From: Methanothrix sp.
GTDB lineage: Archaea; Halobacteriota; Methanosarcinia; Methanotrichales; Methanotrichaceae
NCBI GenBank assembly: GCA_029907715.1
Contig: JARYLI010000001.1
Span: forward strand, 191,278-238,757
Direction of reading: 5' to 3'
Length of the DNA: 47,480 nucleotides
Positions 1 through 47,480 of this stretch are shown here, piece by piece; positions within the stretch are counted from its first letter, which is position 1; each line of letters begins with the position of its first letter. Both the position numbers and the translations under genes were made by a program. The notes below the pieces were generated by a model. The model worked only from the letters and a program-made list of their open reading frames with translations, made no database searches and had not been told where the DNA came from.

Positions 1-332
1 ATAAGCGGTGCGACCGGTTCGAGCTACACAGCGACAGGAGCAGGTATCTACAAGGTCGTGGTGACCGATGCAAACGGCTGTACTGGGACGTCGAATGAAG
101 TTACAGTGACCAGTGTCGGTTCGCCGAGTGTGAGTGTTGAACCGACATCAGGCGAGCTGAACTGCAAAGTCGAGAGCGTCGAGCTCAAAGCAACCGTTAC
201 GGGTGGTAAAGGGCCGTACTCGTACCAGTGGTACAAGGATGGGAGCAAGATAAGCGGTGCGACCGGTTCGAGCTACACAGCGACAGGAGCAGGTATCTAC
301 AAGGTCGTGGTGACCGATGCAAACGGCTGTAC
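1..332 (+). repeat. 83-bp exact direct repeat, period 249 bp (Ig-like module)
   Basis: Bases 1-83 and 250-332 are identical, spaced 249 bp (83 codons). They encode the end of the same Ig-like module (SGATGSSYTATGAGIYKVVV). Perfect DNA identity points to recent duplication or gene conversion, and more copies probably lie upstream of the window. Confidence 0.95.
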
Positions 333-3300
333 CGCAGAGTCCAGTGCGACAATAACAGAGGTCGAGTGTATTACCAAGATCATAGTCGACAAGGTTACAG
401 ACCCAAGCGGCTCGGCTGAGAGCTTCGATTTCACAGGATCATGGAGTGGAGGCACGACATTCTCTCTGACAGACTCTGACGCTCCTTACGATAGCGGTAA
501 TCTGGCACCAGGCGAGTACACGGTAACCGAGAGTGTGCCTGATGGCTGGGACCTGAGCAGCATAGAAATCGATGGTGATACAGATGGTGGATCCTCCACG
601 TCAGGCTCCACTGCCACAATCGATCTTGATGCAGGCGAGACGATCAGAGTCACGTTCACCAATACCCTCAAGACAGGTGGCCAGGGCAAACTCGACGTCA
701 GCGGATACAAGTTCAACGATCTGAACGGGAATGGTAATTGGGAGACAGGAGAGCCTGGAATCGAGGGCTGGACGATTTACCTCTCGGACGGGACCACAAC
801 GATCTCGACCACTACCGGCGCAGATGGGAGCTACTCCTTCACAAACCTGCCCGCTGGAACGTACACGATAACAGAGGAGGAGAGGGCAGGATGGAGCAGA
901 ACACTCCCTGCAGATCCCGGAAGCTATGAGATCAACTTTGACGGAGAGGAGGACAGGAGCGTAGCGGACCTGAACTTCGGTAACGTTCAGACTGTACAGC
1001 CTCAGGCCAGGCTTTCGATAGATGCCTCCCCGCAGGATCCCTGCAGCAATACGCCTGTGGTTGTAACAGTGAGCTGTAAGAACCTGCAGGGCGATCTCTG
1101 CGGCAGCATCGCCAGCATGACTCTGTACTACGGTTCGTCCCAAGTGGAGATGACAAAGGGTTCGAACGGCAAATGGACCGCGACGGTGCCAGGCCAGTCT
1201 GCAGGCACCACACTCAGCGTTTACGCAGTGCCGAAGGATTCCCAGGGCAATTTCATAGGATCGATAGGGACGACCGCGACCGTGGAAATAACCTGGGTGG
1301 ACTGCGCAATCGATATCGAGAAGACTGCTGATAGGGAGACCGTGGAGCCTGGCGACACCATAACATACACTCTCACGGTGAAAAACACCGGCAGCGCGAC
1401 GATAAATGATGCCACAGTGGTCGACACGCTCCCGCCTGGCACGCTGTACAAATCCGCGAATCCAGCGCCGTCAGGCGTCAGCGGCAGTGTCGTCACGTGG
1501 AACCTGGGTGCTCTCGAGGCGGGCGAATCTGTGGTCATCACCCTGACCGCGACGGTCGAGAGCGACGTATGCACGCGCCAGAGCTTCACGCCCTCGGATG
1601 AGCAGAACCAGAAGCGCGGTCTGGCTCCACCTGTGACAGGAGAGGAGAGGCTCACCATAATGGCAGCATCTCCCGTCGACCAGGAGCTGATCGATTCCCT
1701 CTACAGAAACATGACGAGGCTCGAGGCGAAGCTGAACTACGTCAGGAAGTACAGGGACACGTTCGATAAGGCGAACACCTCTCTGGTCATCAGCAACGTC
1801 ACTCTGAACGGCTCTGTGTACAAGCTGATGAACTACACCAGCACCACAACCGGAGATGTTCTCACAGAGGCCTACAACTCCTCAGGAGCCCTTGCATGGT
1901 CTCTCCTTGTGAGACCTCATAAATACGACTCCCTGCGCACAGAGTACGTCAACGGCAGGGTAGTCTCTGAGAACTACATCACAAGAGAGCCATGGGAGGG
2001 CCTCCTCATCGAGTACGACAGGCCATATCCAGGGTACACGAACCTCACGGTCACTTACTATCCGACGGGCGATACTCTCGTCGTCGTCAGGGATCTCTAC
2101 GGGAATGTGATCAGCAGGGAGTACAAGAAGCTGCCAGGAGTGCCGCCTGTGCCCCTGGAGCTCGAGAACTGCGCCACGGTTAAGGGCATGATCGGCGATA
2201 TCGAGGTTAGCGACAGATCCTGCGCCACAGTCACTGTGATCTGCCCGATGCCGCCGCAGGGCAGGCTCACACTGGATAAAAGACCCTCTGTCGAGGTCGC
2301 ATCTGTGGGCCAGACGATAACATACACATACACGATCACAAACGGCGGAGAGACAACGATCAGCAACATCTACGTAGACGACGATATGCTCGGCAGGATC
2401 AACACAGATCCGATAACTCTCGGTCCGGGAGAGACCGCTGAGGTCACAGCGACGTATGTTGTGAAACCCACGGACACATCTCCGATAAAGAACGTCGCCA
2501 CAGCGGCCGGCCAGGATCCGAACGGTGATGTGGTCTCTGACCCGGCGGAGGCTGAGGTCGTGATCGCCGGCGAGGTCCTCTTCAACAAGACCGCCGAGCC
2601 GAAGGTGGTCGAGCCGGGAGACACGATAACGTACACCATAAGGTATCAGAACACTGGAGGTGCGCTGCACGACGTCTACATCGTTGATCACTACCCGAAC
2701 GAGGTTTATTTCATAAGCGCGACCCCTGCACCGACCAGCGGGAACAATGTCTGGTATGTGGGTGATCTCGGGCCTGGCGAGTCTGGCGAGATAGTGATAG
2801 TCGTGGGCGTTGCCCAGGAGCTGGGCAATATGAGCTTCAGCATGGATCAGAGCGTGAGCGGCTCAGGCTACGTCAACGTTTACAACAACCTCTGCACCAC
2901 CCCGCCGAAGATAGTGAACAGGGCTGAGATGGTCTACAGGCTTACTCAGAATGGAGAGAGCACAAAGGTCACTACAGCCGCAGAGGTCCAGCTCGGACCG
3001 CCTGCCACATGCGCCAAGATCAAGGAGCACGGGAGCGGGTCGTACGAGACAGAAGATCAGGTCAGATACGAGCGCGGGAACCGCACGATAACCTGGAACA
3101 AGAGCCTGTCAGCGACGCACTATCCGACATCGTTCTCCCTCCCGAGAGACAGAAACGTGAACTACACGACTCTCTGGGTCGAGAAGCAGAAGGCGAAGAA
3201 TTACGCGACAGACGCATCATTCAGCGAGGAGTACACGTATGCCAGGAGCATAAAGCGCGATAGCTCCCTCCAGATGGACGAGAACGGCTCCAGGCTCATG

Positions 3301-4770
3301 ATCGATACGGAGTTCACAGGCATGGGTCATGTTGGAATACTCAAAGCCAGGGAGAGCAACCTGACGAAGAACGCCTTGGACAATGCTGTTTACGAGAGCA
3401 GGGAGGACTACGTCGGCAGCTTCAGGTTGTATCAGAAGGTCGATGAGTACGGCGAGCACCTCCGCTCCGAGAGCGAGGCGAGCGGCACGGGCTTTGCAGC
3501 CGTGGATAAACGTCTTGGATCTGCCCAGCGCTCTTACGAGTCTGGCACTGGCAGCTACGAGAGCTCCCAGCTCATGGACACCCTTAGCAGCTACATGCAC
3601 AAGGAGATCAGCCTCAACCACGCGCCTGCGAACTACACGTACTCACAGGGCATGGGTGTGAACTACACCGGCAAGTGGTACGAGGGGATGTGGTCAAAGA
3701 CGGATAAGAGCCTGATCAGCGAGAGCTTCTCCTCGCTTGACACACTCGAGAAGGAGACGTACGCGAGGGGCCTGAACGAGATGGAGACCGAGGCGGAGTT
3801 CTCAGGAAAGGCTGACTTCAGGGTCCTCTACCAGGATCTGAGCGGCAGGGAGGGCAGGACCATTGATCTCGTCGATCAGTACATCGGTGATTACAAGGTG
3901 AACCGCAAGGTCTCGATAACAGGTGTATCCAGATACAGCTACCCGCACATCTCTGTGAGAAAGGAGGGCTCCGTCGACCTGGCGAACAGCACATACGCTG
4001 ATTACAGGATCATCGTTGAGAACGACGGCAACGTCAATCTCGGGCCTGTATACATACTTGACATCTTCCCGCCTGGCACGGAGTACGTGGGGTCATCTGC
4101 AAGACCTGGTGAACTGACATCAGAGTATGCCAACTGGACGCTCCTGCACCTTGGAATAGGCGATACAACAACGATCTCGCTCACTCTCAACATAACAGAA
4201 GAGGTATCGAACCTGGTCAACAGGGTGATCGTCTCAGGAGCGCATGACGATGAATGGGTCACGGCCAGAAACTTCTCCTCGATAAAGGTCGACTGGCTCG
4301 AGTGCTGTCCGGCGGAGCTCACGGCAACTAAGACAGCGGTAGTGCACAACGACACTGTGAGTTACAGGATCTCGCTGAGCAACAGAGCGAACTACACGAT
4401 GGTCGCGTTCGTGATCGATTACATACCATCAGATATGCAGCTGATCAACTACTCGCTCACGCCCTCCCAGATACGAGAGAACAGGATCGAGTGGGCGATA
4501 CTCGATCTCAGGCCCGGAAAGAGGATCGATATCGATTACAACATGAGAGCGCTCAGGAGCGGCACGTTCACGAACAGGGCCAGGGTGGAGGCCTACCCGA
4601 TCGATGGGCCAGGATCGGTCGAGGCAGATCTGGCGGCCAGAGCATACGTCGGAGTCGAGATAAAAGAGCGGGAGAGAGAAGGGTGGACAGTGCCGAAGTG
4701 CATGGGTCTGAACTGCACCGAGTCGTACAGGGACGACTGGATGTCATGCAGCACATGTGCACCGGAGTAG
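1..4770 (+). CDS. giant modular surface protein (SdrD-B, DUF11 repeats), 5' end missing
   Basis: The reading frame is open from base 1, so the N-terminus lies outside the window; 1589 residues are visible. In order I see an Ig-like module with YQWYKDG and a conserved ANGCT end (repeated, see the repeat entry), a prealbumin-like module ending at about residue 225, an SdrD-B/Cna-B module with the calcium-loop type motif GYKFNDLNGNG, then DUF11 modules (EPGDTITYTLTVKNTG, VDTLPPGT) near residues 435-525, 755-860, 860-1000 and two more in the last 300. Two unique stretches, about residues 525-720 and 1020-1330, lie between them. There are many N-glycosylation sequons (NXT/S). The C-terminus ends in a cysteine-rich tail (CMGLNC, CSTC) with no membrane anchor or sorting motif. 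It is probably an exported cell-surface or sheath-associated protein; the function is unknown. A hairpin follows the stop. Confidence 0.85.
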   Translation: MSGATGSSYTATGAGIYKVVVTDANGCTGTSNEVTVTSVGSPSVSVEPTSGELNCKVESVELKATVTGGKGPYSYQWYKDGSKISGATGSSYTATGAGIYKVVVTDANGCTAESSATITEVECITKIIVDKVTDPSGSAESFDFTGSWSGGTTFSLTDSDAPYDSGNLAPGEYTVTESVPDGWDLSSIEIDGDTDGGSSTSGSTATIDLDAGETIRVTFTNTLKTGGQGKLDVSGYKFNDLNGNGNWETGEPGIEGWTIYLSDGTTTISTTTGADGSYSFTNLPAGTYTITEEERAGWSRTLPADPGSYEINFDGEEDRSVADLNFGNVQTVQPQARLSIDASPQDPCSNTPVVVTVSCKNLQGDLCGSIASMTLYYGSSQVEMTKGSNGKWTATVPGQSAGTTLSVYAVPKDSQGNFIGSIGTTATVEITWVDCAIDIEKTADRETVEPGDTITYTLTVKNTGSATINDATVVDTLPPGTLYKSANPAPSGVSGSVVTWNLGALEAGESVVITLTATVESDVCTRQSFTPSDEQNQKRGLAPPVTGEERLTIMAASPVDQELIDSLYRNMTRLEAKLNYVRKYRDTFDKANTSLVISNVTLNGSVYKLMNYTSTTTGDVLTEAYNSSGALAWSLLVRPHKYDSLRTEYVNGRVVSENYITREPWEGLLIEYDRPYPGYTNLTVTYYPTGDTLVVVRDLYGNVISREYKKLPGVPPVPLELENCATVKGMIGDIEVSDRSCATVTVICPMPPQGRLTLDKRPSVEVASVGQTITYTYTITNGGETTISNIYVDDDMLGRINTDPITLGPGETAEVTATYVVKPTDTSPIKNVATAAGQDPNGDVVSDPAEAEVVIAGEVLFNKTAEPKVVEPGDTITYTIRYQNTGGALHDVYIVDHYPNEVYFISATPAPTSGNNVWYVGDLGPGESGEIVIVVGVAQELGNMSFSMDQSVSGSGYVNVYNNLCTTPPKIVNRAEMVYRLTQNGESTKVTTAAEVQLGPPATCAKIKEHGSGSYETEDQVRYERGNRTITWNKSLSATHYPTSFSLPRDRNVNYTTLWVEKQKAKNYATDASFSEEYTYARSIKRDSSLQMDENGSRLMIDTEFTGMGHVGILKARESNLTKNALDNAVYESREDYVGSFRLYQKVDEYGEHLRSESEASGTGFAAVDKRLGSAQRSYESGTGSYESSQLMDTLSSYMHKEISLNHAPANYTYSQGMGVNYTGKWYEGMWSKTDKSLISESFSSLDTLEKETYARGLNEMETEAEFSGKADFRVLYQDLSGREGRTIDLVDQYIGDYKVNRKVSITGVSRYSYPHISVRKEGSVDLANSTYADYRIIVENDGNVNLGPVYILDIFPPGTEYVGSSARPGELTSEYANWTLLHLGIGDTTTISLTLNITEEVSNLVNRVIVSGAHDDEWVTARNFSSIKVDWLECCPAELTATKTAVVHNDTVSYRISLSNRANYTMVAFVIDYIPSDMQLINYSLTPSQIRENRIEWAILDLRPGKRIDIDYNMRALRSGTFTNRARVEAYPIDGPGSVEADLAARAYVGVEIKEREREGWTVPKCMGLNCTESYRDDWMSCSTCAPE

Positions 4771-4781
4771 AGCAGAAGGAC

Positions 4782-4800
4782 GGCGGGAGGTCATCCCGCC
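4782..4800 (+). terminator. hairpin after surface-protein gene
   Basis: GGCGGGA and TCCCGCC form a 7-bp stem with a 5-nt loop 11 nt after the stop codon, followed by a T-rich stretch (ATTTGTTTT). It lies between two convergent genes and fits a transcription end. Confidence 0.55.
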
Positions 4801-4844
4801 ACTCATTTGTTTTCTCAGATGCCCAGAGTTGTTTTCTGAGCTTC

Positions 4845-5489
4845 TCAGAGCAGGATGTTATCTGAATGCTGGTGGCTGCCCTGCTGGCCCCTTCCTTTTG
4901 CGAGCAGCTTCTCCCTGTGGAGGTACATCGCAGCCCTGTTCGCGTACTGCCTGTTCGTCGAGATCACCCGCTCCCTGAGCTCCGGCGTAACCTTTCTGAT
5001 CTCCCTCGCTGGCACACCAGCCCACAGCGTCTCAGGCGGCACCTTCGTGCCCTCGAGCACAAGAGCGCCCGCAGCAACTATTGCGCCACTGCCCACAACA
5101 GATCCGCTGAGAACGGTGGCGCCTATGCCCACCATCGCCCAGTCCTCAACCTGAGATGCATGCACAGTGACCCTGTGTCCGAGTGTGACGTGATCCCCTA
5201 TGATGCAGGGCGTGTCAGGCTCCACATGCAGCACCGAGCAGTCCTGGATGTTGCTCTCCTCCCCCACCTCGATGAACGACTCATCTCCCCTGAGGACACA
5301 TCCATACCAGACTGAGCTTCCCCGCTTCAGAACAACCCGGCCAATAAGAACAGCTCCGGGGCTCACCCATGCGGTCTTATCCACTACTGGCTCGCACCAC
5401 AGAGCCTCCCAGTCCGAGGGCTCAGAGGGATACGGCATATCCGGGGGCTGTGGCATCCTTGCAGCGGTCCATCTGGTTTCCTCGATCAT
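4845..5489 (-). CDS. gamma-class carbonic anhydrase-like hexapeptide-repeat protein
   Basis: This is a 214-residue left-handed beta-helix protein with hexapeptide repeats from about residue 40 to 165. The zinc-ligand pattern of gamma carbonic anhydrases is present: His88 (SVLHVE), His105 (LGHRV) and His110 (TVHAS). Arg67, Asp69 and Gln82 (RGD, NIQD) match the conserved active-site residues. It lacks an export signal, so it resembles the cytoplasmic CamH/YrdA branch rather than secreted Cam. It may interconvert CO2 and bicarbonate, useful in an acetate- or CO2-handling methanogen. Several members of this fold have other activities, so catalysis is inferred. It is monocistronic and convergent with the surface-protein gene. 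Confidence 0.8.
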   Translation of the reverse strand: MIEETRWTAARMPQPPDMPYPSEPSDWEALWCEPVVDKTAWVSPGAVLIGRVVLKRGSSVWYGCVLRGDESFIEVGEESNIQDCSVLHVEPDTPCIIGDHVTLGHRVTVHASQVEDWAMVGIGATVLSGSVVGSGAIVAAGALVLEGTKVPPETLWAGVPAREIRKVTPELRERVISTNRQYANRAAMYLHREKLLAKGRGQQGSHQHSDNILL

Positions 5490-5572
5490 GATAAAACAGT
5501 ATAATGGCTCCGAGATATCATTTGCGATCCTGGGAGCTGCTCTGCGCCTTTGCCGTGCTTCAGGGCATCAGC

Positions 5573-6631
5573 TCATGCCAGCTGGTTCATTGAGCTCTTC
5601 CGGTTTTCATCTATTCTCCTCAGCAGGTATGCTGTCGCAGCCCCTCCAGCTATCGTTAGGAACCAGAGCTGTATCAGCCTGGAGAGTATTGTTGCGGCGA
5701 CAGCGTAGCTCGTGGGGACCCCTATGGCGCTGAAGAGCGTTATCATCACTATATCGACAAGCCCGATGCCTCCGGGGAGCACCAGGGGAAGCATCTGGAT
5801 GAATATCATCACAGCGTAGACCGCGAATATCGCCCACATCGAGACCTCGATGCCCATTGATCTGAAGGTGATAAACGCGACCAGGTTCATGCAGAGCCAG
5901 GCTGCGAACGCCCAGGCTGTGCTCACCAGTATCGTTCTTCTGTGGTCGATGAATCCGTTCATCGCCGAATGAAATCTGCGCACTATGCCCATGCACAGGC
6001 TCCTGTCGACCCTGCGATGGAAGACCCTTTCCACAAACTCTATCAGCCTCGATATTATCCCCTCAAGCCAGCCGCTCGAGAAGCATATGCCCACGAATAT
6101 CGCGTTGATGCCAAGAAGAACAACCGCAATTCCTGAGCATGTCGCGATAGCCCACGCCGGCGCACTCGTCTCCAGGATCAGATATGCCATGCCGACCACA
6201 ACCCCAAAGAAGAACGGCACAGCTGTGATTATGCGCGTCGCAGCGACCGTCGCCGAGGATCGATCGATTCCAGGAGACGCGATCTTCTCCAGGAAGTATA
6301 TCCTGGCGGTCTCTCCCGAGAAGCTGCCTGACGGTATCAGATTGTTCAGGAATATGCACGAGAGGTACATCAGGAATGCATCAGATATCGAGATACTGCA
6401 GCCGAACTTGATGGCAACACGCCTCCAGGCGAGCCCGTCGAAGAGCACGCCGAGGAGCGCCAGCACGAAGCCCAGAGAGAAAATGCGGATATCCACGGAT
6501 CTCATGCTCTCCGCTATCCCGGAGAAGCCGACGTGGTACAGGTACATGAGATACAGCGATGTGCCGACCGCCACCAGCGTGATCGACTTTCTCGCATCCG
6601 GCGTGGGAAGCTCTATCCCGTCTCGATGCAC
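5573..6631 (-). CDS. flippase-like integral membrane protein (UPF0104/LPG synthase TM family)
   Basis: This is a polytopic membrane protein with about eight hydrophobic segments and the family motifs NNLIPSGSFSGETARIYFL and LPLVLPGGIGLVDIVMI. The family (lysylphosphatidylglycerol synthase TM region; AglD/AglR-like in archaea) is linked to lipid or lipid-linked sugar translocation; the substrate here is unknown. I chose the GTG at 6631 because a TATA-like element (CTATTTTTATC) at 6651-6662 puts the transcript start almost on it. The longer frame from 6703 would start upstream of that promoter. It is monocistronic. Confidence 0.7.
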   Translation of the reverse strand: MHRDGIELPTPDARKSITLVAVGTSLYLMYLYHVGFSGIAESMRSVDIRIFSLGFVLALLGVLFDGLAWRRVAIKFGCSISISDAFLMYLSCIFLNNLIPSGSFSGETARIYFLEKIASPGIDRSSATVAATRIITAVPFFFGVVVGMAYLILETSAPAWAIATCSGIAVVLLGINAIFVGICFSSGWLEGIISRLIEFVERVFHRRVDRSLCMGIVRRFHSAMNGFIDHRRTILVSTAWAFAAWLCMNLVAFITFRSMGIEVSMWAIFAVYAVMIFIQMLPLVLPGGIGLVDIVMITLFSAIGVPTSYAVAATILSRLIQLWFLTIAGGAATAYLLRRIDENRKSSMNQLA

Positions 6632-6650
6632 ACCACAAAGGATGATCTGA

Positions 6651-6662
6651 AGATAAAAATAG
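6651..6662 (-). promoter_or_regulatory. TATA box of the flippase-like gene
   Basis: CTATTTTTATCT on the minus strand lies about 25 bases before the GTG at 6631, giving a nearly leaderless transcript. This decides the start choice. Confidence 0.45.
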
Positions 6663-7069
6663 CTTATCGTCGAGAGGCTCCGGGATGAGGCCGGAGATCC
6701 CATGTGCGGCAGCGTGCATGCATGGGAGATCAGTCTCGCGGGAACCTCTGATGTGAGCTGCCTTCACCGGAGGGTCATGTTCTTGAATCACTGAACGGAA
6801 TTTCAGGAATCAGCAATGCTGGTGAGCAGATCACAAATCGATTTCACCTGCTGGGTTCAGCGATCTGAGCGCACAACCCACCAGACACAACCCACCGGAG
6901 CTGCACGAAGATTGATGTGCAGACCCTCTCCTGTCTCGGACATGCTCAATACGTTGAGGTAAATCGCCCTATGGGAGTATTTCTGGATGAACGACTGTGC
7001 CCGATGATGGCGGCTTCACTCGATCAGTAACTCAACCACGCTCACTTGAGCAAATACCCTGTCTCGTCA
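6663..7069. other. intergenic region, no gene seen
   Basis: I find no convincing coding frame, tRNA or strong hairpin. A 10-base motif ACAACCCACC occurs twice within 25 bases near 6875-6900. It lies downstream of the GCS2-like gene and upstream of the flippase gene, both on the minus strand. Confidence 0.5.
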
Positions 7070-8173
7070 TCACCCGGTGGAGAGCATGGGCATGTTAGTC
7101 CTCAGCGCCCTCTCCGCATGCTCCATGGGCTCTCTCATGCTTCCCGTCTGCCTGTACATTCCCACAAGAACCTCTGCGAGGCTACCGTTATCGATGCGCT
7201 CTCTTATCAGCGGGAGATATGCCCTCTCGTCAGGAGACGCACACCTCTCTGCCACTCTGTAAAGCCTCTGGAGCTCAGGCATCATCTCAGACGTGCCGGT
7301 CCTTATGGCTAGGTACATCATCTCCCTCAGAGTCTCCTCATCCTCCTCCAGAGTGATATCACTTCGCAGAAGTGCGTTTACAAATGCGGTTATACTCATA
7401 TCAGATCTTATGCACTCCTGCTCATCTATTGCTTTGATCTCCAGGCATCTTCTTTTAAACCGGACTATTATCCCTCTGGAGTTAACCCACTCCCTGCAGA
7501 GCAGATCCGCGTTCATCTGCTGGAGTTTCCTGTAGATCCCCCTGTTTACCATCACGTAATCCCTGACGCTCCTGATCCTCTCCGGGATCACGCCGTTGCA
7601 TATCTCCGGGATCTCACGCTGGTTCTCCATGTAGAATAAAAGCCTGTTGTCCATGTATCCTGTGCATCTGCCCTCAACGAAGGGGGAGGCTGCAGAGACC
7701 GCTATCAGATAGGGCAGCAGGGCTCTCAGCCTGTTGAACATCTCCACCAGCATATCGCTTACGCTGTATGAGATGTTTATCTGGAGAGCCTGGATGTTGA
7801 GCCAACCATGCTGCCTTATATTGAAGATCCTGTCATAGAGACGGTAGTACTCAGCTTCATCATGATCCCAGAAGCTGGTCTGGTTCAGTGTGAGAAGGGG
7901 ATGCATTCCCAGCCCGAGGAATCTGTGCTCACCGAAACACCTGTAGAGCCTCCTTACGCCTGCGTGGAGCAGACCCTCAAGCGCAGCTATGCTATCAGCA
8001 GGCGGAGGGACCAGCTCCAGGACGTGCTTCTGGAGCTCCTTGGAGAGACGCACACCTCCGAAATCTATCTCGTGCTCGACCCGGCCGTTCAATCTTTTTA
8101 TGAGCAGATCTGAGATCGGGAGGGGATTGAAGCTCCGGTCGTTTATGGAGTACTCATGCTCTGTGCCTATCAT
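7070..8173 (-). CDS. GCS2-type carboxylate-amine ligase (glutamate-cysteine ligase family)
   Basis: This 367-residue protein begins with the family hallmark IGTEHEYS (the acidic GxExE metal-binding strand). It also has the conserved core LGLGMHPLL, an IQALQINISY strand and SPFVEGRCTGYMDNR. GCS2 enzymes join an amine to a glutamate carboxylate using ATP; members include gamma-glutamylcysteine synthetases and YbdK. The substrate cannot be read from sequence. It is the last gene of a four-gene set (from 10302 down) and overlaps the YkgJ-like gene by 20 bases, so the enzymes probably work in one pathway. The C-terminal third is poorly conserved in my reading. Confidence 0.75.
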   Translation of the reverse strand: MIGTEHEYSINDRSFNPLPISDLLIKRLNGRVEHEIDFGGVRLSKELQKHVLELVPPPADSIAALEGLLHAGVRRLYRCFGEHRFLGLGMHPLLTLNQTSFWDHDEAEYYRLYDRIFNIRQHGWLNIQALQINISYSVSDMLVEMFNRLRALLPYLIAVSAASPFVEGRCTGYMDNRLLFYMENQREIPEICNGVIPERIRSVRDYVMVNRGIYRKLQQMNADLLCREWVNSRGIIVRFKRRCLEIKAIDEQECIRSDMSITAFVNALLRSDITLEEDEETLREMMYLAIRTGTSEMMPELQRLYRVAERCASPDERAYLPLIRERIDNGSLAEVLVGMYRQTGSMREPMEHAERALRTNMPMLSTG

Positions 8174-8657
8174 CCAGGTCGATCTCCATGACCTTGAAGG
8201 TCTCCGGCTCCTCTATTCTGAGCACGGCTGCAAGCTCGTCCCCGCCCATATCCCTGATGAGATCGAGTATCTTCTCAACAGCAAGCTTCAGCTGCCTCTC
8301 GTATGCCTCCCTGTCCCTCAGAAGATAGCCGGCGAGCGGGCATATGCTCTCCCGCTTCAGGTAGATCTCCAGTCTTCTGTCCACAACATCAAACGTGAAG
8401 GGGCCTGCTGAGCAGGTCTCGGGCTTGAGATGATGCAGCCTGCACCTTCCATTCTCTAAGAGCACGCATGAGCCGTCATCCCTCGCCCTGATCCTCCTGT
8501 AGCCCACCTCCTCTATATCGCCCGGGCTCAGACCCGCTGAGATCAGGATCTCAGCCCTCCTGTCTGTCAGAGGCGGTCTCGCATCGATGCAGCAGATGCC
8601 GCCGCATGAGCTGCAGATATCGCTGAAGACATCAGGATCCACTTCGATCACCCTCAT
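8154..8657 (-). CDS. YkgJ-family cysteine-cluster (metal-binding) protein
   Basis: This 167-residue protein has the N-terminal cluster C15-x2-C18-x3-C22-C23 and later cysteines C64, C72 and C82 (GSCVLLENGRCRLH, PETCSAGP). This is the typical zinc/iron-chelating pattern of the YkgJ family. The role of the family is not established; some members are thought to carry Fe-S clusters or to modify proteins. The start ATG overlaps the stop of the ATP-grasp gene (ATGA) and its end overlaps the GCS2 gene, implying translational coupling with both ligases. Confidence 0.8.
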   Translation of the reverse strand: MRVIEVDPDVFSDICSSCGGICCIDARPPLTDRRAEILISAGLSPGDIEEVGYRRIRARDDGSCVLLENGRCRLHHLKPETCSAGPFTFDVVDRRLEIYLKRESICPLAGYLLRDREAYERQLKLAVEKILDLIRDMGGDELAAVLRIEEPETFKVMEIDLDDRHRA

Positions 8658-9661
8658 CTCTCAAAGTCGATCCTGTAGGCAAGAGGCTCTTCAGATCCGA
8701 GCACGTTCTGGGTGGATGGATCGAACCTCGCCTCCCCCATGTAGCTGTCCATCCTGGATGGCATGTAGCTGAGCGTGTCCGCATACTGGTCTCCGTTTAT
8801 GAGATACGAGATTATCCTTCTGTAGACATCCGGGTAGCAGATGTCCTCGCCGCCATCGAGCGATGGGTTGTCATTGACCTCTATAACGTAGAGACGACCG
8901 TTGCTCTCCTTGATATCCACCCCGTAAAGGCCCTTGCCTATGGCCCTTCCAGCCTCAATCCCCAGGTCTATGATCTCCGATGGGACCTCCTCTGGCGGAA
9001 CGCTCTCCACCCCGCAGTAGACGAGATGTCCGTTCACAGATGCCTGGATCTTGAAGGTCTGGGCAGGAATGACATACCTGCATGCGTACAGGAACTCACC
9101 ATTGAGCACACCGATCCTCCAGTCGAAGCTGCTCGGCACGTACTCCTGCACCACGATCCAGTCTGAAAGCCTCAGGAACCGCTTCGCTATCCGCATGAAC
9201 TCCTGGACGTTCGATGCCTTCTCGACCCGTGCTGAGAACGATGTCGATGGCTCCTTCAGCACCAGAGGCGTGCCGAGCCTCTCGAAGAGCGCCCTGGCAT
9301 ACTCCGGCACTATCTCCCTCTTGCTCGGGAAGACCGTCCTGGGTATGGGCAGGTTCTTCTTCATCAGGTGCAGGTACATGTTGACCTTGTCGGAGCATAT
9401 CTGGATCGAGGCCGGATCATCTATGACAGGGATCCCGTAGAGGCTCGCGATCCTCGATGCGACATACGTCGCATTCATCGGATCTGTGTTCGCCCTGATG
9501 AACAGCGCGTCGAGCTTCGGAATCCTGTTTATATCCACCGGGAATATGAACTCCGCAGTGTGACCCATGCTCTCGGCAGCATCCCTGCACTTTATGAGCG
9601 CAGTCAGCTGCTCGGAGCTGCTAAGCGTCTGTCTGTTGACGAATATTCCCAACCTGCTCAA
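8654..9661 (-). CDS. RimK-like ATP-grasp ligase
   Basis: This 335-residue ATP-grasp enzyme has the N-terminal strand LGIFVNRQ, the substrate loop SDKVNMYLHLMKKNLPIPRT, the ATP-binding LVLKEPSTSFSARVEK, WIVVQEYVP and the metal-binding end GVDIKESNGRLYVIEVNDNPS. Such enzymes form an amide or peptide bond via an acylphosphate; RimK adds glutamate to proteins or small molecules. It begins at a TTG that overlaps the stop of the RLAN-domain gene (TTGA) and its own stop overlaps the YkgJ gene. The substrate is unknown; an amino-acid ligation in concert with the GCS2 enzyme is an inference. Confidence 0.8.
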   Translation of the reverse strand: MSRLGIFVNRQTLSSSEQLTALIKCRDAAESMGHTAEFIFPVDINRIPKLDALFIRANTDPMNATYVASRIASLYGIPVIDDPASIQICSDKVNMYLHLMKKNLPIPRTVFPSKREIVPEYARALFERLGTPLVLKEPSTSFSARVEKASNVQEFMRIAKRFLRLSDWIVVQEYVPSSFDWRIGVLNGEFLYACRYVIPAQTFKIQASVNGHLVYCGVESVPPEEVPSEIIDLGIEAGRAIGKGLYGVDIKESNGRLYVIEVNDNPSLDGGEDICYPDVYRRIISYLINGDQYADTLSYMPSRMDSYMGEARFDPSTQNVLGSEEPLAYRIDFER

Positions 9662-10302
9662 CCGCTCACCCTCTTCTCAAGTATGCTCTTCATCAGTTCC
9701 CTCTCTTTCTCTGAGAGCTGAGAGTACATCACAGGTGCAAGTGATGACAAACGGTATCCTCCAAGATCTCTGACGAGCACCAGGCTCACCAGTGGTATGT
9801 TGAAGACGGCGTAGATCTTCTCCGCCAGCGTCTCCACCTCCTCAGAGCAGTCGACCGTTCTTCCGAAGATGGAGCTGTACACAGCAACCTCTGCTTCATC
9901 GCTTATCTTCTGATAGCAGAATGGGTACTTGCCGTAGTTCGTCACGTGCTTTATCGCCTTCTTCGCGCTTGTGAAGTCCTTCACGACGAAATGCTCGGAG
10001 GGCGTGGAGAAGTAGTTCAGCCCGTAGACTATCGCTGGAAGTGTTATGTATGCGTAGGAGACGACCCATTCGCATACAGGTATCCCTGCCATTCTCGCCT
10101 TCTCCAGGCATATCGGCACAATGTACGCGTCGAGAACAGCACTGCTGCTGGGAACTGTCCGGATGCCCTCGAACTCGTTCTGCACTATCGTGTAGTATGG
10201 CTCTGTTTTGTAGAAGTAGTTCTCGTTGATGATGTATACGGTTCCATTTTTATTTAACGTATACATAATATTCTTTTTCGGAATAGTGTGACGTTTGTTC
10301 AT
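9658..10302 (-). CDS. RimK-like ATP-grasp N-terminal (RLAN-like) domain protein
   Basis: The protein has about 214 residues and no ATP-grasp core of its own. It matches in general form the N-terminal domain that accompanies RimK-like ligases (strand VYIINENYFYK, segment SVVVKDFT-like HFVVKDFTSAKKAIKH, and the C-terminal VSLVLVRDLGGYRLSSLAPV). It is the first gene of the set and is coupled to the ATP-grasp gene by a TTGA overlap, so the two may act as split halves of one enzyme. I prefer the ATG at 10302 given a TATA box near 10378; a GTG at 10341 and an ATG at 10266 are also possible. The domain name is assigned from memory of family features and context. Confidence 0.6.
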   Translation of the reverse strand: MNKRHTIPKKNIMYTLNKNGTVYIINENYFYKTEPYYTIVQNEFEGIRTVPSSSAVLDAYIVPICLEKARMAGIPVCEWVVSYAYITLPAIVYGLNYFSTPSEHFVVKDFTSAKKAIKHVTNYGKYPFCYQKISDEAEVAVYSSIFGRTVDCSEEVETLAEKIYAVFNIPLVSLVLVRDLGGYRLSSLAPVMYSQLSEKERELMKSILEKRVSG

Positions 10303-10372
10303 ACGGGCGGCCACCAGCTCTGGAAAACAGTCTGGGTGCACTCAGGTGGCCTTATCACCACTCCACTACGGT

Positions 10373-10384
10373 GTTTTTTATAGT
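10373..10384 (-). promoter_or_regulatory. TATA box of the ATP-grasp/GCS2 gene set
   Basis: ACTATAAAAAAC on the minus strand predicts a transcript start near 10350, about 48 bases before the ATG at 10302. No other promoter is obvious down to 7070, in line with one transcript for all four genes. Confidence 0.5.
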
Positions 10385-10407
10385 ATCTACGCTCCATAAG
10401 GAGATCC

Positions 10408-10426
10408 TCGGCACCCAAGGTGCCGA
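10408..10426 (-). terminator. hairpin after the YyaL-like gene
   Basis: TCGGCACC and GGTGCCGA form a perfect 8-bp stem with a 3-nt loop, about 43 bases after the stop of the gene at 10469 and before the next promoter. There is no T-run, so it could also act as an RNA-stabilising hairpin. Confidence 0.45.
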
Positions 10427-10468
10427 ACGGATTTACTGTAGATGTCTTGAGGTATTTAGAGCTTACCC

Positions 10469-12472
10469 CTATGCGCTCTCAGAACCCCTGAATCCTCTCA
10501 CATCGAGAAGCTCGATCATGCTTCCGATATCTGTTGCTGGAAGGCTGCATGTGTATCCGCTGCAGACATATGCCGTGGCCTTCCCATCCGCGGGGCGCAG
10601 GGCTGATGCCCATTCTGGAGGTCGATCCCCGGCGACAACAACTTTTCTCGGCACGTAGACGGACCAGAGGGCGCGAAGCATGGTTTTTGTCCCATCCGCA
10701 TCGCCCAGGATTGCGATCTCATACGAAGGTCCTAGCGCGAGGTCGAGAGCGATCAGTAGTCCGACCTGTGCAGGAAGGGAGTCCATTCTGATGTTCCTGA
10801 AGCTTCCAGAGGCGATCTCCTCCAGATCCGGCCTGCCGAGAAGTTTCCCGAGCAGAAGGAGGTCCATTGTGGCCATCGCATTGCCTGAGGGGATCGCGCC
10901 ATCTCGAACCTCCTTCCGCCGCAGGATGTGATCTCCCTGATCTTCCATGGTGTAATAGAACCCGCCGGCTGGATCGAGGAAGTGGGAGATCATCTCCTCA
11001 CACAGAACCTCAGCTCTGTCAAGATACCTTCTCTCGAAACCGGCCTGGTAAAGCTCAATCAGTCCGAAGATGAGGAATGCGTAATCATCAAGTATCGATA
11101 CCCTGCTGCCATTGTGGGAATGCACAAGCACGCCGCCTCTGTGCATGCTCGATATCACAAAATCCGCTGCAACGGATGCGATGCGGAGCCATCTCTCATC
11201 TCCCAGAACCTGAGCGCCTCTGGAGAATGCTGCTATCATCAATCCGTTCCAGTCAGCAAGCACCTTCTCATCCCTGAAGGGTCTTGCTCTCAGAGACCTC
11301 GCCTCCAGAAGTCTCCTTCTCAAGGGCTCAATGGAGCGCTTGAAATCACCCAGTTCGCCCTTCAGCGAGATCCTTAGCACGTTCCTCCCATTGCTCCCGC
11401 CAGCGGGCTCGAGCACATACGCATCTAGCGCCTTATTCAGATCATCACCAAGAGCATCCTGGAGCTGATCCATTGTCCAGAGATAGTATCCCCCCTCGAT
11501 CCCATCGCTCTCGGCGTCAAGCGCTGAGCAGAACGCACCCTCCGGGGATATCAGCTCCCCAGCGACGAATCCGAGTATCTCATCTGCCACAATCGCGTGA
11601 TCCCTCTTTCCTGTGGCCTGGAATGCCTCCAGATATGCCAACGACATAAGCGCCTGGTCGTAGAGCATCTTCTCGAAGTGTGGCACCCCCCAGCTCGAAT
11701 CAGTTGAGTATCTGTGGAAACCATATGCGAGCTGGTCGTATATGCCGCCGCATCGCATCTCCCTGAGCGTCAGCTCCACCATCTCCAGAGCTTTCATCTC
11801 CCCTGTTCTGTGCCAGTACCTGAGCAGGAACAGCAGATTCTGTGCCAGGGGGAACTTCGGGGCTCTCCCAAACCCTCCGCTGGCCCAGTCGAATATCCCC
11901 GAAATCTCGAGGTAAGCCCTGCTGAGAGTGCTCTCATCCGCATTCTGCACATGGGATTGCACATGTGACTCCATCATGGCGTTCAGCACCCTGGATCCCA
12001 GAGCTGTGAGCTCTGATCTCCGGTTCTTCCAGAGCTCCTCCACCAGCGGTATGAGCTCCCTCAGCCCCATCATACCGAGCCGCCCATCCTTCGGGATATA
12101 TGTGGCTGCAAAAAAGGGAATGCCATCCGGGGACATTATGATCGTCAGAGGCCATCCGCCCCTGCCGGTCATGATCTGGCAGGCCTCCATGTAGATCGCG
12201 TCGATGTCCGGCCTCTCCTCCCTGTCCACCTTCACGCATACAAATGCCCTGTTCAGCATCTCAGCGATCTCCTCGTCCTCAAAGGACTCCCTTGCCATCA
12301 CGTGGCACCAGTGGCAGGTGGAGTATCCTATCGACAGAAATATCGGCCTGTCCTCAGCCCTCGCACGCTCGAAGGCCTCAGGCGACCATGGGTACCAGTC
12401 CACAGGGTTGCATGCATGCTGACGGAGGTAAGGGCTCGACTCTCCAGCGAGACGGTTGGGCTTGCGTTCCAT
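10469..12472 (-). CDS. YyaL-type thioredoxin-domain protein (DUF255 / SPATA20-like)
   Basis: This is a full-length 667-residue member. The N-terminal DUF255 thioredoxin domain has the signature opening [20 protein letters not shown] and the redox motif C53-H-W-C56, followed by [14 protein letters not shown] and GGWPLT. The rest is an (alpha/alpha)6 toroid related to sugar epimerases and glycosidases, with [11 protein letters not shown]. Homologues occur from bacteria to mammals; the biochemical role is not established, and a mixed redox/carbohydrate role is only a guess. It is monocistronic, with the ATG at 12472 divergent from the zinc-finger gene. Confidence 0.9.
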
Positions 12473-12784
12473 ATGAGGTTTAAGGAACCCTTAATGTAAA
12501 TTGTTTTCCATTATTCGGGGTGTGGCTGCGTTTGGATCACAGATCACAATGCTCACCGGGCCCTGAGATCGTGCTATGGGGGGTTTGGGCACAATTCACA
12601 AGGGTAATCGATGCCATCAAAGCGCTTCTACCATGCAATCTGCTTACCCGAATCTATAAACGTCCTCGTCCTCTATCGGCTTCTCGAGATCAAAGCGCTT
12701 CTACCATGCAATCTGCTTATCCGAAGGCCGCCAGTGTTTCCGATGGTCATGTTTTTGTATCATTGTGTAATTAGACATAAAAAC
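12473..12784. other. divergent intergenic region with a duplicated 37-bp element
   Basis: This region separates the YyaL-like gene (minus) from the zinc-finger gene (plus) and so should hold both promoters. It contains a near-perfect direct repeat described in its own entry. No RNA gene is evident. Confidence 0.6.
12616..12725. repeat. 37-bp direct repeat, two copies 73 bp apart
   Basis: Bases 12616-12652 and 12689-12725 match at 36 of 37 positions (ATCAAAGCGCTTCTACCATG and the following 17 bases). Each copy contains a short inner palindrome AAGCGCTT. The first copy is followed by a TATA-like CTATAAAC. It may be a duplicated promoter or regulator site upstream of the zinc-finger/pcm operon, or a small dispersed repeat. 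Confidence 0.85.
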
Positions 12785-13345
12785 ATGGAAGGTGACATAA
12801 TCTGCCCTGCCTGCGACTCCGCAACTGAGCACACTGTTTTGCATGCGGGCAGGGATCTCTTGGTGAGGTGTGAGGTGTGTGGCACTGTGCACTCGGTGAC
12901 ATCTCATCATTTGAGGATGACCCCTTTGAAGGTTATCGTGAGCTCCGGGCCGAGCTCGAGGGTGTACCGCGTAAGTGTTCCTCAAAATGACATGCTCTCG
13001 GTCGGCTCTGAGATAGTGGTCGATGATGGGCGGAGCGATGTTGTCGTTGCGGAGGTAACTGCGATCGAGACGGAAAGAAGGGTTAGCTACGCACTTGCAA
13101 AGGATGTGAAATGCGTATGGGCGAGGGCCGTTGATGATGTTTTGGTCAAGATCTCCGTGTACAGAGCTGGCAGGACGAGATCTTTCAGGATCATGACGAA
13201 GGGAGACGAGGTTTTCTCGGTCGGAGATGTCAGGGATGTCGAGGGTATCAGGTACAGAATAGTGAAGATCAAGGGGCGTGACGGGGGATTTCCGGAGAGT
13301 TCCGAGGCCAGAGACATCGTGAGGGTATGGGGGCGGCAGCTTTGA
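12785..13345 (+). CDS. HVO_0476-like zinc-finger protein
   Basis: This 186-residue protein starts with a four-cysteine zinc ribbon (C7-x2-C10 and C29-x2-C32; [14 protein letters not shown]). Beta-rich segments follow ([33 protein letters not shown]) that look like a small nucleic-acid-binding or OB-like fold. It fits the conserved archaeal HVO_0476 family of unknown role. I chose the ATG at 12785 because the frame upstream is low-quality and crosses the duplicated element. Its end overlaps the start of pcm by 19 bases, so the two are co-translated. Confidence 0.75.
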
Positions 13346-13974
13346 GGAAGGAGAGGCTCATCGAGAGCCTCAGGAACTACGTGAGCGAAAGGGTTGTGGA
13401 GGCGATGTCGAGGGTGCCCAGGGAGCTCTTCGTTCCTGATGAGCTCAGGCCCATGGCGTATGAGGACCGCCCTCTCCCCATAGGCTACGGCCAGACGATA
13501 TCCGCGCCGCATATGGTGGCGATAATGTGCGATCTGCTCGATCTGCATGAGGGCATGAAGGTCCTCGAGGTCGGAGGCGGCTGTGGATATCATGCTGCTG
13601 TGATGGCGGAGCTGGTTGGCCCATCTGGCCACGTCTACTCGGTGGAGCGCATCCCAGAGCTGGTCGAGATTGCACGCCGGAATCTCGAGAGGGCGGGTTA
13701 CAGAAATGTTAGCATGATCGCTGGAGATGGGAGTCTGGGGTACAGGGAGCAGGCGCCATATGACAGGATAAGCGTCGCAGCATCCGCGCCGGATATACCT
13801 GAGCCGCTGAAGGAGCAGCTCAGGCCAGGCGGAAGAATGGTTATCCCCGTCGGCTCATACTCACAGGACCTTCTTGTCGTTACAAAGAATCATGATATAA
13901 GGGTCGAGCGGGCCATGGGCGTCATATTCGTTCCACTCATAGGGGAGTACGGCTTTAAGGACTCGTTCTGGTGA
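13327..13974 (+). CDS. pcm: protein-L-isoaspartate O-methyltransferase
   Basis: This 215-residue SAM-dependent methyltransferase repairs proteins by methylating L-isoaspartyl residues. Family marks are the pre-domain [28 protein letters not shown], motif [17 protein letters not shown], motif [19 protein letters not shown] and motif [14 protein letters not shown]. The length is normal. The start overlaps the zinc-finger gene. Confidence 0.93.
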
Positions 13975-14133
13975 GATGCACAGCATCTGTTAGCTTACCC
14001 CAAAGATGTGCATGCTGATTCTCAGATCTCTTCCACGAGCGTCTCAAACATCCGGATGCACTCTGCACATGCGCTTGCAGATCACTCGTCGCCGGATTGC
14101 TGTTTTGAGATGATTTTGAAATTCAAATCAGAT

Positions 14134-15075
14134 TCAGAACACCACCCGCCCTATCCCTCTCGAGTATCCGGGGATCGAAGCAGGTGCATCCTGGATCCCT
14201 GTGCTCGTCTGTGCTGATGGGGCAGAGACAGGCGAATACGACACAGGAACAGGCTGCCCTGTTGGAATCCCCACGATCGTGGGTGCGGCAGAGACCGTGC
14301 CGAGCCAGACCTTGGCTGATACCTGGCTGAATGTGTATCCTGGGGCAACGGCTGTTATCACATAGTACCCTGATGGCAGATCCATGCCGTAGTAGCCCAG
14401 CATATCAGTGTTTATGGTGAAGCTTCCGCCCTCCCCTCCGGAGATTATGACCCTCGCCCAGGGGATGCCGGCGCCGTTCTGGTCAACCACCCGCCCGACC
14501 AGGCTGTATGTCGTGGGGTACCTCCCCGGGTCGACCAGCACCGAGACGTTGTTTGTGAGAAGCCCGCCCACCCTCATGACGTAGAGATGGGATACGAGAA
14601 GATCGGCATGTGCTCCTGTTATCCTGTACCACCCGGGCATCATGAGACCTGTTGAGTAAACCATCCTGCCGTTATCGTAAAGCAGGAGATTGCCTGGAAC
14701 TGATGTGCGCACCCAGAGTATGATCGGGTCTCCGAGAATCACAGATGCCCTGGTCGTGAGCATGCCGCCCTGCTGAACATATAGAATGTTCGGCAGCCTC
14801 AGCTCATCCTTTATGGTCAGCCCCTCTGCAATGGGATCCATCCTCTCGATAACCATCTGCTGAGAATCAAATGGAGCATACGGGTCCCAATCAGGTCGCT
14901 CCACAGCAAATGGGTTCAGGTAATCTGGCTCAACAGTCGTGACGGCCTGCTGCGGCGTGCTCCATGGGGTCAGCCAGTCAGGCTGCTTCGTTCCGGCAGC
15001 CCCAAAAGCCTGGCAGGAGCCCGCGATGAGATTTAGCAGAATCGCGAGCAGAATTACGTGCTTTACATGATCCAT
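14134..15075 (-). CDS. secreted protein with carboxypeptidase-regulatory-like domain
   Basis: The 313-residue protein has a Sec-type signal peptide (residues 1-23, HVILLAILLNLIAGSCQAFG) and then a Pro/Trp/Asp-rich stretch. A beta-rich middle follows (GDPIILWVRTSVPGNLLLYD) and then a carboxypeptidase-regulatory/Cna-B-like module near residues 195-270 (LVGRVVDQNGAGIPWARVII, DLPSGYYVITAVAPGY). No catalytic residues are visible. It is an exported, probably surface-bound protein of unknown role. A leader of about 10 bases with GGGGAC precedes the ATG. Confidence 0.75.
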   Translation of the reverse strand: MDHVKHVILLAILLNLIAGSCQAFGAAGTKQPDWLTPWSTPQQAVTTVEPDYLNPFAVERPDWDPYAPFDSQQMVIERMDPIAEGLTIKDELRLPNILYVQQGGMLTTRASVILGDPIILWVRTSVPGNLLLYDNGRMVYSTGLMMPGWYRITGAHADLLVSHLYVMRVGGLLTNNVSVLVDPGRYPTTYSLVGRVVDQNGAGIPWARVIISGGEGGSFTINTDMLGYYGMDLPSGYYVITAVAPGYTFSQVSAKVWLGTVSAAPTIVGIPTGQPVPVSYSPVSAPSAQTSTGIQDAPASIPGYSRGIGRVVF

Positions 15076-15109
15076 ACTGAGTCCCCAGCAGAGTATGGAA
15101 TGCTGGGAG

Positions 15110-15118
15110 ATAAATATT
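15110..15118 (-). promoter_or_regulatory. TATA box of the secreted-protein gene at 15075
   Basis: AATATTTAT on the minus strand lies about 39 bases before the ATG at 15075, placing the transcript start roughly 10-13 bases ahead of it. Confidence 0.45.
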
Positions 15119-15238
15119 GCGTGATGTCATGAATGTTCAAGAGGGCAGTACAGCACTGCGTTCAGCGAACTGCCATCGATGCCATATCAGCACATGATAA
15201 ACCTTGCAGATCCGTTCTGCCTACTCACAGCATTCATT

Positions 15239-16588
15239 TCAGCAATCGAACGCATGGGGGCCGCATGTTCTGGACGGCTCTGATCTGCAGCTGAATTCAT
15301 GGCATTCAGAGGATGAGCCTCTATCGGGCCATACGTAGATGTATATGTAGTTCGACCAGTCGGTTGTGCAGTAGGCCAGTATGTGCCATCCGATCTCCTC
15401 GCCGTAGAACCATGTCGGGAACCAGCCTGTGGTCTTGTAGCCGAAGCCCTTCACACTTGGCGAGCAGTAGTATCCCCTGGGGAAGCTGCCACATGGAGCC
15501 CATTCATACGACCAGTATTTTCCGGGACGCATGATGTGCGACCACAGCGGGAGCCACTCGCCCTGAACAACACCGGCTGCTGTGACAAGCTTGTTCGGCC
15601 ACACCTGTATATAATATTCGTTGCAGCCGCATCTCTTCTCCGGACATCTGCAGGATGCCGTTCGGGGAAATACGGGATTGAGGCCTGCATAACATCCATC
15701 TTCTGAGCATCCTGGATAGATCTTGCTCGAGTCGGGCAGGATCAGCTGCTCGGTGTTCACATCAGGAGGCGTCGGTGCGCCCTGGATGCTGGATTCGGAG
15801 CCCGAATGGAGAGACTGGATTACATTTGAGTTCTGGACGTTGGAGACTGACTGTACTATGTTTGTGTTCGACTGTATCACAGATGACGGCCAGACATAGA
15901 TGTAGACGTAGTTCGACCAGCCGTTGCAGTGGTAGCTGACGATGTGCCAGCCAGGAGCGTCTCCGTAGAACCAGCCGCGCTTGAACCCCGGCCACGACCA
16001 GCCCCACCACCGGACCTTTGGGGCCGAGCTTGATGGATACCATTCATAAGTGTACAGGTTCCCTGCGGAGGCTACCTGCGCCCATAGTGGCAGATACCCG
16101 CCAAGCCGGCAGCCGCCCACCGTTTTGAGCCCTGAGGACGTCTGCACGTAAAGCCTGTTTCCGGACGTCGATGAGCCTGGCCAGTGCCAGACACCACTTG
16201 GATCAAATGAAAGACCTGCAGGGGGTGTGGCTGAGCTGAAGTCGAGGCTCCCATCAGGCTGGAAGCTCTCTGCGCTCGGCTCCTGCAGCTTCAGATCCGT
16301 CGGGGTCATACGCTCTGCATAAGGCCCCTCTATCTCAGGAGCTGCTGAAAATCCGCCGAGGATGTTCTCAAGGCTGCTCCAGGGCTGCTGGTCTGGCAGC
16401 TGCGAGCCTGTTGATGGTGGTTGAGATCCAGGATACTGCGTGCTCTGCGGGTAGCCCTGCCCGCTCATCGCTGATGGGCTGTCGAGAGGTGTAAAATCGG
16501 AATAACCCTGAACACCACCATCGCCTATGGCACCGAAGGCGACATTGATGAGCGCAAACGCGATAAGGATACAGGCATAGAGCTTCAA
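15239..16588 (-). CDS. secreted protein with two Trp/Tyr-rich ~90-residue repeats
   Basis: A signal peptide (KLYACILIAFALINVAFG) is followed by a Ser/Pro/Gln-rich linker. Two related modules come next; counted from an ATG at 16636 they span residues 162-250 and 341-437. Both share the order YxQ-LPLW-YxYEW-GWFxxFYGxxxGWHIxxYxxxxWSNYxYIYVWP. A cysteine-rich stretch precedes the second module and the C-terminus holds four more cysteines. I do not recognise the module. The TTG at 16588 is preferred, because a strong TATA box at 16638-16650 would start transcription downstream of the ATG at 16636. It may be an envelope or adhesion protein. Confidence 0.7.
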   Translation of the reverse strand: MKLYACILIAFALINVAFGAIGDGGVQGYSDFTPLDSPSAMSGQGYPQSTQYPGSQPPSTGSQLPDQQPWSSLENILGGFSAAPEIEGPYAERMTPTDLKLQEPSAESFQPDGSLDFSSATPPAGLSFDPSGVWHWPGSSTSGNRLYVQTSSGLKTVGGCRLGGYLPLWAQVASAGNLYTYEWYPSSSAPKVRWWGWSWPGFKRGWFYGDAPGWHIVSYHCNGWSNYVYIYVWPSSVIQSNTNIVQSVSNVQNSNVIQSLHSGSESSIQGAPTPPDVNTEQLILPDSSKIYPGCSEDGCYAGLNPVFPRTASCRCPEKRCGCNEYYIQVWPNKLVTAAGVVQGEWLPLWSHIMRPGKYWSYEWAPCGSFPRGYYCSPSVKGFGYKTTGWFPTWFYGEEIGWHILAYCTTDWSNYIYIYVWPDRGSSSECHEFSCRSEPSRTCGPHAFDC

Positions 16589-16637
16589 CGTGACCCCGAC
16601 CTCATATGCTACTCCGAGACAATATGAGCACTTCATC

Positions 16638-16650
16638 TATATATATTTTG
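16638..16650 (-). promoter_or_regulatory. TATA box, decides start of the Trp/Tyr-repeat gene
   Basis: AAAATATATATAG on the minus strand abuts the ATG at 16636. Archaeal transcription starts about 25 bases downstream of TATA, near 16617, so that ATG is not in the transcript and the TTG at 16588 becomes the likely start. Confidence 0.5.
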
Positions 16651-16770
16651 GGAGGGGCCCGGTGTTCCTGGAACCCAGCTCGAACCTCGCGACCGGAAAC
16701 CACACGAGTGGAGAAGCTGAACGGTTACCGCTCAAAAGAGGATCCGACAGTATCGCATGTTGTATAAAAG

Positions 16771-16868
16771 CGCCGAGGGTGAGATTCGAACTCACGAGAC
16801 TCTTTCGAGTCACCAGCTATCCAGGAGGTTCACTCCAGGCTGGCGCCCTACCACTAGACGACCTCGGC
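16771..16868 (-). tRNA. tRNA-Ser (anticodon GGA) with a 14-nt intron
   Basis: The 98-base gene folds as a cloverleaf. The acceptor stem is GCCGAGG/CCTCGGC with discriminator G73. The D-arm is GTCTAGTGGTAGGGC, the anticodon stem CCAGC/GCTGG, the long variable arm GACTC-GAAA-GAGTC and the T-arm GTGAGTTCGAATCTCAC. The anticodon loop is 21 nt; removing 14 nt (16819-16832) leaves CTGGAGA with anticodon GGA. The long variable arm and G73 fit serine. Exon GGAG can pair with intron CTCC, as in a bulge-helix-bulge splice site. CCA is not encoded; CTTTTATA follows. It begins one base after the cbf5 stop and is probably co-transcribed with it. Confidence 0.88.
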
Positions 16869-16869
16869 A

Positions 16870-17883
16870 TTACTGCTTCCAGCGTCTCGGGTAAACACCC
16901 GGATCCATTATCACCCTTTCGGTCGATGCGATTATGCCGGTCTTTGCAGCCACCATCTCGTCGCTCGAGAGCCTGGCCCTGCCGATAGCAACCGCCTCGC
17001 CCTTGAGGGTGTATATAACAACGAAATCGCCCCTGTTTATATCTGTTTCCAGGCTCAGGAGACCCGGAGCTGCCAGGGGTGCTCCGTGACAGATCGCATC
17101 AACCGCGTTATCTGATATTACGAGGCCGGGGAGATGCCTGAGGGCCCTCTCGACCGGCATAACAGCCCTCCGGAGCGCGCTCTCATCCCCGCTCTCGCGC
17201 CAGATCTCGTATGCATCTTTGAGATTGTGCAGCGTGACGAGAGTATCATCCTCCGCGAACGGCCCCGCCTTTGTCCTTCGCAGTTCCTCCATGTTCGCGC
17301 CGCATCCGAGAGCGAGCCCCATGTCATAACAGAGCTTTCTGATGTACGTACCGGCCTCGCATCCCACCCTCATCAGCACTCTCTGACCCTCGATCTCCAG
17401 GACCTCGATGTAGTATATCTTCCTGGTACGCAGATTTCTGGCGACGCTCGACTTCAGTGGTGGCCTCTGGTATATCTCACCCGTGAACTCCTCACAAACC
17501 TGTAGTATCTTCTTCCGGGGAACCTGCTCATGTGTCCTCATCAGACAGACGTACTCCTTGCCGGCTGTGAGCAGAAACTCCACAACCCGCGTCGCATCGC
17601 CGGTTAGCACAGGGAGCACACCAGTCACTCTCGGGTCCAGAGTGCCGCTGTGCCCGGCCTTCTCAATCCCCAGGATCCTCTTGACCCACGCGACGACCTC
17701 GTGGCTTGTCGGCCCTGAGGGCTTGTCGAGATTTATTGCGCCAAGCCTGAGGTGCTCCGGGAGCGGTCTCTTCTCAGGGAAACAGCCGTAGGATGGGTCT
17801 GTGGACCCCTCACGCCTCACCACTCTTTCCCTGACACGATCTGCAGGGAGCCGGGCTCTGGGTGTCTCTGATCGTGGTATCAT
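16870..17883 (-). CDS. truB: tRNA/rRNA pseudouridine synthase Cbf5 (TruB family)
   Basis: The catalytic aspartate lies in GHSGTLDPRVTGVL (Asp83 of this reading). LDKPSGPTSHEVVAWVK is typical, and the C-terminal PUA domain spans about the last 80 residues (GAPLAAPGLLSL, GEAVAIGRARLSSDEM). In archaea Cbf5 makes tRNA Psi55 and, with H/ACA guide RNAs, rRNA pseudouridines. I chose the ATG at 17883, four bases after the cmk stop; an upstream ATG at 17913 would overlap cmk. It is the last protein gene of the ribosomal block and is followed at once by a tRNA gene. Confidence 0.92.
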   Translation of the reverse strand: MIPRSETPRARLPADRVRERVVRREGSTDPSYGCFPEKRPLPEHLRLGAINLDKPSGPTSHEVVAWVKRILGIEKAGHSGTLDPRVTGVLPVLTGDATRVVEFLLTAGKEYVCLMRTHEQVPRKKILQVCEEFTGEIYQRPPLKSSVARNLRTRKIYYIEVLEIEGQRVLMRVGCEAGTYIRKLCYDMGLALGCGANMEELRRTKAGPFAEDDTLVTLHNLKDAYEIWRESGDESALRRAVMPVERALRHLPGLVISDNAVDAICHGAPLAAPGLLSLETDINRGDFVVIYTLKGEAVAIGRARLSSDEMVAAKTGIIASTERVIMDPGVYPRRWKQ

Positions 17884-17887
17884 AATC

Positions 17888-18406
17888 TCATCTAAGCGCC
17901 CTGACAGCTGCAAGTGCTATCGATAGAGTGCCCTTCTCATCCCATCTGCCCGTGTCGATTATGAGATCGTATACGCTCAGATCGTTGAGGTCTATGTTGT
18001 AGTACATCCTGTATCTTCTGGCCTCGCACTCCTCCCGCGCCCTGGCCTCGGAGAGGGCCTCCTCAAGGGACTTGTTCTCCCTCTTTGCTATCCTGCTTGC
18101 CCTCACGCTCAGTGAGGTCTTGAGCATGATCTTCAGATCTGCATCAAGCATGTGACCCGCAAGCCTGCCCTCGAAGATCCCGCTGCCGTTCTTCGCCAGG
18201 CTCCGCTGTGCATCATCGATCATGTAATCGATCTCGGGCCCCTGCTCTGCAAGCCTCCCGAGCTCCTTCAGCGAGAGGCCACGTTCGGCTGCGATTCTCC
18301 TGAAGAGATCACCTGAGTTGACCCATCTCAGGCCGAGCGCCTCGGAGAGACCCCTCGCAAGCGTGCTCGTTCCAGAGCCCGGTGGACCGCTGATTGTTAT
18401 GATCAT
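17888..18406 (-). CDS. cmk: cytidylate kinase (archaeal type)
   Basis: This 172-residue P-loop kinase has the archaeal variant GPPGSGTST (residues 7-15). It also has VNSGDLFRRIA, FEGRLAGHM and the lid YRMYYNIDLNDLSVYDLIIDT. It phosphorylates CMP and dCMP. It overlaps the upstream membrane-protein gene by four bases, the usual position next to secY and cbf5 in euryarchaea. Confidence 0.93.
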   Translation of the reverse strand: MIITISGPPGSGTSTLARGLSEALGLRWVNSGDLFRRIAAERGLSLKELGRLAEQGPEIDYMIDDAQRSLAKNGSGIFEGRLAGHMLDADLKIMLKTSLSVRASRIAKRENKSLEEALSEARAREECEARRYRMYYNIDLNDLSVYDLIIDTGRWDEKGTLSIALAAVRALR

Positions 18407-19008
18407 TCCATACCGCCGATGTCAAGCGCTTTTCTTATTATCTGGGATATCGGGATCGAGCAGATGAAGTACCAGTAGAACCAGTAGAGTATCGGCCCCC
18501 AGACGATGTGTTTGATGTTCTGCTCTCCCCAGAACGGGAAGACCATGGTTATGCTGTGCTGGTCTATGTACAGATACGCCCACATGAAGAGCGGCACAGA
18601 GACGATTCCGATGTACGCCATTGGCTTGAGCTGCATCTTCATCATCTTCCCCTGGTCGCCCATCATCTCGAGCTGCTTGTTCTGGAGATGCTGAACACGG
18701 GCCTGATCGCCTGCGAGCTGGGCTGCCCTGAGTTCTGCCTGGAACTCACGCATCCTCATCTGCTGCTCCCTCAGGAAATCCCAGTCCATCGTGTATTTCT
18801 GTATGAGGCTTGCGTACAGGCCTGTTATTGCAGCGAGCACAAAGAGCACCATGTGGAACGGCAGTATCTCTGGAAGCCATCCTATGACTATCTCCATGGC
18901 CATTCCTATGGCAACCCTGAACTCGTGGCTCACCATTATTCCGATGGTGAGCACCGCGCCCAAGCTGAGCGCAACCGTATCGATCGATTCTACGATCCTG
19001 GACCTCAT
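18403..19008 (-). CDS. EMC3/YidC-like membrane insertase homologue (DUF106)
   Basis: This 201-residue membrane protein has an N-terminal hydrophobic segment, three core transmembrane helices (LPFHMVLFVLAAITGLY, YIGIVSVPLFMWAYLYI, ILYWFYWYFICSIPISQII) and a charged coiled coil between them (EFQAELRAAQLAGDQARVQH). This is the archaeal DUF106 family, related to YidC, Oxa1 and eukaryotic EMC3/TMCO1, which help insert membrane proteins. It is coupled to secY by an ATGA overlap, which suits that role. Confidence 0.85.
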   Translation of the reverse strand: MRSRIVESIDTVALSLGAVLTIGIMVSHEFRVAIGMAMEIVIGWLPEILPFHMVLFVLAAITGLYASLIQKYTMDWDFLREQQMRMREFQAELRAAQLAGDQARVQHLQNKQLEMMGDQGKMMKMQLKPMAYIGIVSVPLFMWAYLYIDQHSITMVFPFWGEQNIKHIVWGPILYWFYWYFICSIPISQIIRKALDIGGME

Positions 19009-20618
19009 GCGCTCTCTCCAAAGATCCTCTGCATCATCGGGTACATCTCCTGGATCTGCTCGCTGGCGATCTGCTCATACAGCCTGTACATTATCGAGAC
19101 CGCGAGCAGCAGGCCGGTACCCCCCGCGCCTCCGAGCGTTCCCAGGAGGCTCGCTATCACGGTGAGCAGCCCGATAATCGCGCCGCCGATGACTGTGACC
19201 TTTGGGATGTACCGCTCCATGAGACGCTCTATGCTGGCCGGGCTTCTCCTGTATCCCGGTATCTGAAGGCCAGATGCGTGAATCTTTGCGGCTATGCTCT
19301 TCGCCCCCATCCCGGTCGTCTCGATCCAGAATATGGCGAATATTATGCCGCCTATTATCAGGAATGCTGTGTCGGTGAGCAGGTGCAGCCAGATCTGCCA
19401 TCCGGCTATCGGGTTTATCCCGAGCTCCACCAGTCCTGGTGTGGATTGTGACACCATGCTCGGGATCCAGTCGCTCGGGCCGTGTATCGGCGAGAGGTAG
19501 TACATCAGCCCTGATACAGGCTGCGGAGATGTCGCGCTTATCGGAGCCCCTGTGGCAGCATCGAACTTGGCCGATGAAAGAAACGTCCCCAGCCAGCTCT
19601 GGTATCCGGTGTAGACGATCCTGACGCCCTCTGCGGTTGTCTCAGCTGTTGTCACCGTGCCGAGCTTTGCGGTGAGCAGCGCGCCGACCATCTCGATGTT
19701 GGCCTGAAGCGCCCTTACGAGAATCATAGGCAGAACGCTGGCGTATACAAGCTTAACTGGAAACCTCCCTCTCGCGCCCCTCACCCTGCTGTGCGCTAGA
19801 GGTATCTCAATCCTGGTGCTCTCGACGAACACGACCAGCAGTATTATTCCCACCGTGGATATCAGCGCCAGGAGCCCTCCGGTGACGAATATGAACTTCA
19901 GCCCCTCGGATGTGAAGATCTCATCCAGCCCTATGAGCCCGAGCCTGATTATCGATATCCACTTCGGGATTATCCCTATGGGGAGACCGCCGTCTCCAGT
20001 TGCCCAGTTGAACAAACCGGTGACGAGCTGCTGGCTCACGCCCGCAACTATGAAGAGACCGACGCCAGAGCCGATCCCCCACTTGGACACAACCTCATCC
20101 ATGTAGAGTATCAGGACACCGCCCAGGCATACCTGGAGGAGTATGATCAGCGAGATTATGGATAATGAGACGCCAAGCGTTGTGGCGAGCGTCTGGTCCG
20201 GAAGGAGGTACCCACCGGTGATCTGCGGAAGCGCCTCGACAACGATCATCACAAACACGAGGGCCTTCTGTGTCCCCTGGAATATCGCCTGGTCCCTCGG
20301 ATCCCTCAGATTGAGCTTTATTATCTCAGCGCCGACGAGGAGCTGAAGGACGATGGATGCTGTGACTATCGGGCCTATCCCCAGGAGCATCAGCGATCCA
20401 AAGGATCCAGCGAAGAACGCCCTGTAGTAGCCGAAGAGGTCGATTGAGTGCTTGGAGAGGCCGAAGAGAGGGATGTTGGAGAGCACGAAGTAGAGCAGGA
20501 GTATTCCGACCGTCCACCCCAGCTTCCTCTTGAAGTGGACGTGGCCAGCAGGCCTCTCCACGGCAGGAAGCCTCTTGACGAACGGCTCTATCGCGTAGAA
20601 GAAACTTTGCTGGTTCAT
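19005..20618 (-). CDS. secY: preprotein translocase subunit SecY
   Basis: This 537-residue channel subunit has about ten transmembrane helices. It opens with the SecY N-terminal pattern (PAVERPAGHVHFKRKLGWTV, GIGPIVTASIVLQLL) and contains the conserved IPLAHSRVRGARGRFPVKLVYASVLPMILV cytoplasmic loop and GMGAKSIAAKI region. It is somewhat long for an archaeal SecY because of an extracellular insertion near residues 330-400. It starts inside the L15 stop (ATGA). The archaeal adenylate kinase often found next is absent. Confidence 0.95.
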   Translation of the reverse strand: MNQQSFFYAIEPFVKRLPAVERPAGHVHFKRKLGWTVGILLLYFVLSNIPLFGLSKHSIDLFGYYRAFFAGSFGSLMLLGIGPIVTASIVLQLLVGAEIIKLNLRDPRDQAIFQGTQKALVFVMIVVEALPQITGGYLLPDQTLATTLGVSLSIISLIILLQVCLGGVLILYMDEVVSKWGIGSGVGLFIVAGVSQQLVTGLFNWATGDGGLPIGIIPKWISIIRLGLIGLDEIFTSEGLKFIFVTGGLLALISTVGIILLVVFVESTRIEIPLAHSRVRGARGRFPVKLVYASVLPMILVRALQANIEMVGALLTAKLGTVTTAETTAEGVRIVYTGYQSWLGTFLSSAKFDAATGAPISATSPQPVSGLMYYLSPIHGPSDWIPSMVSQSTPGLVELGINPIAGWQIWLHLLTDTAFLIIGGIIFAIFWIETTGMGAKSIAAKIHASGLQIPGYRRSPASIERLMERYIPKVTVIGGAIIGLLTVIASLLGTLGGAGGTGLLLAVSIMYRLYEQIASEQIQEMYPMMQRIFGESA

Positions 20619-20989
20619 AATACCACGGCTTCACCGCCAGCTGCCTCGATCTTGCTCCTGGCTGAGCTGGAGAAGGCAGCTGCGGCGACTGTAAGCCTTC
20701 TTGTGACCTTTCCCTTTCCCAGGACCTTCACACCGTGCAGCTCTATCCTGCCCTCCGGCCCAACCATATCGTTCAGAACGCCCACATTGATAGTCTCAAT
20801 GTCGAAGGAGTTTGGCCGCACGAACCCGTGCTTGCCCATGGGCTCTCCTCGTATTATCGAGCGAACCCAGTGGTGCTTGCATGTGCCAGCGTTGCCACGC
20901 CCGCCTCTGGAGCCTCCACCTCTCTGGTTCTTGTGCTTTCCATGGTAGGTCCTGTGACCGCGCTTCTCCTTCGTATGCTCCCTGACCAT
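20615..20989 (-). CDS. rpl15p: ribosomal protein uL15
   Basis: This 124-residue large-subunit protein has the glycine/arginine/histidine-rich N-terminus (HGKHKNQRGGGSRGGRGNAG) that threads into 23S rRNA and the C-terminal KVLGKGKVTRRLTVAA domain. GGTGAT lies three bases before the ATG. It is coupled to secY. Confidence 0.95.
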   Translation of the reverse strand: MVREHTKEKRGHRTYHGKHKNQRGGGSRGGRGNAGTCKHHWVRSIIRGEPMGKHGFVRPNSFDIETINVGVLNDMVGPEGRIELHGVKVLGKGKVTRRLTVAAAAFSSSARSKIEAAGGEAVVL

Positions 20990-20993
20990 GACA

Positions 20994-21449
20994 TCACCTC
21001 ATCTTCTTTATGAGCTCGGCTATCGATTCGTGATATCCAAGCTCTCCGCCTTCCTTGACGGTCTTCTTTATCCCGCGGTGGCCCTTTCGCGGAGGATGAA
21101 GCCTGAACACAGGCTTTATGCCGAAGTCCTTCAGGCTTGCAGCCCCTGAACATACAGCCTCTGCCAGCTCGCGTATGCTCTTGTATGGAGAGATCTGGCG
21201 TACAATCTCGTCAGTAAGACGCCTGTTTCCGCTGAGCCTGCCGCGTCTTTCCAGGATCATGGTGAGCAGATCTGCGTCTGCCCTTCCCCAGGCGACGTAG
21301 TCTTTGACCACTTGGATCATCCCGCGGTAGTGCTCATCCTCTCTCACAAATACGCAGTGGTTCACCCTGTGGAGACGGAGCATGCTCAGGGTATCCCTGA
21401 TCGCAGGCTTCGTGTTGACCTCTCCCCTGAGCCTGATTATCGCGTACAT
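20994..21449 (-). CDS. rpl30p: ribosomal protein uL30
   Basis: This 151-residue archaeal uL30 has a typical start [11 protein letters not shown] and core [17 protein letters not shown], with the longer archaeal C-terminal half ([15 protein letters not shown]). I chose the ATG at 21449 rather than a TTG at 21455. Confidence 0.95.
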
Positions 21450-21451
21450 CC

Positions 21452-22066
21452 TCAAGACCTCACAGTTATGGTGTTAAGGAGCGCATTGTAGGTCGCTTTG
21501 GCAAAGTTCAGGGTTGTCCTCGTCGAACCCTCTGTTCTGGTCCAGACGTCCTTTATGCCGGCCATCTCCATGACCTTCTTGGCCACATCTCCGGCAGCCA
21601 GTCCGAGGCCCCTGGGCGCGGGCATGAGGTATATCCTGACGCTGCCAGAGCTTCCAGATACCTTGTACGGCACGGTGTGCGCCTGGCCACAGCCGCACTC
21701 CCAGCTCCCGCATCCTCTGTTGATCCTGACGACGTTGAGCTTCGCGTTCTCTATGCCCTTCTTTATGGCCCCCCCGACCTGGACGTCCTTGCCGTGGCCT
21801 ATGCCTATGTACCCATCTCTGTTCCCGACTATAACTGTGGTTCTGAACTTCACCCTTCGCCCGGAGTCGGTCATCCTCTGCACCATGGTTATGTCCAGGA
21901 CCTCATCCTCGAGGCCGGGGAGCAGAAGATCTACAATCTGATGCTCTTTGATGGGAAGACCTGACCTGACCGCCTCCTCGAACGTGGTTACCTGTCCCTC
22001 ATAGACAAGTCTGCCAAGCCTGGTCTTCGGTATCCATTCCTCTTCTGTCTCGTAACCCTTGATCAT
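21452..22066 (-). CDS. rps5p: ribosomal protein uS5
   Basis: This 204-residue small-subunit protein has [22 protein letters not shown] (double-stranded RNA-binding fold) and the C-terminal [29 protein letters not shown] precedes the ATG. It acts in translational fidelity. Confidence 0.95.
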
Positions 22067-22070
22067 GATA

Positions 22071-22580
22071 TCACCCCAGTATCCTCTCCCTCGCGGCCTC
22101 GAACTGCGAGACCACGTCCACTCCGGTGTAGTCTCTTATGACCTCTCCACGGATTCTTGAGTCGTCAGGGAAGACCTCCGGGCTGTGGGGCACGTTCACT
22201 CCAGCATCGACAACTCCCTTAAGGGCGGCATACACCCTGCTCCCTCTGGAGTTCGAGTGCAGCCCTATGTCCAGTATGCCCTCGTCATACCCGAGTGCGA
22301 GCATCTTCTTGCCGAAGAGCAATCCCGTAAGGTAAGCAGCAGGCACGTTGCCTGTGCTGTGTTGGAACCCGTAGTTTCTGAGCTCCTTCGAGCTGACTGT
22401 GAGCAGCGTCCTGTCACCTTTGAGCTCAGCGATGATCAACTGTATTGTGATGTTTGCATTGCCCTTCCTGACGACCACCCTGGGCTTTCTGGAGAGGATG
22501 AGCCTGTATCTCACATGATAGTTGGTCCTGCCCTCTCTCCGCCTTCTGAAGGGCACCCTGTATCGCGGTCCTGTAGCCAA
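22071..22580 (-). CDS. rpl18p: ribosomal protein uL18
   Basis: The 169-residue 5S rRNA-binding protein begins [20 protein letters not shown] and has [23 protein letters not shown]. The only in-frame start is TTG at 22580, since the L19e stop lies in the same frame just upstream. GTGAT precedes it by six bases. Confidence 0.95.
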
Positions 22581-22586
22581 ATAGCA

Positions 22587-23045
22587 TCACTCTCTCATGA
22601 GGCCTTTCGCCTTGATGTATGCATCGAGATGCGCAATGCTCCTGTACTCTCCGCCTTTCGCCTTCCTGTACAGCAGCCTGTATGCGTGTCTGTCGATCTT
22701 CTCGCTATCCCTAATCTCCCGGAGACGCCTCCGGAGCGCTCTGATCCTGCTGATCCAGGTCTCCTTTGGAGAGGCTCTGGCGCCCTTCGCACCCCTTCTG
22801 CGGCCGGGTCCTTTCCTGTGGCCGTATGCCCTCTTCTCAGCTCTCAACCTGAACCTGGCGCGGCTGTTGCCCTTCTTGGGCTTTGCCTTTATGTTGCCGG
22901 CCTCGATCTGAGCACGTATATCTTCTCTTGTGATGGCATCAGCCAGCTCACTGGCCACCTCCGGGTCCGGGTTGATCCAAACCCGGCTCTCTCCGACACC
23001 GAGCTCGCTTGCTGCCAGCCTTCTCTGAACGCTGAAGTTGGGCAC
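22587..23045 (-). CDS. rpl19e: ribosomal protein eL19
   Basis: This 152-residue archaeal/eukaryotic-type protein has the N-terminal QRRLAASELGVGESRVWINP and the basic KGPGRRRGAKGARASPKETWI. It starts at GTG immediately after the L32e stop. Confidence 0.95.
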   Translation of the reverse strand: MPNFSVQRRLAASELGVGESRVWINPDPEVASELADAITREDIRAQIEAGNIKAKPKKGNSRARFRLRAEKRAYGHRKGPGRRRGAKGARASPKETWISRIRALRRRLREIRDSEKIDRHAYRLLYRKAKGGEYRSIAHLDAYIKAKGLMRE

Positions 23046-23046
23046 C

Positions 23047-23421
23047 TCACTCGCCTCCCGTCTTCGGGTTCAGTATCTTCAGGTTCATCTCCCTGGCCAT
23101 GGCCTCGATCTTCTCCCTCTTGCGCATTCCGACGGTTCTGGCGATCCTGATAGCGCATCCCTCAGCCTTCTTCAGATCGTCTATGCATCTCACCAGAACC
23201 TCCCTGAATCCTGAGGGGTGCAGGCCCCGAACCGCCCTGGGGCTCCCGAAGCCAGGTCTCACAAGACGGCCCTTTGCTCTGACCTGCTGCCTGAGCTTGT
23301 TGTGCAGACCCCTTGGCCTGCGCCAGCTCTCGTCGAGCCTGGCCTTCTTGTGGGAGTCGTGGCGTCTGAACTCCGGCTTCTTCGCCTTCTGCCTGGCTCT
23401 CACCCTGAGCAATCTGTCCAT
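23047..23421 (-). CDS. rpl32e: ribosomal protein eL32
   Basis: This 124-residue protein has the conserved core FRRHDSHKKARLDESWRRPRG and GFGSPRAVRGLHPSGF. It lacks the long N-terminal extension seen in some archaea. GGTGA is placed six bases before the ATG. Confidence 0.95.
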   Translation of the reverse strand: MDRLLRVRARQKAKKPEFRRHDSHKKARLDESWRRPRGLHNKLRQQVRAKGRLVRPGFGSPRAVRGLHPSGFREVLVRCIDDLKKAEGCAIRIARTVGMRKREKIEAMAREMNLKILNPKTGGE

Positions 23422-23427
23422 CTCTGC

Positions 23428-23958
23428 TCACCTCTTCTCCACCAGGTAAATCCCATCCTGGAATATCCTCACATCAAATCCTCTGACCCTGGTGGCCTGC
23501 TCTATGTTTGCCATCGTCTGGCCCACTGCCTCTTTGTCCATTCCCCTGATCAGTATCTCGTCCTTGCCAACCTCGACATTCACATCTCCGACGATTGTTG
23601 CGAAGCGCGGCTTCCTCTCGCCGAGGAAGTTGCTGATGGCAACCTTCCCATCGGCTACCTTCACCTGAATCGGGAAGTGTGAATACACCACCTTCATCCT
23701 GTACTCGAAGCCGTCCGTAACACCCTTGATCATGTTCTTGATGTGTGCAGCTATCGTCCCGACCATGGCCAGATGCTGCTTTTTTGTCGTCTCCGATCTG
23801 ATCAGTACCTTTGAGTCCTCTCTCCTTATCTCTATGCCTGGATACCAGAGCTCCCTGGACAGCTCACCCTTTGGCCCCTTTACCTTCACATCGCGGCCTG
23901 ATATCTGGACATCAACGCCATCCGGGATATCCAAACGACGAACCACCTCTTTGACCAT
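23428..23958 (-). CDS. rpl6p: ribosomal protein uL6
   Basis: The protein has about 176 residues and two related L6 folds; [14 protein letters not shown]-like ([14 protein letters not shown]) lies in the first and [20 protein letters not shown] in the second. ATG at 23958 is chosen because GGTGA lies at the standard distance; further in-frame starts at 23964 and 23967 overlap the spacer. Confidence 0.95.
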
Positions 23959-23967
23959 GATCATCAC

Positions 23968-24357
23968 CTAGTACACATAGGCCAGCAGATGGCCGCCTAT
24001 GCCACGCGCCCTGGCGTCGGTATGTGGCATCACACCCTGGCTGGTGCTCAGTATCAGCACCCCGAAGTTCCTGGCGGGAAGGAAACGCCTCTCCCACTTC
24101 TCCAGCTCTGCGACCTTGGTGGCGAACCTGGGTTTTATGACACCACAGCGGTTTATTCTTCCCAGCAGCTTGACCTTGAACATGCCCGACTTACCGTCGT
24201 CGATGAACTCGAACTCGCCGATATACCCCAGATCTGCCATAACCTTCAGGGTCATGGCTATGAGCTTGGATGCCGGCTTGATAATACACTCGGGCTTGCC
24301 GACGCTCTCAGCGTTCTTTATTGTGGACATCGCATCAGCGAGCGGATCTAGCAACAT
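23968..24357 (-). CDS. rps8p: ribosomal protein uS8
   Basis: This 129-residue protein starts [17 protein letters not shown] and ends [20 protein letters not shown], the archaeal uS8 pattern. It binds 16S helix 21. The start at 24357 has GGTGA five bases upstream; the frame continues to a GTG at 24366. Confidence 0.95.
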
Positions 24358-24366
24358 AATCTTCAC

Positions 24367-24510
24367 CTACGAGTATTTCTCGAAGCCCATCTCCCTGGCT
24401 ATCTCGCGGAAGCACTGCCTGCAAAGGTATATGCCGTACTTCCTGACAAGCCCGGGCTTCCTCCCGCAGCGCCTGCATTCGTTGGCGCCTCTACCAAATC
24501 TCTTCTTCAT
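24367..24510 (-). CDS. rps14p: ribosomal protein uS14 (zinc type)
   Basis: This small gene encodes 47 residues. Two zinc-binding pairs, C12-x2-C15 and C30-x2-C33 ([22 protein letters not shown]), identify a zinc-containing uS14. Its ATG overlaps the uL5 stop (ATGA) and it ends nine bases before the uS8 start. Confidence 0.95.
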
Positions 24511-25016
24511 GCAGCCTCCACGACCCGAACTCCAAACCTCTTCTGGACGAACTCCACAGCCTCGTCCCTCTTGACCTTATGCGAGTTTGGAAGCTTTCTG
24601 CGGGCCACGCGTCTCTCTGCCACACGGTATCCTGCTCTCCTGAGCGATACCGCCACGTCCATTCCGAAGATCCCTATCTCAGGATCGTACTTCATTCCCG
24701 GAAAGTCTGTGTGCTCCTCGATTCCGAAGGCGAAGTTGCCGTTCTCATCGAACTGGCTCCGCTTTATTGTGTTTCCAACCACCTTGAACGCCGTCTCCAG
24801 GAACTCCTCAGCAGCTCTGCCTCTGAGCGTCACACGCGTGCCTATCGGTTCTCTCTTCTTTATCCCGAAGGCCGGAAGGGTCTTCTTCGCCCTGGACCTG
24901 ATTGGGTTCTGGCCTGTGATCTCGGAGAGAATCGTCTCCGCATTGACAAGCCTCTGGCCGCTCTCGCCCACACCTATGTGAACAACGACCTTGTCTATCC
25001 TGGGTTCCAGGTTCAT
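24507..25016 (-). CDS. rpl5p: ribosomal protein uL5
   Basis: This 169-residue 5S rRNA-binding protein has [29 protein letters not shown] and the [20 protein letters not shown] segment. The ATG overlaps the S4e stop. Confidence 0.95.
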
Positions 25017-25714
25017 CTTCCAGCCTCCAGCTCAATAACGGGAGCGTCCCTGCCTATCATGAACACATAGTCTACGATCGTATCTATGTCTCTGTCACCT
25101 GCGGATATTGTGACCCTGTTCGGCATCGAGCTTCTCACTATCTGCACGGATTTGATGCGACCCGTCTTCCCCGTATGCGATCCGCCGGTCACCACAGCCA
25201 GGTTCCCGACCTCGAACTTTATGACGTCCTCGATGCTCCTCTCTGGGAGTGAGATCAAAAGCGAATCTCCAGTCCTGAACTCGCCCTCTGCGATTATGTT
25301 GGACCCATCGCTGAGGTTCAGCTGCGTCCTGTTACCCTTCAGGGTTGTTTTGTTCTCTACCCTGACCAGCTTTCTCGGCTTATCAGGCTGGATCTCTATG
25401 AGCACAAAATACCCCTTTGTGCTCTTGACCATTCTGTACTGTTTGTTCAGGGCAGGCACCGTTATGACGTCGAAGAGCCCCACAGGGAACCTCGCATCCC
25501 TTCTCACAGTTCCGTCCACCAGCACCCCGCCCTCGTGAAGGATCCTCTTGACCTCGCGCGCGTTGTCCGCCAGCTTTAAGAGATCCCTTACAACGACCAT
25601 CAGAGGCAGGCTTTCCTCAGCTGAGTGGGGGCCAGGCCTGGGCGTTGCTATCCACTTGCTGGTCTTCCTCGGTATGGGCCAGCTTCTGGGTATCGTGACT
25701 CTCTTCTTGTGCAC
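25013..25714 (-). CDS. rps4e: ribosomal protein eS4
   Basis: The protein has 233 residues from a GTG at 25714, giving the typical opening [20 protein letters not shown]. It has an S4-like RNA-binding domain ([15 protein letters not shown]) and a C-terminal KOW-like segment. GGTGAT lies four bases before this GTG; an upstream GTG at 25723 is less well placed. Confidence 0.95.
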
Positions 25715-25719
25715 CTGAA

Positions 25720-26070
25720 TCACCTGGAGAATATCTTCTCGCGCTCGTCGTCGTCGAGATCAAGCTTTGTGATCATAACATTTGATGGATGTATGGGGCG
25801 CGGGACCTCTGTTCCGTCAGCACGGAAGTTGCTGACGCCGGTGACTGTTATCACGCACCTCTTCAGGTCCACACTCAGAACCTCGCCCTCGACGCCCGCG
25901 TTGTCGCCGCGCAGGACCTTCACCGTATCACCTTTCTTGACCTGAGCGCTCCTCTTCCCGTGCTCCTTCCTGAGCTCCGGGCTCAGCATCGCGTGCATCA
26001 ACTTCTGCCTCATGTGGAGCGGGGCGTTGAACCTGGCCTTCCGCTGCTTGCGTGGTTGCTTGCTGATCAT
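25720..26070 (-). CDS. rpl24p: ribosomal protein uL24
   Basis: This archaeal uL24 of about 116 residues has a basic N-terminus ([20 protein letters not shown]) and the KOW motif [21 protein letters not shown]. Starts at 26076 and 26079 are alternatives that overlap the uL14 stop. Confidence 0.94.
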
Positions 26071-26075
26071 AACCA

Positions 26076-26474
26076 TCACACTATCATCGCTGCTGATGAG
26101 GCGATCTTACCGAACCGCTCTGCCACTTCCCTGGCCACAGGTCCCTTGATCTCGGATCCCTTCGGAACGCCCTCGTCATCTGTTATGACTGCAGCGTTGT
26201 CCTCGAACTTGACCCTGAGGCCATCGGGCCTCCTGAACTCCTTCTTCTGCCTGATTATAACAGCGTTGAATATCTGCTTCCTCATCTCGGGAGTTCCTTT
26301 CTTCACAGAGACCACAACCATGTCCCCTATGCCGGCGCAGGGCTGCCTGTTCTTGACCCCTCGGTACTTCTTCACGGAGACGACGAACAGCGTCCTGGCG
26401 CCTGTGTTGTCCGCACACTCGAGATATGTTCCGGTGTTTATCGCCCTCGGGATCCTGGCCTTGTTTCCCCTCAT
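26076..26474 (-). CDS. rpl14p: ribosomal protein uL14
   Basis: This 132-residue protein starts [20 protein letters not shown] at an ATG overlapping the S17 stop. [21 protein letters not shown] is the family signature. The frame runs further upstream to 26525, but that part lies inside S17 and does not match uL14. Confidence 0.95.
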
Positions 26475-26791
26475 CGCATGACCTCCACAACGACAAACGA
26501 CTTGGTCTTGCTGAGAGGTCTGCACTCAGCTATCCTGACCCTATCCCCAACCTTCGCAGCCAGGCACGGTGGGTTGTGCGCATGGATCTTGGATCTGCGT
26601 TTCTCGTACCGCTCGTACTTGGCTATCCTCTTTCTGAACTCCCTCATGACAACCACGGTTCGGGCCATCTTATCGCTGACCACGACCCCTTCCAGGACCT
26701 GGCCGCGAACCGGTAGCCTGCCGTGGAATGGACACTTTGGATCGTTGCAGGCCTGCTGGGGCGCGCTCACGTCCAGTCCTATATCTCTCAT
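26471..26791 (-). CDS. rps17p: ribosomal protein uS17
   Basis: This is an archaeal uS17 of about 106 residues with an N-terminal extension ([16 protein letters not shown]) before the OB core ([18 protein letters not shown]). The ATG at 26791 has GGTGG five bases upstream; a GTG at 26800 is the alternative. Confidence 0.94.
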
Positions 26792-27081
26792 ATCTTCCAC
26801 CTCAATATTTGCATCCTTTTATTTATTCTGTTCTCGGGTTGTGAGATCAAAACAGAGCCCGCGATCCTCACCTTCTGCCCATCAGGCAGCGTAAAGATGA
26901 AGCTTGTGTGGGCCTTTGGGACGCGCCTCAGGCCGCGCTGCGTCTCGATAACGAAGGTGTTCCTCGTCTCATCCACCACCAAGCCTCTCATGCCAGCCAT
27001 GGTGCGGTTTGGGGTATCGATCACCTCGACCGTCAAACCTATCAGCTCATGCCTGGCTATGTTCTCGGGACTGATCATCAC
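26788..27081 (-). CDS. rnp1: ribonuclease P protein component 1 (Rpp29/Pop4)
   Basis: This 97-residue Sm-like protein of archaeal RNase P removes 5' leaders from pre-tRNAs. Conserved features are [31 protein letters not shown] and [15 protein letters not shown]. Its place between L29 and S17 is standard for euryarchaea. It directly follows L29, with no SUI1/aIF1 gene between them. Confidence 0.93.
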
Positions 27082-27281
27082 TTCCTGACGCGCTCCCTCT
27101 GCACGGTCTTCATCCTTGCGATCGTCCGGCGGATCTCTCTGATCCTTCCGGGCTTCTCAGGAGCGCCACCTGCCCTCACAGCACCCCGCTCGCGTATAAG
27201 CTCCACCTCAAGCTTCCGGAGCTCCTCCTCGAGCTCCTCCGAGCTCATGTTCCTGATCTCATCAATCCTGAATATCGCCAT
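27078..27281 (-). CDS. rpl29p: ribosomal protein uL29
   Basis: This 67-residue two-helix protein has [20 protein letters not shown] and the C-terminal [14 protein letters not shown]. It overlaps the end of S3 by 20 bases. Confidence 0.94.
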
Positions 27282-28080
27282 GGGTCTCAGCCTCGCTCAT
27301 CCCGGTCCCGCTCTCCGGCTCCTGAGGAGCCAGCTCCTGGACCTCTTTTGTTGCCGAAGGCGCATCGACCGGCTCATCGAGAAGCCTGTCCAGCTCGCTC
27401 TTCTTCTCCTCTACCTTCTCCTGCGTCTCAGGAGCTGTAGAGGGGGCAGCCACAGGCACCGTTTCCTTCGCCTCAGGCTCCTCTGGCGGTGCCTTTATCT
27501 GGAAGTCGTCGGGCAGAACAGCGCCTGGTGGGACTATCCTGACCTGGCAGCCGATCGCGCCGAGCTTCTTCACAGCAACAGCATAGCCTGTATCGACTAT
27601 CTCCTCAGCTGGCTTTCCTGAGTGCTTTATGTAGCCGGCGAGGAACTTCTCGACACGCGCCCTAGGACCGGTCAGCTTGCCGCTGATCACTATCTCGCAC
27701 CCGAGCGCTCCGGAGTCCATCACCCTGCGCAGCATCGACTGCCCTGCCTTTCGGAAGTACCAGCCGTGCTCCAGCGAGCTTGCGAGCCTGTTCGCCACAA
27801 CCCTGGCGTTCAGGTCGCCCTTACCGACGTCCTGGACATCTATCTGCGGGTTGTCAAGCCTGAACCTCCTCTCGAGGTCTCGGGTTATCTTGCGTATCAG
27901 CTTCCCGCCCTTTCCTATGACCATGCCGGGTTTCTCAGCATAAACCGTGATCTGGGTGCCCATCGGGGTGCGGTTCATGACCATGCCGCCGTATCCAGCC
28001 CGGTCCAGCTCCTTCGCAAGATACTCATCCACGAGCGCCTTGGTGAATCCCTCCTGGACGAACTTCTTCTCAACAGCCAA
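27262..28080 (-). CDS. rps3p: ribosomal protein uS3
   Basis: This 272-residue protein has a KH domain ([15 protein letters not shown]) and the S3 C-terminal domain ([18 protein letters not shown]). A low-complexity acidic tail of about 80 residues, rich in Glu, Pro and Ala, follows and is longer than in many homologues. The start is TTG at 28080, with GGTGA six bases upstream. Confidence 0.95.
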
Positions 28081-28081
28081 A

Positions 28082-28540
28082 CTATCTCACCTCTGTCAGT
28101 ATCATCTCTATGGATACGGTCTCCTGGTTCTTCGGAGTGGCCCTGCCCATGGCCCTTGGCATCCATCCCCGGAACGTTCTTCCCTTCTTTGTGTTGGCAT
28201 AGCCAATCATCAGCTTCTCCCTGTCGAGACCCCTGTACTCCGCATTTCCGACCGCATTCTTAAGCACCCTGAGCACAGCCCTCGCTGCCTTCTGCGGAAA
28301 CCTGCCGGACGGCCATCCGACCAGCCCGCGCCTGTGGGGCACGTTCCTGTTGTACCGCCGGAACGGCACCGCCCTCTTCAGGGCTACGACGTCCTGGAGG
28401 TACCTCTCCGCGGCATCGACCTTCATTCCCCTTATCGCCCTGCAGATCTCTCTGGCATGCTTCGGAGAGATGGGCAGCTCCACGCCCATCGCCCTGGCAA
28501 ACCGCCCCTCAGGGGTAATTGAGTAGTTCAGTCTTCCCAC
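28082..28540 (-). CDS. rpl22p: ribosomal protein uL22
   Basis: The protein has 152 residues from a GTG at 28540 ([18 protein letters not shown]). It has the exit-tunnel hairpin region and [17 protein letters not shown] near the C-terminus. GGTGT lies four bases before that GTG; the GTG at 28546 is less likely. Confidence 0.94.
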
Positions 28541-28549
28541 GAGCACACC

Positions 28550-28960
28550 TCACTTTAGCGGCACGAACTTGCTCGACCGCGTTGCTCCGACGCCTGCAGC
28601 GCCGTGAATCACCCTGGCCCTCGTAAGAGCGTACTCTCCAAGGTAATGGCCTATCATCTCAGGAATGATCTCCACGCGCTGGAAGGTCTTTCCGTTGTGT
28701 ATCTCCACGACCTTCCCGACCATCTCAGGGAGCACTATCGCATCCCTCAGATGCGTCTTTGCAGTTCCCCTGGCTCTGAGCTTCGCCATGAACTTCCTGT
28801 GCTCCTTCGAGAGACCCCGCCTGAGCGATCTCCGCTGCCTTGATGGCAGAAGCTCTGCGATCTCCTCCAGGCGCATCTTTGCGAGCTCCGACACCCTGTA
28901 GCCCCTGTAGGTGAACTCCTCCTTCCTCTTGGGAAGCTTGGATCCTGCTCTCTTCGCCAC
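28550..28960 (-). CDS. rps19p: ribosomal protein uS19
   Basis: This 136-residue archaeal protein has the 16S-binding core [20 protein letters not shown] and [13 protein letters not shown]. The start is GTG with GGAGGAG upstream. Confidence 0.95.
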
Positions 28961-28972
28961 AACTATCTCCTC

Positions 28973-29683
28973 CTAGCGTTTGCCCGTCCTGCGAGCCGCT
29001 ATCGATCCGACCTTACGCCCAGGAGGTGTGCCCCTGCTCACGGTCTTGGGCCTGCCCGGATGCTGGCGCCCGCCGCCGCCGAAGGGATGGTCCACGGCGT
29101 TCATGGCCACACCCCTGACCTTCGGCCACTTCGCAGCCTTCGATCTGTACTTGTAGAAACTCTTTCCTGCCTTCACCAGGGGCTTCTCAGTTCTCCCGCC
29201 GCCTGCGACAACGCCTATGGTCGCCATGCAGTTCGGATTCAACCACTTCATCTCTCCGCTCGGAAGCTGAACCACGGTCGCACCCACGTCATGAGCCACA
29301 AGTATCCCGTAGACGCCGCTTGCCCTGGCGAACTGTCCGCCATGGCCCGGCTTCGACTCTATATTGCATATAGGCATGCCCTCAGGTATGCTCGCCAGCG
29401 GCAGGGTGTTGCCGGGCTGTATCTCGGCAGCAGGCCCGCAGGCGATCTCCTGACCTACATACGTGCCCTCTGTGGCGAGAACATACTGCTTCTCACCATT
29501 CTCAAGCCTCACGAGCGCTACAGGAGCCGTCCTGGCAGGGTCGTGCATGATATCCTCCACAACACCGCGAACAAGATCCCCGCTGAACTTGATGTGCTTT
29601 ATATCAGCTCTGTATCTGTGTGATGGCGCACGGTATGTGGGTGTTCCCTTGCCCCTGTTCTGTGATATTATTCTCTTGCCCAT
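28973..29683 (-). CDS. rpl2p: ribosomal protein uL2
   Basis: The protein has 236 residues from ATG 29683 (GKRIISQNRGKGTPTYRAP). It contains the peptidyl-transferase-proximal RGVAMNAVDHPFGGGGRQHP. GGTGG lies seven bases upstream of this ATG; the frame's extension to 29740 is not part of the protein. Confidence 0.96.
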   Translation of the reverse strand: MGKRIISQNRGKGTPTYRAPSHRYRADIKHIKFSGDLVRGVVEDIMHDPARTAPVALVRLENGEKQYVLATEGTYVGQEIACGPAAEIQPGNTLPLASIPEGMPICNIESKPGHGGQFARASGVYGILVAHDVGATVVQLPSGEMKWLNPNCMATIGVVAGGGRTEKPLVKAGKSFYKYRSKAAKWPKVRGVAMNAVDHPFGGGGRQHPGRPKTVSRGTPPGRKVGSIAARRTGKR

Positions 29684-29693
29684 CGCAACCACC

Positions 29694-29942
29694 TTACAGC
29701 AGGCCCAGCCTGGTGGCAAGCTCATTTGCGGTCTTATCACCAGCGAGCCTTACAACAGCCTTCTTCTCGCCCCGGGGTGTTATCATGGTTCTGATCTCGA
29801 TAACCTCAACATCATAGAGATCCTCAATCTCCTTCTTGATCTGTGGCTTTGTTGCCTTCAGATCCACAATGAACTCTATGGTGTTGTCCCTGTCGATCAT
29901 GCCCGTGACCTTCTCAGGGACGTAAGGGCATTTGATTATCAT
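29694..29942 (-). CDS. rpl23p: ribosomal protein uL23
   Basis: This 82-residue protein starts [19 protein letters not shown] and ends with the [20 protein letters not shown] hairpin. It sits at the tunnel exit and is the docking site for SRP and other factors. The ATG overlaps the L4 stop. Confidence 0.95.
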
Positions 29943-30694
29943 AGCCTCTCCTCCAGAACTTTGAGAGATGGCTCGCTCCATACGGTGAGCCTGCCAGCGT
30001 GGGTCCCTGGCGCCAGAAGCTCAGCGTTCAGCTTATCGGCGGTCACAAAATCGACCCCCGGGAGGTTGCGCGCTGCCCTGCCTATACCATTATCTGACGC
30101 TGTTACGATCAGGATGCTCCTGGGCTGCCTGAACCTCCTCCCCCTGAGCTTGCCCTTTCCGGCCCGCACCTTCCGTCCGTTCTTCGCCCTCAGAACGTCA
30201 TCCCAGAGGCCTGCAGCCATCAGGAACTTCCGCAGCTCTGAGGTCTTTGATATGCTCTCGATCTCGGCCCTGACAACGACCGGAAGCTCTCCGCTGAATA
30301 CATGTCCCCTCGCGGCCACGAGATCTGATCTTGCTGTCGCTGCCACAGCAGACCTTATCGCCTTGATCCTCTCCTTCTCGTTGATCTTCTCGCTCAGGAC
30401 CTTCGATGGCACCGGAGGATGGGACGCGCGCCCGCCGCGTGCCATGGGCACAGCAGCTGCTCTTCTACCTGTGACGATCCTGGGGACCCTGGACACGCCG
30501 TGACCCGGCCCCCACGACCTCGCTGATGTGTTCATTCCAGCGTAGAAATGCGGCCCATAGGGCTGCAGTCTGTTGGCCTGGGCTGCAAGCACCGCCTTCT
30601 TTATGAGATCCGGCCTGTACTCCTCCTCAAAGATCCCGGGGAGCACAATCTCGCCGACCGGATTTCCTGAAATATCGATAATCTTAGCGTTCAT
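29939..30694 (-). CDS. rpl4p: ribosomal protein uL4
   Basis: This 251-residue archaeal uL4 has the tunnel loop region [20 protein letters not shown] and the C-terminal [20 protein letters not shown]. It follows L3 by 12 bases. Confidence 0.95.
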
Positions 30695-30706
30695 CGTGAT
30701 CCCCGA

Positions 30707-31714
30707 TCAGACACCCTGCTTTGATTCCCTGCTGACATACAGTATCTGGGGCGCCTTCGGCGCGAATGCTGCGCCTGGCCTGATCGCCCTGCGCATCCTG
30801 ACCAACCTCTTCACGGGTCCGGGGATGCTTCCCTTTATCAGCATGTACTCGTTTCTCACGACTCCATAGCCGACAAAGCCACCATCGGGGGTTATGTCCA
30901 TGCCGTTCGTGCCTATGGCCATTATCCTCTTGTTGAACTCGGTCCTCTGGTGATACCCGGTCTGACCGAGCTGCGGAACCCTCCAGCTTATCCTCGCCGG
31001 GTGCCACGGCCCGAGGTTGCCGACATGTCTGAGCTTGCCGGTGCGCGAGTGCTTTCTCTTCTGTAGCATTATTCCCCAGCGCTTCACCGGACCCTGGGTT
31101 CCCTTTCCCTTTGTGACTGCAGTTACATCGATCCAGTCGCCAACGCTGAAGATGCTGCCCACAGCCACCTGGCTGCCCAGAAGTCCCTCTGCGGCTTTGA
31201 GCTGCTCCTCCACGGATCGCCCTGTGACAGGTATCTCCATGATCTCCGGCACCTTTTTGGGTACGCCCGTCACCAGACCTGGATTCGTGTGAGCCAGGAC
31301 CCTGATCTCGCAGAGCTCATCCACCCTGGACTCGATCTCCTCCAGGGATGTGCCCCTTCTTGCCTTCGGGATCGTTATCGCTCTTGCCAGATCCTGGCTC
31401 AGGTTTTCAGCCCAGAGCTCTCCTGCAGGCCTGATGCCGCCGTTGTACGTCTCGTAGACCCTGAGCGCTGCTACGCTCATGGGCGGCACCTCCACCACTG
31501 TTACAGGCACACTGATCTCCATGCCCTCTGTGAGACTTCTGGGCCTGTCATCTATCATCATGACATGTGTCATGCCAGCTTTGTATCCGGCAAAGCCGGC
31601 CATTCCGGCCCTCTCTTCTGAGACCCAGGATCTTATCCTTGGAACCTCGCTCTTGGCCCTCTTCCTGGGGCTGAAGGCCAGCGAACCCCGCCTCGGTCGG
31701 TGTATCTTTGCCAT
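30707..31714 (-). CDS. rpl3p: ribosomal protein uL3
   Basis: This 335-residue archaeal uL3 has the N-terminal HRPRRGSLAFSPRKRAKSEV and the tRNA-site loop GVTKGKGTQGPVKRWGI-like (VTKGKGTQGPVKRWGI). The ATG is immediately after the SPOUT gene stop and GGAGGAG precedes it. Confidence 0.96.
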   Translation of the reverse strand: MAKIHRPRRGSLAFSPRKRAKSEVPRIRSWVSEERAGMAGFAGYKAGMTHVMMIDDRPRSLTEGMEISVPVTVVEVPPMSVAALRVYETYNGGIRPAGELWAENLSQDLARAITIPKARRGTSLEEIESRVDELCEIRVLAHTNPGLVTGVPKKVPEIMEIPVTGRSVEEQLKAAEGLLGSQVAVGSIFSVGDWIDVTAVTKGKGTQGPVKRWGIMLQKRKHSRTGKLRHVGNLGPWHPARISWRVPQLGQTGYHQRTEFNKRIMAIGTNGMDITPDGGFVGYGVVRNEYMLIKGSIPGPVKRLVRMRRAIRPGAAFAPKAPQILYVSRESKQGV

Positions 31715-32548
31715 TTACTCCTCCAGACGCACCAGGTTCAGCAGGGCAAGCGTCGAGAAGACGGCCTCCTCGACACGAACCGTTTCAGTTCCCTGATGCG
31801 GAATTGTGTTGATCACGCAGCATCTCTCCAGCATCTCGCGGCTCAGAAACGCATCAACGCCCCGTGCGGGGGAGCCGAACACCACCGCAAGCCCTTTTGA
31901 GCTTGATCTCTCTATCTGGTTGAGCAGATCAAAGCTCACCGGAGTTCCCCTTCTGGATGTGGCCACGATGAACTCGTCCCTGGAGAGGAGGTAATCCTCC
32001 GCACTGTCCACGACTATCGTCTCGTAGCCCCAGTATCCGGGTATCTCACTCCGGTCCACAGGCTCAGCGGCGAGTGGACTCAGCGAAAAGATCCTGACGT
32101 TCAGGCGCTGCCCCTTCTGGAATCTCCTCTCCGATTTGAGGGGTACAGGGCGGTCGAGACCGACCTCAACCCACGCGCCACCATCAGATCCGACGCTTTC
32201 TACTACCACGCCGACTCTTATCTCGCCTACCTTGAGCGTTGAGCTTCTGGAGCCAACTGGATGATGGGCGGTTCTCAGCGGCGGCAGAACTCCCGCATGC
32301 CTCAGCTCCCTCATCCTGGGGAAGAGGAGCTTCCGCAGGTACTGCGGAGTCTCTGCATACCGCAGCACTGTGCTTATGAACCTGGAATCGTCGAACTCGT
32401 CATCGCGATACACGACGATCCGGTCGATGCGGAAGACCGCCGCAGCCCTTGCGATAAGCCCGACCTTCGCGGTGCGAAGGCGCGGATCTGCCGTCTCCAT
32501 CGTGTACGAGGACGGTATCAGTATGGACCGCTCGCAAGGACCGCTCAT
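31715..32548 (-). CDS. SPOUT-class RNA methyltransferase (COG2106 type)
   Basis: The protein has 277 residues from ATG 32548. It has an N-terminal SPOUT half (RTAKVGLIARAAAVFRIDRIVVYRD), an inserted OB-like domain (GVVVESVGSDGGAWVEVGLD) and the C-terminal SAM-binding knot (GLAVVFGSPARGVDAFL, CCVINTIPHQGTETVRVEEA). This family of predicted rRNA methyltransferases sits in front of rpl3 in many archaea. The frame is open back to 32905, but the TATA box near 32581 lies between, so the long version is wrong. Confidence 0.85.
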   Translation of the reverse strand: MSGPCERSILIPSSYTMETADPRLRTAKVGLIARAAAVFRIDRIVVYRDDEFDDSRFISTVLRYAETPQYLRKLLFPRMRELRHAGVLPPLRTAHHPVGSRSSTLKVGEIRVGVVVESVGSDGGAWVEVGLDRPVPLKSERRFQKGQRLNVRIFSLSPLAAEPVDRSEIPGYWGYETIVVDSAEDYLLSRDEFIVATSRRGTPVSFDLLNQIERSSSKGLAVVFGSPARGVDAFLSREMLERCCVINTIPHQGTETVRVEEAVFSTLALLNLVRLEE

Positions 32549-32577
32549 CAGATGTCCTTCTCTCAGGGGAGGTATCG

Positions 32578-32585
32578 TATATAAA
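32578..32585 (-). promoter_or_regulatory. TATA box of the ribosomal S10/spc block
   Basis: TTTATATA, within CCTTTTTATATACG on the minus strand, places a start near 32556, just before the SPOUT gene. No gap of more than 13 bases occurs between protein genes from here to 16870, so it probably drives most of the block. Confidence 0.65.
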
Positions 32586-32662
32586 AAGGTTTGCATGATC
32601 GGATGCTGCTGAATTCGCTGCGGGAAGAAGTATCTGCTCCCACGCAGTGCAGGCAGCACAGC

Positions 32663-32672
32663 TTTTAATATA
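32663..32672 (+). promoter_or_regulatory. TATA box of the stomatin/nfeD pair
   Basis: TTTTAATATA lies about 38 bases before the GTG start at 32706, with GAGGTG (32695-32700) as ribosome binding site between. Confidence 0.55.
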
Positions 32673-32705
32673 CAAGAACAGCTAAACTCGTCATGAGGTG
32701 TTCGT

Positions 32706-33506
32706 GTGGCTTTGTTTGACTCCCAGCTTCCGATAGTGATAGTCATTCTGCTCATACTTCTGAGCCAGTCGATCAAGATTGTGAGAGAGTATGAGCGTGT
32801 CGTCGTCTTCAGGCTCGGCAGGTACAGTGGCGTCAAGGGTCCGGGTCTGTTCTTCATAATACCAATCATAGACAGGGTGCAGCTCATAGATCTCCGGGTC
32901 GTCACGATAGATGTGCAGAAGCAGGTCGTGATAACAAGGGATAACGTGACCGTGGATGTTGATGCGGTGATATACTACCGCGTCATGGACCCGGCAAAGG
33001 CCGTGATCCAGGTGGAGAATTACAGGGTGGCGACAGCGCTTCTCTCGCAGACAACGCTGAGAGACGTTCTGGGCCAGATAGATCTGGACGATCTCCTCTC
33101 AAAGAGAGAGGAGCTGAACCTCAAGCTCCAGACGATCCTCGACAGGCACACAGATCCATGGGGCATAAAGGTGACTGCAGTCACGCTGAGAGATGTCAGC
33201 CTACCGGAATCGATGATGCGCGCGATAGCGAAGCAGGCAGAGGCCGAGAGGGAGAAGCGTTCCAGGATCATTCTGGCGGATGGCGAGCTCCAGGCATCGA
33301 AGACGATGGCCGAGGCTGCCGCGCTGTATGAGCACGCGCCTGTCGCCATAAAGCTCAGGGAGCTCCAGACCCTTGCGGAGATCGCCAGGGAGAGGAACCT
33401 GATAGTGGTGACATCAGGTGCTGACGTTGGGAGCACAGCAGGTCTGGTGGCAGCCCTCCAGAGAGCGGTTGAGGAGGCGGGCAGAGCAGGCGAAAGACGG
33501 GCGTGA
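32706..33506 (+). CDS. stomatin/prohibitin-like SPFH protein (slipin)
   Basis: This 266-residue protein has one N-terminal membrane segment (residues 9-20, IVIVILLILLSQ) and the SPFH domain (EYERVVVFRLGRYSGVKGPGL, DNVTVDVDAVIYYRV). A C-terminal Ala/Glu-rich coiled coil follows (IAKQAEAEREKRSRIILADG). Such proteins form membrane-bound rings. The partner nfeD-like gene follows after 12 bases; in Pyrococcus the partner protease cleaves the stomatin tail. GTG start. Confidence 0.9.
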   Translation: MALFDSQLPIVIVILLILLSQSIKIVREYERVVVFRLGRYSGVKGPGLFFIIPIIDRVQLIDLRVVTIDVQKQVVITRDNVTVDVDAVIYYRVMDPAKAVIQVENYRVATALLSQTTLRDVLGQIDLDDLLSKREELNLKLQTILDRHTDPWGIKVTAVTLRDVSLPESMMRAIAKQAEAEREKRSRIILADGELQASKTMAEAAALYEHAPVAIKLRELQTLAEIARERNLIVVTSGADVGSTAGLVAALQRAVEEAGRAGERRA

Positions 33507-33518
33507 AAGTGATCTGAG

Positions 33519-34784
33519 ATGGGGCCGCATCTGAAGGCTGTGGTACTGCTGATGATGATCTCATCCCCCTGCCTTGGAGGGGTTGTATCCCTGCAGATAG
33601 ACGGAGCCATAACTCCGGCGAGCGATGATCTTGTGAAGGCGGCAATAACCTACGCTGAGAGTTCGAACGCAGATGCACTGGTTCTGATGCTCGATACACC
33701 CGGAGGCGGCCTGAGCGAGACCCTGGAGATAATTGCAGCTGTGGAGAGAACAGAGATACCCGTGGTTGGATATGTCTCCCCTCCGGGAGCAAAGGCGTGG
33801 TCTGCAGGAACGATGATACTGATCAGCACGGACATAGCAGCCATGGCCCCGAACACGATCATAGGCTCTGCCCAGCCGGTCAGGCTCCTTCCCACAGGGG
33901 CAACTGAGCCTGTCAACGATACAAAGACCACGAATGCGATAGTGGCGCTCATCGAGGAGAAGGCCAGGGTCCACGGGCGGAACAGGACCGCAGCGAGGGA
34001 GTTCGTCCTGAGCAACCTCAATCTGAACGCAGAGGAGGCGCTGGAGTACGGGGTGATCGAGCATGTCTCCCCCGATATCAGCAGCCTCCTCAGATCGATC
34101 AATGGCAGCTCTGCGAAGAACAGAACCCTTGCGACAGAGGGGGCTGCAGTGGTGATCTTTGAGCCAGACCTGAGGCTCAGGATGCTTATGCTTCTGTCTG
34201 ACCCAACAATCGCTGGACTGCTGTTGCTCATCGGCCTCTACGCTCTCATCTTCGGGATCTCAAATCCGGGCCTCGGAGCAGAGGTATTCGGGGTCATAGC
34301 GATCGCGCTCGGGCTCATAGGCCAGGGGTTCGACGTCAACATCGGCGCCCTCTTTCTGATAATCGTCGGCATGGGCCTGATCCTGGCAGAGCTCCACACC
34401 CACGCGATGGGCGTTCTGGGAGTTGCCGGGCTGATATGCATCGTGCTGGGCACGCTCCTCTTCGCGCCCATAGGATTCCCGGAGTGGTATCTGCCCGGAG
34501 AGTACCAGCGTTCTGTTATCAGGCTCTTCCTGCTCCCCTCTCTGACCATGGCGGGATTCTTCGCGTTCGCGGTTTACAAGATAGCAGAGGCGAGGCGCAG
34601 GCCGACCTTTGAGGAGACCGCAGGACAGTACGCAGAGGCGATCGAGACCCTGGATCCGAGGGGTTATGTCATATACCGCGGTGAGTACTGGAATGCGGAG
34701 GCTGATGAGAGAATCGAAAAGGGGGAAACGGTCGAGGTCGTGGGGATCTCCGGCCGCATCCTCAGGGTCAGGAAGGTCAGATGA
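33519..34784 (+). CDS. membrane-bound NfeD-type serine protease
   Basis: The protein has 421 residues. A signal peptide (residues 1-20) leads into a ClpP-like domain with a Ser95/Lys136 dyad (AKAWSAGT, NDTKTTN), spaced as in the Pyrococcus PH1510 protease. Four to five transmembrane helices span about residues 225-355 and the last 55 residues form the OB-fold NfeD domain (GETVEVVGISGRILRVRK). It works with the upstream stomatin in membrane quality control. Its end overlaps argB by eight bases on the opposite strand. Confidence 0.9.
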   Translation: MGPHLKAVVLLMMISSPCLGGVVSLQIDGAITPASDDLVKAAITYAESSNADALVLMLDTPGGGLSETLEIIAAVERTEIPVVGYVSPPGAKAWSAGTMILISTDIAAMAPNTIIGSAQPVRLLPTGATEPVNDTKTTNAIVALIEEKARVHGRNRTAAREFVLSNLNLNAEEALEYGVIEHVSPDISSLLRSINGSSAKNRTLATEGAAVVIFEPDLRLRMLMLLSDPTIAGLLLLIGLYALIFGISNPGLGAEVFGVIAIALGLIGQGFDVNIGALFLIIVGMGLILAELHTHAMGVLGVAGLICIVLGTLLFAPIGFPEWYLPGEYQRSVIRLFLLPSLTMAGFFAFAVYKIAEARRRPTFEETAGQYAEAIETLDPRGYVIYRGEYWNAEADERIEKGETVEVVGISGRILRVRKVR

Positions 34785-35646
34785 TGTTGCTTATCATCGT
34801 GCCTATGCCTGCGTCCGTCAGAAGCTCGAGTATGATCGCATGAGGAATCCTGCCGTCGATTATATGTGCTTTCTCGACGCCGCGCTCAACAGCCAGGACA
34901 CACGCCTCGACCTTCGGGATCATGCCGCCCTTTATGACACCCCTATCAACGAGCCTCTGAAACTCTGAGGGCGAGAACTGGGAGATCACCCTGCCCGGCT
35001 CGTTCGGATCCTCTCTCACTCCCTCGACATCTGTGATGGATATTAGCTTCTTTGCACGCAGGGCGACGGCCACAGCCCCCGCCACGGTATCAGCGTTGAC
35101 GTTCAGGCTGTTCCCCTCCCTGTCGATCGCAATGGGCGAGATCACAGGGATGTAGCCCTTGCCTGCAGTGATCATCAGTATCTCCGGGTTTATCTCCTCG
35201 ACCTCTCCGACGTAGCCCAGATCGATGTTCTCGCCGTTCACATTCATCGGCGGCTTCTTCCTCGCCACTATGAGCATCCCATCCTTTCCGGAGAGCCCGA
35301 TGCCCTTACCGCCATACTTGCCTATCAGCGAGACGAGCTCCGCATTGATGTTGCCAAGAAGCACCATTCTCGCAATCTCAAGCGTCTCACGGTCGGTTAC
35401 CCTCAGACCAGCGACGAACTCGGCCTTCTTTCCGAGCCGCTTCATGGTCTCTGAGATCTCAGGTCCGCCACCATGAACCACCACAGGATGTATGCCTATG
35501 TATCTGAGCAGTATTACGTCCTGTATGAAGTTCTCCAGAATCTCGCGGTTCGTCATTATCGAGCCGCCGATCTTTATCACCATTATCGAGTCGTAAAACT
35601 CCCTTATGTACGGCAGAGCCTCTATAAGCACCTGTTCCTTCCTCAT
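34777..35646 (-). CDS. argB: acetylglutamate kinase
   Basis: This 289-residue amino-acid kinase has VIKIGGSIMTN (phosphate-binding Lys/Gly), VVHGGGPEISETMKRLG, the FVAGLRVTDRETLEIA signature and NVNADTVAGAVAVAL. It phosphorylates N-acetylglutamate, the second step of arginine synthesis. No other arg gene is adjacent. Confidence 0.95.
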   Translation of the reverse strand: MRKEQVLIEALPYIREFYDSIMVIKIGGSIMTNREILENFIQDVILLRYIGIHPVVVHGGGPEISETMKRLGKKAEFVAGLRVTDRETLEIARMVLLGNINAELVSLIGKYGGKGIGLSGKDGMLIVARKKPPMNVNGENIDLGYVGEVEEINPEILMITAGKGYIPVISPIAIDREGNSLNVNADTVAGAVAVALRAKKLISITDVEGVREDPNEPGRVISQFSPSEFQRLVDRGVIKGGMIPKVEACVLAVERGVEKAHIIDGRIPHAIILELLTDAGIGTMISNII

Positions 35647-35770
35647 ATCGCAGCTCCTATCGAAAATCCATGTGATTTAGAGCAGCTCCGAACATGCTTC
35701 AGATCAGCACCGAACCAGAGTGGCACTGATTTGAGCATATTCAGGGCGCTGCATTTCATATCTCAACAGA

Positions 35771-37474
35771 TCACTCTATGGACATAAGCACATCGCCTGG
35801 AGAGACCGTTTTCCCTGTTTCTATGTAGATCTCCTTCACGGTACCGCTCCTGTCCGCATACACCGGGTTCTCCATCTTCATCGCCTCGAGTATCGCGACC
35901 ACGTCACCCTTGTTGACCCTGTCTCCCCTCTTCACCTTGTACCTTATCAGCACTCCCTGCATCGGCACCGTGACCCCATCTCTGGGAGCCATCGGCTGAG
36001 CCTCCTGTATGCTCATGCCAACAGGGGCGACCTTCACGATATACGCCTCCCCGTCAACCTCGACGTTAAATGCGACGGGCGCGGTGCCCTTCACAGCCAC
36101 TGCAGCTTTCGTGTCCTTCTTGACCAGCGGCTCCTCGGTCGCCTGACCCTTCAGGAATTTTATGGCTATCTGCGGGTAGAGAGCGTATGTGAGATAGTCC
36201 TCCTCCTTCTTCGCGAGGCCCAGCGCATCAACCTCCCTGACAGCAGCCTCGTACTCTGGAGGCAGGAGGTCTGCAGGCCTCACGGTTATCGGCTCCTCGT
36301 CCTCTAGGATCTTCATGCGTATCTTTGGATCTATCTCCGCAGGTGGTCTCCCGTACAGACCCTTGACGTAATCGCGTACCTCCTTCGGGACGACCTTGTA
36401 TCTCTCTCCGGTGAGCACGTTGAGAACCGCCTGGGTCCCGACTATCTGGCTCGTCGGCGTGACAAGCGGTGGATAGCCCAGGTCTGCTCTCACCCTTGGA
36501 ATCTCGGCCAGAACCTCATCATATCTGTCGATGGCCTTCTGCTCGATCAGCTGTGCCACGAGGTTGGAGAGCATGCCCCCCGGTACCTGGTACACGAGCA
36601 CATTCGTATCTATCTTGGCAGCGATCGGATTGAAGACCGGGGCGTAGACGTCCATGAGCCTGTCGAAGTAGCGCTTTATCTCCGTGAGCAGCTCCAGATC
36701 CAGACCTGTATCGTATGGGGTCTCTCTGAACGCTGCCACGACGCTCTCTGTGGATGGCTGCGAGCTGCCTCCCGAGAGTGGGGAGATCGCTGTGTCCAGG
36801 ATGTCTGCGCCTGCCTCCACAGCTGCAAGGTAGCTCATCTGGGCGAGGCCCGCGGTGCAGTGGGTGTGCAGGCAGACGGGCAGGTTCACCTCGCGCTTTA
36901 TCGACCTCACAAGCTCACTCGCATAGTGGGGGGATATGAGACCCGCCATATCCTTTATGCATATCGAGTCGCAGTCCATCTCCGCCAGGCGCACGGTGAA
37001 CTCCGTGAACTGCTCTATGGTGTGAACCGGGCTTATGGTGTAGCAGACTGCGCCCTGCACATGCGCGCCCATCCGCTTAGCGACCCGGATGGACTTCTCC
37101 ATGTTTCGTATATCGTTGACGGCATCGAATATGCGGAAGACATCCACGCCGTTTTTGGCTGCCTTCTCGACGAACTTTTCCACCACATCATCGGCATAGT
37201 GCCTGTATCCCACAAGGTTCTGCCCTCTGAGAAGCATCTGCATCTGCGTGTTGGGCATCGCCAACTTCAGAGCTCTCAAACGCTCCCAGGGATCCTCATT
37301 CAGGTAACGTATGCATGTGTCAAACGTGGCACCGCCCCAGACCTCCATCGAGAAATAGCCGACCTGGTCGAGAAGCTCAGCAATGGGTAACATATCCCGG
37401 GTCCTCATCCTGGTCGCGAGAAGCGACTGGTGTGCGTCTCTGAAGACGGTCTCGGTAAGCTTTACCCTGCCCAT
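35771..37474 (-). CDS. pycB: pyruvate carboxylase subunit B (biotin-bearing)
   Basis: The protein has 567 residues. The N-terminal carboxyltransferase barrel has TVFRDAHQSLLATRMRTRDM and CLHTHCTAGLAQM; a PycB/OadA linker domain follows. The C-terminal biotinyl domain carries biotin at Lys533 (EAMKMENP). With PycA it makes oxaloacetate from pyruvate for biosynthesis in methanogens. PycA and biotin ligase are not adjacent. The oxaloacetate decarboxylase alpha subunit is the alternative name for this architecture; a methanogen lacking sodium-pump subunits nearby favours PycB. Confidence 0.92.
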   Translation of the reverse strand: MGRVKLTETVFRDAHQSLLATRMRTRDMLPIAELLDQVGYFSMEVWGGATFDTCIRYLNEDPWERLRALKLAMPNTQMQMLLRGQNLVGYRHYADDVVEKFVEKAAKNGVDVFRIFDAVNDIRNMEKSIRVAKRMGAHVQGAVCYTISPVHTIEQFTEFTVRLAEMDCDSICIKDMAGLISPHYASELVRSIKREVNLPVCLHTHCTAGLAQMSYLAAVEAGADILDTAISPLSGGSSQPSTESVVAAFRETPYDTGLDLELLTEIKRYFDRLMDVYAPVFNPIAAKIDTNVLVYQVPGGMLSNLVAQLIEQKAIDRYDEVLAEIPRVRADLGYPPLVTPTSQIVGTQAVLNVLTGERYKVVPKEVRDYVKGLYGRPPAEIDPKIRMKILEDEEPITVRPADLLPPEYEAAVREVDALGLAKKEEDYLTYALYPQIAIKFLKGQATEEPLVKKDTKAAVAVKGTAPVAFNVEVDGEAYIVKVAPVGMSIQEAQPMAPRDGVTVPMQGVLIRYKVKRGDRVNKGDVVAILEAMKMENPVYADRSGTVKEIYIETGKTVSPGDVLMSIE

Positions 37475-37502
37475 ATAGATCCCCCAAGCATCATCGCTCT
37501 TT

Positions 37503-37512
37503 CTTTAAAATA
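37503..37512 (-). promoter_or_regulatory. TATA-like element of pycB
   Basis: TATTTTAAAG on the minus strand lies about 33 bases before the pycB ATG at 37474, predicting a very short leader. Confidence 0.4.
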
Positions 37513-37621
37513 CCTTCGATCGCGCTTACTGGTGGCTGGTATGAAACCTCTCTGGAATGAAGGGGCGCATGCTCTTCACACTGTGCATCCATCTGAAACG
37601 CGCTGCTGCATGCTCACAAAA

Positions 37622-37629
37622 TCTATATT
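37622..37629 (+). promoter_or_regulatory. TATA box of the small secreted-protein gene
   Basis: TCTATATT is centred about 28 bases before the ATG at 37653. The spacing predicts a leaderless mRNA and supports that ATG over upstream in-frame starts. Confidence 0.45.
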
Positions 37630-37652
37630 CTTTCAAAGCCTGGGTAATTACC

Positions 37653-38102
37653 ATGAAAGCTCTGTTCGTGCTCATCTCTCTGCTCATCATAGCGACAGCG
37701 TCTGCATCAGATGTTGTGAGAATAGGTCTGTCTCCAAAGGAGATTGCCGTCATCGGCCTGCCTGTGAAGAACACGACCCACATATCCTGGACCGGATACG
37801 GGGCTCTGGGAGAGTACCGATCGGTTCATGCTGAGTGGCTCCCTCCGCTCTCGGATTACAGCCACACGCCTGAGATCTACGAGTTTCTGCTTCCCACATG
37901 GACATCTCCGGGTTTCGGCGTGAACACGCATATAAAGCCGATATACGATTTCATACAGGAAGGCTGGCAGCCGCCCAGGATCAACTACACAGAGCACACG
38001 CCAGGAATGGCGGAGTTCATGAGTGAGAGCTGGCGTCCATCACCACCGAGCGGAGAGGCGTACACTGGCGAGGGCACAGGGCTGGCAGCGTTTCTGAGAT
38101 GA
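37653..38102 (+). CDS. small secreted protein with WxPP/HTP repeats, function unknown
   Basis: The 149-residue protein has a signal peptide (residues 1-19, KALFVLISLLIIATASAS). A motif of the type W-x-P-P-x(3)-Y-x(2)-HTP-x(3)-EF-x(4)-W recurs with a period near 30 residues: EWLPPLSDYSHTPEIYEF, WQPPRINYTEHTPGMAEF and a weaker last copy. I do not recognise the family. It is probably exported and repeat-built. The frame extends upstream to 37557, but the signal peptide and TATA box mark 37653 as the start. Confidence 0.65.
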   Translation: MKALFVLISLLIIATASASDVVRIGLSPKEIAVIGLPVKNTTHISWTGYGALGEYRSVHAEWLPPLSDYSHTPEIYEFLLPTWTSPGFGVNTHIKPIYDFIQEGWQPPRINYTEHTPGMAEFMSESWRPSPPSGEAYTGEGTGLAAFLR

Positions 38103-38146
38103 GGGGAAAGCGGGACTCTGAGAGGCAAGCCCTGTGAGCTGGTCTT

Positions 38147-38737
38147 ATGAGGAAGCTGATAATCGCAAGGATAGTTCACTCTCCCGAGGATATGGGGTCC
38201 ATGGGTGCAGGGCTTGAGAGGATAGGGGTCTCCAGGCTCGGAAGAGAGAGGTGGGAGGAGAACCGCAGGAGGATCGAGCGGTTCTGGGACGAGCTCGAGA
38301 GGGAGATCGATCGCCTGGATGTAGATCCTGCACGATTGCGCATATACCAGGATGGTTTGCCCGCAGGCGGTGAGCTGGGTGAGAGGATTGTCAGGGAGAC
38401 AGCCTCAAAGGGCAGCAGAAACTATCAGATCATCGAGAAGCTCATGGAAAGGGGCGCGAGGATCGAGGCCACAGAGAGCCCGGAGCTGCTGCTGCGGGAG
38501 TACCAGCACATAAAGGCGATGGTATCAACCACCGGCGAGGAGCAGAGAAGGGCGCTGGATGCGTATAACATGGAGAAGGATCGCCTCCTCGAGGAACGGG
38601 ACGCGTATATCGCAAGAAGAATAGCAGAGACTCTTCGCGATGGCGAGACCGGCCTTCTCTTCATAGGTGCCCATCACAACGTTGTTCCCGGGCTGCCACC
38701 AGACGTGGAGGTATCATATCTCGGGGATCCCGGCTGA
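38147..38737 (+). CDS. conserved-looking soluble protein, function unknown
   Basis: The 196-residue protein has no signal peptide or membrane segment. It is rich in charged helices (RERWEENRRRIERFWDELER, LLEERDAYIARRIAETL) and ends with a hydrophobic strand and loop, TGLLFIGAHHNVVPGLPPDV. That ending faintly recalls the last strand of TraB/ChaN-type folds, a weak impression only. Codon use matches the neighbours, so it is likely a real gene. A hairpin follows. Confidence 0.6.
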   Translation: MRKLIIARIVHSPEDMGSMGAGLERIGVSRLGRERWEENRRRIERFWDELEREIDRLDVDPARLRIYQDGLPAGGELGERIVRETASKGSRNYQIIEKLMERGARIEATESPELLLREYQHIKAMVSTTGEEQRRALDAYNMEKDRLLEERDAYIARRIAETLRDGETGLLFIGAHHNVVPGLPPDVEVSYLGDPG

Positions 38738-38784
38738 CACAGAATGTGTTTGCTATATTGCAAGCGGTTTACTGGAAGCAAACA

Positions 38785-38850
38785 GCTCCAGAGTGGGGGG
38801 ATCTGCGGTAAAGCTCTCCCCTACTTGGGCTCCCCTCTGCATTCTGGAGC
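38785..38850. terminator. 8-bp inverted repeat between convergent genes
   Basis: GCTCCAGA (38785-38792) and TCTGGAGC (38843-38850) pair perfectly around a 50-base loop. Within it, G-rich (GTGGGGGG) and C-rich (TCTCCCCTAC) segments can also pair imperfectly. It sits between the gene ending at 38737 (plus) and gvpH (minus) and may end both transcripts. Confidence 0.4.
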
Positions 38851-38859
38851 ACTCCTGAT

Positions 38860-39459
38860 TCAGCCCCTCACACGGTTGATCCTCACCTGGAGTATGCCGT
38901 TCTTGAAGCTCCTGCCGCAGATGTCCCCCGCGTCGGGTGGGAGCCTCACAAGCTTCATGAACTCCCCTGCCCGGATATCCAGAACTCCCTCCCTGAGCGC
39001 TACAGAGAGCTCATCCTCCTCCACACCCGGGAGCTCCGCGACGACTGTTATGCTCTCCCCGTCATCCATCACATCGACTATCGGCTCCTTTCTGGGGGCT
39101 CCTGGTATCCTGACCTCGGGCGGTCTTGCTGGTCTTCGTGCCCCCGGTTTGCTCAGAGGCCTTATCGATATACCGTAATCGACAACGGGCTTGCTGCTCC
39201 ATCCAACCTCTATCCTGTGTCGCACCTCTGCGTCAGTCTCTGCTATTCGCCTCTTGAACTCAGGCGAGGATGCCTCAAGGGCTTTTATTATCCCTCCGAG
39301 CCCAGGGATGAACTGGCTCACGATTCCTCCAACTATCGACGGCTCCTCCGCGGGTTTCTTTTTCTCTGCGCTCTCGCCCCTGAGGGTTTTAAGAGCCTTC
39401 TCTATCTCATCCAGCCTGCGTTCTATCCTCTCCAGACGATCTTCATAACCATCTGACAT
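38860..39459 (-). CDS. gvpH: gas vesicle protein GvpH (Hsp20-like)
   Basis: The protein has 199 residues. An N-terminal coiled coil (EDRLERIERRLDEIEKALKT) is followed by a linker with IVSQFIPGLGGIIKALEA and a C-terminal alpha-crystallin-like domain (EPIVDVMDDGESITVVAELP, VALREGVLDIRAGEF, FKNGILQVRINR). GvpH acts as a small chaperone in gas vesicle assembly. The ATG at 39459 has GGAGTGA five bases upstream; a GTG at 39468 is the alternative. It is the last gene of the gvp cluster. Confidence 0.85.
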   Translation of the reverse strand: MSDGYEDRLERIERRLDEIEKALKTLRGESAEKKKPAEEPSIVGGIVSQFIPGLGGIIKALEASSPEFKRRIAETDAEVRHRIEVGWSSKPVVDYGISIRPLSKPGARRPARPPEVRIPGAPRKEPIVDVMDDGESITVVAELPGVEEDELSVALREGVLDIRAGEFMKLVRLPPDAGDICGRSFKNGILQVRINRVRG

Positions 39460-39468
39460 GCCGCTCAC

Positions 39469-39676
39469 TCCAAACAGGACATCTCATACCTGATGAATTG
39501 GTTGAAAATGGCCATCGGATGCAGACCATTTTCATCACATATGTGATATTGTGCCATGAATCTTTTTGCGGATACTGTTACCGAATCAAAATCCGACTAG
39601 AGCCAGAATCAGATCTCAATTCCAGCATCTCAACCGCAGCGAGATATCTGGGGCATCCTAATGCTGCATTAAGAGA
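39469..39676. other. intergenic region within the gvp cluster, no gene seen
   Basis: This AT-richer spacer between the small basic gene and gvpH shows no convincing frame. It could hold a separate promoter for gvpH. Confidence 0.4.
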
Positions 39677-39949
39677 TCACCTGCATCGGATCTCTGCAAG
39701 CCGCTTTTTGTGGAGAGCAATTGTGGATGCGTGTTTTCTCCTCACATCTAGCATGTGGTTTGTGGACTTCGCAAGGCTCTCCCTCCAGGCTCTCTTTATC
39801 CTGAGCCTGTGGGATGCAGCTTTGCATGACATCTCCTCCCGTCTCGCTCTGAGGTAGGGCACTATCTCTTCCATCAGCCGCATGCGATGTGCAGTTACCC
39901 TTGCATGCTGGATCCTTCTGTTCTCCATCATTCTGGACTTTCTCGTCAT
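39677..39949 (-). CDS. small very basic helical protein in the gvp cluster, unknown
   Basis: This 90-residue protein consists almost only of Arg/Lys/His-rich helix (MRLMEEIVPYLRARREEM, RLRIKRAWRESLAKS, VRRKHASTIALHKKRLAEI). Recurring HR/HK pairs sit roughly every 20 residues. AGGAGTGAGAG directly precedes the ATG at 39949, an excellent ribosome binding site. It matches no gas vesicle family that I know. It could be a vesicle-cluster accessory protein; function unknown. Confidence 0.55.
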   Translation of the reverse strand: MTRKSRMMENRRIQHARVTAHRMRLMEEIVPYLRARREEMSCKAASHRLRIKRAWRESLAKSTNHMLDVRRKHASTIALHKKRLAEIRCR

Positions 39950-39964
39950 CTCTCACTCCTAGAA

Positions 39965-40129
39965 TCATCTGAAGCAGGCGTCTAGCGAGCGTATTGATAT
40001 CCTGTATCTCAGGACAGAGAAGCAGGGGCCCCTCATTCTACCTTTTATATAGCCGGATGTGATCATTTTGGAATCCATCTCTCTGATCAGATCTACAAGA
40101 CCCCTGCAGAGATCAGAATCTTCGCTCAA
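39965..40129 (-). CDS. possible small gene after gvpF/L
   Basis: This weak 54-residue frame starts at TTG 40129 after GCGAGGAT and contains DSDLCRGLVDLIREMDS. It overlaps a TATA-like stretch (GGCTATATAAAAGG near 40041-40054) that may instead be the promoter of the next gene. Reported with low confidence. Confidence 0.25.
   Translation of the reverse strand: MSEDSDLCRGLVDLIREMDSKMITSGYIKGRMRGPCFSVLRYRISIRSLDACFR
40041..40054 (-). promoter_or_regulatory. possible internal promoter of the gvp cluster
   Basis: GGCTATATAAAAGG on the minus strand resembles a good TATA box and lies about 95 bases before the small basic gene at 39949. It may give separate expression of that gene and gvpH. Confidence 0.35.
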
Positions 40130-40140
40130 TTTATCCTCGC

Positions 40141-40794
40141 CTATCTGAATCCCTTCCTGCTCTTCCCCAGGATGTGTATGTCGACGAAGTTGTATGGTGG
40201 CCACGGTCCGGAATAGTTTGTCCTCAGATCGCTGTGCTCCTCGATAATCGCGCTTACACGCTCCGAGAAATTATCTATCCTGGAACGCTCCACGAGAAAC
40301 GCGGTATTGAGAATCAAGCGGTCACTGAAAAGGTCGAGGTTTTTGAAGTCCACTGATACTGTGCTGAGACGTTCCACGATATCCCTTCGAATCTCCTCAT
40401 CCCGGCCGTTCAAATCTACATTCTTCGGCTTGATCACCTTGACCCCCAGCTCGACCCGCCCCTCCACAACAGGCCATGCCTTCTTCATCGCAGCATATCC
40501 AGCACTCATGGCCACAGCAAGGTTCTTTCTTCCCTTGAACACCATACCATATGCGACCGGAAGAACATCATGCTCCTCCATCACCCTCCTGACGACCCTC
40601 CTGTGGATTTCCACGTCTTTTTCCTCGACACCATACTCCTTCAGTTCCGCCTCGCTTACAACAGGGCACAGGTCTCTGTATTCGATGGTGTGAACATCAC
40701 TGTTGCCGAAGCCGATTGGTCCGAAATCCGCATTTTCTGATCTGATCACGCAGTAGACGTAAAGCCCTCTCTGGGTGTCTCTCTTTGGCGGCAA
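40141..40794 (-). CDS. gas vesicle protein GvpF/GvpL
   Basis: The 217-residue protein has the family opening GLYVYCVIRSENADFGPIG, the conserved HRRVVRRVMEEHDVLPVAYGMVF and the C-terminal VDIHILGKSRKGFR. GvpF/L proteins are minor vesicle or assembly proteins that contact GvpA. Only one F/L gene is visible here, where haloarchaea have both. The TTG start at 40794 has GAGGAGG upstream. Confidence 0.88.
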   Translation of the reverse strand: MPPKRDTQRGLYVYCVIRSENADFGPIGFGNSDVHTIEYRDLCPVVSEAELKEYGVEEKDVEIHRRVVRRVMEEHDVLPVAYGMVFKGRKNLAVAMSAGYAAMKKAWPVVEGRVELGVKVIKPKNVDLNGRDEEIRRDIVERLSTVSVDFKNLDLFSDRLILNTAFLVERSRIDNFSERVSAIIEEHSDLRTNYSGPWPPYNFVDIHILGKSRKGFR

Positions 40795-40798
40795 GGCT

Positions 40799-41074
40799 TC
40801 AGACCTCCTCTACCCTCTCCAGGCTTCCTCGATGGCGGAGCTCCATTCTCCGGTAGCCGGTGATCTCGCCGTACTCGTCGAAACTCATCTCATATCTTCC
40901 AACGATATCCTGCGTGTCCGGTATGGCCCTGCGCTCCAGCACCTCCACGTTAACGATCCAGCCACCCTCTGTTCTGGATATGCTGCTTATCGATTCGAAC
41001 CTCTTTCCAAGGAGCTCCTCAGCAGAGGTTCTGGCGATTCTGAGCATATCCCTGAGACCAGGCTTTTCGGTCAT
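40799..41074 (-). CDS. gvpO: gas vesicle protein GvpO
   Basis: This 91-residue GvpO family protein has RDMLRIARTSAEELLGKRFE, GGWIVNVEVLERRAIPDTQD and GRYEMSFDEYGEITGYRRM. GvpO is required for vesicle formation in haloarchaea. It sits four bases before gvpF/L and ten bases after the unknown 120-residue gene. Confidence 0.88.
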   Translation of the reverse strand: MTEKPGLRDMLRIARTSAEELLGKRFESISSISRTEGGWIVNVEVLERRAIPDTQDIVGRYEMSFDEYGEITGYRRMELRHRGSLERVEEV

Positions 41075-41084
41075 CCTTCAACCT

Positions 41085-41447
41085 CTAAGGAACGAATATA
41101 AGATCGCAGTCCCTCAAGGCTTCAACCTGCTTTCCGTGCCAGCCCTTCACCGCCTCTCTGAGGTTGTATCGCCCCTCTCTGTTGATGAGCCCGTAGTACT
41201 TCAGGAACGAGGCCAGCCTTCTTCGCCTTGCTCTGCTTCTTCCTGACGCTATGGTATCGAGATCCACTGTGCCATCCGGCTTCAGGCACAGATAGAATGC
41301 CCTGGCTGCGATCCTGCCGTCATCGGTCATGGCTCTGACAATAAGCGCCTCTGTCTCGTTGATTCGCAGTCCTCTTGGTCTCCTCGAGAAGATCTCACCA
41401 ACACTGGCGATCTCAACATCCTGGATGACGGCGCCGACCCTATCCAC
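41085..41447 (-). CDS. unknown 120-residue protein between gvpN and gvpO
   Basis: The protein starts at a GTG overlapping the gvpN stop by eight bases, after CAGGAGGG. An N-terminal beta part (VGAVIQDVEIASVGEIFSRR, NETEALIVRAMTDDGRIAAR) is followed by a helical, winged-helix-like segment (RRRRLASFLKYYGLINREGR). I know of no gas vesicle family that it matches. Position and coupling make a vesicle-related role likely, either structural or regulatory. Confidence 0.65.
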   Translation of the reverse strand: MDRVGAVIQDVEIASVGEIFSRRPRGLRINETEALIVRAMTDDGRIAARAFYLCLKPDGTVDLDTIASGRSRARRRRLASFLKYYGLINREGRYNLREAVKGWHGKQVEALRDCDLIFVP

Positions 41448-42495
41448 ATGGACCCTCCTGTACAGCTGCTATCGCCTCATGCACCAGCTCCCTCTTCTCC
41501 TCCATCTCCTTCCTGGAGCTGGTCTTGTTGGCGATCACATCTATGCAGATTTGGTCCAGGCTGATGCCGGAGTCTCCGTTAAGCATCCTCAGGCCCTTGC
41601 CGATCATTATGCATGCCCGCGTACCTGGCTTCTGTGCATCCGGAAGCCGCTCCCTCAGGTACCTCACAATCCCAACCACCCTGCGCGCTACATCCTCTGT
41701 TAGCCCGGTATGCTCCATGACAATCCTGACCTCAGTCTCATAGCCGTAGTAGTCTGTGTATATTCCGACCATTCTGTCCAGAAGAGCATCCTGCGGCCTA
41801 TGGATGCCAGCATACTCTATGGAGTTCGAGGTCAGGATGGCTCTGAAATCCGGGTGAACTCTTATGTACCGGTCTTCCCCGAACTTCGTGGGCAGCTCCA
41901 GCACGCCCTCCTCAAAGACGGAGAGGAGGACGTTGTTCGCAGCGGGCTTGGTCCTTGAGAACTCGTTGTATATCAGGGTGTAACCGTACTTGCACGCGAG
42001 CGATAACGGATTATCGACCCACTCCACCTTCATGACATCTCTGCTCTTGAAGACATTGTGAATATATTTGTCTCGAACGCTCTCGTTCTCGATCTGTGAG
42101 TAGCCACCTATGAGATCTGCTGTTGTTATCGACTCATCTCCATTTATCCAGACAACAGGCCTTCCGAACTGCCGGGCGACATGCATCGCGAGGCTGGTCT
42201 TTCCACATCCTGTGGGGCCTATAAGATGTACAGGATAGCCGGCCTCGAGCCAGAGCTTCATCCTCGCCTCGGTCTCCCTGACCTCCGATGTCTCCACAAA
42301 GTGCTCGACATCAGGCATCAGATATGCTTCCTCGATCTCCTTCCTCAGGGCCTCTGGGTCGCGTGCTGCCGTCTGCGATTGCACCTTTACATGAATCTCC
42401 TCACGCTCCTTTGAGAGCAGCAGCTTCTTCTCCCACGAGGTCTGGTGGACAGACTCACCTCTCACACGTCTGGGATGGGTGACAACGTATCTCAT
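41440..42495 (-). CDS. gvpN: gas vesicle protein GvpN (AAA+ ATPase)
   Basis: This MoxR-like AAA+ ATPase has Walker A GPTGCGKTS, the segment WINGDESITTADLIGGYSQ, Walker B-like YTLIYNEFSRTKPAANNVL and sensor-1 ILTSNSIEYAGI. GvpN drives enlargement of gas vesicles from the bicone stage. The ATG at 42495 has GAGGG six bases upstream; a GTG at 42516 is the alternative. An N-terminal extension of about 60 residues precedes the ATPase core. Confidence 0.92.
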   Translation of the reverse strand: MRYVVTHPRRVRGESVHQTSWEKKLLLSKEREEIHVKVQSQTAARDPEALRKEIEEAYLMPDVEHFVETSEVRETEARMKLWLEAGYPVHLIGPTGCGKTSLAMHVARQFGRPVVWINGDESITTADLIGGYSQIENESVRDKYIHNVFKSRDVMKVEWVDNPLSLACKYGYTLIYNEFSRTKPAANNVLLSVFEEGVLELPTKFGEDRYIRVHPDFRAILTSNSIEYAGIHRPQDALLDRMVGIYTDYYGYETEVRIVMEHTGLTEDVARRVVGIVRYLRERLPDAQKPGTRACIMIGKGLRMLNGDSGISLDQICIDVIANKTSSRKEMEEKRELVHEAIAAVQEGPCG

Positions 42496-42535
42496 CTGGA
42501 ACCCTCTGGGGATCACAAAAAATATCTACCGGTGG

Positions 42536-43441
42536 TTAACCGTAGTAGAAATCTCTTATATATCTATTAACATCCTGCTCGACGTATCTCTGCATATCAT
42601 CTCTGAGAGCCAGTGCTCTGGAGTGCAGCTCCCTGGCGGCTGTGTTCATTCTCGATATGGCATCGTGGTTCTCTCTGATCTGGTTTTCCACATCCGCTCT
42701 GAATTTTCTCATGCCATCGTTGAGCTCTCTCGCACCCTCCTCCCTGATGCGCTCACCGGACTTTCTGAAATCGACTGACATCTTATCCATGGCGGATCTG
42801 ATCTCCGCTGCACCAGAGCCCATCCTCGATACAGCATCGCGGTTCTCTCTGATCTGGTTGTCCAGGTCAGCTCGGAAGCTTCTGAGACCCTCGTTTAGCT
42901 CTTTCGCACCCTCCTCCCGAATGCGCTCGCCTGCTTTTCTCATCTCCTCTGAGGTCTTGCCGATTGCGAGCTTCATCTGACGAACGCCGGTGCGTATCTT
43001 TGCTATGCCCTTCTTGTTCTCCGTTGTCTGTTCCTCTATCGACTTTTTAAGGGCGTTAACGCTTTTGGCCATTCTGCTCACACCTTCATCCCGGATGGCG
43101 ACTCCAGCGCTTCTCAGCTCTGCAGACTTTCTCCGCATCGCTTCCTGCCTCGCTCGAACACCCTTCCCCTGTATCGTCAAGGGTATCTCTGCAGACAATG
43201 CTGGCTCGACTTCCGCGGCCTTTGCTGGCACATCCTTTCGCTCTTCTGGTTTCAGCTGAACCTCAGCAGTGCGGATCTCGGCGATCGGGGGCTGAGCCTT
43301 CCTTCTGGCCTCGATTATGCTCTCGGCCAGCTGTGCCTTTGTACCCCCAAGATTCTGGATCCCAAGCTGAACTGCCATCTCCTCCAGTTCTCGCCGGGTG
43401 TGTTTTGTCACCAGTTCTTCTACAGTCTCTTCCATAGGCAT
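42536..43441 (-). CDS. GvpC-position coiled-coil repeat protein with SAP-like N-terminus
   Basis: The protein has 301 residues. Residues 15-46 form a helix-extended-helix (SAP/HeH-like) motif, TRRELEEMAVQLGIQNLGGT. A Pro/Glu linker (50-90) follows, then three tandem 58-residue helical repeats starting at 110, 168 and 226. Each opens with R-x-(A/S)-G-x2-I-R-x-E-G; copies two and three are close to identical in FRAD-x3-QIREN-x-DA-SRM. It lies between gvpA and gvpN, exactly where halobacterial gvpC lies in gvpACNO. GvpC clips across GvpA ribs to stiffen vesicles. I infer a GvpC equivalent, not a recognised homologue. Confidence 0.75.
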   Translation of the reverse strand: MPMEETVEELVTKHTRRELEEMAVQLGIQNLGGTKAQLAESIIEARRKAQPPIAEIRTAEVQLKPEERKDVPAKAAEVEPALSAEIPLTIQGKGVRARQEAMRRKSAELRSAGVAIRDEGVSRMAKSVNALKKSIEEQTTENKKGIAKIRTGVRQMKLAIGKTSEEMRKAGERIREEGAKELNEGLRSFRADLDNQIRENRDAVSRMGSGAAEIRSAMDKMSVDFRKSGERIREEGARELNDGMRKFRADVENQIRENHDAISRMNTAARELHSRALALRDDMQRYVEQDVNRYIRDFYYG

Positions 43442-43472
43442 CCCGAAACATCACAAAATCAGGAGTTCCTGA

Positions 43473-43703
43473 TCAGGCAGGAACTCCCGGTGCTGCGGCT
43501 ATGGCAGCCTGTTCGATCTTCGCCATCTCCTCAGAGTAGTGGAGGAATGTATCGACGGATGCGACCACCACTCTCGCTTCGACTGTCAGTATCTCGATGC
43601 CAACCAGCGATACCCTGGCCCAGACATCGACGACTATGCCCTTGTCCAGGATCCTGTCGAGAACCTCGGCAAGGCTGGACGAATCAGGTGTTGATGTTAC
43701 CAT
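43473..43703 (-). CDS. gvpA: major gas vesicle protein GvpA, copy 2
   Basis: This 76-residue shell protein has the conserved core [40 protein letters not shown] and the C-terminal [12 protein letters not shown]. It is identical to the first copy except for its last residues (PGVPA instead of PSA). GGTGAAAGAGA precedes the ATG. Many copies self-assemble into the hydrophobic wall of the gas vesicle. Confidence 0.96.
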
Positions 43704-43952
43704 TCTCTTTCACCTCACGCGGAAGGTGCTGCGGCTATGGCAGCCTGTTCGATCTTCGCCATCTCCTCAGAGTAGTGGAGGAATGTATCGACGGATGCGA
43801 CCACCACTCTCGCTTCGACTGTCAGTATCTCGATGCCAACCAGCGATACCCTGGCCCAGACATCGACGACTATGCCCTTGTCCAGGATCCTGTCGAGAAC
43901 CTCGGCAAGGCTGGACGAATCAGGTGTTGATGTTACCATTCTCTTTCACCTC
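43489..43952 (-). repeat. 228-bp perfect tandem duplication covering gvpA
   Basis: Bases 43489-43716 and 43725-43952 are identical at every position I compared, offset 236 bp. Each unit spans nearly the whole gvpA frame and its ribosome binding site, including third codon positions. Confidence 0.95.
43715..43939 (-). CDS. gvpA: major gas vesicle protein GvpA, copy 1
   Basis: This 74-residue copy, first of the cluster, is identical to the next copy up to the last few residues, which end PSA. The same GAGGTGAAAGAG leader precedes both, so both should be translated equally well. Two doses of the shell gene fit its high demand. Confidence 0.96.
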
Positions 43953-44331
43953 CGACAATTCTTTTCTCCAGAGATCTCTTGGAGCGTGATGCGTGAGAGC
44001 CCTCGTTTGTTGCATGAGCCATCCAGTAAAAGGGGGATGATCGAGCTGGGCCCGATCCATCCCCGCAGGAGGCTCTGGCCGTGTCCGACACCCGAGGGCG
44101 AAGACGGTATCATTGTTAATTGAGATCATCCACACAGAAGTAAACACTAATGGTTAAAATAGATTATTATCTGTCTAAAATAGTTTTTGTTTTTGTCTCT
44201 GCATGTGTTTCTGGGTATTTGTCAGAGAAATTAGCATCTGATGGAAATTGATAAACTATAGAAGATCCGGACGATCATACTGTATATCAAATCCGTACCT
44301 GATTCACAATGCTCTCTGGGGATAGTGCAGC
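43953..44331. other. divergent regulatory region between gvpA and the response-regulator gene
   Basis: This region is GC-rich near gvpA and strongly AT-rich from about 44110 to 44320. It must hold promoters for both directions. An interrupted palindrome CTCCA-N9-TGGAG (43966-43984), with an inner AGATCT, lies in the gvpA leader. CTGTATATC (44279-44287) is a fair TATA candidate for the plus-strand genes. No clear TATA box could be fixed for gvpA. Confidence 0.5.
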
Positions 44332-44700
44332 ATGAGGATACTGGTGGTTGATGATGCCCCTTTCATAGTGAGGGCGCTGAGGGATGCTCTTGGGGCAAGG
44401 GGTTTTGAGATTCATGAGGTGCATAGTGGCGAGGAGGCTCTATCAGCCTACCGAGATTTGAGGCCGGATGTGGTGCTGATGGATATTCTCATGCCAGGCA
44501 TGAACGGTATTGAAGCCACACGTGAGATTGTGAATATGGACCCATCCGCCAATATTATCGTGATAACCGCGATAGGCAAGCCAGGGCTGGAGAGGGAATG
44601 CATGGATGCAGGTGCGAGAGGGTTTCTTATGAAGCCCTTCAGGATCCGGGATCTTCTTGCTATTATTGAATCTCTCCCGAGAAGAGGCGATGAGCGTTGA
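44332..44700 (+). CDS. stand-alone response-regulator receiver protein
   Basis: The protein has 122 residues and is a single receiver domain: acidic pair Asp7/Asp8 (VVDDAPF), phospho-acceptor Asp51 (VLMDILMPGMNG), Thr79 and Lys101 (LMKPF). It has no output domain, so it signals by protein contact, as CheY does. It overlaps the kinase gene and is divergent from gvpA. Confidence 0.9.
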   Translation: MRILVVDDAPFIVRALRDALGARGFEIHEVHSGEEALSAYRDLRPDVVLMDILMPGMNGIEATREIVNMDPSANIIVITAIGKPGLERECMDAGARGFLMKPFRIRDLLAIIESLPRRGDER

Positions 44701-45812
44701 GAGGGATAGAACTATTTCGCGGCTATCAGGAGGATATAATCGAAACGATACCGAGCACAATTATAATTGTCGACAGAAGACTGGAAGTGCTGTATGCTAA
44801 CAGAAACTTCTATCTTAAGTCCTTCCGGACTGAGAAGAATGTATTAGGCATGCATCTCTCGAAGATATTCTCTCCCGTTTTCATGCAGAGGCTGGATGGC
44901 AAGATCAGTGAGGTTTTCTCCAGCGGAGAGCCGTTTGATGGGGAGCAGATCAGGTATCCGGGAGGAAGGTTCTACTTTTACAGGATCTACCCCCTTAGGG
45001 AGGCTGGTGGGTATGTAAGCAAGGCGGTGATCTTCATCGAGGATATCACAGAGATGACCAGGCTCGAGGAGGAGCTGCGAGAGTCGTACATAAAGCTTGA
45101 GAATGCCTATGCTGAGCTCAAGGAGCTTGACAGCATCAAGTCAGAGTTCGTATCCATGGTATCACATGAGCTGAGGACGCCTCTCACAGTTATCAATAGC
45201 TACCTGGAGATGTTCGAGGATGGTATGCTAGGGGGTCTCTCAGATGTGCAGAAGGAGAAGCTCCAGCTGATCAGATCGCAAACAGATACAATGATCCAGC
45301 TTGTGAATGACATGCTTGATGTGCTGAGAATTGGGCCCAGGCGGCTCAGACTCAAGAAGGAACCGGCAAGCATGGAGGAGTTGATTCGCTCGGTGATCGC
45401 AAGCCTATCGAGGCTTGCAGATCTCAGGGAGCACACGATAACATTCAGATGCGAGATGGTTGATACCCAGATAGAGTGTGATCCCAAGAAGATTATGCAG
45501 GTTTTGAGCAACCTGCTCACAAATGCGATCAAGTACACCCCCGATAGAGGGCGTATAGATGTGGTTCTCAGGGAGGATGCGGGAGGTGTTCTGGTATCGA
45601 TCAGAGATAACGGTATAGGGATCCGGGAAGAGGACAAGGGTCGTGTTTTTGAGAAGTTCTTCGCGATGAGCAACGAGGCCAGCGCATATACGAGCATGGG
45701 TCTTGGCCTCTCCATAGCAAAGGATATTGTGGAGGCGCATGGCGGGCGGATATGGTTCGAGAGCAGGTTTGGGGAGGGGAGCACATTCTACTTCACTCTC
45801 CCTCGTGGTTAG
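44697..45812 (+). CDS. soluble PAS-domain histidine kinase
   Basis: The protein has 371 residues. A PAS domain (about 8-118, IPSTIIIVDRRLEVLYANRN) is joined by a short coiled coil to the HisKA domain with phospho-acceptor His157 (VSMVSHELRTPLTVI). The HATPase domain has the N box NLLTNAIKYTP, G1 DNGIGI and G2 GLGLSIAKDIVEAHGG. No membrane segment is present, so it senses an internal cue. It starts at a TTG overlapping the regulator stop (44697), indicating a cognate pair. Confidence 0.9.
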   Translation: MRGIELFRGYQEDIIETIPSTIIIVDRRLEVLYANRNFYLKSFRTEKNVLGMHLSKIFSPVFMQRLDGKISEVFSSGEPFDGEQIRYPGGRFYFYRIYPLREAGGYVSKAVIFIEDITEMTRLEEELRESYIKLENAYAELKELDSIKSEFVSMVSHELRTPLTVINSYLEMFEDGMLGGLSDVQKEKLQLIRSQTDTMIQLVNDMLDVLRIGPRRLRLKKEPASMEELIRSVIASLSRLADLREHTITFRCEMVDTQIECDPKKIMQVLSNLLTNAIKYTPDRGRIDVVLREDAGGVLVSIRDNGIGIREEDKGRVFEKFFAMSNEASAYTSMGLGLSIAKDIVEAHGGRIWFESRFGEGSTFYFTLPRG

Positions 45813-45813
45813 A

Positions 45814-46455
45814 GTGCTGACCATTCTCAATATCTTCCGGAGAAAGCCCAGGGTGGTGCCGCTCACCGAGCCTGTGGGCACGCGCATGCCAACAGAGCTC
45901 TCCCGTGGCTCAGCGTATCTGATCCGAGAGAAAAAGCCTGAGTTCAGCTTCCAGATATTCTCGTCGCTTGTGAGAGGACAGTGCGCGAGCTGCGAGCATC
46001 CTGATGCGTTCAACTGCGAGAGCATAGGTTGTGAAGAGTGCACCCTCAAATGTCCATGCAAGAGCTGCAATCAGAAGAGGGCTCAAGGGCTTTGCTTCAC
46101 CACCCTTCATCCTGAGCAGATCAGAAACAGGTATGTTCTTCAGATCACACCGATCTTCTGGATCAGCAGGCGTAGTGGGGGTCAGATGGCTGTAAATAGC
46201 CTGGAGGTCATGGCTGACATAACTGCGAGGTTCCTGGATAAGAGCAAAAATCCGGTGGTTCTGCTGGATGGTCTGGAGCTTCTCGTGGTCATGAACGGTT
46301 TTGTCCAGGTCATCAGGTTTCTCCGCGATATCATGGAGATGGTATTCATAAGCAGAGGGATCCTGATCGTGCCTGTGAATCCATCCGCCCTCTCCGAGAG
46401 GGAGATGGCGCTGATAGAGCGGGATATGCAGGAGATTCCTGCGGAGTGGAGATGA
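45814..46455 (+). CDS. DUF835-domain protein with cysteine cluster
   Basis: The protein has about 213 residues from a GTG at 45814 (a GTG at 45805 is also possible), directly after the kinase. A cysteine-dense segment in the middle (CASCEHPDAFNC, GCEECTLKCPCKSC) has nine cysteines and looks able to bind metal. The C-terminal half is a DUF835 domain (NSLEVMADITARFLDKSKNP, VVLLDGLELLVVMNGF, VPVNPSALSEREMALIERDM). DUF835 occurs in archaeal signalling proteins next to kinases and KaiC-like ATPases; its function is unknown. It is part of the regulator-kinase operon. Confidence 0.75.
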   Translation: MLTILNIFRRKPRVVPLTEPVGTRMPTELSRGSAYLIREKKPEFSFQIFSSLVRGQCASCEHPDAFNCESIGCEECTLKCPCKSCNQKRAQGLCFTTLHPEQIRNRYVLQITPIFWISRRSGGQMAVNSLEVMADITARFLDKSKNPVVLLDGLELLVVMNGFVQVIRFLRDIMEMVFISRGILIVPVNPSALSEREMALIERDMQEIPAEWR

Positions 46456-46920
46456 AAGCTTCGCTCTTATGTGTTTGGCAACTTGCGGGTCGTGCATATG
46501 GTTGCTTAACGCACTTATTCATTTACCTGGAACGCATAGCAAGCCCAGTGCTTCTATTGGGCAAGATAGCATATGGATAAGAGCGGAAAGCTTTACGCAC
46601 AAACGCATGTGATAAAAGATGTGCCAAAAGGATGAGGAGCGGCCCTGATAGAATTGCGACATGCAACACAGGAGATCGAATGCCGATTCCTTGGTCTATT
46701 CAGGTACTCGATGCGCTCCTGGCGCACCTAAACTGTTGCCTCAGATCGCGCAGAGACCAGTTCAGTTATGTTCGGATGTTAATGTCGCGAACAAGGATCA
46801 AATGCAATCAAAGCTGTCGGTCCAGTATGAAGATCTGATAAACTAAATCAAAAATGTCTCAAATCATGAAAGATCGAACATATCATAAATACGTAACAAT
46901 TATAAGTATTTTGGATTACT
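46456..46920. other. intergenic region upstream of padR-like gene
   Basis: The 465 bases carry no convincing gene. Two weak hairpins are visible: GCCCA-N10-TGGGC near 46533-46552 and TGCGC-TCCTG-GCGCA near 46712-46726. The last 80 bases are AT-rich and hold the promoter of the next gene. Confidence 0.5.
46887..46911 (+). promoter_or_regulatory. inverted repeat overlapping the padR-like promoter
   Basis: AAATAC (46887-46892) and GTATTT (46906-46911) form an inverted repeat with a 13-base spacer, ten bases before the ATG. It overlaps TATA-like sequence. PadR proteins often repress their own promoters through such dyads, so this is a candidate operator. Confidence 0.4.
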
Positions 46921-47310
46921 ATGTCTCTAGCATCTGTGGGAGGGGCTCTGATCGAAGAAACAAACCTCGGGCAGGATGACCGGGAGGAGTTCCTGAGCAG
47001 GTTCGTGAAGCCGAACAAGGACATACTCATTCTCTCCATACTCGGAGAGCGCCCGATGTGCGGCTACGACCTCATCAAGGAGATATATAGAAGGTATAAC
47101 GTCCTCCTGAGCCAGGGCGCTGTTTACCCCATCCTCTACTCGATGGAGGCTGAGGGTATTCTGAGAGCGGAGTACAGCAGAGGAAACATGAGGACCAAGT
47201 TCTACACCCTGACGCCCAAGGGGCAGGAGGTGATGAGAAGGAAGATCGGAAACATGGTGTACGCTCTGGAGTACATGCTGTCGTTTCTGAAGGGATCATG
47301 TTTAGGATGA
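46921..47310 (+). CDS. PadR-family transcriptional regulator
   Basis: The protein has 129 residues. An N-terminal arm of about 30 residues leads into the PadR winged helix (KDILILSILGERPMCGYDLI, LSQGAVYPILYSMEAEGILR, KFYTLTPKGQEVMRRK). The ligand is unknown. It overlaps the following ATPase gene by four bases, so the two are co-expressed. Confidence 0.88.
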   Translation: MSLASVGGALIEETNLGQDDREEFLSRFVKPNKDILILSILGERPMCGYDLIKEIYRRYNVLLSQGAVYPILYSMEAEGILRAEYSRGNMRTKFYTLTPKGQEVMRRKIGNMVYALEYMLSFLKGSCLG

Positions 47311-47480
47311 GTATTGAAGGACTGGATCGCGTTCTCGAGGCAGATCCACCTGCCGGCTCTGTCCTGTTGGTCACCGGAGGGGAGGGCACACTGAAGTCCA
47401 GCCTGGTGCTGGCGATGATGTCCCGCTACCTCGAGGGCAGCGCAGAGCATGGCCTCTATGCGAGCCTGGAGCAGACAACG
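47307..47480 (+). CDS. KaiC/GvpD/RAD55-like ATPase, 3' end outside window
   Basis: Only the first 58 residues are visible: SIEGLDRVLEADPPAGSVLL followed by a P-loop-like TGGEGTLKSSLVLAMMSRYL. The pattern is that of RecA-fold KaiC-type ATPases. Leu replaces the usual Gly before the P-loop Lys. It is coupled to the PadR gene by ATGA. A GvpD-like regulatory role is possible given the nearby gvp cluster, but not shown. Confidence 0.65.
   Translation, partial: MSIEGLDRVLEADPPAGSVLLVTGGEGTLKSSLVLAMMSRYLEGSAEHGLYASLEQTT

Follow-up and report, generated by a model that had tools for sequence, protein, structure and literature searches.

A 301-residue protein encoded between gvpA and gvpN in Methanothrix sp. 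is best read as the GvpC equivalent of methanogen gas vesicles, an outer rod that would bind the vesicle ribs and reinforce them; we put the probability of this reading at about 0.8. Its gene lies in a window of 47,480 nucleotides, the whole stretch of DNA that was analysed, and the features discussed below are collected in Table 1. An earlier note, made from the sequence of this DNA, had proposed a GvpC equivalent with an unfamiliar repeat length. Gene order, co-occurrence with gvpA, the repeats and a conserved block at the end of the repeat array make this the best-supported reading, although no GvpC profile matches the protein.

Table 1. Features of the gas vesicle locus, in window coordinates
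Feature	Coordinates	Strand	Basis
Candidate GvpC-equivalent gene, 301 aa	42536..43441	-	ORF call and homologues; start possibly 43435
gvpA copy	43473..43703	-	PF00741 and NF046092 matches
gvpA copy	43715..43939	-	PF00741 and NF046092 matches
gvpN	41440..42516	-	TIGR02640, E 7.7e-106
gvpO	40799..41074	-	PF05800
gvpF/L	40141..40794	-	PF06386
Predicted SAP/Rho-N-like three-helix head, residues 5-50	43292..43429	-	AlphaFold2, PDB fold comparison, sub-threshold Rho_N/SAP matches
Predicted disordered linker, residues 51-94	43160..43291	-	pLDDT <50 over 51-94
Single predicted amphipathic helix, residues 95-300	42542..43159	-	AlphaFold2; hydrophobic period 3.62
58-aa repeat 1, residues 110-167	42941..43114	-	Offset self-match
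58-aa repeat 2, residues 168-225	42767..42940	-	Offset self-match
58-aa repeat 3, residues 226-283	42593..42766	-	Offset self-match
C-terminal 32-aa block ending F-Y-Y-G	42539..42634	-	FYYG invariant in 18 and 17 aligned relatives; aligns to haloarchaeal GvpC array end

Genomic setting and distribution

The genes follow one another on the same strand in the order two tandem gvpA, the 301-aa gene, gvpN, a 120-aa ORF, gvpO and gvpF. By coordinates, only 31 bases separate the 301-aa gene from gvpA and 19 from gvpN, gaps short enough to make a single operon likely. Its position between gvpA and gvpN, which the earlier note had reported, is confirmed by profile matches on both sides (PF00741 and NF046092 on one, TIGR02640 on the other). 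The majority of homologues begin at residue 3; thus, the true start may be at 43435.

Several neighbors merit mention in their own right. The two gvpA copies (43473-43939, minus strand) are identical at 216 of 225 bases in an ungapped comparison, which points to recent duplication or conversion. The 120-aa ORF between gvpN and gvpO (41085-41447, minus strand) matches no family above cut-off; relatives occupy the same place at locus L114 and, elsewhere in the phylum, at L117. An Hsp20-like, GvpH-like gene (38860-39468, minus strand) lies near gvpF, and some relatives have an additional GvpH-like gene immediately upstream of gvpA. Just past the window end, two further gvpA-type genes on the opposite strand (G000:C1:239850-240330) probably belong to the other half of the gvp cluster.

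How faithfully does the gene accompany gvpA? The earlier note would have abandoned its proposal had homologues been missing beside gvpA in other Methanothrix genomes; the searches returned the opposite. With gvpA-type genes scored by PF00741, which also picks up gvpJ and gvpM, a relative is present in 19 of the 21 genomes of the order that have such genes (50 searched) and in 32 of the 40 in the class (237 searched), and all 32 are among the 40. Placement between gvpA and gvpN and restriction to gvpA genomes are traits of the GvpC functional class, and the family displays both. Two matches were set aside before these counts were fixed. The only one among the 29 genomes of the order without gvpA-type genes (G025) is weak, contains two stops and comes from a genome with no gvpA (20 matches became 19); the only one among the other 197 class genomes (G125, E 8.4e-4) is a 601-aa membrane signalling-type protein with no gvp genes on the 9,000 bases of contig examined (33 became 32). 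Three weak matches, G203 (E 1e-4), G227 (7e-6) and G229 (1.5e-5, the match crossing a stop), were retained because an open frame ending EFYG lies between gvpA and gvpN or, in G227, beside gvpN at a contig end.

The eight misses in the class fall into two groups. For G030, G037, G112 and G124, the contigs examined do not include the DNA that follows gvpA; in G134, G212, G219 and G224, gvpN or gvpO comes next after gvpA without an intervening gene, and the class search found no family member elsewhere in these four genomes. Absence from four genomes of one family fits a non-essential stiffener. In Methanotrichaceae, coordinates put gvpA directly upstream of the gene, with both on the same strand, in 18 of 19 genomes, the 19th being split by a contig end; in G036, only the last 47 residues are visible, at a contig edge. 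Among 13 more distant loci in the class, the gene lies between gvpA and gvpN in 10 (four with gaps of several hundred bases), and at the other three the contig holds a single neighbor, gvpA or gvpN, with the gene beside it. When 385 genomes of the phylum were searched with the C-terminal block by HMMER, one relative from beyond the class emerged, in G282 (E 6.6e-7), and it too is flanked by gvpA and gvpN. Next in rank was G355 (E 0.0018), where the match falls in a 39-aa frame and the contig also carries gvpA and gvpN. Contig LUZO01000021.1 (L043) holds a Methanothrix-type copy that has several near-identical units; the genome concerned is labelled as that of a Bacteroidales bacterium, and the contig was probably binned wrongly.

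Repeats and relation to known GvpC proteins

The repeats are unambiguous. Within residues 96-301, an offset of 58 gives the strongest self-match by far (1.91 BLOSUM units per position); the next best, at 116 (2 × 58), gives 0.88, the best of 1000 shuffles 0.36, and none of the 1000 reaches the 58-offset score. The three 58-residue repeats of the earlier note are real and their starts, at residues 110, 168 and 226, were correctly placed. Units 2 and 3 appear closely similar by eye, and unit 1 has diverged further. Among relatives, 58 residues is the commonest period, with 33, 65, 25, 32, 43 and 18 also occurring, and in 8 of 18 aligned relatives a loss of 25 residues has cut the first unit to 33.

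A profile search against GvpC families, the check that the earlier note had recommended, gives a divided answer: no curated model matches, yet the C-terminal block can be aligned with the close of the haloarchaeal GvpC repeat array. The 301-aa protein reaches the cut-off of no Pfam or NCBIfam model, including the profiles for the 33-aa repeat of cyanobacterial GvpC (PF01304, TIGR02641) and the 32-aa repeat of haloarchaeal GvpC (PF05465), and the PDB sequences yield no match up to E 10; the clear match to an unrelated family that would have spoken against a GvpC equivalent is not seen. Known proteins served as positive controls: GvpC of Halobacterium and of Haloplanus matches PF05465 (the H. 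salinarum protein in 7 stretches), and Nostoc GvpC matches PF01304 and TIGR02641. Apolipoprotein and fibrinogen matches fall below cut-offs and are taken as helix bias. Across the class, the cyanobacterial profiles match 6 of 236 genomes at E<=0.1, two over cut-off, and none of the six carries gvpA-type genes; PF05465 matches 8 of 392 phylum genomes, none belonging to the class of the source organism.

What, then, links the methanogen proteins to haloarchaeal GvpC? The last 32 residues, taken from 31 relatives, align to residues 214-252 of H. salinarum GvpC, where its repeat array ends (hhalign probability 79%, P 1.5e-5, score 32.1). The best score was 18.5 among 200 column shuffles and 30.5 among 200 shuffles of seven-column blocks; cutting out the array end lowers the score to 21.1 and reversing the haloarchaeal profile to 9.8, and trimming the last eight columns from the query leaves the alignment where it was (20.6). 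In all 10 haloarchaeal GvpCs compared, the repeat array closes with the motif FYG, preceded by D or E in 7 of 10. The set was picked in part by an FYG-type motif that missed two of the ten loci, both of which were recovered motif-free and both of which end in FYG. The methanogen proteins carry this array-end FYG block, a signature proposed here rather than a curated one. Taken singly, six of eight haloarchaeal sequences align to the C-terminal block at this place, and four of eight (H. salinarum GvpC is among the other four) beat all 216 background ORFs, a background from which ORFs carrying (D/E)FY(Y)G had been excluded, which favours the result. The single Nostoc GvpC does not align to the block. 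The HMMER block search of the 385 phylum genomes gave no match at haloarchaeal gvpC places; hence, the link requires profile-profile comparison.

Homology of the repeat bodies was considered and set aside as not significant: block shuffles score as high in 5 of 60 and 8 of 60 cases without the tails and in 4 of 60 with them. Helix bias is strong here, Methanothrix repeats matching their own reverse at 83% and haloarchaeal GvpC its own at 16%; reversed controls are low for most other profile pairs. Probabilities alone therefore mislead, and shuffles were relied on instead. Short, headless proteins ending EFYG (family f7) match the Methanothrix repeats at a probability of 98%, against 0.2% for the reversed profile, and judged by sequence the two are clearly related. 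Common descent with haloarchaeal GvpC is likely.

Haloarchaeal GvpC (PF05465; H. salinarum, L051:9318-10466) resembles the methanogen protein in its place in the order gvpA-gvpC-gvpN-gvpO, in its helical repeats and in the end of its array, which reads (F/Y)(A/V/T)xxFYG in 10 of 10 cases, like the methanogen C-terminus. It differs in its shorter repeats, given as 32-40 aa in the available text of two papers (PMC9501494, PMC9372576), in its C-terminal acidic region and Cys/His globular domain, and in having no N-terminal SAP-like head. The methanogen proteins have no C-terminal Cys/His globular domain; they end in FYYG or FYG. Cyanobacterial GvpC is likewise a straight amphipathic helix made of tandem repeats whose length is near a whole number of GvpA subunits (33 aa for four GvpA; PMC9994262, PMC10185304); unlike the methanogen protein, it has no head, its 33-aa repeat shows a different conserved pattern, and the methanogen protein does not match its profiles.

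The predicted rod, its head and competing explanations

An AlphaFold2 model built on 17 relatives (mean pLDDT 81.5, pTM 0.27) predicts an unbroken helix of 206 residues, with pLDDT mostly >90. The periodicities of hydrophobicity and of conservation are both strongest at 3.62 residues per turn (equalled by none of 300 shuffles in either case), so that 58 residues would make 16 helical turns; an 8.29-residue period was not found inside the predicted helix. A tandem-repeat amphipathic helix is a further trait of the GvpC functional class that the protein is predicted to share. We propose that the C-terminal two thirds would form one long, straight amphipathic helix lying along a GvpA rib on the vesicle exterior and stiffening it; that each 58-residue unit (16 turns, 87 Å) would set equivalent contacts every seven GvpA subunits; and that the conserved C-terminal Y-x-x-(D/E)-F-Y-Y-G may be a fixed contact at the rod end. 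Length variants would gain or lose near-whole helical turns, keeping the contact face.

If the repeats track the ribs, does their unusual length imply unusual vesicles? In cyanobacteria the GvpC helix follows the ribs, lying over helix 2 of GvpA, and one 33-residue repeat (49.5 Å) spans four GvpA at 12.1-12.7 Å, a relation that the cryo-EM studies, in their available text, derive by docking and fitting (PMC9994262, PMC10185304). By the same rule, 58 helix residues (87.0 Å) fall within the 84.7-88.9 Å of seven GvpA, and the 25-residue loss from 58 to 33 in 8 of 18 relatives equals three GvpA fewer. The earlier note had suggested that the repeat is matched to a different vesicle geometry; this is not needed, because 58 for seven and 33 for four share one spacing and one rib geometry could serve both. 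The periods 58, 33, 25 and 65 (eight GvpA) fit 12.1-12.7 Å per subunit, 25 and 33 not being independent of 58; 43 and 18 fit no whole number, and 32 just misses. Because the lengths also come close to whole numbers of helical turns, they could be accounted for by helix phase on its own, and the seven-GvpA register is suggestive only. Over its full length (206 aa, 309 Å), the rod would extend across some 25 GvpA. An extended version of the idea seems unlikely to us: GvpC would act as a ruler of another pitch, gaining and losing whole GvpA spans (7 = 58, 4 = 33, 3 = 25, 8 = 65 aa), while the head would tether vesicles to another cell structure, DNA or neighboring vesicles for example. We know of no GvpC with such a role.

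The SAP-like head of the earlier note is a tentative prediction of fold and falls short as a sequence match. Three helices are predicted (7-13, 16-25 and 35-49), and a comparison of the head by itself with solved structures in the PDB places Rho N-terminal, T4 EndoVII, SAP and FAN1 entries at the top, the best being Rho 1a62 (Z 7.4, under the tool's guide value of 8; rmsd 1.7 Å over 46 aligned residues). Against curated SAP and Rho_N models, the head sequence scores under every cut-off (Rho_N 15.1 bits, cut-off 24.9). The linker ends at G94 and V95, invariant in the aligned relatives. Carried on its flexible linker, the head may act in docking and perhaps corresponds to the globular part of haloarchaeal GvpC, which binds GvpN and GvpO according to the accessible text of PMC9372576.

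That same binding, the proximity of gvpN and the predicted head and linker would also suit an assembly factor, scarce on the finished shell, whose helix and head act in vesicle growth, for example by holding GvpN or GvpO to the rim as it grows. Repeats in tandem, with the same amphipathic face throughout, better suit a periodic surface, the gene order is that of gvpA-gvpC-gvpN, and the head is missing from five relatives of family f7, all of which render this role improbable.

Long all-helical repeats and weak matches to coiled-coil families could instead suggest a cytoskeletal or linker protein that clusters vesicles and has nothing to do with the rib surface. The hydrophobic period bears on this directly: it is 3.62-3.64 in 17 of 18 Methanothrix-type rows (3.58 in the remaining one), against 3.44-3.54 in 12 of 13 windows of SMC from the same genome (3.25 in one) and 3.66 in Nostoc GvpC. 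From these values, the Methanothrix helix is modelled as straight and one-faced, like the cyanobacterial rod. Thirteen further relatives span 3.55-3.64, some distant ones at 3.55-3.57 coming near coiled coils, and eight haloarchaeal GvpCs peak at 3.46-3.52 with weaker power; the period therefore does not define GvpC, and only for the Methanothrix forms does it set the family apart from coiled coils. With co-occurrence with gvpA added, a coiled-coil linker is very unlikely.

Least probable of all is a regulator of gas vesicle genes bound to nucleic acid through the head: nucleic acid binding is common among SAP and Rho-N folds, and 8 of 17 family members give weak Rho_N matches (E<=0.1), but the head is acidic (pI 5.3, net charge -2.4), the f7 relatives do without it and the 206-residue repeat rod would be left unexplained.

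A probable rod for methanogen gas vesicles

The GvpC-like rod that we favour would fill a gap. In the available text of one review, methanogen clusters lack gvpC, and that of Methanosarcina barkeri is given as gvpAAA-NOFG-JHKLM, with a dash where unrelated genes intervene (PMC9501494); gvpC is also missing from the M. barkeri gvp genes listed in a second review (PMC4586473). The accessible portion of a Methanothrix thermoacetophila transcriptome study tabulates Mthe_0055, 0056, 0058 and 0060-0063 as gas vesicle genes and skips 0057 and 0059 (PMC10470525). From gene order and the four gvpA of G046, Mthe_0059 would be the orthologue. Among the matches listed, largely outside subscription papers, no title or abstract opening on methanogen gas vesicles, GvpC or Mthe_0059 describes such a protein, and the partial texts surveyed offer no proteomic or microscopic evidence of it on vesicles.

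The gene that fills the gap would encode a GvpC-like rod in Methanothrix-type genomes and in the five genomes of family f7, presumably Methanosarcina. The rod protein said to be missing from methanogen vesicles is most likely encoded here, with a different repeat length and an extra head. GvpC is altered to tune gas vesicles used as ultrasound reporters, as the available part of one report describes (PMC10344784); a naturally occurring form whose repeats differ in length would make it possible to ask whether repeat length follows the spacing of GvpA along the rib.
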